64,000 nt of DNA from Siphonodentalium dalli (taxonomy: Eukaryota > Mollusca > Scaphopoda > Gadilida > Siphonodentaliidae): assembly GCA_032622095.1 (NCBI GenBank), contig CP136061.1, positions 85,472,324 to 85,536,323 of the forward strand, written 5' to 3'. Under the pieces are notes generated by a model that was not told where the DNA came from, did no database searches, and worked only from the letters and a program-made list of their open reading frames with translations. A program made the position numbers and the translations under genes. Each line of letters starts with the position of its first letter. Position 1 is the first letter of the stretch. Positions 1 through 64,000 of this stretch are shown here, in pieces.

Positions 1-1601
1 CTCATATATAAGAGAATGCATTGGCTTAACACATATTAAAAATGATAAAATTGTCAAAGAATGTAGAAAAATATTATAAAAATTGTTAACAAAATGTAAG
101 AAAAAATTATAAAATTGTTAAAGAATGTAAGAAAAAATGGTAAAAAGTGTTAAAAAAAGATTTTTTTTAGGCCAATGCATTCTCTTATATATGCGAGGCG
201 ACCTATGGTCGACTCGCATATATAAGAGAATGCATTGGCACAGGGCATAACTGTAACCATCACAATGTGGTCAATGAACCGGTTCCAATGATATAGTCCA
301 GGCGATTAGGTTAAAAAAATATCAGAATTGCACTTTTTTTGATAAAAGCATGAAATTTGGTACATAGGTACTTGACACTCAACTGATCATTTTAAGATTG
401 GGAGACAACCTTCTAAGCCCCCCCCTTAGCAACGGTTGCTATGCATCTGTTTCGGCCCTAGCAACAGCCAGATATAATGGGAAATATATATTCCCGGGCT
501 ATAAAACAGGGTTATGAAGGTTCTTGTATGTTTAATTAATTAGAATGAAGCAATTTGAACAAATATTTTGTGTCTAAAGAATGTTTGACAATAATTAGAT
601 ATCAAAATCACCATAGCAACGGGGTGATAGGGTTACAAAAATAATTAAAATCCTTACTTCATAGTGTACATGGGAGCTAACTTATCTTAAACCCACAATG
701 TTACCGTGTGTCACAATGTTTGCCTTATTGGATAAGAACAAGATTTCTATGGTTATAATTCTTGTTACCACCACATGTCTATTTAACAACAGCGAAGTAA
801 ATGACACATAAAGAGCGTTTAGTGATTATTTCCCAGAATAAGAATCTTCTATTTCTGTGAATCGAGGTAACAATATTATATAACGTAAGTTCTATATTCG
901 AGCTGCGTGCATAAAATTCATCAGTCTCTATCTCAAATCGATGTATAGTGTACTACTATATACACTGTGCAGAACAGAAGAAATTTATATACTCATATAG
1001 AGCATTTCATGGTCATATAGATATAATTTTTATTCAAACTATGAGGATTCAAGTATATTTCTTCCATTCTAATGGTATATATGCTATATGAAATATATAT
1101 GCTATATGAAATGTTTACTGAAAATGTTCAGTGTTCCATTTTTATCACTTTAATAGCAATATTGCAAGAATTAGGTTCCTTGATCACACAGATGAACTGA
1201 ACAAATGAGAGCCATATCAAACATAAGTTACTACTTATCCAGACTTATCGAGTAGATTAATATGTTCATTGTAAACAAAATGTGATAACCACATACATGT
1301 AAAATGAATGTTTGATCAAACTATTTCATTAAAGCGACGCCTTTTTTTTTGTGGGGGGGGGGGGGGGCAGGTCAATGAGTGACTTAGTCGCTAATTACAT
1401 AAATCGATGCATCAATTATTGGATGTTTCTTCAAAGTATGGTTCTTAAGATCAAGATTCAATTTATTGGGTTATAGGACAGCATTAGGCTATTTAAACAT
1501 GCAAATCTCATGTTATGTATTTCAGTTTTATGGTTAGTTTCCAAAACTTTAAGTTAACCACACACTACAAGTAGATAATGTCGCCTTAATTAGTTGTTGA
1601 A

Positions 1602-3293
1602 TCAGATGTTGTGACAATTTCCTCTGCATGTGCATAAATCAGTGCACTTCACATTGGCCTTCGAACATTTACAGTCTCCGCAAAATTTACGACATCGGCA
1701 CTGTATGAGTTCATTACACGCCTCGCTTGCTTGTGGTTCATCTGTCCAGTTTGGCTGCCATCTCTCTGGGCACTTCCATCCCCATGCACCTGGAGATGGT
1801 ATTATTTGCACCGCTGTTGTTGCGTTACCCCAATAATACCCTGCCACTAATGCAGTTCGCAAAATATGTTGCTTTAACGAGGCTTGAGTTGGTGGTAAGC
1901 AGGTCATCTGACGCCCTTTCCTTGTGAATAGGTATTTCCGCTCTTCATTAACAGAAATAATGCTACTGTTCTTGTCATACATTTTGACAACAAAGTTTTC
2001 AATTATATTCATTGTCTCTTCTGGGACATCAGTTGGAGAGTTTGCCAGCGACAAGAATGCTGGAGTTATTTTATCGAAGCTGTCCCAGGTCTTCCATGCG
2101 GTCTTCTTACCGATGTGAGCAAAATGAGACACCGTGTCACATCCCGTGAAGGCATGGAATACGGGGAGGGCAGATGATCTTGTTGGACCTAGGCTGTCGA
2201 TGATAGAATTAACTGAAATATACCTGAAGTCCTTGCCTGTTCCAAACGCAATCCATATTTCTACATTTCCAATTGACTGTGCCACTGAAACACATAGGAT
2301 GACAACATCGGTATCGACTGTTCGGACCATGCATTTTGTATAGCCACGTGAAGCTGCGTCCTTTATGTGCAGCATCATTCGTGTGTCTGCTTCTTCGTGA
2401 TTACATGGAGCAAGACATCCTGGATCTCGTATTGGATTGCACATAATTCCATCTTCGTGTGTCACAACAAGTTCACAGTCAGTAATGTTAGACACTAAAA
2501 GATTGGCGAGTAGTCGAAACAACTGATCTTTGTTGCTGGTGGATTGTAAGAAATCGGCCCACTTGTTTGGGAGTTTACCTGGAGCGCTCACTTTGATCAT
2601 GGAGTTTTGCTTGCTGCAACGTGATTTGCGAGTTTGTGTCTTCAAGCTGTTCTCAAAATATCGATCCCAAACTATATCTACTCTGCAGGTGAACCCATAT
2701 TGTAATTTCACATATGGTAGGATTACTTTCAAGGCATAATCCGTGAATGTTGCACAGTCAGATGTTGGTCGCAAAATGTTAACAAGTACTGCACCGTCAA
2801 TGACAACTATATCTGTTTTAGGTCTGCCATAGTCACGGGCTTCACTCATCTGTTCCAAGCAAGTGACAAGATCTGATTTCTTGCCAAGTCGTAGACCACC
2901 ATCAACTGATATAGAGGGAGGACATTGTTGATTCTCACGACTGAAAAATGTGTCAAGATCTCCTTCCCTTGTTTGACATGCAATATATAATTTGGCAAAC
3001 AGCGAACACTCACTCTTAAGTAATGAAATTGTGGTTTCCTTCTTTGTGAGTACTTTAACTTCTTTTGGAATAAATATAGTGACAGAGTTTCTTTTAATGG
3101 GACTTGATAGAGGAACTTTACATGTCTGAATCCTATTCTTCATGAAGTCTAGATACTGTTCCCTGCCTGTATCCGGCAAGCTAAGCAAACAGTCAACACT
3201 ACTTTGTGGCATAATATTTCTTGAATGTAGCCGAATTAGGTCCTTGCTTTCTTCTGCAAATGGATTACCAAACGATTCAATGGTGCTCATCAA
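1602..3293 (-). CDS. Transposon protein, C-terminal segment: PIN/FEN-like domain plus CXC zinc cluster
   Basis: About 562 codons, with an ATG at 3290 that shares its A with the TGA of the upstream frame. The acidic residues fall in the order expected of the PIN/FEN nuclease superfamily: D166 in VVIDG, D210 in VWDRY, E300-E301-x-D303 in HEEADTR, D327 and D329 in VDTDVVIL, and D386 in FTGCD. Compare the family pattern of a first Asp, a second Asp, an E-x-E/D cluster, D-x-D and GCD. Residues 532-560 hold nine cysteines spaced C-x-C-x3-C-x2-C-x-C-x6-C-x3-C-x-C-x3-C, a CXC (tesmin-type) zinc cluster likely to bind DNA. The PIN/FEN reading comes from the motif pattern alone. No internal stop is present, so decay has been limited to the frame break. 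Confidence 0.6.
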   Translation of the reverse strand: MMSTIESFGNPFAEESKDLIRLHSRNIMPQSSVDCLLSLPDTGREQYLDFMKNRIQTCKVPLSSPIKRNSVTIFIPKEVKVLTKKETTISLLKSECSLFAKLYIACQTREGDLDTFFSRENQQCPPSISVDGGLRLGKKSDLVTCLEQMSEARDYGRPKTDIVVIDGAVLVNILRPTSDCATFTDYALKVILPYVKLQYGFTCRVDIVWDRYFENSLKTQTRKSRCSKQNSMIKVSAPGKLPNKWADFLQSTSNKDQLFRLLANLLVSNITDCELVVTHEDGIMCNPIRDPGCLAPCNHEEADTRMMLHIKDAASRGYTKCMVRTVDTDVVILCVSVAQSIGNVEIWIAFGTGKDFRYISVNSIIDSLGPTRSSALPVFHAFTGCDTVSHFAHIGKKTAWKTWDSFDKITPAFLSLANSPTDVPEETMNIIENFVVKMYDKNSSIISVNEERKYLFTRKGRQMTCLPPTQASLKQHILRTALVAGYYWGNATTAVQIIPSPGAWGWKCPERWQPNWTDEPQASEACNELIQCRCRKFCGDCKCSKANVKCTDLCTCRGNCHNI

Positions 3294-4342
3294 ACTTTTG
3301 ATGCGAAAGACCTTTGGTGGGAACTTGCATGCTCATGATGATGACCGACAGATGTCTGATTCGTTTGACTGGTCAATGTACATTCAAACTCTGAGATGCA
3401 CCTCACAATTTCTGGACTGCACATCGCCCACTTATTTAGAGCATCAATGTCGTTGGTCAATCCTATTATGCCGCTATCTCCTTTCATCGTTCGGTTGTTT
3501 TGTTCATGAGCTTGGTCTATTGCCATTGATGAAAATATGTTGCTTGATTTTGTAACTGTAAATTTGCCTGATCGAAATTCTGCAGCAACTTTAGGATGAG
3601 TGATATCTAGATTTCTCATATCTCGGATGTGTACTGGCATCCATCTGGCATAATTGGTATGGTTGAGGGCAAAAAACCACTTACTAAGTTCTTGTATGCT
3701 CTCTGTATACATCTTGAAGTCAGATGTTCGCAAGGAACGAACAAAGCAAAACACAAGGAGCTGTAAATCTAAGGTGATTTTCCAGAAACGGAATTGTGGA
3801 TTTGTAGCTGCTTTGTTAGAAGACCATTCATCCAATGTTAATTCATCATCTTCTGTGTTGTCAGCCAAGTAATCCCTGTATGCTCTCTTCATCAACAAGT
3901 AAAGTGTGCAAGCTGTCATGTGATGGGCATTAGCGGTTCTTTTTATGTGGGAAGCAGACAGAAATGATTCGGCAATTCCAGATGATGCGATTGATGCATG
4001 TGTTAATGATTCAACCCAGCCGCTCCCAATCAACCAATGTCCCAATAGTTTGTACGCTGTTAGTTCAGTATGGAGCCCTCCTAGCAAAATGACACATCTG
4101 TCTTTGCCCAAATCCTCACTGAACTCCCATTGGATTTCCTTCATTTTAGCATATAAGGGTTGGTCAACACTTATAACAGCACATTGATCTGGGTTGATGT
4201 GGGCCATTGTCTCTATTATGACTTTTAGGCAATGCTTCAACATCGAAACAGAAGATGCTGCTTGAATAAATGGTGGCATCATTGTATTGATAGATGAGAC
4301 AGGCTTCATAGTTCTGTTGACGATGACGGCCATTTTGGACAT
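3290..4342 (-). CDS. Transposon protein, N-terminal segment (350 codons)
   Basis: This open frame starts at an ATG just inside the right inverted repeat and ends at a TGA at 3290-3292. Segments that look conserved are SVDQPL (58-63), GGLHTE (88-93), YARWMPVHIRDM (231-242) and IDQAHEQNN (275-283). From memory, very similar segments occur in long uncharacterised proteins scattered through invertebrate and fish genomes, fused to the domain encoded just downstream here; that recollection was not checked. Function is unknown; acidic residues such as D60 and D276/E280 could be catalytic, but this is speculation. The next frame is open upstream of its own ATG for at least 13 codons overlapping this one, so the two frames were probably one protein before a one-base shift around 3,320-3,345. 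Confidence 0.6.
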   Translation of the reverse strand: MSKMAVIVNRTMKPVSSINTMMPPFIQAASSVSMLKHCLKVIIETMAHINPDQCAVISVDQPLYAKMKEIQWEFSEDLGKDRCVILLGGLHTELTAYKLLGHWLIGSGWVESLTHASIASSGIAESFLSASHIKRTANAHHMTACTLYLLMKRAYRDYLADNTEDDELTLDEWSSNKAATNPQFRFWKITLDLQLLVFCFVRSLRTSDFKMYTESIQELSKWFFALNHTNYARWMPVHIRDMRNLDITHPKVAAEFRSGKFTVTKSSNIFSSMAIDQAHEQNNRTMKGDSGIIGLTNDIDALNKWAMCSPEIVRCISEFECTLTSQTNQTSVGHHHEHASSHQRSFASKV

Positions 4343-4922
4343 ATTTGAAACATGGTTTCACTTTAATTTCTGACAACAAAGGGTATTATGTGACATTAAG
4401 TAATACAAGGCTAGGTGATTTTATTTATTAAATTATTTATACCAAGTTAGGCCCCATTTGGACTATCAAGTTCGGATTTTAATTATTTTTACAACATTTT
4501 CCTCTGGTTACTATGGGCATTTTTCAATAAAACTAGTGTATAACATTCTTTAGTCATAAATTATTGGTTCAAATTTCTTAATTGCAATTAACTAAACACA
4601 TAAGAAACCTCCATGAACCTGTTTGATCCTGTTTCATAGCCCAGAATTATATATTTCCCATTACTACTATCCGTTGCTAGGGCGAAAACAGATGCATAGC
4701 AACCGTTGCTAAGGGGGAGACTTAGAAGGTTGTCTCCCAATCTTAAAATGATCAGCAAGGTGTCAGGTACCTATGTACCAAATTTCATGCTTTTATCCAA
4801 AAAAGTGCAATTTTGGACTTAATCGCCTGGACTAATATCCATATTTGTATGGTTCTATTGAGACAGACCGAAGATATTTTAGGCTGTTAAAGCTTTATTT
4901 GGGCGTTTTGTTGGGTAAAGGG

Positions 4923-5190
4923 TTAACTCTTCCATGAGGTTCATTACGGGAGCGATACTGGTGCAACATTATAGATCCTGTGCCAGTGCATTTTCTTATA
5001 TATGCGAGTCTCCCATGGGGGGGGGGGTCATATATGTATAAGAGAATGCACAAGTTTATAAGGTCAACATAAATATTGTTAGGTCAATGTATACTCTTAT
5101 ATATATAAGAGAATGCATTGACAGTTTTGCACAGGATTTTTCTCAAATTTCAGCAAGCTCCAGTCATGAAGCCTTGATGAAGGGTAACCA
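4923..5190 (+). mobile_element. T2 TTAA-type MITE, degenerate
   Basis: It begins at the same TTAA that ends the preceding T1 copy and carries two hairpin modules (4,985-5,052 and 5,090-5,125), the first with an 11-base G run in its loop. It trails off into an aagctccagtcatgaagcc segment matching the right end of T2 copies. Two TTAA elements sharing one target site suggests repeated insertion into the same tetranucleotide. Confidence 0.6.
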
Positions 5191-6027
5191 TAAATGTAAT
5201 GAATTAAAAGAGTTATTAATTGCAGTGCAATGTTCAAACCATCGTATTCGCTGATCACAACATTGCTTTAATATATTATGTCAATTCCCTAAGATTGCAC
5301 TATACTAAATTTTCGTAACAAATCTTAATTTGTTTTTGGTAGAAACAGTATATGAACTAGTACATGTACAGTCAACCGCAATCAAGTGATATTGATCACC
5401 GCAAATGCTAGCGGTTGACATGCGGTTACCGGTAATCACTAGTAATCTTACCACAGTAGTATTTTAAAACTCCAATAACCAAGTAAATTACGGCCGCATT
5501 ATTTTTTTGCGAATGCAATAACGGCGAATTCAATTACTTTACTGTTCATTTCTTTTAGAAGTGACTTTTGCTGCAAATAATCTTGCTGTTTTCATTGCAT
5601 GCTACTACTTCCTGCTCTATAATTTGATTATGTACCTTTCAATATGGCTGATACTGTACATGTACATGTAATATAAATAATGAAAAGAAGGCAAAAGAAT
5701 TTTTTTTTACAATTCAGTGAAAATAAGTTGCAGAAAAAACATTGTAGATGCAGCTGTGTCATTCAAATAATTATCAGTGGATATTTTCGACCAATCAGCG
5801 ACTGAGCCGGCCAATAGCTGCATTGAAAATTCTGCTGCCATCTTTCTTCACCCTAATTTTGATATCCATACAATAAAATTACATACATTCAGTGTTAAAT
5901 TGGATATATTCAAACAACTTTTTTGTTGTCAAATCATAATATACATGTACTGAGATTTATATTTCCGCCATGGCAGACGTTATAAATTTATCCGTGATTA
6001 TAACAATGTTTTTCATTTAATAGCATG
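5191..6027. other. Unassigned AT-rich stretch
   Basis: No open frame, RNA or repeat that I can name is visible. It contains several ACATGTACATGT-like short palindromes and ends at the 8-bp target duplication of the next element. Confidence 0.5.
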
Positions 6028-7071
6028 CAGGGGCGGCGGAGCCGGGGGGCACAGGGGGCACGTGCCCCCCCACTTTTTTCCCCAATTATCAGCAATTATG
6101 GGTACATAATCTTCCAATACTAAATACATTGGAGAAAATATTTTTTTATTCCCAAGAAAACATTCCATTAGTAGACAAATGTGTTTAATCTTATCAGTTA
6201 TGCCACTATGGCTAGCAAGATACTAGTAGATAGTTAATCCCTTGGTCAGTATTGACACTGTGTCTGAGTAATTGCCCTCTGGGAATTTAACTACAGACTT
6301 TGAGTTCTTTGTAGAGCTCAGGTCTTCTGGGGGGGGGGCACCATCATAGCCATGTCTTGGATGCAGCAACTGGTCTAATTAAAATCACATTCATCATACC
6401 AATCAAAGGTTTCAATTTGAGTGTCTTCAATAAAAGTGCAAACCTGGGGCTTGGCAGGTACATGTATACAATTCCATGCCAAGGTGGTCAAACTCCTGAT
6501 ATGAGATCACTTGCTATATACAATATCAGTTGATGCTGAGTATTCATTGGAATAACTTGACTATGATTTTTATCAACTCAGCTAATTCGTTGTTACCGAG
6601 AAATAAGAATAGTTAGAATAATTATTTTCTACATGAAGTTTACTGCGTACATGCAAGTGTTTGTGTACATATATATTATAGTGTTATTTAATATTCAAAG
6701 TTACTTGTGATTCTTGTTTCTTCGATATCAACGGTTGTCGTATGTGGAGTGAATTGGATTATACAGTATAGTGTATACTAATTTCATCATAACATTTATG
6801 ACAAAGGATGCAGGTTTTGGAAGTTGTATCAACGTCATAGGTCATCTTTCACACATTGGCTGCAACAATAAGTTAATATAGCAGAGAAGCATCATTTAAA
6901 CTCTTTCTTATTTTCTACCTCCATAATGGTACATGCTGTAGCCACGAGTAACATCATACTAAACAATCTTTGCGCTGGCGCATATTGGAACAGTTTTCAA
7001 TTCATTCATGTAGTATTTTTTTTTTAAATGGTGCCCCCCCCCCCACTTTTTTGTAGCTTCCGCCGCCCCTG
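6028..7071. mobile_element. Non-autonomous hAT-type element, 1.04 kb
   Basis: The ends are inverted repeats beginning CAGGGGCGGCGGA (left) and ending CCGCCGCCCCTG (right), and both sides carry the perfect 8-bp duplication ATAGCATG (6020-6027 and 7072-7079). CAGGGG-type ends with 8-bp duplications are diagnostic of the hAT superfamily. C/G-rich homopolymer tracts lie just inside both ends. The interior encodes nothing recognisable. Confidence 0.88.
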
Positions 7072-7239
7072 ATAGCATGACACTTGTCATAATTTTTACA
7101 TTTATTAAATGCAAAAACGAATATGTTTCGATTTTATTTTTAATTCGTCCATTCATTCATTCAATGAAACTTCCACGTTGTTCGGATCTAAAAATGAATG
7201 TGTGTTCTCTGGTTTAGATATATTAAAAGATATATTAAA

Positions 7240-7350
7240 AGAGTTCAGGAATCTGTCTGTCTGTTCTGTTTGCTATTTTTCTTCCAGAACCCTTGACCTA
7301 TTTCAACCAAATTTGGTGTGGTGACTCGGGGTACCCTGCCAGATGTTATA
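7240..7350 (+). repeat. Short dispersed repeat (tctgtctgt / accaaatttggtgtgg)
   Basis: The segment with ctgtctgtctgttctg followed by accaaatttggtgtggtgac recurs at about 13,305-13,390 and 19,095-19,190. Those two are mutual copies inside the tandem duplication. It has no clear termini here and its class is unknown. Confidence 0.5.
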
Positions 7351-7454
7351 ATGGCCTTATTTTTCAAATTAAATTATAAAAAAAAACATTTGAGCAAGAA
7401 GTTTCAATCTAAAGATGTAAAAAGTAAATTTAAAAACTAAATTAATTAAATTTT

Positions 7455-8054
7455 TTAAAGGGGTACTGTACCCAAGATGTTGTTGTTGGTTTCTATAATC
7501 CCCGAGTCGGAGAATAAGGTAACAACTTTTCCATTTTTTGAAAGTCTGTTGAGTACGAAGTATTGTTACGGATGGCAAATTTACCGGAATGCAAAAATAC
7601 AAATTGTCGTTGTCGAGTAATTTTTGTACAGTTTTCAACCAAATGAATCAAATAAACATTATATTATATGCTTAGTAGTCCCATATACTCATTTAAGTTA
7701 GTGTATGGTCACTAGTCAATGAGTGGCTTGGGTTTTCTCCCCGTATAAGCATAATGTTTCAAACGATCGTGTGTGCAATTGTTTTATTAATCCAGTATCC
7801 CTCAATTATAATTTGATTACGTTTTGTACACGGAAATTCCAATTTTAAGAGACGCCATTTTATGGCTGGAGCCATAAAATCAATTTATATTAAATTATTA
7901 ACTTTTAAATTATTAAATTTTAAGATAGCCTATTAACCTGAGCGTTTACAGAATACATCTTCGACTCAAATTACTTATATTTCTATATAGTATCGATAAT
8001 AGATCGTTGTTATCACCGGGAATTTATTGAAAATGGCGTACAGTACCCCTTTAA
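7455..8054. mobile_element. TTAA-flanked inverted-repeat MITE
   Basis: The left end reads TTAAAGGGGTACTGTAC and the right end GTACAGTACCCCTTTAA, so each end is TTAA followed by an AGGGGTACTGTAC inverted repeat. A TTAA target with AGGG ends fits Kolobok or piggyBac-like elements. It is non-coding. Confidence 0.7.
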
Positions 8055-9091
8055 ATTAAATTAAAAAAATATATAAATATTAAATAATTTTTTTTCAAAT
8101 CAGATCAGAGTTCAATCTAAAAAATAAAAATTGAATTTAAATATAAATTAAAAAAAAATAAAACTGTTTAAAAGATCAAAATTTGCACGAATCATATACA
8201 TGGTCATGATGTCATGAGTCTGTTTCAGCTTGTTAATGGCGAGTGCTGATGTGTTCACTTCGGAAGTCGATCTCGGGTATTAACACTAACAGCCAATATT
8301 TATGTGGATAATGTTCTTTTTACCAGTGGGCGTTAGTATAATGCTGTGGGTGTGGCATCTTCATGTATGGAAAGCTCCATAATGCCTAATGGCATTGTAT
8401 AACAAAAACAAGAAATTTACCTTCAAAATTTCACTGCAAATTCAGTGCAAAATTTCTTGGTAACTGATTCACTGTACATATATTAAAACATGCGCTCGGA
8501 GTCAGACTAAATTTTCAAATAATTATCATATCTTCTATTCTTTGACTAAAATAATTACTAGTACCCATTCAGCAAATAAAAGTGACAAGGTTTTTTTAGC
8601 CTTATTTCTGTTTTACTGAAGAAAAAGTTGTAGAAGGACTCGAGGAGTTCTTATTTTATCTTTTTAAATTGTTATTGCCCCACAACACAACTTTCACATG
8701 GCCAATGCCAATGTTTACATGTTTCGCTCCGTGCAAACTTTGTCCTCCGATTATCGGTATCCAATTTAATAATAATACGCAGCGTGAAACTCTCTCAGTT
8801 AGTCGAATATGCATTGTGTCCTACCTGCGTAGATAAGAACATTGCTTATTGTAGTCAGAATGTGTCCAGATATCTCAGTTCTTGTCATACCATAAAACAC
8901 GAAAAACACGAAACAGTGAGCTTGGACATGGAAAATGTTGAAGTCACGTGGTCAGATTAAAGGGAAATTCCTTGTGACGTCGTCGGAAAAATAAATCGTC
9001 ATTTCCGGGTTTTCTCTCGTCCATGCCTGTGAAATATTTTTTTTGGGAGTCAAGTCGAAAATTATCACGTTAGCCGCCAAAAGCTGACAAA
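8055..9091 (+). other. Upstream region of LTV1
   Basis: No coding frame is visible. The last ~120 bases are less AT-rich and contain several CG dinucleotides, as expected near a TATA-less housekeeping promoter. The LTV1 start context is gacaaAATGCC. No specific promoter element can be assigned. Confidence 0.4.
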
Positions 9092-10414
9092 ATGCCGTCT
9101 CGAAAGAAAAAGTTCATCAACAAGAAGGAGTCTGTGACTTTCCATTTAGTCAACAGAAGTCAAAAGGATCCCCTGATTGCCGACGAAAGCGTTTCGAAAG
9201 GAGTTTTAGTAGAACGCGACGAAAAAAGGAAACAGCAGGAGGAACTAATGAAATATGGCGTTTACTTTGACGATGGCTACGATTATATGAAACATCTCAG
9301 GGACACTGACGAGATCAATAATTGTGAAATGGACTTCGAATCACAGGAAAGTTCGCAATCACACAATAAATCTGACAACATAACAAAAATTCAACTCCCA
9401 TCATCTGTTTTCGCTTCAAATGTTGAGACAAATGTTGGAATGTTGAATAAAGCTGCTCCTATATCTGGCCCCAAACTAGACTGGGATCCAGATATTGTTG
9501 CTGGGCTCGATGACGATTTCAACTTCAATGACCCAGATAATGAACTCGAGGATGACTTTATCACAATTGCGAATATAAACCCTGAACCAATCGGTGTTGA
9601 TGCATCTAAAGATGATGTTTATAATTCTGATGACAATTTTGCATCTGACGAAGCAATGAGTTCAGATGAGGATGGAGTTGCAAATGATTTTGACTTTGAC
9701 CCTTTCTCCAATGAGGAAACCAAAACAAGATTTACCAATTATTCTGTATCCTCATCAGTTATTCGCAGATCAGAAGGACTAGAACTATTAGATAATAGAT
9801 TTGAAAAACTGTTTGAACAATATGATGACACAGAAATTGGTGCACTTGATCAGGAAGATATCGATGGAAACATTAGGCAAGGCAGCAAAATTCTTAACAG
9901 TATACTTGAAGAGTTTGAGGAAACTCAAAAACAAGTAACTTTGAAAGATGTTGTTGAGAAAGGAGAATGTCCGTCTGATTTAGAAAGTGAAAAGAGTGAC
10001 ACAGATCTAATAGTTCATATGGTTGATGACAAAAATGACAGAATGGACTGTGAATCCATTCTCAGTACATACTCAACAATATATAACCATCCAAAAACAA
10101 TAAGCGAACCAAAGAAAATAAAGATTTCTAAGTTCGGAGTCCCAGCTGATACACTGTCACAACCAGGACTGACCATGAAACAGATTGAAAAAGAAATGAG
10201 ACAGTCTCATATCCAGGATAAAGTCAGCACTTATCGTCCCGAAGGAGAGACGTCTGAAGAAAAAAGAGAAAGGAAACAAGCTATAAAGGAAGAAAGGAAG
10301 GATAGGAGAGTGGAAAAGAAGGCAAACAAAGGTCTTTTCAATGATGAGAGAATCAAGCAGCAAAGGGAAATCCTGAACGAAAAGAAAAATTTGAACGGAA
10401 TAAAAATTTCTTGA
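9092..10414 (+). CDS. LTV1: LTV1 homologue, 40S ribosomal subunit assembly factor (intronless)
   Basis: This 440-residue protein is collinear with animal LTV1 (human about 475 residues). Conserved blocks are the basic N-terminus with TFHLVNRSQKDPL (16-28) and DES (31-33); KYGVYFDDGYDYMKHL (54-69); LPSSVFAS (102-109) running into LNKAAPISGP and DPDIV...LDDDF...DDF (118-156); TRFTNYSVSSSVIRR (212-226) with RFEKLFEQYDDTEIGALD (236-253); STYSTIYNHP (325-334); and a basic C-terminus with KQAIKEERKDRRVEKKANK (395-413). Long acidic stretches separate them. In yeast and humans LTV1 acts on late pre-40S particles with uS3 and ENP1 and is released after casein kinase 1 phosphorylation. The gene is one uninterrupted exon, whereas vertebrate LTV1 has many introns, so a retrogene origin or lineage intron loss is possible. 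Its last third is duplicated downstream. Confidence 0.95.
   Translation: MPSRKKKFINKKESVTFHLVNRSQKDPLIADESVSKGVLVERDEKRKQQEELMKYGVYFDDGYDYMKHLRDTDEINNCEMDFESQESSQSHNKSDNITKIQLPSSVFASNVETNVGMLNKAAPISGPKLDWDPDIVAGLDDDFNFNDPDNELEDDFITIANINPEPIGVDASKDDVYNSDDNFASDEAMSSDEDGVANDFDFDPFSNEETKTRFTNYSVSSSVIRRSEGLELLDNRFEKLFEQYDDTEIGALDQEDIDGNIRQGSKILNSILEEFEETQKQVTLKDVVEKGECPSDLESEKSDTDLIVHMVDDKNDRMDCESILSTYSTIYNHPKTISEPKKIKISKFGVPADTLSQPGLTMKQIEKEMRQSHIQDKVSTYRPEGETSEEKRERKQAIKEERKDRRVEKKANKGLFNDERIKQQREILNEKKNLNGIKIS
10399..10404 (+). terminator. AATAAA polyadenylation signal inside the last LTV1 codons
   Basis: An exact AATAAA overlaps the codons just before the stop (10,412-10,414). I saw no other AATAAA until beyond 11,300, so the 3' UTR may be only about 10-30 bases. 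An A-run at about 10,449 could mark an old poly(A) tail. Confidence 0.45.
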
Positions 10415-10630
10415 ATTTTTATATAAAAAATTGTCTTCTTAAGGTCCAAAAAAAAATGGTGTGGTTCGGGTTACATACAAGAAAAAACAGGTTATTCAGA
10501 CCTGAAATCTCAAGGCGGGCTGGCAAGCTGCCCGCCAATAATTTTCCTAGGCGGGCTTTTTGTTTTAAAATGAATAAGCAGTACGTTTATTTGGGTCACA
10601 AGAGTAGTGCATATGCAGTATAGTACATTA

Positions 10631-11009
10631 TACCCCGCTGGACAAAACAAGTGTCCATTGGGCACCGCGGTGTATTTGCCGTTTGGCTGCGGTGTCAGAG
10701 TTTGTAACTGCAGTTGAGCACCGCGGTCGAACGGCAAGTACACTGCGGCCAAACGTAAGTTCACTGCGGCCGAAAGGCAACTATCCTCGCGGTCGAATGG
10801 CATGTACACCGTGGTTAGATTTCTGGTTTGTATTGTCTTTTTTCAGTTTGATGAAAGTACACCGTAGCAACTACACCATGCCAAATGGCAATTACACCGC
10901 AGCCCAACTGTAGTTAGCCGGTGGAGCCGCGGTGTAGTTGCATTTCGGCCGCGGTGGCAATGCTAACCGCACCGCAGTTAAGTGGACACTTGTTTTGTCC
11001 AGCAGGGTA
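10631..11009. mobile_element. GC-rich TA-flanked MITE, copy 1
   Basis: The terminal inverted repeats begin TACCCYGCTGGACAAAAC and continue AAGTGTCCA at both ends, flanked by TA, as in Tc1/mariner-type MITEs. The interior is a run of GC-rich motifs of the form ACCGCGGTG and GCGGTGTAGTTGCCG in both orientations, quite unlike the AT-rich surroundings. It is non-coding. Confidence 0.82.
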
Positions 11010-11699
11010 TAACCGAATCTCTGACATTAACCAGCCCTCATAATTGGTTACGGCAATCAACAATGCCAAAGTCATTCGCTGAAGCAAACTGGGCCATGGT
11101 AATGTGTTGCCATAGCGGATTGCTGAAACCAACAATCTGAATTAAAGGGCTGCATTAACTTCCATTTTATTTCACAAAATGGTTTACATTTATATTGTCA
11201 ATATCATTGTCCTGTCATGTAACCACTCTTCCAATGAATGATAGAATATGCAGTCAATAAACCATGGTACCAAATATTCAGCAACCATCAGAATTACAAG
11301 TCCATTACTCTGCAAATACTGTTTATATAGAATATATGATCTACGAAGTTGAATAAATAACATTGTAGTTTGATTAAATCATAAATGTAAAAGTTGAGGA
11401 GGCTATAGTCCTCCTCGGCAAATCTGGATTTTCTAGAACGTCGGCACTGCTAATTCTTAAATTTCAGGAAGCTCCAGAATCTTAACCCTTCCATGACTGG
11501 AGCTTTCTGAAATTTTGCAAAAACCCTGTGCCAATCAGGAATCGATTTAACTGGATTCGCATCACAATTTGTGGTTCAATTTATGCTAACCAATTTACAA
11601 TGAAAAAACATGTAATGGTAGGGAATGCTATACAAAATATACCCAATGCTGCAAATGCAATACATACAATGTATTAAATTTTTTTTAAATTTACCTATG

Positions 11700-11880
11700 G
11701 TGCACAAATTTTGAAGCAGGTCAACACCAGTGTACACGCCTCGGTGTGTGCACGTTAAAGAACGCTACTGGAGTCACCACAGGGTTATAAAGTTACTCGG
11801 CTGTGGTAGCACCTGGACCGGCTCATAATTGTCAGTCAATGACAGCGAGATGTAATTTGAAGAAGAAGACAAAAGATACA
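11700..11880 (+). repeat. Possible SINE-like segment
   Basis: The segment with gtgtgcacgttaaagaacg followed by ctcggctgtggtagcacctg and an A-rich gaagaagaag tail resembles 3' ends of dispersed SINEs in marine invertebrates. The tandem copy lies at 17,483-17,662. No tRNA boxes are clear, so the class is uncertain. Confidence 0.3.
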
Positions 11881-12940
11881 TGGAATTTAATATATAATGG
11901 GCCAAAAAAAAATAAAAAAATTCAGGTTACTTTCCAAATAAATAGGGTATATGCAGGGGTAGTAAAACAATTGCAGGAAGCTATGCTGGGGTGGGTGGGT
12001 GGCCCGAGGGGCAAAAAACGTGTTTTTTACACCGTCATGCAATTTTTTTTACTTAAGACCGTTTGTGCCCTTATATGACATTTGTAACAGTTTAAAACAT
12101 ATTATAAGAATTTATAACTGCAAAAACACCATATTTATGTTACTGGGACCTCATATGGGCCTTAGTAGAGATGACATTGAGCTATATGGCATGTTGCATA
12201 TGGGGCGGTGGGGTGAAAAAATTCCTTCCCGACACCCTTCGGAAAGTAGATTCGAGAAATGAAAACTGAAATAAATAAACTTGTCTTGATGTAACTAAAG
12301 CCAAGATCATTGTGTGCATGGAAAAAGAGCGAGCAACTTTCTCAAACATTAATGTGACTATCAATGGCTAGAATATAACCAGCGATGTATATATTTACGT
12401 CCATGATATAACTGTCATCACATTGTTCATCAGTTCAAGCCAATCAGTGAAATATTTGCATGTCTATCAACTCATGATCTGTTACTCTCACAACACCTAA
12501 AATATCCAAGTCTGGCATAGTGACTGTTTGTCATTTATTATAACAGAGGTTGCTCCAGTAGACAAACAATGCATAATGCCAGATAATGGGCTGGTTGACA
12601 GACTAATTGGGAAAAGGTTAGAAATTATGGAATTGTGTGTATCCTGTACATGTACAATGACCTAAGTTTGCATATATAAGTAAACTTGTCCTGATGTAAC
12701 TAATGCCCAGATCATTGTGCACATGTAAAATGATCAATGGGTAGAACATATCTGTCATCAAGCCAATCAGTGAATTAATTGCATGTCATTCAACTCAGAT
12801 GATCTCTCACAAGACCGAACGTATCCAAGTCTGGTATAGTGCTGTGACTGCTTGTCATCTATATATATATATGTCAGAGTTATGGAGGCACGGACTCAGT
12901 ATGAGTGTTCATTGCTTCATATTTGCATGAACAAATTCTC
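11881..12940. other. Unassigned duplicated DNA
   Basis: Non-coding in all frames that I trust. It is shared with copy B (17,663-18,730). A short direct repeat is present within it (aacttgtcctgatgtaacta at about 12,680 and a relative at about 12,280). Confidence 0.4.
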
Positions 12941-12944
12941 ATTC

Positions 12945-13117
12945 GAAATGGCCATGTGTCGATCGGAATGGTACATCCAGATGTTCCCCAAACCAAATCA
13001 AGCTTGAAAACCAGGTCCCGATTTTCATCCATGCCTGGGTTCGAACCCGCGCCAACCTCGTCTAGCCCAGACTGTGATGATCTTATCCACGACCTAACCA
13101 CCTCGGCTACAGGGACA
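12945..13117 (-). mobile_element. tRNA-derived SINE, copy 1
   Basis: On the minus strand the head reads TAGCCGAGGTGGTTAGG (an A-box-like segment) about 50 bases before GGGTTCGAACCC (a perfect B box), as in a tRNA-Leu/Ser-like gene, and is followed by a non-tRNA body ending near catttcgaatgag. The acceptor and variable arms do not form a credible functional tRNA. The same head and body occur at 18,733-18,906 and, interrupted, at 37.38-38.80 kb. Confidence 0.65.
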
Positions 13118-14327
13118 TCCTTAAAAAGGAAGCCCTTTCACAGAGAGTTAGGAAGCGTATCAGTCTGAACATGGGTTTGAACCCACTACTTTCGAAATTC
13201 TTGATCTGCCATTCTGGAAACATGTCAATGCACTTCCTCCGAAATTGCATCTGTGACCATGCGATTACTGGTACTGGCGTATATATATATATATATACAA
13301 ACGAGTAGGATCTGTCCGGATTTTTCTCTCAGACCTCTGGACCGGGTTCAACCAAATTTGGTGTGGTGCTGCAGATGTTCTAATGGTGTTAAGTTTTTCA
13401 AAAAATTTAATTAAAAAAAAAAAAAAAAATTGGTTTTGTTAAATTGAGCAAGGAATTCAATCTTTAAAAAAAAACAAAAAAACAATATATATATATCAAA
13501 ATGTTTCGATGACCAAATGTGCTTGAAGCGCACAAATGGTCTAAATGAAGGCTCTGTCAAAGATCAAAATGTGTCGAAGTCCCACAAAGGGGGCCACAGG
13601 TATCTCTGATGCTGAATATAGGCTCCCAAAGGGAGCCTGTTTCAGCTAGTTTAGTATAATAGAAGTAAGTTGCTCCAGTAGACTAACATAAGTGGTATGG
13701 AATATGTTGATGATGGGCTGGTTGACAGACTAATCAGGAAATAGTTAGAAATTATGAAAGTCAGCAATTTATAAAACATTTTTTTTTCAATTAAGACACC
13801 TTCTGAAACAGGTTAAACTGTTATTTGAACTAATTGAGATAATTCCCAGTCATATGAGTGATATCAGTAGAGTTTTATGCGATTTTAGTGAAATTTGGGG
13901 GGTGGTTGTCAAAAAATTGGGACAAAAAAATATTTTTTTGCAGGTTTGCGGGTGGTGGGTCCCCAAAAATGCCAGATGCAAAAAACAGCATACCTTCCTG
14001 CAAATGTTTTTACTACCCCCCCCCCCCCCCCCCCGGTACATGTAGGAGTGTAGGTTTTTTTCTTCTCTTTCTATTTATCTTTTTATTCTCGTTATTACAG
14101 GAAATTTTGGTGATAGTTGTGAATTCACACTCAGTTACACCAAATGTGTTGTACTTCTGGAGAAGACTGAATATTAAATAAATCCACCATAATGCAATGA
14201 AACAATTGAAATAAGTAACCATAGTTACATGTACATCAAATATGATTATATATGGGTTTCATGCGATCTGACCCTTTTGTTGCCTCCTGGCTAGGACCCT
14301 GACATGATAAACTGACAACAGCCCTAA

Positions 14328-14840
14328 ATGATCTATAGTACGCGTACTCAGTATATATTTTTTAATATATTGAGAAGCAGTAAAAATCAAACCAACCATT
14401 TACCAGTGTATAAACCGAACAAACAACTGAATGGAAGTCGCTGTCGCCGAGGCAAGACAAAAATGACAGAATGGACTGAATCCATTCTCAGTACATACTC
14501 AACAATATATAACCATCCAAAAACAATAAGCGAACCAAAGAAAATAAAGATTTCTAAGTTCGGAGTCCCAGCTGATACACTGTCACAACCAGGACTGACC
14601 ATGAAACAGATTGAAAAAGAAATGAGACAGTCTCATATCCAGGATAAAGTCAGCACTTATCGTCCCAAAGGAGAGACGTCTGAAGAAAAAAGAGAAAGGA
14701 AACAAGCTATAAAGGAAGAAAGGAAGGATAGGAGAGTGGAAAAGAAGGCAAACAAAGGTCTTTTCAATGATGAGAGAATCAAGCAGCAAAGGGAAATCCT
14801 GAACGAAAAGAAAAATTTGAACGGAATAAAAATTTCTTAA
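14328..14840 (+). pseudogene. Chimeric open frame carrying the duplicated LTV1 C-terminus
   Basis: Of its 170 codons, the last 120 are LTV1 residues 321-440 with one change (Glu to Lys in YRPEGE) and the first 50 come from DNA that was downstream of LTV1 before the duplication. A two-base deletion (gactgtgaatcc to gactgaatcc) happens to bring the upstream frame into the LTV1 frame, giving an open fusion. The fragment lacks the N-terminal LTV1 blocks and has no evident promoter, so it is best treated as a duplicated gene fragment. Confidence 0.8.
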
Positions 14841-14854
14841 TTTCTTGAATTTTT

Positions 14855-16200
14855 AGCTCAACTTACTTTTGTAAGTTTGAGCTATTGCCATGGTTTGGCG
14901 TCCGTCGTCCGTGTGTCCGTCAACAATTTCCTTTGGCGCGGGCTACAGGTTGTACCTTTGGTCTGATCTTCATGAAATTTGTAATGAATGTTGACATTGA
15001 CATGTAGATGGAACGAGTCATTTTGGGGTCATTCGGCCAAAAAACATGGCCACTGGCAGCCATCTTGGATTTCAAGATTCAATCCATTGGCGCGGCCTAC
15101 AGATCGTACTGTTCATCTGATCATCATGAAATTTGTCATTGATGTTAATAATGACATGTAGATGGGAACGAGTGATTTTGGGGTCGTTCGGCCAAAAAAC
15201 ATGGCTGCCAGCAGCCATCTTGGATTTTACTCTTTGCATGACTAAATCCTTTGGCGCAGGCTACAGGTCGTTGTTTTGGTCGGAACATCATGAAATTTGT
15301 CATGGATGTTAACACTGTCATGTAGATGGGATCGAGTCGTTTTGGGGTCATTCGGTCAAAAAATATGGCCGCCAGCAGCCATCTTGGAATTTACTCTTTG
15401 CATGACTAAATCCTTTGGTGCGGGCTACAGGTCGTAGCTTTGGTCAGATGGTCATGAAATTTGTCATGAATTATAACAATGACATGTAGATGGGAACGAG
15501 TCGTTTTGGGGTCATTCGGTCAAAAAACATGGCCACCAGCATTTTACTCTTTGCATGACTAAATCCTTTGGCATGGGCTACAGGTCATACCTTTGGTCTG
15601 ATCTTTATTAAATTTGTCATGGATGTTAACACTGACATGTAGATGGGAACGAGTGATTTTGGAGTCGTTCGGCCAAAAAACATGGCCGCCAGCAGCCATC
15701 TTGGATTTTACTCTTTGCATGACTAAATCCTTTGGCACGGGCTACATGTAGGTTGTACCTTTGGTCTAATCTTTATGAAATTTGTCATGAATGTTGACAT
15801 TGACATGTAGATGGGAACGAATCATTGTGGGGTCATTCGGCCAAAAAACATGGCTACCAGCGGCCATCTTGGATTTCAAAATTCAATCCATTGGCGCGGT
15901 CTACAGGTCGTACTGTTCGTCTGATCATCATGAAATTTGTAGGTCGTAGCTTTGGTCAGATCTTCATAAAATTTGTCATGGATGTTAACAATTATACGTA
16001 GATGGGAACGAGTCCTTTTGGGGTCAATTGGGCAAAAAAAATGGCCACCAGCAGCCATCTTGTATTTTACTCTTTGCATCACTAAATCCTTTGGCGCAGG
16101 TTAGACATTTCAATTAGCACCTTTCCTATTCCTTCATTTACTGTCAACCATTAAATTATTCCCCTACCTAAGTTGAGCTACAGTGTCATTGACACTTTCA
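14855..16200 (-). mobile_element. Hairpin-ended element with ~160-bp internal repeats, copy 1
   Basis: The ends are AGCTCAACTTAC (continuing into a hairpin to TTGAGCT) and AGTGTCATTGACACT (a second hairpin). Inside are about seven imperfect ~160-bp repeats, each with motifs such as ggcgcgggctacaggtcgta, atgaaatttgtcatg, gatgggaacgagtc and gccatcttgga. It is absent from the matching position in copy A (gaatttttatataaaa), which defines the boundaries and a 2-bp TT duplication. It is non-autonomous with no coding frame. Confidence 0.85.
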
Positions 16201-16414
16201 TTATATAAAAAATTGTCTTCATAAGGTCCAAAAAAAAAAATGGTGTGGTTCGGGTTACATACAAGAAAAAACAGGTTATTCAGACCTGAAATCTCAAGGC
16301 GGGCTGGCAAGCTGCCCGCCGAGAATTTTCCTAGGCGGGCTTTTTGTTTTAAAATGAATAAGCAGTACGTTTATTTGGGTCACAAGAGTAGTGCATATGC
16401 AGTATAGTACATTA

Positions 16415-16793
16415 TACCCCGCTGGACAAAACAAGTGTCCATTGGGCACCGCGGTGTATTTGCCGTTTGGCTGCGGTGTCAGAGTTTGTAACTGCAGTTG
16501 AGCACCGCGGTCGAACGGCAAGTACACTGCGGCCTAACGTAAGTTCACTGCGGCCGAAAGGCAACTATCCTCGCGGTCGAATGGCATGTACACCGTGGTT
16601 AGATTTCTGGTTTGTATTGTCTTTTTTCAGTTTGATGAAAGTACACCGTAGCAACTACACCATGCCAAATGGCAATTACACCGCAGCCCAACTGTAGTTA
16701 GCCGGTGGAGCCGCGGTGTAGTTGCATTTCGGCCGTGGTGGCAACGCTAACCGCACCGCAGTTAAGTGGACACTTGTTTTGTCCAGCAGGGTA
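16415..16793. mobile_element. GC-rich TA-flanked MITE, copy 2
   Basis: This is the copy-B counterpart of the element at 10,631-11,009, with only a few substitutions. It arrived by segmental duplication, not by its own transposition. Confidence 0.82.
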
Positions 16794-18732
16794 TAACCGA
16801 ATCACTGACATTAACCAGCCCTCATAATTGGTTACGGCAATCAACAATGCCAAAGTCATTCGCTGAAGCAAACTGGGCCATGGTAATGTGTTGCCATAGC
16901 GGATTGCTGAAACCAACAATCTGAATTAAAGGGCTGCATTAACTTCCATTTTATTTCACAAAATGGTTTACATTTATATTATCAATATCATTGTCCTGTC
17001 ATGTAACCACTCTTCCAATGAATGATAGAATATGCAGTCAATAAACCATGGTACCAAATATTCAGCAACCATCAGAATTACAAGTCCATTACTCTGCAAA
17101 TACTGTTTATATAGAATATATGAGCTACGAAGTTGAATAAATAACATGTAGTTTGATTAAATCATAAATGTAAAAGTTGAGGAGGCTATAGTCCTCCTCG
17201 GCAAATCTGGATTTTCTAGAACGTCGGCACTGCTAATTCTTAAATTTCAGGAAGCTCCAGAATCTTAACCCTTCCATGACTGGAGCTTTCTGAAATTTTG
17301 CAAAAACCCTGTGCCAATCAGGAATCGATTTAACTGGATTCGCATCACAATTTGTGGTTCAATTTATGCTAACCAATTTACAATGAAAAAACATGTAATG
17401 GTAGGGAATGCTATACAAAATATACCCAATGCTGCAAATGCAATACATACAATGTATTAAATTTTTTTTAAATTTACCTATGGTGCACAAATTTTGAAGC
17501 AGGTCAACACCAGTGTACACGCCTCGGTGTGTGCACGTTAAAGAACGCTACTGGAGTCACCACAGGGTTATAAAGTTACTCGGCTGTGGTAGCACCTGGA
17601 CCGGCTCATAATTGTCAGTCAATGACAGCGAGCTGTAATTTGAAGAAGAAGACAAAAGATACATGGAATTTAATATATAATGGGCCAAAAAAAAATAAAA
17701 AAATTCAGGTTACTTGCCAAATAAATAGGGTATATGCAGGGGTAGTAAAAAAATTGCAGGAAGCTATGCTGGGGTGGGTGGGTGGCCCGAGGGGCAAAAA
17801 ACGTGTTTTTTACACCGTCATGCAATTTTTTTTACTTAAGACCGTTTGTGCCCTTATATGACATTTGTAACAGTTTAAAACATATTATAAGAATTTATAA
17901 CTGCAAAAACACCATATTTATGTTACTGGGACCTCATATGGGCCTTAGTAGAGATGACATTGAGCTATATGGCATGTTGCATATGGGGCGGTGGGGTGAA
18001 AAAATTCCTTCCCGACACCCTTCGGAAAGTAGATTCGAGAAATGAAAACTGAAATAAATAAACTTGTCTTGATGTAACAAAAGCCAAGATTATTGTGTGC
18101 ATGGAAAAAGAGCGAGCAACTTTCTCAAACATTAATGTGACTATCAATGGCTAGAATATAACTAGTGATGTATATATTTACGTCCATGATATAACTGTCA
18201 TCACATTGTTCATCAGTTCAAGCCAATCAGTGAAATATTTGCATGTCTATCAACTCATGATCTGTTACTCTCACAACACCTAAAATATCCAAGTCTGGCA
18301 TAGTGACTGTTTGTCATTTATTATAACAGAGGTTGCTCCAGTAGACAAACAATGCATAATGCCAGATAATGGGCTGGTTGACAGACTAATTGGGAAAAGG
18401 TTAGAAATTATGGAATTGTGTGTATCCTGTACATGTACAATGACCTAAGTTTGCATATATAAGTAAACTTGTCCTGATGTAACTAATGCCCAGATCATTG
18501 TGCACATGTAAAATGATCAATGGGTAGAAAATATCTGTCATCAGTGCATCAAGCCAATCAGTGAATAAATTGCATGTCATTCAACTCAGATGATCTCTCA
18601 CAAGACCGAACGTATCCAAGTCTGGTATAGTGCTGTGACTGCTTGTCATCTATATATATATGTCAGAGTTATGGAGGCACGGACTCAGTATGAGTGTTCA
18701 TTGCTTCATATTTGCGTGAACAAATTCTCATT

Positions 18733-18906
18733 CGAAATGGCCATGTGTCGATCGGAATGGTACATCCAGATGTTCCCCAAACCAAATCAAGCTTGAAAAC
18801 CAGGTCCCGATTTTCATCCATGCCTGGGTTCGAACCCGCGCCAACCTCGTCTAGCCCAGACTGTGATGATCTTATCCACGACCTAACCACCTCGGCTACA
18901 GGGACA
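18733..18906 (-). mobile_element. tRNA-derived SINE, copy 2
   Basis: Duplicate of the SINE at 12,945-13,117; the B box GGGTTCGAACCC and the A-box-like segment are intact on the minus strand. Confidence 0.65.
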
Positions 18907-20111
18907 TCCTTAAAAAGGAAGCCCTTTCACAGAGAGTTAGGAAGCGTATCAGTCTGAACATGGGTTTGAACCCACTACCTTCAAAATTCTTGATCTGCCA
19001 TTCTGGAAACATGTCAATGCACTTCCTCCGAAATTGCATCTGTGACCATACGATTACTGGTACTGGCGTATATATATATATACAAACGAGTAGGATCTGT
19101 CCGGATTTTTCTCTCAGACCCCTGGACTGGGTTCAACCAAATTTGGTGTGGTGACTCGGACTACCCTGGCAGATGTTCTAATGGTGTTAGTTTTTCAAAA
19201 ATTTTAATTAAAAAAAACAAAAACAAATTGGTTTTGTTAAATTGAGCAAGGAATTCAATCTTTAAAAACAAAAATTAAAACAATATATATATATCAAAAT
19301 GTTTCGATGACCAAATGTGCTTGAAGCGCACAAATGGGCTAAATGAAGGCTCTGTCAAAGATCAAAATGTGTCGAAGTCCCACAAAGGGGGCCACAGGTA
19401 TCTCTGATGCTGAATATAGGCTCCCAAAGGGAGCCTGTTTCAGCTAGTTTAGTATAATAGAAGTAAGTTGCTCCAGTAGACTAACATAAGTGGTATGGAA
19501 TATGTTAGATGATGGGCTGGTTGACAGACTAATCAGGAAATAGTTAGAAATTATGAAAGTCAGCAATTTATAAAACATTTTTTTTTCAATTAAGACACCT
19601 TCTGAAACAGGTTAAACTGTTATTTGAACTAATTGAGATAATTCCCAGTCATATGAGTGATATCAGTAGAGTTTTATGCGATTTTAGTGAAATTTGGGGG
19701 GTGGGTGTCAAAAAATTGGGACCAAAAAAATTTTTTTTGCAGGTTTGCGGGTGGTGGGTCCCCAAAAATGCCAGATGCAAAAAACAGCATACCTTCCTGC
19801 AAATGTTTTTACTACACCCCCCCCCCACCCCCGGTGATAGTTGTGAATTCACACTCAGTTACACCAAATGTGTTGTACTTCTGGAGAAGACTGAATATTA
19901 AATAAATCCACCATAATGCAATGAAACAATTGAAATAAGTAACCATAGTTACATCTACATCAAATATGATTATATATGGGTTTCATGCGATCTGACAATT
20001 TTGTTGCCTCCTGGCTAGGACCCTGACATGATAAACTGACAACAGCCCTAAATGATCTATAGTACTCAATATATATTTTTTAATACATTGAGAAGCAGTA
20101 AAAATCAAACC

Positions 20112-20350
20112 ACCATTTACCAGTGTATAAACAGTACAAACAACTGAATGGAAGTTGCTGTCGCCGAGGCAAAACAATTCTATTTTTAGATCAAAATATT
20201 TCAGAATAACAAGAATAACAACATAAAACAGGTTTTCTGACTGAATGGACGGATTGCCAACAATCTAAACTTAAGTTTATGTTGAACACACACATTTGCT
20301 GATCGCAAGCGGGCTCCATTTGAGCGAACAACTCTTTTTCTCGCAAAAAT
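20112..20350 (+). repeat. Inverted repeat, left arm
   Basis: The stretch from ccagtgtataaacagtac through catttgagcgaacaactc and ttctcgcaaaaatg is found in reverse complement at 23,463-23,745. The arms are about 3.1 kb apart and moderately diverged. The arm crosses the right boundary of duplication copy B. Confidence 0.7.
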
Positions 20351-20636
20351 GCCATGTTCAAAGGTAATTTTAACACAAATACAGCATCTGTCAGAAGTCC
20401 CACTATATTGCAACGGAAAGGCCATTATGTTTACAGCTTATATTGACCTTAGCTGGGCTCATATGTGTTCACAATCTGAAAGTAGAGACTTTATTTGGAT
20501 ACCCCACTCGTCATCACTGTATGACTATTCGTGTACAACAATCTCCAGTCGATAAGTATTACATGAATCGTACAGTAATGATAGGTTCATATCGACCCAT
20601 TTAAACATAACTATGTCTTCAAAATGTCACACCATT

Positions 20637-20770
20637 GAACTAATATACTCTGTGACTTTTATTTGACTGCGTGTAACAAAAAGGTATTGGGGGGGGGGGG
20701 GGGCTGTACATATGTATGTTATATTCTGTGATGAAATTGTGTATACGTGTGGATTTACTAGAAAAATCTA
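20637..20770 (+). repeat. Local direct duplication, empty-site copy
   Basis: The segment ttgaactaatatactctgtg ... gactgcgtgtaacaaaaagg, followed by a 14-base G run and ctgtacatatgtatgttat, recurs at 21,329-21,373 joined to 23,352-23,430. The second copy is split by the element below, so this copy shows the pre-insertion sequence. Confidence 0.65.
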
Positions 20771-21328
20771 CAATACATGCACCATATGTGAACCATCACC
20801 TTATACATGTATGTGCAGTGATGTGGCGAAGGGGTCGTGACTGGGAGTGTCTTCTTGGGTATCACCATTCCGGATGGCCAGTCCCGAAAAGTCCAACAAG
20901 TGTGAGCTTCGAGTTGCACCTCTTGGGTTGGAATTTTCCAATGATTGGAGAAAATTATTTATCCTCCCCCTCGGCATAGGTAAATAGATCTAGTAGTTTC
21001 ATATTGGAAAGTGTGGGCTAAATTTCAGTCGGAAAAATCAGCTTTAAACTGCATACTATAGTGTCAGGTATGGAATCTCCATATTTTTAACTTAGCAGCT
21101 TTTAGACCCAAGAAAATTGGGGGGTGGCAGATAGCACTCCCATATTAACAAGTCCCTGGATGCACGACTATTTATGCCCACATTTTAGACAAATTATGGG
21201 AATATACTAGGCCCACCAGTGAATTTCTTATCTTTTCATATGCCCTTTTGAAAAAAGGTTGTATTATGTAATCAGTCTGTACGTCCGTCTGTCTGTCCAA
21301 TAACTCCAGTTTGGATTATCATGCCATT
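20771..21328. other. Unassigned non-coding stretch
   Basis: No gene or named repeat is visible. It contains a run of short homopolymers and a taactccagtttggat segment reminiscent of the start of the next element family. Confidence 0.4.
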
Positions 21329-21373
21329 GAACTAATATACTCTGTGGCTGTGACTTTTATTCGACTGCGTGTA

Positions 21374-23351
21374 ACAACGAGAGGCCGATCACGATCGGCA
21401 GATGTTTTTAACCCATACCTTGGCGATAGCGATTAGCTATTTTTATAAATTTTATAAATCCTTACATCAACCTTTTCATGAGTGCTAAAGTTTCAACAAT
21501 TCACACTTAATATAGTGATCATGTGAAAAATATTTAGTTATCACATTGTGTCAACAGGATTGGCGGAGGATGTTAATATTTTTAAGCAAATAAACCAAAT
21601 GACCCTCACTATGCAGGTTAGGGGTGTGTTCTTGTCAACTATGCCAAGAACTACATGTATAAACATAATCAATGGAAATATTTGAGTTATCAAATCGGAT
21701 AGAATAGGGTTAATCTTACCCAAACTAATGAACTGATAAACACAAAATAGTCTATACAAAGCATGTCATTGGATTTAGAAACCCATACAATAAGTCAGTC
21801 TCAAGAATACCAGCACCATTAATATTACCCTGGAGCCCAAATGCAATTGAGGGAATTTCAAAATAAGACATTTCCTCTAATGATGAATATATAATTGGTG
21901 ATTTATTGAAACCCTTACTGAACCTGGATCAAAGTGAAATGGATAATATTATATCTGTCTATCGCATAATATGTGTCTATGGAATGGTTTAATTTTAATC
22001 CCAAATCCATGCAAATCAAAAGTGGATCACCATCAACCTGGACATAATATAGGAGAATGATCAAATGAAAAGCATCAAAACCATATGATGTGTGGAGAGG
22101 GTTAATCATTTGCAATGACATCATATCATGGAACTGGGAATGTGTGGATTAATTTTTGTCTAAGATAAGACAACAGTGTATGTAGACAACAATGTCTGTA
22201 AAACATCCCTACAAAGTAACAATGGACTATTCCAATTTAATATTTTAGAATAGGTGTCCTATAGTGTTTACATAAACTTTAGTAATGAACCTGTTTCAGT
22301 AAAGGGGTTAACTTAATATTGCACAGAAAACAGAACTCCACCAGATAGCCATCAATCAATTTGACATTAATATGATAACAAATCCTGCCAGCCAAGAGTA
22401 CCACTATCAGGCTTTATAGCATGTCCCTAGTGATAATTAACTCATTTCAATTACACACATGGTCTGCCAGATATGTTCTCTTAAAATTCCCAGCAGTAAT
22501 TACTTGAATTATAAAGGGTCATAACTCTGTTAAAATATATCGGATCAAACCCATATTCGAACTCGATCTGTATTTAGGGGTGATAAATTCATATACCAAA
22601 TTTGGTGCTGATCAGATGAAAAATGTTTTGAGTCATAGCAGCTAGGGTGAATTATAAGTAAACATAAGAGTGAAAAGGGTTAATTAAACAATACCAAAAA
22701 CCATACAAACGAAGAACATGCTAAGAAAAACCTAGGTAAGAAATATGAGGCAGATCAGAAGAAATATTTTCAACTTATTGCATTGGATAGCATGTGTGTA
22801 AAGGGTTAATTATTTTCTAAACCGATCAACCAATCAATACCAAAAACTATACAGATGAGGGGCATGTCATCATAAACCTACATATCAAATATGAACACAA
22901 TCGGACAAAATATACTTCGGTTTTAGCATCGGATTTTTGTTTTTTTAATTTTATTTTTTTTTAAAGGGTCATAACTCCTTTAAAATAAATCGGATCAAAC
23001 CCATATTCGAACTCGATCTGTATCTTGGGCTCTGAAACTCGCATACCAAATTTGGTTCCGATCAGATAAAAATTGTTCGAGTTATGACAGCATGCGTGAA
23101 TTCGAGGTCGAAAAAGGGCCATAACTCCGTAAAAAAAAGTCGGATCAAACCCATATTTGAACTTGATCTGTATTTTGGTCTGAGAAACTCATATACAAAA
23201 TTTGGTTTCGTTCGGATAGAAATTTTTTGAGTTATCGCACCATGCGTAAAGTGTCCACGGACAGACAGACAGACAGACGGACGGACGGACACACGACGAG
23301 TGGTCAACATTATGTTTACCAGTTTACCATACTATGGTATGGGTAAACATA
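21374..23351 (+). mobile_element. Dispersed element with ~170-bp internal repeats (ggccataactccgt family), copy 1
   Basis: The left boundary is cgagaggccgatcacgatcg followed by gatgtttttaacccatacc; the right end is ggtatgggtaaacat, a short terminal inverted match. The right half holds three diverged ~170-bp units (ggtcataactc, atcaaacccatattcgaact, accaaatttggttccgatca) and a run of (gacg)n before acgacgagtggtcaa. A second copy is at 52,103-53,372. The empty site at 20,637-20,770 supports insertion. Confidence 0.65.
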
Positions 23352-23462
23352 AAAAGGTATTGGGGGGGGGAGGGGGCTGTACATATGTATGTTATATTCT
23401 GTGATGAAATTGTGGATTTACTAGAAAAACATGACATTTGAAGAGGGAACTTTTGCGAGAAA

Positions 23463-23745
23463 ATTATTTTCTGAAGTGATCAAAGGCCGTTTTTATCTAT
23501 AAAAAAAGAAAGAAAGAGTTGTTTGCTCAAATGGAGCACGCTTGCGATCGGCAAATCTGTATGCACAATATATATTTACATTTATAGTTGTTGGTAATCC
23601 ATCTCTTCAGTCAGAATTTTTTTTTTATGTTGCTATTCTTATTCTACAATATGTTGATCTAAAAATAGAGTTGTCTCGCCTCGGTGACAGCAACTTCCGA
23701 TCAGTTGTTTGTATGGTTTATACACTGTTTACATATATCTATCAA
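23463..23745 (-). repeat. Inverted repeat, right arm
   Basis: Reverse complement of 20,112-20,350 with indels (gagttgtttgctcaaatgg, tctcgcctcggtgacagcaa, gtttatacactg are recognisable landmarks). The open frame through here (23,542-24,057, 171 codons) has no recognisable features and is probably chance. Confidence 0.7.
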
Positions 23746-24223
23746 GACATGCTCTATTATCTGCTAGTGCTGAGCGCAATATATTGCATCCATTTTAGTT
23801 TTCCTGAGTTGCAATGGTCAAAAATAATGACTCAAGCAAGGATGCTACTGGACAAAAATTGTCTCTTCCCAAAATTTTTGGGCCCAGATTTAAGCGAAGT
23901 ATCTGCATCTGTATTGGTATCTGCGCAGGATCCGTTAGGATGTATAATCGCGTGGGATGGGATGTTAGAACGTTTGTTTATTCCAGCTGGTACTCTGTCC
24001 AGTGTCGTTGAATGGATCCCATGCTGTCTTCCTCCAGAGTGTTTTAGGAAAGAATGAGTTCTTGAATTCTGGAGTGTTCGTTTTGATTAATTCATATGGT
24101 TTTGAGTTATTACACTCTGTTGTGGAAACAAAGTTCTTTGATATGTAACTTCCAAGCTTTGATTTTATGAGCCACTGCTTGTTTCGGTCTCAAAGCTCTT
24201 TGGTGTCAATAGCTGGGAGCCAT
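23746..24223. other. Unassigned non-coding stretch
   Basis: No recognised gene. Moderately GC-balanced sequence with no repeat match that I could see in the window. Confidence 0.4.
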
Positions 24224-24665
24224 GGGAGGCCAAATTCACATTGCACTTAAGCGCAGATACCACATATTGTGCTTGAGCACAAATAGGTCATTTAGGCTTA
24301 AGCATAATGAATTGTGCTTAAGGGTAATGCTGTCGCGACTCATCGTGAGTCACCCCGACTAATACAGAAGATAAATAAAATGCAATCACGAGTCGCCCCG
24401 AATAAAACAGAAGGTAATGTTATCGCGAGTCAGCTATTTTGATAAAGAAGCCAGGCGAGCGCCCTACCCATCCAAACCAATGAAAACAAGAGGAGATATG
24501 TCAATAGGAGTTAAGGTTGAGTTATGGATAAACCTATTTATTCACCATGGGTGTTTAGCTACATATAACCATGAATTGCTCTTAAGCGCAATAAGCACAA
24601 ATAATGACACGCGAAATTAATTATGCTTAAGCACAATTCACTATTAAATGTGAATTTGGCCTCCC
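24224..24665. mobile_element. Foldback MITE with GGGAGGCCAAATTCACAT ends
   Basis: Left GGGAGGCCAAATTCACAT and right ATGTGAATTTGGCCTCCC are perfect inverted repeats, followed inward by repeated AAGCACAA/TTGTGCTTAAG motifs. A relic of the right end is at about 53,515-53,535 (atgtgaatttggcctctact). Non-coding. Confidence 0.75.
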
Positions 24666-24689
24666 ATAGGGACCAGCCCTTCCACTACA

Positions 24690-25330
24690 TGTACCTTGCC
24701 AAATGACTGGAGTCGGTGGTCATACCTTCTAGCGGATGCAGTTGTAAAAGTCGCAGCATGTTGGTAATGGTTCCTTCCTCTTGTGATGCATAGTCCCCAG
24801 TTATGAACCTAGCTGCTCTCTTCTGTAGTCTCTCCAATTTGTCGATGTATCCTTTCAGGTGGGAGTCCCAGACAACTGATGTGTATTCGATCTTGGTCAC
24901 ACTATGGTTTAGTATGCGATCTGCTTACTTTTAACTGGTGATTTATTGAGGTGTATTCTAATGAATCCTAAGATACTATCTGCCTTCTCTGATATTTTGG
25001 AGATGTGGGATGACCATTTCATGTCCTTGGAGAGCGTCACCCCCAGGTATGGGTTTTCATCCACTGCTTCCAGAAGGCAGTTGATTAGCTGGTATGTGAA
25101 TGCCCATACCTCTAGTTTCTCTAGATCTTTTTGAGAGTGACATGATCGTTGTAGGTTTTTTTTTGGTGATATAGTAAACAGTCGTCAACGAATAGCCTCA
25201 CCTACACAATATGGTAGGTCATTGACATGGCACAGGAAATGCAGATGTCCAAGCACGGTTTCCTCTGGAATGCCCGAGTCGACAGATACACTGGATGATG
25301 CTTGCCCTTCAACGACGACTCTCATTTGCC
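24690..25330 (-). pseudogene. Dead LINE reverse transcriptase fragment
   Basis: Read on the minus strand in shifting frames, this holds successive reverse-transcriptase landmarks of a non-LTR retrotransposon: SVDSGIPEETVLGHLHF near 25,250-25,300, CHVNDLPY, RLFVDDCLLY (the F/Y-x-DD catalytic box, about 25,165-25,200), NPYLGVTLSKDMKWSSHI near 25,010-25,060, and EYTSVVWDSHLKGYIDKLE then LQKRAARFITGDY near 24,780-24,890. Several frameshifts and stops disable it. The layout fits a CR1/Jockey-type element; ORF1, the endonuclease and the tail are missing. Confidence 0.8.
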
Positions 25331-25483
25331 ATCATTAGATTTTACAGAAGATCTTTAGCACTGAGATAACCTGCTATACGCACCCTGGGGTTGAACAATA
25401 AGGACTTTTAATAAAAAAAATAATTATTTAATACATTTTTTGAGACTCGAACAGAGGATTAACTGTAAACAAGCCTGGATATA

Positions 25484-25889
25484 GTGTGTCTGACATTTAT
25501 AGAATGAGGCCCCCAGAGGGTGAATTTAGTGATGCTACTCCACACAGCAGGCTATAGCATCACCAAATTCACTCTCAGGGAACCCCATTCTGCTTTGGCC
25601 TCAACTGCTATGGGAGACCTGGGATCAGATTGAAGTTCCCCAGTTGAAGTTCACCCATTAGTCACCTCTTTATGCATTTTATCTTCTGCAAATTAGGGTA
25701 CTGAACAGAACTATGGTAAAAACAATGTCAATTTGAGACTATAGATACTTCCACAGAAGATGAGGCCTAAGCAGAATGATGTCCCCAGAGTGCGAATTTG
25801 GTGATGCTAGCTCACTGTACTAAATTCACCCTCTGGGGACCTCATCCGGCAAATGACAGACATACTATTTCCAGACTTGGCTATGAATG
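25484..25889. mobile_element. hAT-C MITE
   Basis: It starts caagcctggatatag and ends ctatttccagacttgg, with four copies of the agaatgaggtccccagaggg module in alternating orientation. The 8-bp flanks are no longer identical, so it is an older copy. Confidence 0.7.
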
Positions 25890-25933
25890 TGTTGATTGCT
25901 GGTCATTGTTCTGTTGACAGATTTGCTAATTAT

Positions 25934-26324
25934 TTAACCCTTTACCCAACAAACCGGCCAAATAAAGCTGCAACAGCCTAAATTATCTTGGGTCTGTCTC
26001 AATAAAACCATACAAATATGGATATCATTGGAACCGGCTCCTTGACCACATTGTGATAGTTACAGTTATGCCCTGTGCCAATGCATTCTCTTATATATGC
26101 GAGTCGACCATAGGTCGCCTCGCATATATAAGAGAATGCATTGGCCTAAAAAAAACGCTTTTTTTAACACTTTTTACCATTTTTACTTACATTCTTTAAC
26201 AATTTTATAATTTTTAATGTGTTAAGCCAATGCATTCTCTTATATATGCGAGGCGACCTATGGTCGACTCGCATATATAAGAGAATGCATTGGCACAGGG
26301 CCCTTCTGTTGGGTAAAGGGTTAA
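25934..26324 (-). mobile_element. T1 TTAA-type MITE, complete
   Basis: TTAACCCTTTACCCAACA at the left and its complement ending in TTAA at 26,324. It is in the opposite orientation to the copies at 1-4,926 and 56 kb. Two near-perfect hairpin modules lie at 26,085-26,150 and 26,225-26,295. Confidence 0.88.
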
Positions 26325-26433
26325 GATTTGTTTGGTGCATCGCAGTGAGTGGCCTCTACTCCAATGGCCGACATTTCCAAGACTGGTGAACTGGCTTGGC
26401 CATTCCGCAACTCGTTTTCCAACATCATTTAGC

Positions 26434-26730
26434 TAACCCTTTCATGATGGGAGATGCGCTGGTGCAGCATTAAAAATCATGTGGCAATGCATTCTCTTAT
26501 ATTGGCAGGTCTCCCATAGATAGTAATTGGCAGTGTATTTCAATAAAACAATGCCGATATTCTTTCGTAAGCTGGTGCATTTGAGCATTTCGTGAAACAT
26601 AGTCTCCCATAGGGATCCCCGCATATATAACAGAATGCACTGGCTTAGAAGGTCAAGGTATATATTGTTAGGCCAATGTATTATCTTATATATGTGAGAC
26701 TCCCTATGTGAGACTCGCATATATAAGAGA
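26434..26730 (+). mobile_element. T2 MITE, degenerate, holding another insertion
   Basis: It opens with taaccctttcatgatgggag and the gctggtgcagcatta motif of T2 and contains partial hairpin modules. The left arm of the inverted repeat at 26,521-26,600 lies within it. Confidence 0.55.
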
Positions 26731-26815
26731 AATCTGTAAGTTTCACAAAACGCTCAGATGCACTAGCTCAAGAAAGAATATCAGCATATTTTATTGAAAT
26801 AAACTGCCAATTACT
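26521..26815. repeat. Inverted repeat, ~75-bp arms
   Basis: The arm 26,521-26,600 (aattggcagtgtatttcaat ... atttcgtgaaac) is reverse-complemented at 26,737-26,815 with about 85% identity by eye. Confidence 0.65.
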
Positions 26816-27190
26816 TAGACATATTATGGTCTTGTTCGGGTGCGTTAAACTGTTAAGTTAGTATTCAGGCAGTATGCCAACTGGAGGAATGTAGCAATCT
26901 ACTTCATCGCCGAAAATCTCAAGAAAATCGACTGCACCACTGCACAGAAAACATCATTTGAACTATGCTCAATTGTAAATATTTACTTCTCGATTCGGGA
27001 CGCAACAATCGACGATAAATTAAGGAAAACGATTTCGCCATTGAGAGTCACTAAATTTAATTAATATATAATAATGACGGTGTGTGTTGTCAGTTTGGAT
27101 TTAATATTTGTAAAACTAAATACTTTGAGCAAGATCATCCTTCATTCTATTTGTTCACTCTACCGGAGTGTTTCACATCACTTTAATCAA
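26815..27190 (+). repeat. Old dispersed repeat or conserved non-coding segment, copy 1
   Basis: Landmarks ttgttcgggtgcgtta, gtattcaggcagtatgccaa, ttcatcgccgaaaa, gacggtgtgtgttgtca and accggagtgtttcacatcac appear in the same order, reverse-complemented, at 49,735-50,105. The copies have diverged substantially, and no termini are evident. Confidence 0.6.
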
Positions 27191-27689
27191 ATTATAGACT
27201 TCACACACTTTGTAACTGAACATTGAAATCTATTTGAGTGCATTTTGGGTGCAAAGATTGATTTTTAGAAAGGAGTGGCGACTGATTGCTATCATTGCAC
27301 GAAACAATGCTATGGATGCTCAAGTTTCTAAGGAAGCTGCCGTTAACACGTAACCCGGCAGGGAGCGTTATAATAATGATCCAAAACATTGTGACCAATT
27401 GTGATGTCAATTACAAACTGTTAGAGGTCAACTTCCCCCAAGTTTTTGTAACCTTTCTTCCTCGCATACTATTAAGTTTATCTGTGTCATAGAGATAGAC
27501 CAAGTCTTCTCGGTCCACGACACCTTGGGATATCAGTTGGGTTGATGCTGCATTGGACAGAGTCTCATCCCATTCTGTTACTCTTCTATAACAGACATTA
27601 AGCCCAGAATCATGGGAGGGAATTTTCAAATGGACACTTTGTGTATATGAACATAGAGGGCAGCCTTTCCCAATCATGATGTCACACAT
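27191..27689. other. Unassigned stretch
   Basis: Contains open frames of about 70-90 codons on both strands (for example 27,411-27,689, minus) with no recognisable motif and no splice-site context. I do not call a gene. Confidence 0.4.
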
Positions 27690-27697
27690 GCATATAT

Positions 27698-28993
27698 TAG
27701 AGATGGGCGGTATTGAAATTTCAATTTCGGTATTGGTAAATTTTCATTGATTTACCTCGGTAACGGTACGGTAATCGATATTGCTATTAAATTATAAGAC
27801 CAGAGTAGAGATTCCTGGTAAATTTCGGTAATTCAAGTTTTTAATTGAACAATATACATGTGTATATGCCCTAAGTCCGCCGATTTACTACATTCTTGAC
27901 AACAGCTAAATTAGGCAATAAAATGCCTACACAATTAAGTTATATTCACACATCTCTTTGATAATTTACACGCATTCCGTCGCATCGCTTTTGAAAAGAA
28001 TAAAATATTGCATCAATGCATGACAACAATATATTTGTTTGTGTCAATTGGATTTTCGTCACATTTCCGTGAGTGAATAGAATTGTTAGTAGTAATCAGT
28101 GATCACAATTCACAAATTTATTAATGTTCGCGCGATGTCATGAAAATCGGCAAACCATGGCAATTTCCTAACTGCAGATGCCCAAACCCACAGGTCGTTC
28201 ATATTCTCCTCCTTGCAGCATAATATACCATCCATGCATACATGTATATAAAAGTCCCTTATTTATAGCAAGCTGGCTAGCATGGTGCTCAACTGTTAAT
28301 TTAGTTATCACCCAAACTTTTTTGGTCAGATATAGGCATATATATATAATATACCAGTTAGTATATATGTTCAATAAAGTAATTTATAGTAGGATATACA
28401 TATATATGTACCGACATATATGTGCATAACTGCGTATACAGTGTATCAAGTCGCTATTGCATCACCGTCTAATTATTAAGTGAGCTATGGGGGTTTAAAT
28501 TTGTTGTGAACGGGGACCCTCCATAACAAGTGCTTCGATTGCACATGCTTCGAGTCCAACTTGGACATGGATTATAGACTTGCGGCCTGTACCAGTTGCC
28601 CACGCATTTTCCAGTTCACACGGACACCGAAATTGACACATAACGCTCCAGCTATAGTCAAATGTCATCATGTTAGTTACATTGTCATTTATAGGAGTAA
28701 AGATCAAAGATGCCGCTGGCCAGCTGTACCCTTGATGTAAGAACACTGCAATAGACTAATACACATAGCACTGACTTGTTACACCGAGTTATCATAATTA
28801 TGATCCCATTCTCGTTGCTTTCAGTTAACCGGTCAAGTAATTAATGTCACGGCCGCGGTGACAAGGACACACAAGTTGGCAACACATGAATAATTTCATT
28901 ACCGAAAAATACGTTATTTTCAGTTTTGATTCGGATCGGTATTACGCCGATACCAATACCGCATGGCAAATACCGAGTTACTGCCCATCTCTA
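27698..28993. mobile_element. hAT-D non-autonomous element, copy 1
   Basis: It begins TAGAGATGGGCGGTATTG and ends GCCCATCTCTA, and is flanked by the perfect 8-bp duplication GCATATAT (27,690-27,697 and 28,994-29,001). Sub-terminal ggtaccgg-like motifs (tcggtaacggtacggtaatc) repeat at both ends. 1,296 bp, no coding frame. Confidence 0.88.
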
Positions 28994-29001
28994 GCATATA
29001 T

Positions 29002-29361
29002 CAGAGGTCCGTTGAATGTCAAAGTAACGAGATTTATAAGAAAACAAACCCTTGTTTTCCAGAGAATTTCCATTTGTAGTGTTATCAGTAATTGTAGGTA
29101 AACAATATATTAAACAATTGTATCATCACTTTACCTTTTTCTGTCACGATAAATGAAATGTAATTTTGAAAACAGATTAATCATGGACATGTCAGATAAT
29201 TAATCACATTCAGGTGTTCACATGAATGCCCGGGCTCCATGTGTAAATGTACATCTTTTCAATGAAAGTCTGTTATAGGAGAGTAATGGGATGGGACTCG
29301 GTTCAAAACAGCATTAACCCAACCGATATACCAAGCTGTTGTAGACTCAGAAGACTATGTC
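29002..29361. other. Unassigned stretch
   Basis: AT-rich, non-coding; nothing recognised. Confidence 0.4.
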
Positions 29362-29697
29362 TTAACCCTTTCAGTGCCAGGGGCCGATCTCATCGGCCCT
29401 AATTTACGGTCTGTAAAATCGGCCCTAAAAAAAAAAAAATGGATAAAACCTTAGGGGCATGTTATAACTCAAAACTATCACCAAGTATTCATAGTAATAA
29501 TTTTGATGCCCATGAAAAACGTAAGATTCCCAGGCACTAAACCTACAAAATAAGTCTGTTAAAGAATATAAGAAAAAATTATTAAAATTGTAAAAAATAA
29601 TAACAAATGATGAAACATTGTTGTTGACTCGCATATATAAGAGGGCACAGGGTATATGGGTTGATACAAAAATCTGACCTGGCACTGAAAGGGTTAA
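29362..29697. mobile_element. T3 TTAA-type MITE
   Basis: TTAACCCTTTCAGTGCCAGG at the left and CCTGGCACTGAAAGGGTTAA at the right. The interior contains half of the hairpin module (actcgcatatataagagg) and the aaaattgttaa-type spacer seen in T1. Confidence 0.8.
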
Positions 29698-29702
29698 TAG
29701 AG

Positions 29703-30379
29703 TATACTATAGTGTTCCAAATAGATGTGCAGTCCCAAATAAACCTGCAGGGTGGAAATCCTGATGAAATTGAATAAACGTGCAGACCCGAATAATCGTG
29801 CAGGGAAGTACAGTTCGAAACCATTAGAACTGTTGATTTGAAATTATGGGATAGAGAAATTGCCCGAAATGTACACTAATAAACATACACTGTCGTTTCC
29901 GCAAGGGCGCATCCGATCGAGTCTGTGAGATGGTTGTTATGCCTGTTCCGGTGTCCCTCTTCAGCACAGTTGTCAAAACAGGGCTTATATTTCGGCGAGG
30001 ATCCAAATCCAGATTCTCGTAAATATTCTCGAAAATTACCCTGGATTCTCGTGAAAAAGTATGTATGGATTTTCGCAAAATAGGATGAAATATAAGCCGT
30101 GCAAAACTTAAACAAGCATGAGATCGTAGGAGTAAACTTCTGTGCTCGATCCAGGGATATTTGACATCATACATTTGGTATCAATACTAGTCATGCAGAC
30201 TCTGTGTCATTATGTACAGCTGTCACCAAAACGCATATATCTGGTATCAACGGATAAACAAGAAACACATCCCAGTGATTTTTGTCAAAAAATCATACTC
30301 AAGTTTGCGGCAGATGGAGCATGATGGAAATATTTTATGAAATCAATAAACGTGCAAGTTTATTTGGAACACTAGTATA
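29703..30379. mobile_element. MITE with TATACTATAGTGTTCCAAAT ends
   Basis: The left end tatactatagtgttccaaat and right end atttggaacactagtata are inverted repeats. Just inside each, ataaacgtgcag-like motifs recur. It carries an unremarkable 116-codon frame. Confidence 0.6.
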
Positions 30380-30869
30380 CGTAATTTTTTATGTTCAAAT
30401 GAGCCAAGTCTAATTGAAAATAAAAAGCCAACAAGATGTTAAAAATCAATAGAGTTTAATCAATGCGTATAAACAGCGATTTGAGAATTTATTGACATTG
30501 TACAGCACCTAGGCACGCTTTGGTTAGCATGTCCCCCCAAAGAGAGCCCCATCTCCGAGCAGACGTCACTTGGCAGGGGCCCCCTATGGGTTCATTCATA
30601 CCTGGTGATAACAGTCTTCTGTAATTGTTACCATGACCTGGAAAATAAAACAAACAGTTAACATACCAGGAACCCTTTCTATGCCATTTAAAATACTCAT
30701 TGACGACACCTCTATGGGGCCCCAGACAGAGATAACTATGCACTGATGACTCATCTGCTTGGGTCTGTGCGAGGCTCTACATGGGAGTGTTATATAACTT
30801 AATTTTTTTTATACTAAATGTCTATTGATTAGTAGTAACCATTCAGGTCTGAGAATAATTATTGTGTCG
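30380..30869. other. Unassigned stretch
   Basis: No gene or named repeat recognised. The 84-codon minus frame at 30,489-30,743 has no identifiable features. Confidence 0.4.
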
Positions 30870-31286
30870 GACTTCGAAGAATGAAGTTCCCAGATGGTGA
30901 ATTTAGTGACACTACCCTGCATAGCCGGCTGGCATCACTAAATACATCCTCTGGGGACCTCATTCTGCATAGCCTCATCTGCTATGGGAAACCTAGACTC
31001 AAGATTTAAGTACCCAGTTGGTGAATATTGTGATGTGCACCCAATGGGCACCTCGATTATGGGGATAGAGAGATATTACACTAAAAAAGAAACTACAATA
31101 GATGGTAGTTTGACAGTAGATATTTTCCAGAGATAAATATACATTTCAGAGAAATTGAGGCCTAAGCAGAATGAGGTCACCGGACGGTGTATTTAGTGAT
31201 GCTAGCCCACTGTCAATGTAGCATCACTAAATTCACCCTCTGGGGACCTCATTCTGCAAATGTCTTGCACCATAATCTCAGGCCTG
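30870..31286. mobile_element. hAT-C MITE, diverged
   Basis: Contains the gaatgaag/gttcccagatggtgaattt module, its complements and a second pair around 31,160-31,255, in the same order as 25,484-25,889. The termini are worn. Confidence 0.6.
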
Positions 31287-31306
31287 GTTCCCTTAAATGT
31301 TCAGAT

Positions 31307-31534
31307 AAAAGATTTATATAGATTCCGGAGTATAAAATAATAGATATGAATCGAGGACACCCAGTAAGATTTATATAGATTCCGGTGTATAAAATAATAG
31401 ATATGAATCGAGAACACCCAGTAAGTTTTATATAGATTCCGGAGTATAAAATAATAGATATGAATCGAGGACACCCATTAAGTTTTATATAGATTCCGGA
31501 GTATAAAATAATAGATATGAATCGATTTGACCAC
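31307..31534 (-). repeat. 57-bp tandem array, four copies
   Basis: The motif gattccgg recurs at 31,321, 31,378, 31,435 and 31,492, exactly 57 bases apart. The unit (19 codons) is open on the minus strand as FISIILYSGIYIxLxGCPR repeats. Part of the unit (gtataaaataatagatatga) resembles the end of the element at 41,384. Confidence 0.85.
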
Positions 31535-31775
31535 ATCAATCAAGGCTAATTGTTCGGCGTTAGCACCATCAATCAAGGCTAATTGTTCGGCGTTAACACC
31601 ATCAATCAAGGCTAATTGTTCGGCATTAGCACCATCAATCAAGGCTAATTGTTCGGCGTTAGCACTATCAATCAAGGCTAATTGTTCGGCGTTAGCACCA
31701 TCAATCAAGGCTAATTGTTTGGCATTAGCATCATCAATCAAGGCTAATTGTTCGGCATTAGCATCATCCATCAGT
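31535..31775. repeat. 33-bp tandem array, seven copies
   Basis: The motif atcaatcaagg occurs every 33 bases from 31,535 to 31,733. The unit is 11 codons and open on both strands: SIKANCSALAP on plus and DGANAEQLALI on minus, each about 97 codons long. It directly abuts the 57-bp array. No initiation or splice context supports expression. Confidence 0.85.
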
Positions 31776-32614
31776 GAAAACTCTGATGTGGTATACTGCC
31801 TAGTGTGGGCATACCTATGACATGGCTGAGATCAACATTTTCAGATAAACAAAGTTGAATAACCCTTAAACGGAAAACCCAAACAAAACAATTGAACACT
31901 CCATTGAATTTCCTGATAGTGGTGAACATCCATACCAAATTTCATTGCAATCCGACAACCGGCATGGAAATATCTGCTCAGATGGAAAAAAAAATTATTT
32001 CCAGATAAACAAAGATAAATAACTCTAGAACTGAAAACCCGAACAAAACGACTGATTAATGTCCTTATCCATACCAAATTTCATTGAGATCCAACAACCT
32101 GTGGGTGAGATATCTGCCCGGACGATCGGATTGGATGCATGTAATGGAGTATACCCACCATTTCTCGACTAATAAAGTCTCTGACATACCTAGCCAGTGC
32201 TCAGGAATCTGATTCGATGGTCCCTGTATTATCAGATTCCAACAACAATACAGGTATTTCTTCAAAAGATGCTTTAGTTATCAGGATCGATTAATTACCA
32301 AAAAATAATGCTAACCACTGTCAACTAGTATAAAATATTCCAAAACGTGTTATATATCAACATTTTGTGAAACGCAATTTGGAATCGAGAGTATGTCGGT
32401 CAGTTTGTCATATATTTGCTAGGCCGCCATATATTCAAGGTGGTGAAAACAAAAGATTTCAAAAATCGATATCTGATAACTCTGAGCTTTGATGGGTGAG
32501 GGTTCGTCCACTCAATTCAAATATTTTTCATCCCCGAAGCCAAAGAAATAGTAATTTAGGAGCGTTAATTCGGATTATGTATCTTCAAACAATTTCTATT
32601 TGCAGTTTGTGAGT
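31776..32614. other. Unassigned stretch with a short dispersed repeat
   Basis: Contains two ~125-bp related segments (aaagttgaataacccttaaa and aaagataaataactctagaa, each followed by ataccaaatttcattg), and at 32,200-32,560 a segment related to 59,200-59,620 (cagattccaacaacaa, ctctgagctttgatgggtg). No gene. Confidence 0.5.
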
Positions 32615-33326
32615 TTAACCCTTTCATGACGTGAGCTGCGCTGGCACAGCAATAAAGATCCTATTCCAGTGCATTCTCTTATATAGGACACCTATTCTCT
32701 CACATAGGACACCTTGCATATATAAGAGAATGCTCTGGCTTACAAGGTTCATGATGGGAACTGCGCTGGTGCAGCATTAAAGATCATATGCCAGTGCATT
32801 ATCTTATATATGCAAGTCTCCCATAGGCAGCCTTGCATATACCCTGCTGGACAAAACAAGTGTCCACTTAACTGCGGTGCGGTTAGCATTGCCACCACGC
32901 CCGAAATTCAACTACACCGCGGCTCCATCGGCTAACTACGCTGTGTGCGTTCCATTAAACTGCAAAAAAGACGATACAAACCAGAAATCTACCCAATGTG
33001 TACATGGCGTTCGGCTGCGGTGTAGTTGTCGTTCGCTTGTGGTGTACTTGCTGTTCCGCCGCAGTTTACTTGCCGTTCGGCCATGGGGTACTTGCCGTTC
33101 AGCCGCTGTGCTCAACTGCAGTTACAAACTCTGTCACCGTGGCCGAACAGCAAATACACTGCGGTGCCAATGGACACTTGTTTTGTCCAACAGGGTATAA
33201 GAAAATGCATTGGCTTACAAGGTCAAGGTAAATATTGTTAGGCCAATGTATTCTCTTATATATGCGAGGCTCCATATGGGAGACTAGCATATATAAGAGA
33301 ATGCATATATGGGAGACTAGCATATA
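32615..33326. mobile_element. T2 MITE interrupted by a GC-rich MITE
   Basis: It opens TTAACCCTTTCATGACGTGA. Hairpin modules at about 32,670-32,735 and 33,240-33,305 flank the inserted element at 32,840-33,197. The right terminus is not clear. Confidence 0.65.
32840..33197. mobile_element. GC-rich TA-flanked MITE, copy 3
   Basis: The same TACCCTGCTGGACAAAAC ends as at 10,631, in the opposite internal orientation. It sits within a T2 hairpin (ccttgcata / taagaaaatgc) flanked by TA, confirming real transposition. Confidence 0.82.
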
Positions 33327-33577
33327 AGATTTGTGTAATGTATACCAAACATTTATAAGGATCAATTGGTTTTACATTGAAAATTCAGATTTTACAATTC
33401 GAAAGTTTGAAGATGGAATAAATATGAAATAATGCTTGTATCAACACAAATCGAATAACTGTGGGCACAAATTCATTGAAAGGAGGCAAACAATTAGTGT
33501 TAGGGTTTAACGTTGTTTTAGCCGCAAGCAATATCACGATGTAAACAATGTACTAACACATCAAAGCTATTAATAAC

Positions 33578-34602
33578 CTACCTCGACCTTGACCTAGATC
33601 TCTGCTTCTTATTTGACTTAACTTTACCACTCCTATAATTCTCGTCTTCCTCGTTCCGACGTCGATGTTTTCCTGCTGAACTGGATTTGTGGTAGTCATC
33701 TGGCGACCGTTGCCGTGGAGACGACCTGCTAGATTTTTTGTATTTCTGACTGGATCTACTGCTAGGAGACGGCGAGTACGAACGTGATCGTCGACGTTTC
33801 TTTCGACTTGATTTCGTCAGTTCGTAACCGTCGTCTGCATAGCCATCTTGCTGCCTGTAATCATCGTATCTTTCATCATATGCCTCATAGCTCCTTCGGC
33901 GATCCTTCTCATAAGAATCGCTACGACGTCGATGCTTATCTTCATTATAATCTTGATATCTATCATGTGCCTCGTAACTTGGGCTACGATGTCTCGACTC
34001 TGAATAATCCCTCTCATCGTACATCTTTGATTCCCTTCGCTTTGATTTAACCTTTTCGGACGATTTGACCTTTTCGAAGCTTTGTCGTTTCGGAGTTTTC
34101 TTAACCTTTGACTTCTCCTGCTTCTTATTTTTAGATTTAACTTTCCGACCACATTCCTCCTTCGTTCGCTTCTTACTCTTATTACTATAACTTTCCGATG
34201 CCTTCTTGTGATATTTCTTCTTTTTCTTCACATTACGGGAACTAGATGAGTCCGATTCTGAACTAGAGATTGAGCCCGACGACTCATTAGCACTAACACT
34301 ACTCGAGGTTGAGCTGTCAGAACTGTTTGAATCAGACAAACTTGAACTTGAACTAGATTTTGGAGCTTTTTTCTTCAGCTTTCTCTTCTTTCTATCTAGT
34401 TCCTTGAGCTCTTGATGTAGTTTCTCTTTCCTAATTCTGCGTTCCGAAACAACGTCTAAAGGTCCCGCCTCTCGCGAGTCAACATCGGAATCTGCTTTCA
34501 TTTTTTCCAGTGAACGGTTTCTCCTTTCAGTGTGTGGGGCACTCCTCTCAGTGACAATACTCCGAACGATTTCCTTCGTCGGTTCACTGCTTTCTGTTGA
34601 GT
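33578..34602 (-). CDS. PNISR: PNISR terminal exon, Ser-rich and RS-like tail
   Basis: The acceptor is ccttttccag. 341 codons to a TAG at 33,578-33,580. It begins DSTESSEPTKEIVRS, then a poly-Ser/Asp stretch (roughly 34,210-34,360), Lys-rich KKKKKYHKK and SKVKKTPKR segments, a Tyr/Asp/Arg-rich middle (RHRSPSYEAHDRYQDYNE, YDERYDDYRQQDGY), and ends KSNKKQRSRSRSR. RS dipeptides and basic runs indicate nuclear speckle localisation. Confidence 0.92.
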
Positions 34603-37600
34603 CTGGAAAAGGAAAAGTGTTCTTTTCAATACTTTCTATCCAAATGTACTAAATGAATTCTCACATCAGCTATAAAAGTATACATTGGAATGTCTATTAT
34701 TCATCTAGAGGGATGTTTAGGAAAAATAAGCAGATGACAGATTATACAAGTACAGAACTTGAACTTATTAACTGAACATTTCCTGAGGGATAACTACTTG
34801 TAAATGAGTATTTATTACAAAAAGGAAAACCCTCAGCTTCCAAAGTACATATCTGATTTTGCTTCATGCTATTGTTGTCACCACTTTTAAATAAGATATA
34901 CAGGTATGTGTCCTCAAGCAATTTTAGATCTACATTTTGAAATGAATGAAGGGAGGCTATTTTTTTTTTTTCTCTCAAAATCTGAAAAACACCCTCCAGA
35001 ACAGAAACAAATAAAATTCATTTTCCAATATTTCTAGCAGAAATTATAAAAAAAATATGAGACCCGACTTGTTTAGAACTCGAGTTAATTTTTAACTAAA
35101 AATGGCATGCAATTTAACCTTTTCATGATGGGAGGAGCTGCGCTGGTGCAGCATTAAAGATCATGTGCCAGTGTATTCTCCGATATAAATAGCCTCACAT
35201 ATATTAGAGAATCCACTGGCTTGAAAGGTCAAGGTAAATATTGTTAGGCCAATACATTCTCTTATGTATGCAAGGCTCCTCGCATATGGGAGATTCCAAT
35301 ATATATGAGAATGCATTGGCTAAGGGTTTTTGCAAATTTTCAGGACACGTCTCCATTATAACATGTGATGATTGTGATCCTAAATTTCCTCTGGTGCCTT
35401 TCAATTGTTCCAGGAGAAGTTACAATAAATACAACAGACTATGAGGATCAGCTAATCATTTTCTTCAATGTAGTCATCTACTTAATATTTTATGCCACAA
35501 TGTGTGTACATGTACATGATAGTCAATCTTCATACATTACACAGATATATGTTAAGAGTTCATGTATATTGCAATTAATGCTCAATACGTATGGACATGT
35601 TAGTAAAAACATACCAAAATAATTTTGAAATTTTTTGTTTTTATCAATAATTGAAATAAAATGTCCAATGCGGGCCATTTATTAATTTTCAATGCGGTAG
35701 TGTCTGATACTCAAATCCTCTTTTTGTTTGGCCTAAAGACTTATAAATGGGGAATATAAAGAGAATATAGGAACAAGCATTTTCATTGTGAAACTCAATG
35801 TAATCCAACAGTTTCCTTAATTCTTGTATGTTCATATTTTTTTCCGAAATGAGCAAGAGGGTTTGAAAATAATCATAACAAAGAAGGGGAAATCCTAGGT
35901 TTTTTCGGGGACAGAAATTTTGGAGAAAAAAACGGAGCCCATTTTCAGCAGCTGTGTCTGACATTTGCAGACTGCAAAGGGTGAATTTAGTGACGCTATC
36001 CAGCAGAATGGGCTAGCATCACCAAATTCATCCTGTGGGGACCTCATTATGTAAATGTCAGACACTATCCAGACTTGGTTTCATATACCTTAAGCATACT
36101 TACAAATTGAGCTGCAAAAATATTATATTTGTTGGCTGTAAAAAAATCTTTGTTATTGAAATCAGTCAACACAAACAGTCAAAATTTGACTTCCACCAGT
36201 AAATTGAAAATAAATCTTAAAATATTAAAGATGGAGGCTTCACTCTTAACCCTTCCATGACTGGAGTTACCTCCCTTATTAATCCTTACATGACTGGGGT
36301 TACCTCCCTTATTAACCCTTCCATGACTGGAGATTCCTGAAATTTTGCAAAAGCCCTCAAGGGAGCCTCACATATACATGTATAAGAGAGTACATCGGCT
36401 ATAAGCATGTCACTATGATGCCCAAGCCTTGAAATAGGGTGTCTGTCATTTGCAGAATGAGGTCCCCAGGGGGTGAATTTAGTGATGCTACCCCGCATAG
36501 TGGGCTAGCATCACCAAATTCACTCTCTGGGGACCTCATTCTGCTTACACCTCAGCAGAATGAGGTCCCCAGAGGGTGAATTTGGTGATGCTAGCCCGCT
36601 ATGCGGGGTAGCATCACTAAATTCACCCCCTGGGGACCTCATTCTGCAAATGACAGACACCCTATTTCAAGGCTTGATGATGCCTGCTAAGTTGTTGCTA
36701 TGAATTAATGGTGTTGGGATGTGATCCAGATTTTGACTTAGTTCTTCTGAGCTGTCACCATGGTTACTTAAGATTTGTGAAGAATAATGTCAATTATTGT
36801 TTATTAATGAAGACTAATATAAAACAAACAACTAGACTAATATAAAACAAACAAAAAGATTTCTGTATGGGTATACATCTATTTATAATGTGAGTTGGAG
36901 ACTACTGACTTTGCGTGTCTCTTGGTTTGGACCAGATCAGATTAGATCCCCTTAAAACAGGACAGATTTTCAAGTTTGATCTGAGTTGAAGAACACATCT
37001 TAGTGTGTCATTCCAATCGATAAAAGGCTATTTCAATAAGAATTGAGAATTTGTTGATGCTCAGTGAAGCAAGCACACTGGCATTTGAAGCAATGAACAC
37101 TCATACTGAGTACGTGCATCAATAAATATGTTATATATTTACAGAAATACATGTAATTAGGTTGATCAAAATTGTTAATCATATTAAAACAATACGAAAG
37201 ACCAGCAATTTTGTTTCATAGCAGCTATTAGAGTTCTTGTAAATCTTGTTCAGTGTCTTGTCTTGTTTTATTTTTTTATTGTTTGATTTGTAGGATGATG
37301 CAAACATGTTATGTCATGTGCATCAATCCAATAAATAGTTTGATTTGAACTGGCATGCAGAACAGAAGTATTATCTTATCGAAATGGCCATGTATCGATC
37401 GGAATGGCACATCGAGATTAGGGACCTGCGAATATTCGAAATTCGATTCGATGTCGATATCGGGCACCGTTTCGAGATCGACACCGAAATCGGTCCGTTG
37501 ATTCAGATATTTTAAAATCGGTGTTACTCTGGTGTAGTCTCGTTTCTTTGCATCTCAATAACACATGCCAAATGACCCGAACTCACAAAAATTGAAGCAC

Positions 37601-40600
37601 AATGTTGCCAAGTTAGCCAATGTAGGTAATTTTGATTGTATATGCCATTCAGAATAGACATGCATTATGCAAATTATGCCTATGTGCTTTGATCGCGACC
37701 CGTGACAGTGATCAATCGCCACATATATTTGTAATCTGTATCGACACTATGTAAATTTTTCTACACAGTGCGTTATCGCTCGATGCGGAACTCAATTGAT
37801 TACCTTATGTTTAGAACTTCAGATATCCAATTCAGATTATATGAATAAAATTGAATGTCAGCCGGCATTATGAGCAACAAAACATAGATTGGAATGAACA
37901 GAAACCATTAAAAACCTTAGAACAAACGGTCTATTACGTTCTTAAATGGACGTCATTATGTGCGACCAGTTATCTGCGACACTGTCGACAGAATTCCTAT
38001 AAATTTCCAACTTTCAGTTTCTGTTTCCCGGGAAAACGAGCGCGTTGCACCTAGTTTCGATCTGTTGAATCTTGTTGATAACATTTAACACTTATTATTT
38101 GTGTCTGTTTTCTGGGACCCCCTCCGTGAAGACAATTACTGTGAATATGTGATGTAGGTGTTTGATCTATTGTGGGGTGAACAGTTTAACAGATAACTAT
38201 CATTTGTATCGGACTACAACAAATATTTAGCTGAACGGTGTACCCATGTCCACTTGTGTCAAATCTTTATTATCTTTATTAAATAATGTAGACAAGTGAC
38301 TTCCATTCCATGGGGTTTGTGATACGTTGATTGAACTGTCTTAAGTGTCTTACTGTCACTTCTTGTGTCATGTTCACCATGACACAGCTAGATAGAAATT
38401 CAATGCAACATATCCCAAACCCTCCATGAGACTGAGAGTGACTTGCCTATGTCATGATGTTTCTAAAAAAAAAAAAACACAAGTTCCAACTGATGTTTAA
38501 GGAGATTAACATTGTTATATAGAATCTAGTGAATTTTGCAGTTTTTTGTCACGAGACACCGAAATACACGCTGGTAAATAATGTCAACCACTTGCTGATT
38601 CGATTCGAGATTCGATTCGATGTCAATATCAGGAAGGAGATTTGATATCGAGATTCGTTTTGATGCAAAATCCCCGATTCGCAGATCCCTAATCGAGATG
38701 TCCCTCAACTCAGAACAAGCTTGAAAATCAGTCCGGATTTTTGCCCATGTCGGTGTTCGAACCCATGCCAAACTTTTCTAGCCCTGATTCTGCATAATTT
38801 ATGAGTTAACCCTTTACCCAACAGAACGGCCCTGTGCCAATGCATTCTCTTATATATGCGAGTCGACCATAGGTCGCCTCGTATATATAAGAGAATGCAT
38901 TGGCTTAACACATATTAATGAAAGTGTCAATGACACTGTAGCTCAACTTAGGTAGGGGAATAATTTAATGGTCGACAGTAAATGGACGAATAGGAAAAGT
39001 GCTAATTGAAATGTCTAAGTAAGACTAGATGTACATGTCAATATCAACATTTATAACAGGTTTCATAATGATCGGATCATGGATGTGGTGATTATGGTGT
39101 GCCAAACGATTTATTGATGCAAAGAGTAAATTCTAAAATGGCCAACGGCAGCCATGTTTTTTTCCGAATTACCCCAAAATGACTTGTTCCCATCTACAAC
39201 CTTTACAAATCTCATAATGATCTGATCAAAGATATGACCTGTAGCCTGTGCCAATGGATTTAGTCATGCAAAGAGTAAAATCCAAGATGGCTGCTGGCGG
39301 CCATGTTTTTCGGCTGAACGACCCCATAATGACTCGTTTCCCATCTACATGTCATTGTTAACATACATGACAAATTTCTTGAAGTTCCGACTAAAGCTAC
39401 GACCTGTAGCCCACACCAAAGGATTTATTCATGCAAAGAGTAAAATCCAATATGGCTGCTGGCGGACATGTTTTTTAGCCAAACGACCCCAAAATGACTC
39501 GTTCCCATCTACATGTTAATATTAACATCCATGATAAATATCATGATGATCAGACAAACAGTACGACCTGTAGCCCGTGCCAATGGATTGAATTTTGAAA
39601 TCCAAGATGGCTGCCAGCGGCCATGTTTTTTGGCCGTATGACCCCAAAATGACTCGTTCCCATATACATGTCAATATCAATATTCATGACAAATTTCATA
39701 AAGGTCAGACCAAAGGTACGACCTGTAACCCGTGCCAAAGGATTTAGTCATGCAAAGAGTAAAATCCAAGATGGTTGCTGGCGGCCATGTTTTTTGGCCG
39801 AATGACCCCAAAATCACTCGTTCCCATCTACATGTCATTGTTAACATCCATGACAAATTTCATGAAGTTCTGACCAAAGCTACAACCTGTAGCCCGCGCC
39901 AAAGAATTTAGTCATGCAAAGAGTAAAATCCAAGATGGCTGCTGGCGGCCATGTTTTTTGGCTGAACGACCCCAAAATCACTCGTTCCCATCTACATGTC
40001 AATATTAACATCCATGACAAATTTCATAATGATCAGACGAACAGCACGATCTGTAGCCCGCGCCAATGGATTGAATTTTGAAATCCAAAATGGCCACCAG
40101 CGGCCATGTTTTTTGGCAGAATGACCCCAAAATGACTCGTTCCCATATACATGTCAATGTCAACATTCATGACAAAATTCATAAAGATCAGACCATAGGT
40201 ACGACCTGTAGCCCGCGCCAAAGGATTTAGTCATGCAAAGAGTAAAATCCATGATGGCTGCTGGCGGCCATGTTTTTTGGCCGAACAACCCCAAAATCAC
40301 TCGTTCCCATCTACATGTCATTGTTAACATCCATGAAAATTTCATGAAGTTCTGATCAAAACTACGACCTGTAGCCTGCGCCAAAGGATTTAGTCATGCA
40401 AAGAGTAAAATCCAAGATGGCTGCCAGCGGCCATGTTTTTTGGCCGAACGACCCCAAAATGACTCGTTCCCATCTACATGTCAATATTAACATCCATAAC
40501 AAATTTCATAATGATCAGACGAACAGTACGACCTGTAGCCCGCGCCAATGGATTGAATTTTGAAATCCAAAATGGCCACCAGCGGCCATGTTTTTTGGCC

Positions 40601-43600
40601 GAATAACCCCAAAATGACTCGTTCCCATCTACATGTCAATGTCAACATTCATGACAAATTTCATAAAGATCAGACCAAAGGTACGACCTGTAGCCCGCGC
40701 CAAAGGAAATTGTTGACGGACACACGCACACACGAACACACGCACACACGGACGACGGATGCCAAGCCATGGCAATAGCTCAAACTTACAAAAGTAAGTT
40801 GAGCTAAAAATGATAAAATTGTCAAAGAATGTAGAAAAATATTATAAAAATTGTTAAAAAATGTAAGAAAAAATTATAAAATTGTTAAAAGAATGTAAGA
40901 AAAAATGGTAATTTTTTTTTTAGGCCAATGCATTCTCTTATATATGCGAGGCGACCTATGGTCGACTCGCATATATAAGAGAATGCATTGGCACAGGGCA
41001 TAACTGTAACCATCACAATGTGGTCAATGAACCGGTTCCAATGATATCCATATTTGTATGGTGTTATTGAGACAGACCGAAGATATTTTAGGCTGTTGAA
41101 GCTTTATTTGGGCGTTTTGTTGGGTAAAGGGTTAATAAAATCAATCAGGTAAATTAAGTGGCAATGAAACAACTCAATGAAACTTTTGTTTTAACTGGGG
41201 AATGCTGACTCAAATGATAAACATAATTGCATATACTCAGATCTCCTCAGATATGATTAATGATACACACAGAGTTAGAGCAGTAATTTTCTATCCTTCT
41301 ATCCGCGATATAATTTTTTAATGCACGTAAATTATTAAAGATGGATTATCTCTTTAATTAACAAATTTGAAATAGTTGCGTGGGTATAAAATAATAAATA
41401 TGAACTGAAGACCCCTGTCCGGAAAGGCTTCTATCAATTAATATTGATTTTATTTCGAATATTTTATTGGTACCATTTATTTGTCTATTTTTAGAACAGA
41501 CCATTCGGGTGATACCATATAGCGATAGAGAGAATTAGGCTGTTCCTATCGCTATGTACCGAACGTCAAATATCCCAGATTGATTGGTGGTATTGTTTTA
41601 TTAAATAGTTATAAGCGATAATGAGTATAATTAACGTTTATTTGTGACAAAATTACACAATCAAATTTCTGGTCTCTGTTAACAGTAACCACTATTGTTC
41701 GTTAGCTAAACAACCACACCTTTTTAGACCAGAAAATATTTCGAAATAAAATGAATATTAATCGATAAAAGCATTTCCGGACAAGAGTCTTCTATTCAGA
41801 TCTAATATATTATACCCCGGTAACTATATAATACATGTTTACAAAGAGATAATCCACCTTTAAGTTTAGATGGAGAAATCCACCAGTGCAGTGCATAGTG
41901 TGTCTGTCAGGATAACCAACATATACATTTTGAAGAGTGGGATTCAGACTGATTTAGAAGTGTAAATTGTGAAGAAAATTGGTAAAATTGTCAAAGAAAT
42001 TGTCATTCTTTGTTTGAATTTCAACAGGAAGTAACAATAATGGCGGTTCATCAAAGAATTGCCAGGTCGGAACAGGAGGCGGACGTTTAAATGGACTGAA
42101 TCTGAAGATGGACATGGGTGGGTCCCAAAATTCAGAAAACCAAAAAAATCAACCTTGTGTATGCATTTTTTATCCAGTCACCACCTCCAGCTGTAAGTAA
42201 TTTAAAATAATATATATATGATCTACAATGAGTCCCCAGTTTATAGCGAAATTTACAAAATGAGTCCAGTAAATTAGGTCTGGATGTAGCATTTGCGACC
42301 TAATTTACTGGAAGAGTTAATAGAAGAATCCATTTATTATAGAAAAGGTTAAATAGCATAATATATCGGATACAAACTCCAGGATAATTCTTCAAACGAT
42401 CCTTCTGAATCACTGCTCTCAGCATCTCAAACAAATTTATATATTAATTAATTATGTGACACCATTTGGGATATAATGTTAATACGATCACTTGAAACAG
42501 ACATGGCTTGATTGAACCACAAAATTATGAATAAGAGGTATTTCAGAACATAGATACGCAGAAGATTTCCAAAAAAAATTGTCGATATATCGCTGAAAAT
42601 GCGGGTTTTGTTTCTTATATATTTTGATAAATTTGATAATGTTGTGTTGGTTCGAATTGTTTAATCAACGGATCCGTAAAATTGCACTTACAGCTCTCTT
42701 CGCTCTGAACGGTTTGACAAATACAAATTTATAACAAAGAGAAAGCGGTGGGAGAAGTTTAACCCTTTCAGTGCCAAGTCCGATTTTTGTATCAACCCAT
42801 ATTTCCTTGATCATTTTTCAAATTTATTGATTATAATAATGTGATACATTGATGGTAAGAGCTCTAAGAGCTCGTTCCATCGTTCCATCAATGTATCACA
42901 TTATTATAATCAATAAATTAGAAAAATGATCAAGGAAATATGGGTCGATACAAAAATCGACTTGGCACTGAAATGGTTAAAATTGTTTGTTGTCAAGATA
43001 ACCCTATAAACCTTTTCCAGAAGTCAAAGTCTGTTTCCGATTCCAGAATTGCAATGAATACAAATGTTGCAATATTCGATTGGGACCAAATCATTGTGTT
43101 TGAAGTAGTATTTATTTCAATACACCTTTCTGTGACATATAAATCTCATGGAAAGGTAGGTTAGGAATTTATCAACCTATTTCAAAACTGGGAAAAATTG
43201 GAAAGCGAATATTATAAGGTGTATTTTTGAGCACAAACCACAGTAGCTTTAACCCTTTCAGTGCCAAGTCTGATTTTTGTATCAACTCATATTTCCTTGA
43301 TCATTTTTCAAATTTATTGATTATAATAATGTGATCAATTTGAAAAATTATCAAGGAAATATGGGTTGATACAAAAATCGGATTTGGCACTGAATGGGTT
43401 AAGAGATTGCTATGAATGTACACAACTTATGCTTCCAGGAGACATGTGGGCATAACACGTGAGTTACAGGTAAACGTTTAACACATAACAAAATTATGCT
43501 TTCCAGGAGACATGATACTGTGGGCATAATACAGGAGTTACAGGTAAATGTTTAACACATAACATAAATTATGCTTCCCAGGAGACATGATACTGTGGGC

Positions 43601-46600
43601 ATAACACATGAGTTACGGGTAAATGTTTAACACATAACATAAATTATGCTTCCCAGGAGACATGATACTGTGGGCATAACACATGAGTTACGGGTAAATG
43701 TTTAACACATATATTGACAAAACCAACAACACAATATACTAAAAACAGAGTTTTTACTACTTTGCAAATCGGATACAAAATCCATGTTATTTATAGAAAC
43801 AAACCTTCTGAATCGCTGCTTTCTGCGTCGCTGAAGATCCGGTGCTCATTGAGTGACCTGTATTTCTTTAATCTCTCCTGTAGCTCGATGTCCGAGTCGT
43901 CTTCATCATCTGGATGCTCATCCTCGCTGTCGGAGCCGTGACCTCCACCTAAAAAACAACTAGATTCTCCAGTACGAAGGCATACAAAATGAACACGAAT
44001 ACACAATAAAATACACAGCCTAAAAACAACTAGTTTAACGTAAATAGTATTTTATTCCATATAAATCAACATTCATATATCAACAATATATGATGAGTGA
44101 ATAATATTTGTATGGAGGGGATCCAACATTAAGCACAAAGCTCATGGGAGTAAGTCTTTCATTAAAGATCCTATGCCAATTCATTCTCTTATATAAGCGA
44201 GTCTACCATAGGGAGTTTCGCATATATAAGAGAATTCCTGGGTCACAAGGTCAAGGTAGATTTTGTTAGGCCAATGCATTCTCTTATATATGCAAGGCTC
44301 CCTGTGGGAGACTCGCATATATAAGAGAATACATTGGCACAGGAAGCTCCAGTCATGAAAGGGTTACGTTACGATGTTCCCAATTTTTTTAGAGAAACGT
44401 TATTTGGTACATGGAGTATAATAGTATTATAAATGTCTATCTGCAGCTTAGCTACTCAATGTGGGCTAGATCAATAGATATATCATAAAGAGATTTTTTT
44501 CATATGGAGTAATAAAAAGAAATTAATTGAAAGTAGATTTATTATAGCGGGTGCTAATTATAGAGAAGAGTTTGAGGTTGCATATGCAAAGTTTGGAATT
44601 GAGGTACCAATCCGGTGAATTTAGCGATGCTATCCTGCATAGGGGGCTAGCATCACTAAATTCACCCTCCGGGGACCTTATTCTGGATGTGTCTGATTTG
44701 AAGTCAATGGCATATTATTCGCAATTGCCAAAATATATTGTCACGTTTTGGGAAATCGCTTTTTAATTCTTCAAAAAAGTTGAAAAATATTTGTCAATCA
44801 ATATCATTCATTTGAGGAAACTCTTACAATATAATTATATTAGTGGTGTTTTATATGGCTTTGGAGAAGTTAACAGCTCAACAAGATACAGTTAATCTGA
44901 TAGCAGTAGTATCAACGGGTGGAGGGATTACTAGTATTTATTGTGGTGATGTTTACATAGCTAATCCTGTTTTGATGAGCCCTTCTGATAAAGCTAGCCT
45001 TCTAAAATGTTATTGTTCAGTTATTAGTTTATTGTTGTATGACAGAGAGGTGAATATAACTAATAACTAACTACAGTAATGCCCAAAGTAATTGACCACT
45101 TGACCACAGCAGAATGAGAGCTTTCCGATGAATGGCAACAAGCCATATTTCCGACTAAATCCTGAAAAATTACCCATAATTTTGCTGTGGTCAAGTGGTC
45201 AATTAGTTTAGGCATTACTGTACTTTCCTATCGATATCAAAATTTATTCAAACAGCGATTGTAGAAACTGATACTATCAGTGATAGCATCTGGAATTTTA
45301 TAAATGAATATGGCTAAAAGTAAATTTCGGTCCAGCGTGGACCCAGTATGCAGTACGGGAATGAGACGTGTGAATAATATGCTATCGCTTTAGATTTTGT
45401 GTTCTAGTTTCTCCAGTACAAAGACGTACAGAAAATGAAAATAGGAGTACAGTAAACACACAAATACAGCATAAAATACAAAGCCCCAGGAATGAAGTGC
45501 TCATGAGATAACTAATAAACAAGAGGCTTCATAGGGAGTCTCACATATATACAAGCCTTGAAATAGTGTCTGTCATTTGCAGAATGAGGTCCCCAGAGGG
45601 TGAATTTAGTGATGCTACCCTGCATGGTGGGCTAGCATCACCAAATTCACCTCTGGGAACCTCATTCTGCTCAGGTGTAAGCAGAATGAGGTCCCCAGAG
45701 GGTGAATTTGGTGATGCTAGCCCACTATGCGGGGTAGCATCACTAAATTCACCCTCTGGGGACCTCATTCTGCAAATGACAGACACACTATTTCAAGGCT
45801 TGCACATATATAAGAGAATACATTGCCTAACAATATTTACCTTGAACTTGTAAGTCAGTACATTATCTTATATATATGAAACTCCCTATGGGAGAATAAC
45901 TGGAACATTATCGTTAATTATACACCAGCAACCGTACCACACCATTGTGCTCGGATTCTATCAGAATTTTTGGAACTTACGGTATTAAATGATACAAACT
46001 TTATTTAACTTGTGGACTGACTACGGGCACTGTTCACTCGGTGTATATACCTATTGTAGAAGTCCACAAAATGTGGGTAAAATAGACCAAGAACGTATCA
46101 GAAAGTCCAAACCCGCAACATGTCATGGTATTCCCAGTCCAGTTCTTGATGTTCGAATCATCAAGAATCTGTTCATGTATAAATCAAAAACGTGGATTCG
46201 TATAAACCCACTGATGAAGATTTACCATGGGCTTTATTGACCCTACCTGACCCCCGACCTCTAACCCTACAGTTGCTAAGAAGAAACTTACCGAATGCCG
46301 ATAGTGATGCCAATGCCGAGGACTTGGCTAGTTGCTTTGCCGGAGCTTGATTAACAGATGTAAAGAATTAGTAACATGACCAACAATAAACAGCAAACAC
46401 AAAATACTACCGTCTCTAACTGCTGCAAGCTGAAATGAAAACTTCTTTAACATTATCAATACAGATGAACATAAGAATTTATATTCACAGAAATTGCCAT
46501 CATTGAATCAATCAAGGCAGAACTACTTTGAGTTTGATCTAAGATCAATGAATTTGTAGATTTTCCATTCACCAATCGCTATGTCAAGATCTGCCTGGGT

Positions 46601-49600
46601 TTATTTTTTTCCATCTAGAGATTTTTTCCCCAGATGTTTGTTAATCCTTCCATGACTGGATCTTCCTGAAATTTTGCAAAAACCCTTTGCCAATGCATTC
46701 TCTTATATATGCGAGTCTTCCAAGAGTGCTTCATACATATAAGAGAATACATTGGCCTAACAATATTTACCTTGACCTTGTAAGCCAGTGCATTGTCTTA
46801 TATATGAGAGGCTCCCTATGGAAGACTCGCATATATAAGAAAATGCATGGCACAGGATCTTTAATGCTGCACCAGTCATGAAAGGGTTAACTAATAAAAT
46901 TACTGCAGCCTTATTCACAGAAATTTGCCATCAATGAATCAATATTCTCAAGCAAATGTAACTAAATGCAGAACTACTTTGGTTTGGATTCAACGGCGAT
47001 GAATTTGAAGATTTTTCCAATAGAATTCAACAGGAATTTTTGTGTATTGTTTATCAAGTCATGAGCTAACCTAGTCATGGTGTGAGAGAATACAGAATAC
47101 GAGACGTATCCCTGTTAATTGGTAAAACAGTCAAGGTTTTGCAATTGTGGTTTTATTTTTAACAAACTGAAAGGTTAAGTAGGGCAAAGGTGTTTTCATC
47201 AGCAAGACTGCAAATAGCGTGCTGGTCATTTGCAGAATGAGGTTCCCAGAGGGTAAATTTAGTGACGCTATCCCACACAGTGGGCTAGCATCGCCAAATT
47301 CACCTCTGGGAACCTAATTTTGCTTAGGCCTCAACAGCTATGGGAGACCTAGGATCAGATTGAAGTAGGTGACGTTTACCCATTAGTTACCTTGATTATG
47401 CATTTTATCTTCTGCAAATTATGGGATATAGAAACTTCACAAGAAGGGAAAAAGTAACTAAAAACAATGTTAATTTGAGACCATAGATACTTCCCAGAAG
47501 ATGAGGCCAAAGCAGAATAAGGTCGCCAGAGGGTTAGTTTGGTGATGCTAGCCTGCTGTACATGGTAGCGTCACTAAATTCACCCTCTGGAGACCTCATC
47601 CTGCAAATGTCAGACAGACTACATCCGGGCTAAGTTCAAGTCTCCTTGAAGAGGCAAGATACCATATCTTAAAGGAGGACTACACACTAAGTCAGGCCAT
47701 GTATGGGACCATCTATTACACTCAAATGACTATATGCAACAAATGAATGAACTTGAGCCATCAATGAGTGCAAAATACACTCATGTGCTCTATGAACGAT
47801 ACAAACATCATGGTGATTATAATGAAAATTAATTCATGACTCGAGGCAGCACCTGAATTTTTCCTGACCTGGAGGTGGTATTAGCCCTTTCTTTACTAAA
47901 TATGATTAATATTTCAGACATGTATGATACTTTTTTATCTTTGGCCATTTTTGGACCCACTCACCTTTGACCCAATTTTTTTCCATTTTAGCAAGTTTTT
48001 GGCGACCATTTTTCAAAACCCACCCCAGAAACACGAAATATTTTTTTTTTGGAAGAATATTTGAATTTTCACCACTTACTGCCTGTTTCCTATCAACTAC
48101 CTATTACAGGTTAGGGTATTTGATTAGCTCAGTTTGACATGGCAATGATTGCTTATGCAATGTGTTCATGCATTTTATGTTCCGAGTGACATACACTGAC
48201 ATATACTGGGTATTTATTAATTTTACAACAAGAATTAATCTATACTAACTGTCTAAATGCAGTTGATGTTAAAATTACATTATCTCTAAGTTTTAGGTAA
48301 AAAAAATAGCTTAAAGTATGACCTACACTGACATACAATTTTACAACAAGAAACAATCTATACTGACTGTATATCTCTAATAGTTCTCAACAGTAACATA
48401 CGCAGAATAATTTCAGGCTTGTATTATAATTTATATATCTTACGCCGAAATTAAAAAAAAATTTGTTTGCCTACAGATATCTACCCAAGAAAAAGACCCC
48501 TACCTACCTTTCGAAACATTTTACATTGGGTAGAGAATGGGCAAGCACAGTATTACTCAGGCTTGTTCCGAAAGCAATGATTACCAATGCACATTTCAAA
48601 CCTAGAAATATTTAATGAAATATCAACAGATAACATGACAAATATAACAACTTCAGCTTTTGAAAGGCATTGGTATATGTGGAAAAACAAGGGTATATGT
48701 GAAAAACAAGGGTATATGTGATAATTGTAAACATGCTGCCTCATCACATGTTTCCTCAACAGACTGAGTTGTAGCGCAAAACACACCACTGTTCACACAT
48801 TCAGATCGTCAGTCCGAATAAGTTACTTGAGAACCTACGCACGGTTCCCATCAACATATTCCCAGATATCGAATGACATTGTTCTGAGTATGGAAAGCCA
48901 GAATGTTCATAGCTTATGCTTCCTGGGTATGGAAGGACAGAATGTTCAAAACTTATGTTTCCTCGATAAGGAAGGACAGAATGTTCATAGCTTATGCTTC
49001 CTGGGTATGGAAGGACAGAATGTTCATGACTTATGTTTCCTTGATATGGAATGATAAAATGTAGATAACTTATGCTACCTTTCGCAGCCTTTATCTTAGC
49101 TCGTGAGTAAACCTCTTTAGCAATTTCCTCGACTTCACGGTTGGTTACCTCCAATAAAACTTCAGTCAACATCTTCCTCACTTTGATCATCTGTAAATGA
49201 TATTGTGTTTCCTTATAAATAAAAGTTTGAACCTCAAAATTACATGTACATAATTTGGTAAGAGGTATCTTAAATATACCTACGAGGAAGATTTCTGAAT
49301 AAATTGTTGATATGTGACCCGCCATATCAAATCCAGTCGGAAGTCGGGATACAAGAGAATGCATTGGCCTAACAGTTTTTTATCATGTTTTTTAATTAAA
49401 TGTTTCTTACAATTTTTAGGACATAAAATATAAAACATCCATTACCCTGCAGGGAGTCCCACACATATATAGAAACATATAGAAGAGTGTCGTCTGCTCA
49501 TGTTTGTCTGGGGCTCTGTATGGGTGAAATTATAAAATTGTTAAAGAATACAAGAACAAATTATTAAAATTGTAAAAAATTGTTAGGCCAATGCATTCTC

Positions 49601-52600
49601 TTATATATGCGAGGCGACCTATGGTCGACTTGCATATATAAGAGAATGCATTGGCACAGGGTAAAAAAAAATCCCGACTGGATTTTATATGGCGGGTCAC
49701 ATATACACTAAAAATATGTGTTTCCTTATAAATTAAAGTGATGTGAAACACTCCGGTAGGGTGATCAAATAGAAAAGGAGAATAATCTTGTTAAAAGTAG
49801 TTATTTTAACAAATATTATATCTAAGTTGACAACACACACCGTCATTCTTATATATTTATTAAATGCAGTGACTGCCGATGGCGAAATCTTTTTCGTTAG
49901 TTCATCGCCGATAGAATCATCCCGATTTGAGTAGTAAATATTTACAATTTAACGTATTTAAAACAATGTTTTCTATGGAGTGGTACGGTCGATTTGCTTG
50001 AAATTTTCGGTGATGTTAGCAGAATACTACACTCCCCCAGTTGGCATAGCACCTGAATACTAACAGTTTCACGCACCCAAACAAGTACATAATATGTCTT
50101 TAATATATGCAGTCCTTTGATTTTGAGAATCGTTGGCACACATTAGATTGTGCGTCTGATTTTGGATACAGATGCACTACTTCTTTTGGTGCACCTATCA
50201 GCGCCTATGGGAAATAACCCCATGTGCAGGTAAATAATGCAAATAAGAACATTATTTTGAACTAATTGAGTCTAATTTTTATAACTAAAACTTGATTGAA
50301 ACCATGTAAAGACTTTACTGGTACATCTTGGTGTGTATCGATAAGTGTGCACCAAGCCTTGAAATAGGGTGTCTGTCATTTGCAGAATGAGGTCCCCAGA
50401 GGGTGAATTTGCCTCAGCAGAATGAGGTTCCCAGAGGGTGAATTTGGTGATGCTAGCCTGCTATGCGGGGTAGCATCACTAAATTCACCCTCTGGGGACC
50501 TCATTCTGCAAATGACAGACACCCTATTTCAAGGCTTGGTGTGCACTCTGTGAGTGATCCAACATTTTAATGAAGGTTTTTACCAACTGTACATTACCCC
50601 AGGTATATGTGACCCGCCATATCAAATCCAGTTGTAAGTCGGGATTTTTTTACCCTGTGCCAATGCATTCTCTTATATATGCGAGTCAACAATAGGTCGC
50701 CTCGCATATATAAGAGAATGCATTGGCCTAACAATTTTAATATTTTTTTCTTGTATTCTTTAACAATTTCACCCATACAGAGCCCCAGACAAACATGAGC
50801 AGAAGACACTCTTCTATATGCTTCTGCAGGGTAATGGATGTTTTTTATTTTATGTCCTAAAAATTGTAAGAAAGATTTATTTTAAAAAAATGATAAAAAA
50901 TTGTTAGGCGAATGCATTCTCTTATATATGCGAGGCGACCTATATATAAGAGAATGCATTGGCACAGGGTAAAAAAAATCCCGACTTACGACTGGATTTG
51001 ATATGGCAGGTCACATATAATGCAAATAAGAACATTATTTTGAACTAATTCTAATAACTAAAACTTATATAAAATACAATATAAAGACTTCTACAAACTG
51101 TTTGGTTATTTATGAAATCAGTTATGGCAAGTATCGATAAGTACAAGCCTGGAAATAGTGTGCCTGTCATTTACAGGATGAGGTCCCCAGAGGGTGAATT
51201 TAGTGACAATATCCCACACGGTGGGCTAGCATAACCAATTTCACCCTCTGGAAACCTCATTCTGCTTAGGCCTTAACTGCCATGGGAGACGTAGGATCAG
51301 ATTGAAATTGGTGATGTTCACCTGTTAGTCACCTCGATTGTGCATTATATCTTCTGCAAATTAGGGGATATAGAAACTGAACAGATGGGGAAAAAGTAAC
51401 TAAAAACAATGTTAATTTGAAACAATAGACAATTCCCAGAAGATTAGGCCTAAGCAGACACAGTGGGCTAGTCTCATTAAATTCACCCTCTGGGGATCTC
51501 ATTCTGCAAATGACTAACACATTATTTCATGGCTTGGATAAGCATGCACTCTCAGTGATCGGACATTTTAATAAAGGATTTTACCCAAGTGAAGATGCAC
51601 CCAGTGACATTTTAACAAAGGATTTTACATATGCCATGATGCAGTCACACCCTGTGCCTCAGCTAGCTATTAATAGAAATACCACACAAAGTATTGACCA
51701 CATGCTCGTGGTATGCTGATGTGGCAAAAAGATTGTTTTGATGAAGTCATCTCTTTCACATCAGCTGTTTATGGTCCAGCGAAAATAAAAATTATAAATT
51801 ATAAATCCTGCTGCTCTGCTTCACAATGTGATGTCCACAATCTCTGTCCACTAGCGGCTATAAATCTAGCTAGACAAATTTCAACTTGTATTTGATATTT
51901 CCCATTGTTATTTCTGATAACAATAAAGTTTTCTTTCTGGTTTGTTAAAAAACTGTATGTACTTGGGTTGTACAAAAAAACTGTTATTTTGAAATTGTAT
52001 TACATGATTTTGATAATTCGGGAGTATAAAAACCCGTCTCCTGACAAATTTTTGTCATAAAGGAAGAATATAAACCTGCCTGCTGGGTAAATTTGTAGTA
52101 AAACGAGAGGCCGATCACCATCGGCAGATGTTTAACCCATCCCTTGGCGATAGTAAATTGTTAAGATCAGAATCATAATCTTTTAATGTTGAATTATAGA
52201 GTATACTGTTATGATCTAAAGTAGTATATGACAAATGTACATAATAACCAGTAATAACACAAATTATTGGAATGTATGAGTCAATATAGAAGGGTTAATA
52301 TAACATCTAAACTCTAGAGCCTGTCACCACTATCATAGTGTGAGCAGTTCTATTCATGTTGTTGCAAATTGCCATGTGAGATATCAAAATAATATAATTA
52401 TTTATTTAATGGAAAAGGTTAAAAGACATGGAATGGGTAAAAGGGGTTAAATCACCTGTCTCTGCCCTGTTTGATCCAATGTAGTCCCATCATCCAAGGA
52501 CTTAGAGAGCTCCATTGGTCTAGTTAAATAAATTCACCTGGCTAAGTTGTGGTTAAAAGATAGCTAAATCAATTTATCCAATAATTCACTGTGTCTCTTA

Positions 52601-55600
52601 TACAGACCTAACATATGAGGGCTATAAATAACTCTCAAAGCAATAAACTATATTGTCTTTTATCTTGCTCACAGAGAAGCAGGTATTCATTAATTGTAAG
52701 TTACTTGGGTTATAATCTGGATAATTCTTAGTTTAAAAAGGGCCATATCTCTGGTATAACAAATTGGATCTAACCCATATTCAAACTCGTTCTGTATTTT
52801 GAGCTGAGAAACTCACATACCAAATTTGGTTCCTATCAGATGAAAAATGGTTGATTTATCGAAGTACATGTATGTGTGAATCATATGTCAAAGGACCATA
52901 ACACCATTAAAAAAAATCCGATCAAACCCATATTCGAAATCAATCTGTATGTTGGTCTGAGAAACTCATACACCAAATTTGGTTCCAATCAGATAAAAAA
53001 TGTTTGAGTTATGGCAGAATTCATGAATTCTAAGTCGAAAAAGGGCCATAACTCCGTAAGAAAAACTCCGATCAAACCCATATTCGAACTCGATCTGTAT
53101 TTTGGGTCGAGAAACTCACATACCAAATTAGGTTCCGATCAGATAAAAAATGTTTGAGTTATGGCAGAATTCATTAATTCTAAGTCGAAAAAGGGCCATA
53201 ACTCCATATACAAAATTTGGTTTTGATCAGGTAAAAAATGTTTGAGTTATCGCATTACACGTAAAGTGTCTACGGACGGACAGACGGACGGACAGACGGA
53301 CGGACGGACGCACGCACGACGAGTGGTCAATCCGGACAACGACACTATGTTTACCATACATGGAATGGGTAAACATAAAAATGAATATAAAAACCTGCAT
53401 GCCCATTTTGAAAAATGTCAAAGGTTTCATCCATTTCGACTTGAGGGAAGTTTTGAGAGAGGGTGTCTGAATTACGCTTAAGCGTTGGAATTGAGCCAAA
53501 GCTTAATTGGCAAATAAATGTGAATTTGGCCTCTACTAGAGGCTTAATAGGTGATTATCTAACCAGTTCTTCATGTTTTTCCTCCTCTGTCTTGAATTCA
53601 TCTGGTGGAGGACTTTCTCTTTTCGGCGCTGCTGGCGGTGGACTTGGAGATTTACTTCGTGGCTTTGAAGGACTTTTCTCATCATCAGAATCCTACAATA
53701 CACAGAAAAAATGCTGATATATTCAGCTCGAAAGAATCATGAAAGTCATTTTCAATTTTGGCTGTCAAAAAATAAACACTTAAAGAGCAGTCAAAAAATA
53801 ATATTAATAATAATCAATAATCCTGTAGTTAGGATGCTGCGATTGATTGAATCATATTTCGATTCTCCATTAAGTCTCCCGAATCGAATCGATTCATTTT
53901 CGATTTGGAGTCATCACAGTTTCGATTCTATTTGCAGCATATGAACTCCATTATATTCTTGTCGATTTAACGTCTACCAACGCTTGAAAGCATAAAAATA
54001 AAAGACCATAATTCAAGAATTTCATCACAGATTGGAATCATCTGGAAGTTGCCCCATCAAAGTGCATGTACGACCTTTTAATTAGACGCAAACCGTCATC
54101 GTGATAAGCGATGACCAATCATAATGTACTATTCATGATCACACGATAAGAAGCTATAGGCCAAATGAGCTCTCAAAGCAATTGTGCTTGAATATCCAAC
54201 TGTTATTTGGAATATAACATCGCATGTTCACACACAAATGCTGCATTTATATCACCAAGAACAGACTGAATAGAACAGAATTCGATACTCAAATCAAATC
54301 GAAAATAGAATGGGAAGCAATGCCCGAATTGCAGGGTCATACCTGTAGTTATGAACTGACCCGAATCGCAGGCTTATGAACTGACTAACATAACAAAGAT
54401 ATAAGAGTCATATTGCAAACTTGTAGCATAATAAATCGGCAAAAGCCGATTATGCGACATAAGTACATGATATTTCATCAGTATCTTACTGCATGCTTTG
54501 TAACTGGAGTTTTTCTCCAGCACTCTTTCTGCTGAGACTATTGCCAGTCTCCATGGTAATGCCATTTGCCTTAGACGAATATCCAGGACTGTCACTTAGT
54601 AATAATCAGTAGAACACTGACTACAACATGGTATGACTAGCATGCACGATTTTACGATCTGGAACACCTCGGCATTGCCGCAGACAACACATTACCAAGT
54701 CTGGTATTTCGTAGAATATTGGCTACAATTCGGTATGAGCATATAGGACCTGGAACACTGTGCATGCCGCACATGTCTTGTTTTTCGGCCCTCAACATGA
54801 GTTAAACATTGCAGTACTTACGAATTTGCTTCTCTGTCTCATAAATAAACCTGATTTGGAATCCTGTGAGCCCTCCTCACTGTTATCGCGCGATAACCGC
54901 GCCTCCATTTCCTCCTGCTTGCGACGCTCTTCTTCTATCTTTTTCTGCTTTTGTCGTTCCATTTTCTCCAGTCCTTCCCTGATCCACAGCGGTAAGTTCT
55001 TTCTTTTAGCAGCATCTAAAGTTGAAATCAGTCATTTGAACCCCATAAAGCACCCCACACTTACAGAAGTTCTGACAAGGAAATTAATAACATTGAACAA
55101 ATAATGCAGGCAGGCTTGAGTTTAGTGTGCCTGTCATTTGCAGAATGAGGTTCCCAGAGGGTGAATTTAGTGATGCTATCCCTCATAGCGGGCTAGCATA
55201 CCAAACCAACCCTCTTAGGACCTCATTCTGCATGGCCTGATGTCCTGGAGTGTTGGAGGTGGGCTGAGTTATTATAGTGGGCGGAAAGTTCTTTCTTTGC
55301 AGCAATCTAAGCGGATAGCAGGGAAACCGAGAATCAGATTGGAGTTCCCCAGTTGAAGTCGGTGATGTTCACCCATTAGTCACCTCAATTATGCATTCTA
55401 TTTTCTGCATATTAGGGGATATAGAAATTCAACAGAACTTCAGAAGTAACTAAAAACAATGTTATTTTAAGACTACAGATCTCTACTCCCCAGCAGGTGA
55501 GACCTAAGCAGAATGAGGTCCCCAGAGGGTGAATTTGGTAACACTAGCCACTAGACACTGCGGGGTAGCATCACTATATTCACCCTGGGGGACGTCATTC

Positions 55601-58600
55601 TGCAAATGACACACTACTTGCAGGCAGTCCTTCCCTGATCCACAGCAGTAAGTTCTTTCTTTTAGCAGCATCTTAAGAGAAAATCAGGAATTTGCAGAAT
55701 GAGGTCCCCAGAGGGTACATTTAGTGAAGCTACCCCTCTGGGACCTCATCTGCATGGCCCCATCTGCTATGGGAGTCCTAGACTCATATTTAAGATCCCA
55801 GATGGTGAAGTGCACCCATTGGGCACCTCGATTATGTATTGTGTTGTCTGCAAATTTGGGAATTAAAGGAGAAACTAAACGAAAAAAGATAAAGAAACTT
55901 TCTAAAGAAACTAAAAATACTTGTTAATTTGATAATAAAGATACTTTGCAGAGTAGATGAGGCCTAAGCAGAATAAGGGGGGAATTTAGTGATGCTAGCC
56001 CGCTCTAGGGGCCTCATTCTGCAAATATCAAGCACCATATTTTCAGACCATTAACCCTTTACCCAACAGAACGGCCCTGTGCCAATGCATTCTCTTATAT
56101 ATGCGAGTCGACCATAGGTCGCCTCGCATATATAAGAGAATGCATTGGCTTAACACATATTAAAAATGATAAAATTGTCAAAGAATATAGAAAAATATTA
56201 TAAAAATTGTTAAAAAATGTAAGAAAAAATTATAAAATTGTTAAAGAATGTAAGAAAAAATGGTAAAAAAGATTTTTTTTAGGCCAATGCATTCTCTTAT
56301 ATATGCGAGGCGACCTATGGTCGACTCGCATATATAAGAGAATGCATTGGCACAGGGCATAACTGTAACCATCACAATGTGGTCAATGAACTGGTTCCAA
56401 TGATATCCATATTTGTATGGTTTTATTGAGACAGACCGAAGATATTTTAGGCTGTTGCCGAAGCTTTATTTGGGCGTTTTTGGCCGTTTTGTTGGGTAAA
56501 GGGTTAATCACTCTGGCTACGCCCGTAAAGATCATGTTCCACCAATTCAAATCAAAACTTTTGACATTGAAAACATAGTATTTCTATTTAAAGATAGTGT
56601 TTCTCTTCCGTGCCACAATTCAAACTTAATTTTTTATAAAGTCAGATTTCAAGACTACAAATCACTTTTTCTGCGATTAAATTAAATTACAGACAAAACT
56701 GAAGATTGGGAAGCTTCCGTCTGTGTGAGGCTCCCTATGGGTTACAATATTAGAACTGACCTAACGACGACTCTTCTGTGGCCTCAGGAGATCTGTTTCG
56801 GCCTCGTCGTCTTCGATTCTGATGTCTCTCAGTCTCATCCCAATACTCCTCATCATAATGCTCCGGTTCATTTCCATGCTACAACAAAAATCACTTCAAT
56901 ATAATATTTTATCATATGACTCAATCATTATTTACGTTGTAAAGTATGTCATAAATCAATTTCATATGAACTACTAGTTCATATCACCTTCCGATAATTT
57001 GATTGGTTTGTTGACAAAAAGTGTGTTCTGATTGGCTGAATGGCAGCCTGAGCCGCATCTCTAACTAAATGCAGGTCAAATTCGTGCGCGTCAATCAACG
57101 CGATGCCGAAATTCTCGCAATTATAATCTTGAAATATATAGTTTTGGACATTGTTATACGATAAATAGAATATGTAATTCGTATTTATCTAATAAACATA
57201 CTATATAATGTCACAAACTGAGAACAGAATAGCGCACTATATCTTCGCGTGCATATTATTTCTGCTAGTTCACCAGGTGTAATTGGGCTTCCGGTGCAAT
57301 GAAGTGACGTCACATTAACCTTTTGCTGCCGATGTCATATAGCTATTTAGTGATTTGTGTGCGTTTTGGACATCATAATCAATTTATAGGTGTCATATGA
57401 TAAATAGAATATGTAATTCGTGTTTCTCTCATATGATATTTATGAAACTCGTCACGAATTTTCAGTTTTCTCTCGCCAGAGGCTCGAGAAAACTGAAAAT
57501 TCTTAGATTCGTTTCATAAATATCATATGAGAGAAACACTCATTTCATATCCTCTATTTATCACATAATTAGCCCCTAAATCCAGCTTAATATTTTATGA
57601 GGTTCCCTAAGGATGAATTTGGTGATGATAGCATGCTGCGCAGGATAGCATCACTAAATTCACCTGCTGGGGACCTCATTCTGCACATATCAAACACACA
57701 AATTCCATGCTTGTTTGTTGAACTCATTAACTGAACATTTCCTTCTGCCCATCTATCGTCATCTTATATTTCTTCAACATCCCTCCAAATAAATAATTAG
57801 AGATGGGCGGTATTGAAATTTCAAGCTCGGTATCGGTATCGGTAAATTTTCGTCGATTTACCGCGGTATCGGTACGGTAATCGGTATTGCTATTAAATTA
57901 CAAAACCAGAGCAGAGATTCCCGGTAAATTGCGGTAATTCAAGTTTTTAACTGAACAATATGCATGTATATATCATATGCCCACGGATTTACTACATTCG
58001 TGACAACAGCTAAATGAGGCAACACAATGACCTACACAATTATTCAATTAGGTGATATTCACACTTCTGTTTGATGATTTACAAGCACGCCGTCGCATCC
58101 CTTTTGAAAAGAATAAGAGATTGCATCATTGCATGGCTACAATATCTATACGTGTCAATTTCGTCACATTTTCGCAAGTGAATAGAATTGTGAGTAGTAA
58201 TCAGTGATCACAATTCACAACTCCCTATAAATAGCCGCAACGCGAAATAAATCTTAGAATTTAATCAACTGATGGATCTGTTCTATTTTTAGAAAGTGAA
58301 AGTAGATTATGATTCACTGTACAAATGAAATCGGACCTTATTTCTGTTAATGCCGCTTGCATTGTCGGTGTCTTTGAAGTCGCCAAAGCCACGTGCTATA
58401 CGGACTGCCACCGCCTGGGCATTACACAGTGACAGTCAGTGTGGCATTGACGACGTTACAATGTAGCAATACGTTACATCACAGCTTCTTTGATACACTG
58501 TGTATCTATTCTAACAACTGCATTGATTGTTGGGCCCGTAACTAGGTCAACCATATGTGAGTGTGTATTCCTTTTGCTCGCTCAAGGCCTGTCAAACTGA

Positions 58601-61600
58601 TAACAGGTCACCGACACGGTCAGCTGAATTCTTATCAAGTGGCTGCTTTTTACCAGTCGGGTTCTTTGTGATGGTCTGATGGATTTGTATAATTCTGAGA
58701 TTAATTTTAATTAAAGTACCAAATAAAAACTGTTTACTGAGAAACTTTACTCAATATGAAGACACACAAGTTGGCAACACATGAATAAATTCAATACCGA
58801 AAAATCGGTATTTTTAGTTTTGATTCGGTACGGTAAATCGGTATTTCGCTGATACCGATACCGCACGGTAAATACCGAGTACCGCCCATCTCTATAAATA
58901 ATAGACCATTCCAAAGTACACTTTACCCTTTCATGGTGGAAGCTTCGCTGGTGCAGCATTAAAGATACTGCGCCATTGCATTCTCTTATATATGCGAGTC
59001 TCCCATAGGCAGCCTCAAATATATAAGAGAATGCATTGGTTTACAAGGTCAAGGTAAATATTGTTAGGCCAATGTATTCTCTTATATATGTGAGGCTCCC
59101 TATGGAAGACTCGCATAGATAAGAGAATTCATTGGCAAAGTGTTTTCACAAAATAGTTCAAATAGCTCAAGTCATGGAAGGGTTAAAGGTACTCAATCCG
59201 TTTGATGGTCCCCATATCATCAGATTCCAACAACAACATTAATTGAAATGCCGCTTCAGTTATCAGTATTGATGAATTGCCCAAAAATAATGCTAACCAG
59301 AGTCAACTATAGTTTTACATTGTCCAAAACCTGTTATTTTTCATCATTTTGTTTTACGAAATTTGGCCAGATTGTCAAATATCTAAAACCTGAAGCTACT
59401 TGATTTTAGAGTTATCCATCTTCATCCGCAATTTGGTCTTCTCGTCGACTTTTTGCCAGGCCGCCAAAAAGTACCGGTGGTGAAAAATAATAGATTTAAA
59501 AAATCAATATCTGATCACTCTGAGCTTTGATGGGTGGGTTCCTCGACTCGAATCAATTTTTGTTTTACCCCCAAAGAAATAGTAATTTGAGGGTTTAATT
59601 CAGATTGTGCATCTTCAATAACTGGTGGGAGGATCCATTCAGGCTAAAGGGTTATCTCACCTCATTATATTGGTACTGCTCAGACGTTCAGGCTAAAGGG
59701 TTATCTCACCTCATTATATTGGTAATGCTCAGACGTTCAGACTAAAGGGTTATCTCACCTCATTATATTGGTACTGCTCAGACGTTCAGACTAAAGGGTT
59801 ATCTCACCTCATTATATTGGTACTGCTCAGATGTTCAGGCTAAAGGGTTATCTCACCTCATTATATTGGTACTGCTCAGACGTACAGACTAAAGGGTTAT
59901 CTCACCTCATTATATTGGTACTGCTCAGATGTTCAGGCTAAAGGGTTATCTCACCTCATTATATTGGTACTGCTCAGACGTTCAGGCTAAAGGGTTATCT
60001 CACCTCATTATATTGGTACTGCTCAGACGTTCAGGCTAAAGGGTTATCTCACCTCATTATATTGGTACTGCTCCGACGTTCAGGCTAAAGGGTTATCTCA
60101 CCTCATTATATTGGTACTGCTCAGACGTTCAGGCTAAAGGGTTATCTCACCTCATTATATTGGTACTGCTCAGACATTCAGGCTAAAGGGTTATCTCACC
60201 TCATTATATTGGTACTGCTCAGACGTTCAGACTAAAGGGTTATCTCACCTCATTATATTGGTACTGCTCAGACGTTCAGGCTAAAGGGTTATCTCACCTC
60301 ATTATATTGGTACTGCTCAGACATTCAGGCTAAAGGGTTATCTCACCTCATTATATTGGTACTGCTCAGACGTTCAGACTAAAGGGTTATCTCACCTCAT
60401 TATATTGGTACTGCTCAGACGTTCAGGCTAAAGGGTTATCTCACCTCATTATATTGGTACTGCTCAGACGTTCCGACTAAAGGGTTATCTCACCTCACTA
60501 TATTGGTACTGCTCAGACGTTCAGGCTAAAGGGTTATCTCACCTCATTATATTGGTACTGCTCAGACGTTCAGACTAAAGGGTTTTCTCACCTCATTATA
60601 TTGGTACTGCTCAGACGTTCAGGCTAAAGGGTTTTCTCACCTCATTATATTGGTACTGCTCAGATGTTCAGGCTAAAGGGTTATCTCACCTCATTATATT
60701 GGTACTGCTCAGACGTTCAGACTAAAGGGTTATCTCACCTCATTATATTGGTACTGCTCAGACATTCAGGCTAAAGGGTTATCTCACCTCATTATATTGG
60801 TACTGCTCAGACGTTCAGGCTAAAGGGTTTTCTCACCTCATTATATTGGTACTGCTCAGACGTTCAGACTAAAGGGTTATCTCACCTCATTATATTGGTA
60901 CTGCTCAGACGTTCAGACTAAAGGGTTATCTCACCTCATTATATTGGTACTGCTCAGACATTCAGGCTAAAGGGTTATCTCACCTCATTATATTGGTACT
61001 GCTCAGACATTCAGGCTAAAGGGTTATCTCACCTCATTATATTGGTACTGCTCAGACGTTCAGGCTAAAGGGTTATCTCACCTCATTATATTGGTACTGC
61101 TCAGACGTTCAGACTAAAGGGTTATCTCACCTCATTATATTGGTACTGCTCAGACGTTCAGGCTAAACGGTTATCTCACCTCATTATATTGGTACTGCTC
61201 AGACGTTCAGGCTAAAGGGTTATCTCACCTCATTATATTGGTACTGCTCAGACATTCAGGCTAAAGGGTTATCTCACCTCATTATATTGGTACTGCTCAG
61301 ACGTTCAGGCTAAAGGGTTATCTCACCTCATTATATTGGTACTGCTCAGACGTTCAGACTAAAGGGTTATCTCACCTCATTATATTGGTACTGCTCAGAC
61401 GTTCAGGCTAAAGGGTTTTCTCACCTCATTATATTGGTACTGCTCAGACGTTCAGGCTAAAGGGTTATCTCACCTCATTATATTGGTACTGCTCAGACGT
61501 TCAGGCTAAAGGGTTATCTCACCTCATTATATTGGTACTGCTCAGACGTTCAGGCTAAAGGGTTATCTCACCTCATTATATTGGTACTGCTCAGACAGTC

Positions 61601-62001
61601 AGACTAAAGGGTTATCTCACCTCATTATATTGGTACTGCTCAGACGTTCAGGCTAAAGGGTTATCTCACCTCATTATATTGGTACTGCTCAGACATTCAG
61701 GCTAAAGGGTTATCTCACCTCATTATATTGGTACTGCTCAGACATTCAGGCTAAAGGGTTATCTCACCTCATTATATTGGTACTGCTCAGACGTTCAGGC
61801 TAAAGGGTTATCTCACCTCATTATATTGGTACTGCTCAGACATTCAGGCTAAAGGGTTATCTCACCTCATTATATTGGTACTGCTCAGACGTTCAGACTA
61901 AAGGGTTATCTCACCTCATTATATTGGTACTGCTCAGATTCCCCAGAATGCTGATAATCATACGACTGAAAGCCGTGATTATAATCGAAGTTCAAAGCTT
62001 C
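33578..62001 (-). CDS. PNISR: PNISR homologue, gene span (8 exons visible, 5' end outside window)
   Basis: Eight minus-strand exons join in phase with GT-AG borders to give about 620 residues: 62,001-61,915; 56,878-56,761; 55,015-54,822; 53,692-53,564; 49,190-49,079; 46,345-46,292; 43,948-43,805; 34,602-33,578. Order and content match vertebrate PNISR (human 805 residues): LPLWIREGLEKMERQKQKK, RSKF-DSDDE, KMLTEVLLEVT, APAKQLAKSSALASL, an acidic SDSEDE block, then a Ser-rich, Lys/Arg-rich tail ending SRSRSR. PNISR is a nuclear-speckle SR-related protein that binds pinin. Roughly 180 N-terminal residues must lie beyond 64,000 or in unrecognised upstream exons. The introns total about 26 kb and are built mainly of MITEs; two exons open directly into minisatellites. 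Confidence 0.9.
34603..35113. other. Start of PNISR last intron, no feature seen
   Basis: AT-rich intronic DNA with a T12 tract near 34,960. Nothing else recognised. Confidence 0.4.
35114..35345. mobile_element. T2 MITE, right end lost
   Basis: TTAACCTTTTCATGATGGGA at the left, then gctggtgcagcatta, two partial hairpin modules and caaggtaaatattgttagg. It fades at gggtttttgcaaattttcag. Confidence 0.65.
35346..35954. other. Unassigned intronic stretch
   Basis: AT-rich; no exon with PNISR similarity and no repeat recognised. Confidence 0.4.
35955..36075. mobile_element. hAT-C MITE, half copy
   Basis: A single inverted pair (tgtctgacatttgcagact ... cattatgtaaatgtcagaca) of the family module. 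Confidence 0.65.
36247..36422. repeat. T2 end fragments in tandem
   Basis: Three closely spaced versions of ttaacccttccatgactgg plus ttacctccctt lie at about 36,247-36,330, then a remnant of the hairpin spacer. They look like repeated T2 termini without bodies. Confidence 0.5.
36423..36676. mobile_element. hAT-C MITE, intact, with 8-bp duplication
   Basis: CAAGCCTTGAAATAGGGTGT at the left and its complement at the right. Perfect duplication ATGATGCC at 36,415-36,422 and 36,677-36,684. The whole element is a palindrome whose arms are themselves palindromic. Confidence 0.9.
36685..37384. other. Unassigned intronic stretch
   Basis: No gene or family repeat recognised; one short direct repeat (agactaatataaaacaaaca twice near 36,810-36,850). 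Confidence 0.4.
37385..38805 (-). mobile_element. tRNA-derived SINE, copy 3, split by a hAT element
   Basis: The bases before 37,418 (gaaatggccatgtatcgatcg) and after 38,699 (caagcttgaaaatcag ... ggtgttcgaacccatg) are the body and B-box region of the SINE at 12,945. Its A-box end is interrupted by the T1 insertion at 38,806. Confidence 0.65.
37419..38691. mobile_element. Non-autonomous hAT element, 1.27 kb
   Basis: The ends are TAGGGACCTGCGAATATTCG and ATTCGCAGATCCCTA, with the perfect 8-bp duplication ATCGAGAT (37,411-37,418 and 38,692-38,699). Sub-terminal attcgattcgatgtcgatat motifs repeat at both ends. No transposase frame. Confidence 0.9.
38806..41135 (+). mobile_element. T1 MITE carrying a nested insertion
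   Basis: Left TTAACCCTTTACCCAACA and right TGTTGGGTAAAGGGTTAA. Without the insert at 38,919-40,805 the remaining ~440 bases match the copy at 56,051-56,507, including both hairpin modules. Confidence 0.9.
38919..40805 (+). mobile_element. Hairpin-ended element with ~160-bp internal repeats, copy 2
   Basis: Starts tgaaagtgtcaatgacact and ends acttacaaaagtaagttg then agct, the reverse order of the copy at 14,855. About ten ~160-bp internal units alternate two subtypes (ending at ggatttagtcatgcaaag or ggattgaattttgaaatcc), plus a cacacg-rich stretch near the right end. Insertion into an A run of T1 gives a 2-bp AA duplication, consistent with copy 1. Confidence 0.87.
41384..41816. mobile_element. 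Foldback element with ~95-bp inverted ends
   Basis: gggtataaaataataaatat ... gtccggaaaggcttctatc at the left is reverse-complemented at 41,720-41,816 (gataaaagcatttccggac ... aatatattataccc) at about 80% identity. Non-coding. Confidence 0.65.
41817..42365. other. Unassigned intronic stretch
   Basis: No exon-like or repeat features recognised. Confidence 0.4.
42366..42420 (-). pseudogene. Relic of the donor side of PNISR exon 7
   Basis: On the minus strand GCTGAGAGCAGTGATTCAGA (42,395-42,414 region) repeats the end of exon 7 (AESSDSEG), and similarity continues into the intron (tcggatacaaa-tcca) exactly as at 43,768-43,825. The donor itself is altered (AAG followed by gatcg). It looks like a decayed local duplication of an exon edge. 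Confidence 0.55.
42759..42980. mobile_element. T3 MITE, near-perfect 100-bp-arm palindrome
   Basis: TTAACCCTTTCAGTGCCAAG at the left and its complement at the right, TTAA on both sides. The arms (ccgatttttgtatcaaccca ... gtgatacattgatgg and complement) match almost perfectly around a loop of about 20 bases containing agagctctaagagctc. Confidence 0.88.
43259..43402. mobile_element. T3 MITE, shorter palindrome
   Basis: The same ends and arms as the previous copy, with about 65-bp arms and a minimal loop; TTAA flanks both sides. Confidence 0.85.
43420..43712. repeat. 75-bp tandem array, four copies
   Basis: The motif ggagacat occurs at 43,438, 43,506, 43,581 and 43,656 (spacings 68, 75, 75). 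Each unit includes ttatgcttcccaggagacat, tactgtgggcataa and gttacgggtaaatgtttaac. It lies about 90 bases downstream of the PNISR exon 7 donor. Confidence 0.85.
43805..43948 (-). CDS. PNISR: PNISR exon 7 of those visible, acidic block
   Basis: The acceptor is gttttttag and the donor is CAGAAG/gtttgt, non-consensus at +3/+4. It encodes GGHGSDSEDEHPDDEDDSDI then LQERLKKYRSLNEHRIF and SDAESSDSEG, like the GSGDSEDE...RIRQKQEAF region of vertebrates. A relic of its donor side is at 42,366-42,420. Confidence 0.85.
44147..44367. mobile_element. T2 MITE
   Basis: Two hairpin modules, aaggtcaaggtagattttgt in between, and the right end agctccagtcatgaaagggt. The left TTAA end is degraded. Confidence 0.65.
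44596..44690. mobile_element. hAT-C MITE, half copy
   Basis: One inverted pair (tgaatttagcgatgctatcc ... gctagcatcactaaattcac) of the family module. Confidence 0.6.
44691..45071. other. Unassigned intronic stretch
   Basis: A 75-codon plus-strand frame (44,843-45,070) has no recognisable features. Confidence 0.4.
45072..45222. mobile_element. TA-flanked mariner-like MITE, 150 bp
   Basis: TACAGTAATGCC at the left and GGCATTACTGTA at the right, with inverted similarity of about 40 bases (attgaccacttgaccacag and complement). TA target and CAGT ends fit Tc1/mariner MITEs. Confidence 0.85.
45552..45802. mobile_element. hAT-C MITE, intact
   Basis: CAAGCCTTGAAATAGTGTCT at the left and complement at the right. 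It is inserted in a hairpin remnant so that cacatatata occurs on both sides, which prevents exact definition of the duplication. Confidence 0.82.
45803..46291. other. Unassigned intronic stretch
   Basis: Begins with a T2 remnant (aagagaatacattgcctaac), then nothing recognised up to PNISR exon 6. Confidence 0.4.
46292..46345 (-). CDS. PNISR: PNISR exon 6 of those visible, APAKQLA block
   Basis: Only 54 bases. The acceptor is ttaatcaag, with a weak pyrimidine tract, and the donor is TTCG/gtaagt. It encodes APAKQLAKSSALASLSAFG across the junctions, nearly identical to vertebrate APAKQLAQSSALASL, which makes this small exon secure. Confidence 0.9.
46641..46890. mobile_element. T2 MITE, complete
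   Basis: TTAATCCTTCCATGACTGG at the left and CCAGTCATGAAAGGGTTAA at the right, with two hairpin modules; this copy shows both ends of the family. Confidence 0.85.
47205..47640. mobile_element. hAT-C MITE, long form
   Basis: Four modules in the same order as 25,484-25,889 and 51,144-51,536, with a ~170-bp unique centre (gggatatagaaacttcac). Confidence 0.7.
47641..48884. other. Unassigned intronic stretch
   Basis: No exon or family repeat recognised; a short tandem ggtatatgtg repeat lies near 48,670-48,720. The frame at 48,553-48,789 looks like chance. Confidence 0.4.
48885..49079 (-). repeat. 39-bp minisatellite abutting the PNISR exon 5 donor
   Basis: The motif gaatgttc recurs at 48,901, 48,940, 48,979 and 49,018 (period 39), and a degenerate fifth unit at about 49,057 runs into the donor (gtagcataagttatc resembles the unit's gaagcataagctatg). 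On the minus strand the unit encodes GSISYEHSVLPYP in frame with exon 5. Confidence 0.85.
49079..49190 (-). CDS. PNISR: PNISR exon 5 of those visible, KMLTEVLLEVT block
   Basis: The acceptor is catttacag and the donor is GCGAAAG/gtagca; 112 bases, phase 0 in and 1 out. It encodes MIKVRKMLTEVLLEVTNREV then EEIAKEVYSRAKIKAAK, matching vertebrate KMLLTEILLDVTDEEI. The frame stays open through the donor for about 90 more codons made of 13-residue repeats, because the following minisatellite has a 39-bp unit. Confidence 0.9.
49313..49701. mobile_element. T4 MITE, copy 1
   Basis: TGTGACCCGCCATATCAAAT at the left and its complement ending GGTCACA at the right, flanked by TA. The interior contains a T1-type hairpin module and aaaattgttaa spacer. 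Confidence 0.8.
49735..50105 (-). repeat. Old dispersed repeat or conserved non-coding segment, copy 2
   Basis: Reverse complement of 26,815-27,190 (gtgatgtgaaacactccggt, ttcatcgccgat, cccccagttggcatagcacc, cgcacccaaacaag). This copy lies in a PNISR intron. Confidence 0.6.
50353..50538. mobile_element. hAT-C MITE, with 8-bp duplication
   Basis: CAAGCCTTGAAATAGGGTGT ends and the perfect duplication GTGTGCAC at 50,345-50,352 and 50,539-50,546. Part of the left arm is deleted (gaatttgcctcagcagaatg). Confidence 0.9.
50608..51015. mobile_element. T4 MITE, copy 2
   Basis: The same ends as 49,313-49,701, flanked by TA, but the interior is inverted relative to copy 1 and retains two hairpin modules, one with its central part deleted (50,915-50,960). 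Confidence 0.8.
51144..51536. mobile_element. hAT-C MITE, long form, with 8-bp duplication
   Basis: caagcctggaaatagtgtgc at the left and catttcatggcttg at the right, flanked by GATAAGTA and GATAAGCA (7 of 8 identical). Confidence 0.8.
51537..52102. other. Unassigned intronic stretch
   Basis: Contains ttttaacaaaggattttac twice (51,567 and 51,611 regions); no exon recognised. Confidence 0.4.
52103..53372 (+). mobile_element. Dispersed element with ~170-bp internal repeats (ggccataactccgt family), copy 2
   Basis: The left boundary is cgagaggccgatcaccatcg then gatgtttaacccatccc; the right end is catggaatgggtaaacat. Three to four ~170-bp units and a (gacg)n tract precede acgacgagtggtcaa. Shorter than copy 1, with a largely different central part. 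Confidence 0.65.
53564..53692 (-). CDS. PNISR: PNISR exon 4 of those visible
   Basis: The acceptor is gtattgtag and the donor is GAACTG/gttaga; 43 codons, phase 0. It encodes DSDDEKSPSKPRSKSPSPPP then a Glu-rich end, continuing the RSKF-DSDEE junction of vertebrate PNISR. Confidence 0.88.
53693..54821. other. PNISR intron, no family repeat recognised
   Basis: AT-rich; a tcgattcg-rich patch at 53,850-53,935 resembles hAT sub-terminal sequence but no paired ends were seen. Confidence 0.4.
54822..55015 (-). CDS. PNISR: PNISR exon 3 of those visible, WIREGLEKMER block
   Basis: The acceptor is aactttag and the donor is AAATTC/gtaagt. It encodes the most diagnostic segment of the family, KRKNLPLWIREGLEKMERQK, followed by a Glu/Arg-rich helix and RSKF at the end. 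Partial copies of its acceptor-side edge occur at 55,627-55,677 and 55,282-55,311. Confidence 0.92.
55111..55620. mobile_element. hAT-C MITE, long form
   Basis: caggcttgagtttagtgtgc at the left through tgacacactacttg at the right, with four modules and a copied exon-edge fragment (55,282-55,311) inside. Confidence 0.65.
55627..55677 (-). pseudogene. Copy of the acceptor edge of PNISR exon 3
   Basis: gtccttccctgatccacagc followed by agtaagttctttcttttagc repeats 54,971-55,010 with one or two changes, and the acceptor (cttaag before ATGCTGC) is retained. No donor follows in a matching position, so it is a fragment. A shorter, more decayed version is at 55,282-55,311. Confidence 0.75.
55690..56043. 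mobile_element. hAT-C MITE, diverged
   Basis: Modules near 55,693, 55,735, 55,970 and 56,010 in the order of the long form; the right side is partly deleted. Confidence 0.6.
56051..56507 (+). mobile_element. T1 TTAA-type MITE, reference copy
   Basis: Complete: TTAACCCTTTACCCAACA at 56,051, hairpin module one at 56,085-56,150, AT-rich spacer, hairpin module two at 56,285-56,350, unique right part with cagaccgaagatattttagg, and TGTTGGGTAAAGGGTTAA ending 56,507. It lies in the PNISR intron between visible exons 2 and 3. Confidence 0.92.
56761..56878 (-). CDS. PNISR: PNISR exon 2 of those visible
   Basis: The acceptor is ttgttgtag and the donor is TTAG/gtcagt; 118 bases, phase 0 in and phase 1 out. 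It encodes HGNEPEHYDEEYWDE then RRRRGRNRSPEATEESSL. The vertebrate counterpart is the QNRRERPSS region. Weakly conserved in sequence, assigned by position, phase and splice sites. Confidence 0.8.
57401..57563. repeat. Foldback sequence, ~70-bp arms
   Basis: taaatagaatatgtaattcg ... aattttcagttttctc is reverse-complemented on the far side of ctcgccagaggctcgag. A relative of the outer arm occurs alone at about 57,160-57,200. Confidence 0.75.
57598..57705. mobile_element. hAT-C MITE, half copy
   Basis: One inverted pair (gatgaatttggtgatgatag ... gcatcactaaattcacctgc) ending gcacatatcaaacacac. Confidence 0.6.
57798..58894. mobile_element. hAT-D non-autonomous element, copy 2
   Basis: TAGAGATGGGCGGTATTG and GCCCATCTCTA ends with the perfect 8-bp duplication TAAATAAT (57,790-57,797 and 58,895-58,902). 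Related to the copy at 27,698-28,993 along most of its length. Confidence 0.9.
58922..59186. mobile_element. T2 MITE
   Basis: ttaccctttcatggtggaag at the left, two hairpin modules, and caagtcatggaagggttaa at the right. Confidence 0.78.
59636..61938 (-). repeat. 49-bp minisatellite, 47 copies, built from a PNISR exon/intron border
   Basis: The motif aaaggg recurs from 59,646 to 61,900, a span of exactly 46 x 49 bases, so no net indel has occurred. On the minus strand each unit reads TCTGAGCAGTACCAATATAA then TGAG/gtgagataaccctttag. That is the last ~24 bases of the PNISR exon at 61,915, its 5' splice site, and 25 bases of intron. Variation is concentrated at a few sites: gactaaa or ggctaaa, acgttc or acattc or atgttc, and gttatc or gttttc. 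There are no spacers. Confidence 0.95.
61915..62001 (-). CDS. PNISR: PNISR exon (first visible), 29 codons
   Basis: The acceptor is tttgcag before GAAGCTTTG and the donor is AATGAG/gtgaga. It encodes EALNFDYNHGFQSYDYQ... and ends EQYQYNE, corresponding to the FDYQHG region of vertebrate PNISR. Its last ~24 bases and donor are the seed of the adjoining 49-bp minisatellite. Reading through the donor meets a TAA within three codons (gtg aga taa). Confidence 0.82.
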
Positions 62002-62184
62002 CTGCAAAATCAATAAATACACATTATATTAATTAGATATCATAAGTGAGTTTGAGTACTCTCAAGTACCTAATAATAGTGTAAGCACGATTATTAATTT
62101 TGGAGAAAATTCCCAACGATCACCATTATTTGGCATTGAGACATAGAGTGAAATTGGCATACCCACCCAGACCTAAGTATATGG

Positions 62185-62540
62185 TGCCTGTCATTTACAG
62201 AATGAGGTCACCAGAGTGTGAATTTAGAGATTCTAGCTCCAAATTCACCCACTGGGGACCTCATTCTGGTTGGGCCTCATCTTCTCTGGAAAGTTTTTAT
62301 TATAATATAGAAACTTATTCACATAGATTCTATTTCTTTTTTAGTTTTGTTTCTCTATATCCCTAAATTGGCAGGCATATTGTATAATCGAGGTTGCCAA
62401 TGGGTGTACATCACAATATTCACCATTCGGGAACTTCATTCTGAATCTATGTCTCCCATAGCAGATGAGGTCCCCAGAGGATGAATTTGGTGATGCTAGC
62501 CTGGTGTGTGGGATAACGTAACTAAATTCACCCCCCCCCC
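62185..62540. mobile_element. hAT-C MITE, diverged
   Basis: The modules tgtcatttacagaatgaggt and its inversions lie at 62,190-62,260 and 62,460-62,530, with a C-run at 62,531-62,541. The right end is lost. Confidence 0.6.
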
Positions 62541-62559
62541 CATCTAGAGGTCACCCCGA

Positions 62560-62690
62560 GGATCCATTTGAAGTTCGGTGATAATCGGATGAGGGATGTG
62601 CTGTTGGGTGTGCTAAAGGGTTCAGTGATGCAAAGAGTAAAATCCAAGATGGCTGCTGATGGCCATGTTTTTCATCGAAAATCAGTCAAA
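62560..62690 (+). repeat. Single unit of the hairpin-ended element family
   Basis: gatgcaaagagtaaaatcca followed by agatggctgctgatggccat is one internal unit of the family at 38,919-40,805. No termini are present. Confidence 0.6.
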
Positions 62691-64000
62691 TTTGATATAT
62701 GGTATATTGATTTACTATTGAATAATAGTATTAATACTGTAGTATATTTTCATAAGGGTTCACGTTATTAAAGTCAGTTCTTTTAGTATCACGTTGGGGA
62801 ATGACGTGGTTTCGAGTTGATGAGTATCACACATTCAAAATGGCTTAAGAGTTCGAAAACGCGACCAGTAACGAGGAAAAGGGTAATAAACTAGGATATG
62901 ACATAAAACAAAAATTGAAGCAAATCCAAGATTGATGCCAAGGTCACGTGACCCCAATGATGACCCCTATGACCTTGAATGGGTTTCCATGGCAATTCGT
63001 GATAGGTCATTGCCTATATGTGAAGTTTCAACTAAATACATCAATAATTACCCGATAGTCATTGCATTGCCCATATATACATAACAAACCAGTGAACAAA
63101 CATGTATTTACATCCAGAATTCTTGCACTGGGGGTGTTATGTCCATGTGGCAGGGTGGCAGCAAGAGTTAATACTCCGCCCATTTTTTGTGACGGCGACA
63201 ACCAGAGCTGTTAAGTTTCACAGATTGTCAGTGAGACTCCCGGATTGCCAAAGTGAAAACATCTAAAATACGATTAACCACCCATTTCTTCCGCATGTGA
63301 TATCATGGCTAATTAGTAAAACCGTAAGATGGGTCCATTTTGTACTTTAGGTTTCACGCATGTCCGATTGTAATTTTACCTGTGTCATTTTCACTTATTT
63401 TAAACGGACATGGCTCATTCGAACCTCCAATTTTTTTCTACGTAATATGGAACAAATGATACGATATGGGTCGATAAATAAACGGTCTATTAATACACCG
63501 GCTTCATATACTCTGAAAACACTTGCCAAAGTCACAGCCATTTTTCAACTTTTCACCAAAGTCAGATAAACGCTCTTTATTGCTACTATTTAGGAATAGA
63601 ATAACACGGAACGCTATTTTCTGTTCCATATCGTGCAAATTGCTGGATTTTGATTGGGACCCAAACACCTTGTTCATAGTTGCATTTTTCATTACTTCAA
63701 TGCGTCATTTTGGGTTACAGAATGCTCGTAGAAAGGTAGATATTTATCGACCTATTTCGAAACTGGGAAAAATTCAAAAGTGAATAATATTATTCGTATT
63801 TTGGAGTGCAAACCACCATGTGGCATTAAACGAACTTTCTCCTTCTTAAAATTTGTTAATAAATGGTGGAATGTGTCCATTTCTTTTGGGGGTTAAACCG
63901 TAAGATGAGTCCATTTATAGTTTATTCCGAAATTGTACATTCGGTTTCGCGCAAGTCCAGCCGTATTCGGTGGAATTCTGAGTATTTTAACTCAGTTTAA
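62691..64000. other. Unassigned stretch at window end (PNISR upstream intron or flank)
   Basis: I found no PNISR N-terminal exon. A weak repeat links 63,640-63,800 with 43,070-43,230 (gattgggacc, gacctatttcgaaactggg, gcaaaccac), and taaaccgtaagatg occurs at 63,318 and 63,895. Nothing else recognised. Confidence 0.4.

Follow-up and report, generated by a model that had tools for sequence, protein, structure and literature searches.

The window, a stretch of 64,000 nucleotides from the scaphopod Siphonodentalium dalli, carries the gene PNISR on its reverse strand, where all the exons named below lie. Eight exons, two of which sit upstream of the window in piece L003, were joined into 378 codons without a stop in one frame, the other two frames containing 13 and 31 stops. 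The joined frame runs up to exon E and includes neither the first exon nor the exons after E. Its product matches PF15996 over profile positions 2-171 of 178 (E = 1.2e-41, product residues 215-376), and by this open frame and this match the gene is PNISR, as had been proposed in an earlier note made from the letters of the window. A six-frame search of the genome with PF15996 gave two matches, both at the present locus, and no second PNISR locus was found in it. A pseudogene or a second copy of PNISR was therefore rejected, the frame being intact across the eight exons tested. The PF15996 match starts in exon C (54822-55015) and is also found in exon D (49079-49190); exons C2 (53564-53692) and E (46292-46345) complete this part of the gene. 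Exon A (61915-62001, 87 nt), which follows the acceptor ttttgcag, encodes EALNFDYNHGFQSYDYQHSGESEQYQYNE and ends in phase 0, lies outside the domain match and was placed in PNISR by its position, its splice sites and the continuity of phase. The next exon, B, has 118 nt (56761-56878, HGNEPEHYDEEYWDE...). An RS-rich open frame outside the joined frame (33581-34648, reverse strand) is a candidate for the RS part of PNISR, with provisional borders and membership.

The intron between exons A and B (56879-61914, reverse strand, about 5.0 kb) opens with a 49-bp tandem array (59636-61938, reverse strand). When cut in register, it consists of 47 head-to-tail units, 2303 bp in total, without any indel, and TRF called it at 59638-61938 (period 49, 47.0 copies, 97% matches, 0% indels, score 4336). 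On the gene strand the unit reads TCTGAGCAGTACCAATATAATGAG (24 exon bases) followed by GTGAGATAACCCTTTAGCCTGAACG (25 intron bases); that is, each unit repeats the final 24 bases of exon A and then 25 intron bases with the donor gtgaga. Both the indel-free copy number and this composition had been claimed in the earlier note and were confirmed here. In unit 1 (61890-61938) the first 24 bases are the end of exon A and the other 25 are the start of the intron, and the array thus includes the exon's own donor, a hallmark of donor VNTRs of the ABCA7 kind. The native 5' splice site, GAG/GTGAGATAA (61906-61917, reverse strand; the slash marks the junction), has an in-frame TAA as intron codon 3, and units 2-47 supply the decoys. 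The duplicated segment contains AGGT, as AATGAGGTGAGA occurs in 47 of 47 units, one of which carries an A>G change upstream of it. A 41-base piece from the beginning of the unit had 47 matches with up to 3 mismatches in the 2.23-Gb assembly, all of them inside the array. An origin from a dispersed satellite or transposon repeat was rejected, since no copy of this piece lies elsewhere at that threshold.

All 47 units keep the donor 9-mer GAG/GTGAGA intact, which agrees with the earlier description of one native and about 46 near-identical decoy donors, each preceded by the exon end. Predicted pairing with U1 gave -9.7 kcal/mol for the array donor and -4.1 to -9.5 kcal/mol for seven other PNISR donors, the next best being those of exons N1 (-9.5) and E (-9.3). 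Counting matches to the U1 consensus in a fixed register gives 6-7 of 11 and one wobble for the array donor, and 5-8 for the seven others. The array donor is therefore good rather than exceptional, level with the best of the gene by free pairing energy and middling in fixed register. By the same predicted pairing, a usable donor would recur in register along the array, as in the ABCA7 kind of VNTR. On the same strand of 74 kb there are 3,943 GT sites, 55 of which reach -9.7 kcal/mol or lower, and 47 of these 55 belong to the array. The 5' end of U1 in this species has the usual sequence (one copy inspected, L006), and at least 42 U1 loci score in this genome. At C1:103842444-103879156, U1 snRNA genes follow one another in tandem at regular intervals of about 2,150 bp. 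Masking of the decoys by RNA structure was rejected: for exon A plus the first four units, 191 of 200 shuffled sequences fold at least as well (z = +1.64).

The units differ from their consensus at 0-3 positions; 14 of the 47 are identical to it, 12 distinct unit sequences occur, and the mean pairwise difference is 1.37 of 49 bases (2.8%). Summed over all units, the 39 differences from consensus comprise 14 at the sole CpG of the unit (11 C>T and 3 G>A), 14 that are a C/T alternative at one intron position, four T>A changes at intron position +7 and seven single changes. Such a pattern fits decay of the CpG in a young array whose units have been mixed through exchange. Variable sites number 11 of 49 in the unit, with 3 of 24 in the exon part and 8 of 25 in the intron part (Fisher p = 0.17). 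None of the nine donor positions varies, a result expected by chance in ~8% of cases (p about 0.08). A higher-order order of multi-unit repeats was sought, and none of 23 lags fell below p = 0.05 in 2000 shuffles. The small divergence and the absence of indels support a young or homogenised array, in keeping with the earlier proposal of recent expansion or homogenisation. Three other arrays of more than 3 copies in the window show 94-96% identity in TRF, so the 97% found here is not unusual.

The native intron starts GTG AGA TAA, which places a stop at the third codon past the native donor. Use of any decoy would retain the intron part of the native unit first, and with all 46 decoys the frame is predicted to end at the same codon, number 32 counted from the beginning of exon A; the in-frame TAA within three codons that had been foreseen for decoy use is thus borne out in the predicted products. 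Were the 118-nt exon B skipped, the shifted frame would run into a stop at codon 56. The earlier note had also likened the ...ccctttag before each next unit to a weak acceptor. It is indeed weaker than the acceptors of the gene, since the pyrimidine share of 'CCCTTTAG' at -20 to -5 is 0.38, below the eight tested (0.50-0.75), but the unit holds better candidates in CTGAG/ (0.62) and GCAG/ (0.50). The TTTAG acceptor is predicted to produce a 32-nt exon that shifts the frame, and the CTGAG and GCAG acceptors to produce exons of 18 and 15 nt that keep the frame and add QYQYNE and YQYNE, respectively.

The surroundings of PNISR are richer in tandem arrays than the control pieces: arrays cover 8,351 of 74,000 bases around PNISR, the 47-unit array included, and 1,716 of 62,085 bases in 60 dynein pieces, which are exon-centred and thereby bias the comparison. 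These controls were 60 of 89 dynein heavy chain matches (PF08393), namely the first 63 less three probable copies of others (on C3); some of the 60 overlap each other or may stem from the same exon (L018, L025). Among them, one match in 60 is overlapped by a TRF array of period ≥6, on the acceptor side (L039), and none of the 60 is overlapped on the donor side, where matches may end before the true exon ends. On that donor side, in another dynein piece (L044), two transposon-like copies of 103 bp stop 8 bases short of the match. A partial copy of an exon border lies nearby for 7 of 60 dynein matches (three inverted only, one direct and inverted, and three direct on the acceptor side) and for 3 of 9 PNISR exons including A (Fisher p = 0.12); apart from A, two of eight tested PNISR exons, N1 and C, have such a copy within 400 bp. 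Exon-border copies are thus not rare in this genome, and PNISR was not shown to be special in having them, but a large expanded donor array is absent from the 60-piece sample.

Several neighbouring repeats touch other exon borders. A second, older array lies at the donor of exon D (48884-49080, reverse strand; exon end 49079), with a 39-bp unit, about 5 copies and 82% matches; its other units have GA in place of the donor GT, hence they offer no decoys, and a 25-base piece of its unit has 4 genome matches at up to 2 mismatches, all inside that array. Exon N1 contains a duplication within the exon (L003, about 4600-4730) with a spacing of 48 bp and two CATACAG/GTACGACT at 4684 and 4636 (reverse strand), a layout resembling that of the Rogers model, intron gain by a duplicated AGGT. 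Partial copies of the start of exon C lie in its upstream intron at 55625-55673 (98% over 49 bp, beside an AG) and 55281-55309 (87%), and a partial copy of exon N1 lies in its upstream intron (L003, 4925-5048); these copies are possible decoy exon starts. Dynein heavy chain exons with direct copies of the acceptor side in the flanking intron occur at L039 631-816 (71-bp unit) and L008 262-377 (80-86%). A dispersed palindromic repeat, about 100 bp long (GCAGAATGAGGTCCCCAGAGGGTGAATTTAGTGATGCTA...) and probably a MITE, occurs in PNISR and dynein introns (36452-36647, about 57640-57690, L015, L044, L048 and other places).

The reading that we favour, with moderate confidence, is that of a young minisatellite that arose by duplication across a donor and is mostly spliced out together with its intron by way of the native donor, while some stop-bearing transcripts leak through. 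All statements on splicing made here are inferred from the sequence of one assembly. A tandem duplication across the donor of one PNISR intron, taking in 24 exon and 25 intron bases, would have grown through slippage or unequal exchange into the 47-unit minisatellite at the intron start, and the whole array would normally leave with the 5-kb intron. The native donor would be preferred because it alone closes the normal 87-nt exon behind a real acceptor, in the manner of exon definition. In a small share of pre-mRNAs a decoy may be used, and its TAA would expose the transcript to nonsense-mediated decay; by analogy with ABCA7, a longer array may also raise the skipping of exon B and shift the frame. 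The array probably alters PNISR dosage to a modest degree that varies with unit number, and this influence is probably not a product of selection. Most likely, again by analogy, the array is tolerated with slight decoy use, and its length may act on exon B or on expression. In favour of this reading are the 47 indel-free units of 49 bp, the restriction of the unit to a single locus, the occurrence of PF15996 solely here, the open eight-exon frame, the abundance of tandem arrays around the gene, the border copies at N1 and C and the low unit retention in ABCA7. Against it, intron-proximal preference has been reported among equal competing donors, which would favour decoy use, and the decoys here have exon context, unlike those of the intron-only ABCA7 unit. 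Moreover, ABCA7 shows that such an array can matter, through next-exon skipping and a fall in expression. The available parts of two papers on competing donors (PMC8724738, PMC9311317) contain nothing that settles donor choice.

A larger role, in which frequent decoy use or exon B skipping lowers PNISR output, possibly as a feedback loop in a splicing-associated gene, seems rather unlikely. Intron-proximal preference or sheer number would direct splicing to the decoys, and output would be lost via stop-bearing transcripts or by nuclear retention of U1-bound RNA. The equality of the 47 donors, their dominance among the GT sites at or below -9.7 kcal/mol, the common stop of all decoy products and the early stop on exon B skipping all speak for it, and a premature stop via alternative splicing, predicted here, is also a feature of the unproductive splicing described for SR-type genes (PMC4379411). 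However, unit retention in ABCA7 is rare and independent of length, its authors saw no length effect on decay, selection on the donor has left no significant sign, and among the papers listed no title or abstract opening dealt with self-regulation of PNISR. Control of PNISR by the array, which the earlier note had called conceivable, is unsupported by this analysis, the invariance of the donor not being significant.

Microexons offer a different outcome, in which the GCAG or CTGAG acceptor of a unit pairs with the donor of the unit and 15- or 18-nt in-frame exons extend the Tyr/Gln-rich part of PNISR by repeats of YQYNE or QYQYNE. Calculated with a consensus unit, either exon keeps the frame and is stop-free at 1, 2 or 3 copies, the pyrimidine shares of their acceptors lie inside the range of the eight acceptors of the gene, and a branch-like taac motif and CCCTTT were seen by eye about 25 nt upstream; but the branch-like motif is separated from the acceptor by an AG (TTTAG), neighbouring units would leave introns of only about 31-34 nt unless units are skipped, and exons as small as 15-18 nt as a rule require special assistance. 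We consider this outcome very improbable, and slightly more improbable still its extension, in which splicing from the native donor to the GCAG or CTGAG of one or more units yields a variable number of YQYNE or QYQYNE and an intronic minisatellite sets the length of PNISR. The earlier note had further called it conceivable that the array titrates U1, and enough U1 snRNP might be bound by 46 strong additional sites per transcript to alter the splicing of other genes. Few nuclear RNAs are as abundant as U1, and with at least 42 U1 loci scoring in this genome this is implausible in the extreme; titration in trans was rejected on scale, because 46 sites per pre-mRNA stand against an abundant snRNA. 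That collapsed or misjoined reads created the array or its copy number is also highly doubtful. One assembly alone stands behind the array, but its 2.3 kb would be short relative to long reads, its units carry scattered private variants, and exon A runs in frame into the first unit.

With 47 identical donors, nearly all after the same 24 exon bases, the array is a natural experiment on the choice of 5' splice sites, in which strength and local exon context are constant and position alone differs. In the portions of the literature searched, no description was found of a donor-spanning array with exon sequence in its unit that gives decoys the context of the native exon. The closest relatives fall into several classes. 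In genes of human segmental duplications, minisatellite-sized repeats at exon-intron boundaries likewise alter gene structure and may form new introns (PMC2812944), but these repeats average about 30 bp x 4. In the Rogers model, introns are gained by tandem duplication, as exemplified by ATP2A1, potato RdRp and 24-nt repeats in fission yeast (PMC4974935, PMC3629103). As in that model, the duplicated unit here holds AGGT and can cross a splice junction; unlike in the model (PMC4974935), the PNISR intron leads to exon B 5 kb away and was lengthened by the array, with no new intron indicated. No new intron in formerly exonic sequence was found, as 25 of the 49 bases lie beyond the donor and the frame resumes in exon B. 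The VNTR6-1 in intron 6 of TERT (38 bp, 24-66.5 copies; PMC11830802) is likewise an intronic minisatellite, close to the present array in unit size and copy number, but its alteration of splicing is explained by G-quadruplexes and not by a repeated donor.

By its sequence, the array belongs with the donor VNTRs of the ABCA7 kind. The VNTR in intron 18 of human ABCA7 starts with the canonical donor of exon 18 and has a GC-rich unit of 25 bp; its shortest form has 12 units, and allele lengths between 315 and 9711 bp are quoted (De Roeck et al. 2018, PMC5954066). One unit was reported as retained in 2 ± 1% of transcripts (value order as in the source sentence), independent of length. From the shortest to the longest allele pair, next-exon skipping increased 3.2-fold, and it increased 4.1-fold in an allele-specific test; in one brain area it accounted for 45 ± 10% of transcripts; expression dropped with VNTR length, and decay showed no length effect (PMC5954066). 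In both genes a minisatellite opens the intron, with the canonical donor carried by the first unit, and in ABCA7 the donor of a further unit is usable, adding one unit and a premature stop, for which a counterpart is predicted in PNISR. The PNISR unit differs in its 49 bp, each with 24 exon bases, from the intron-only 25-bp unit of ABCA7, and copy-number variation and transcript effects have been measured for ABCA7, whereas the PNISR array is known from its sequence alone. By sequence, the array is a second case, in an unrelated gene, beside the ABCA7 VNTR, suggesting that a donor junction can give rise to a minisatellite and that such minisatellites may affect gene dosage.
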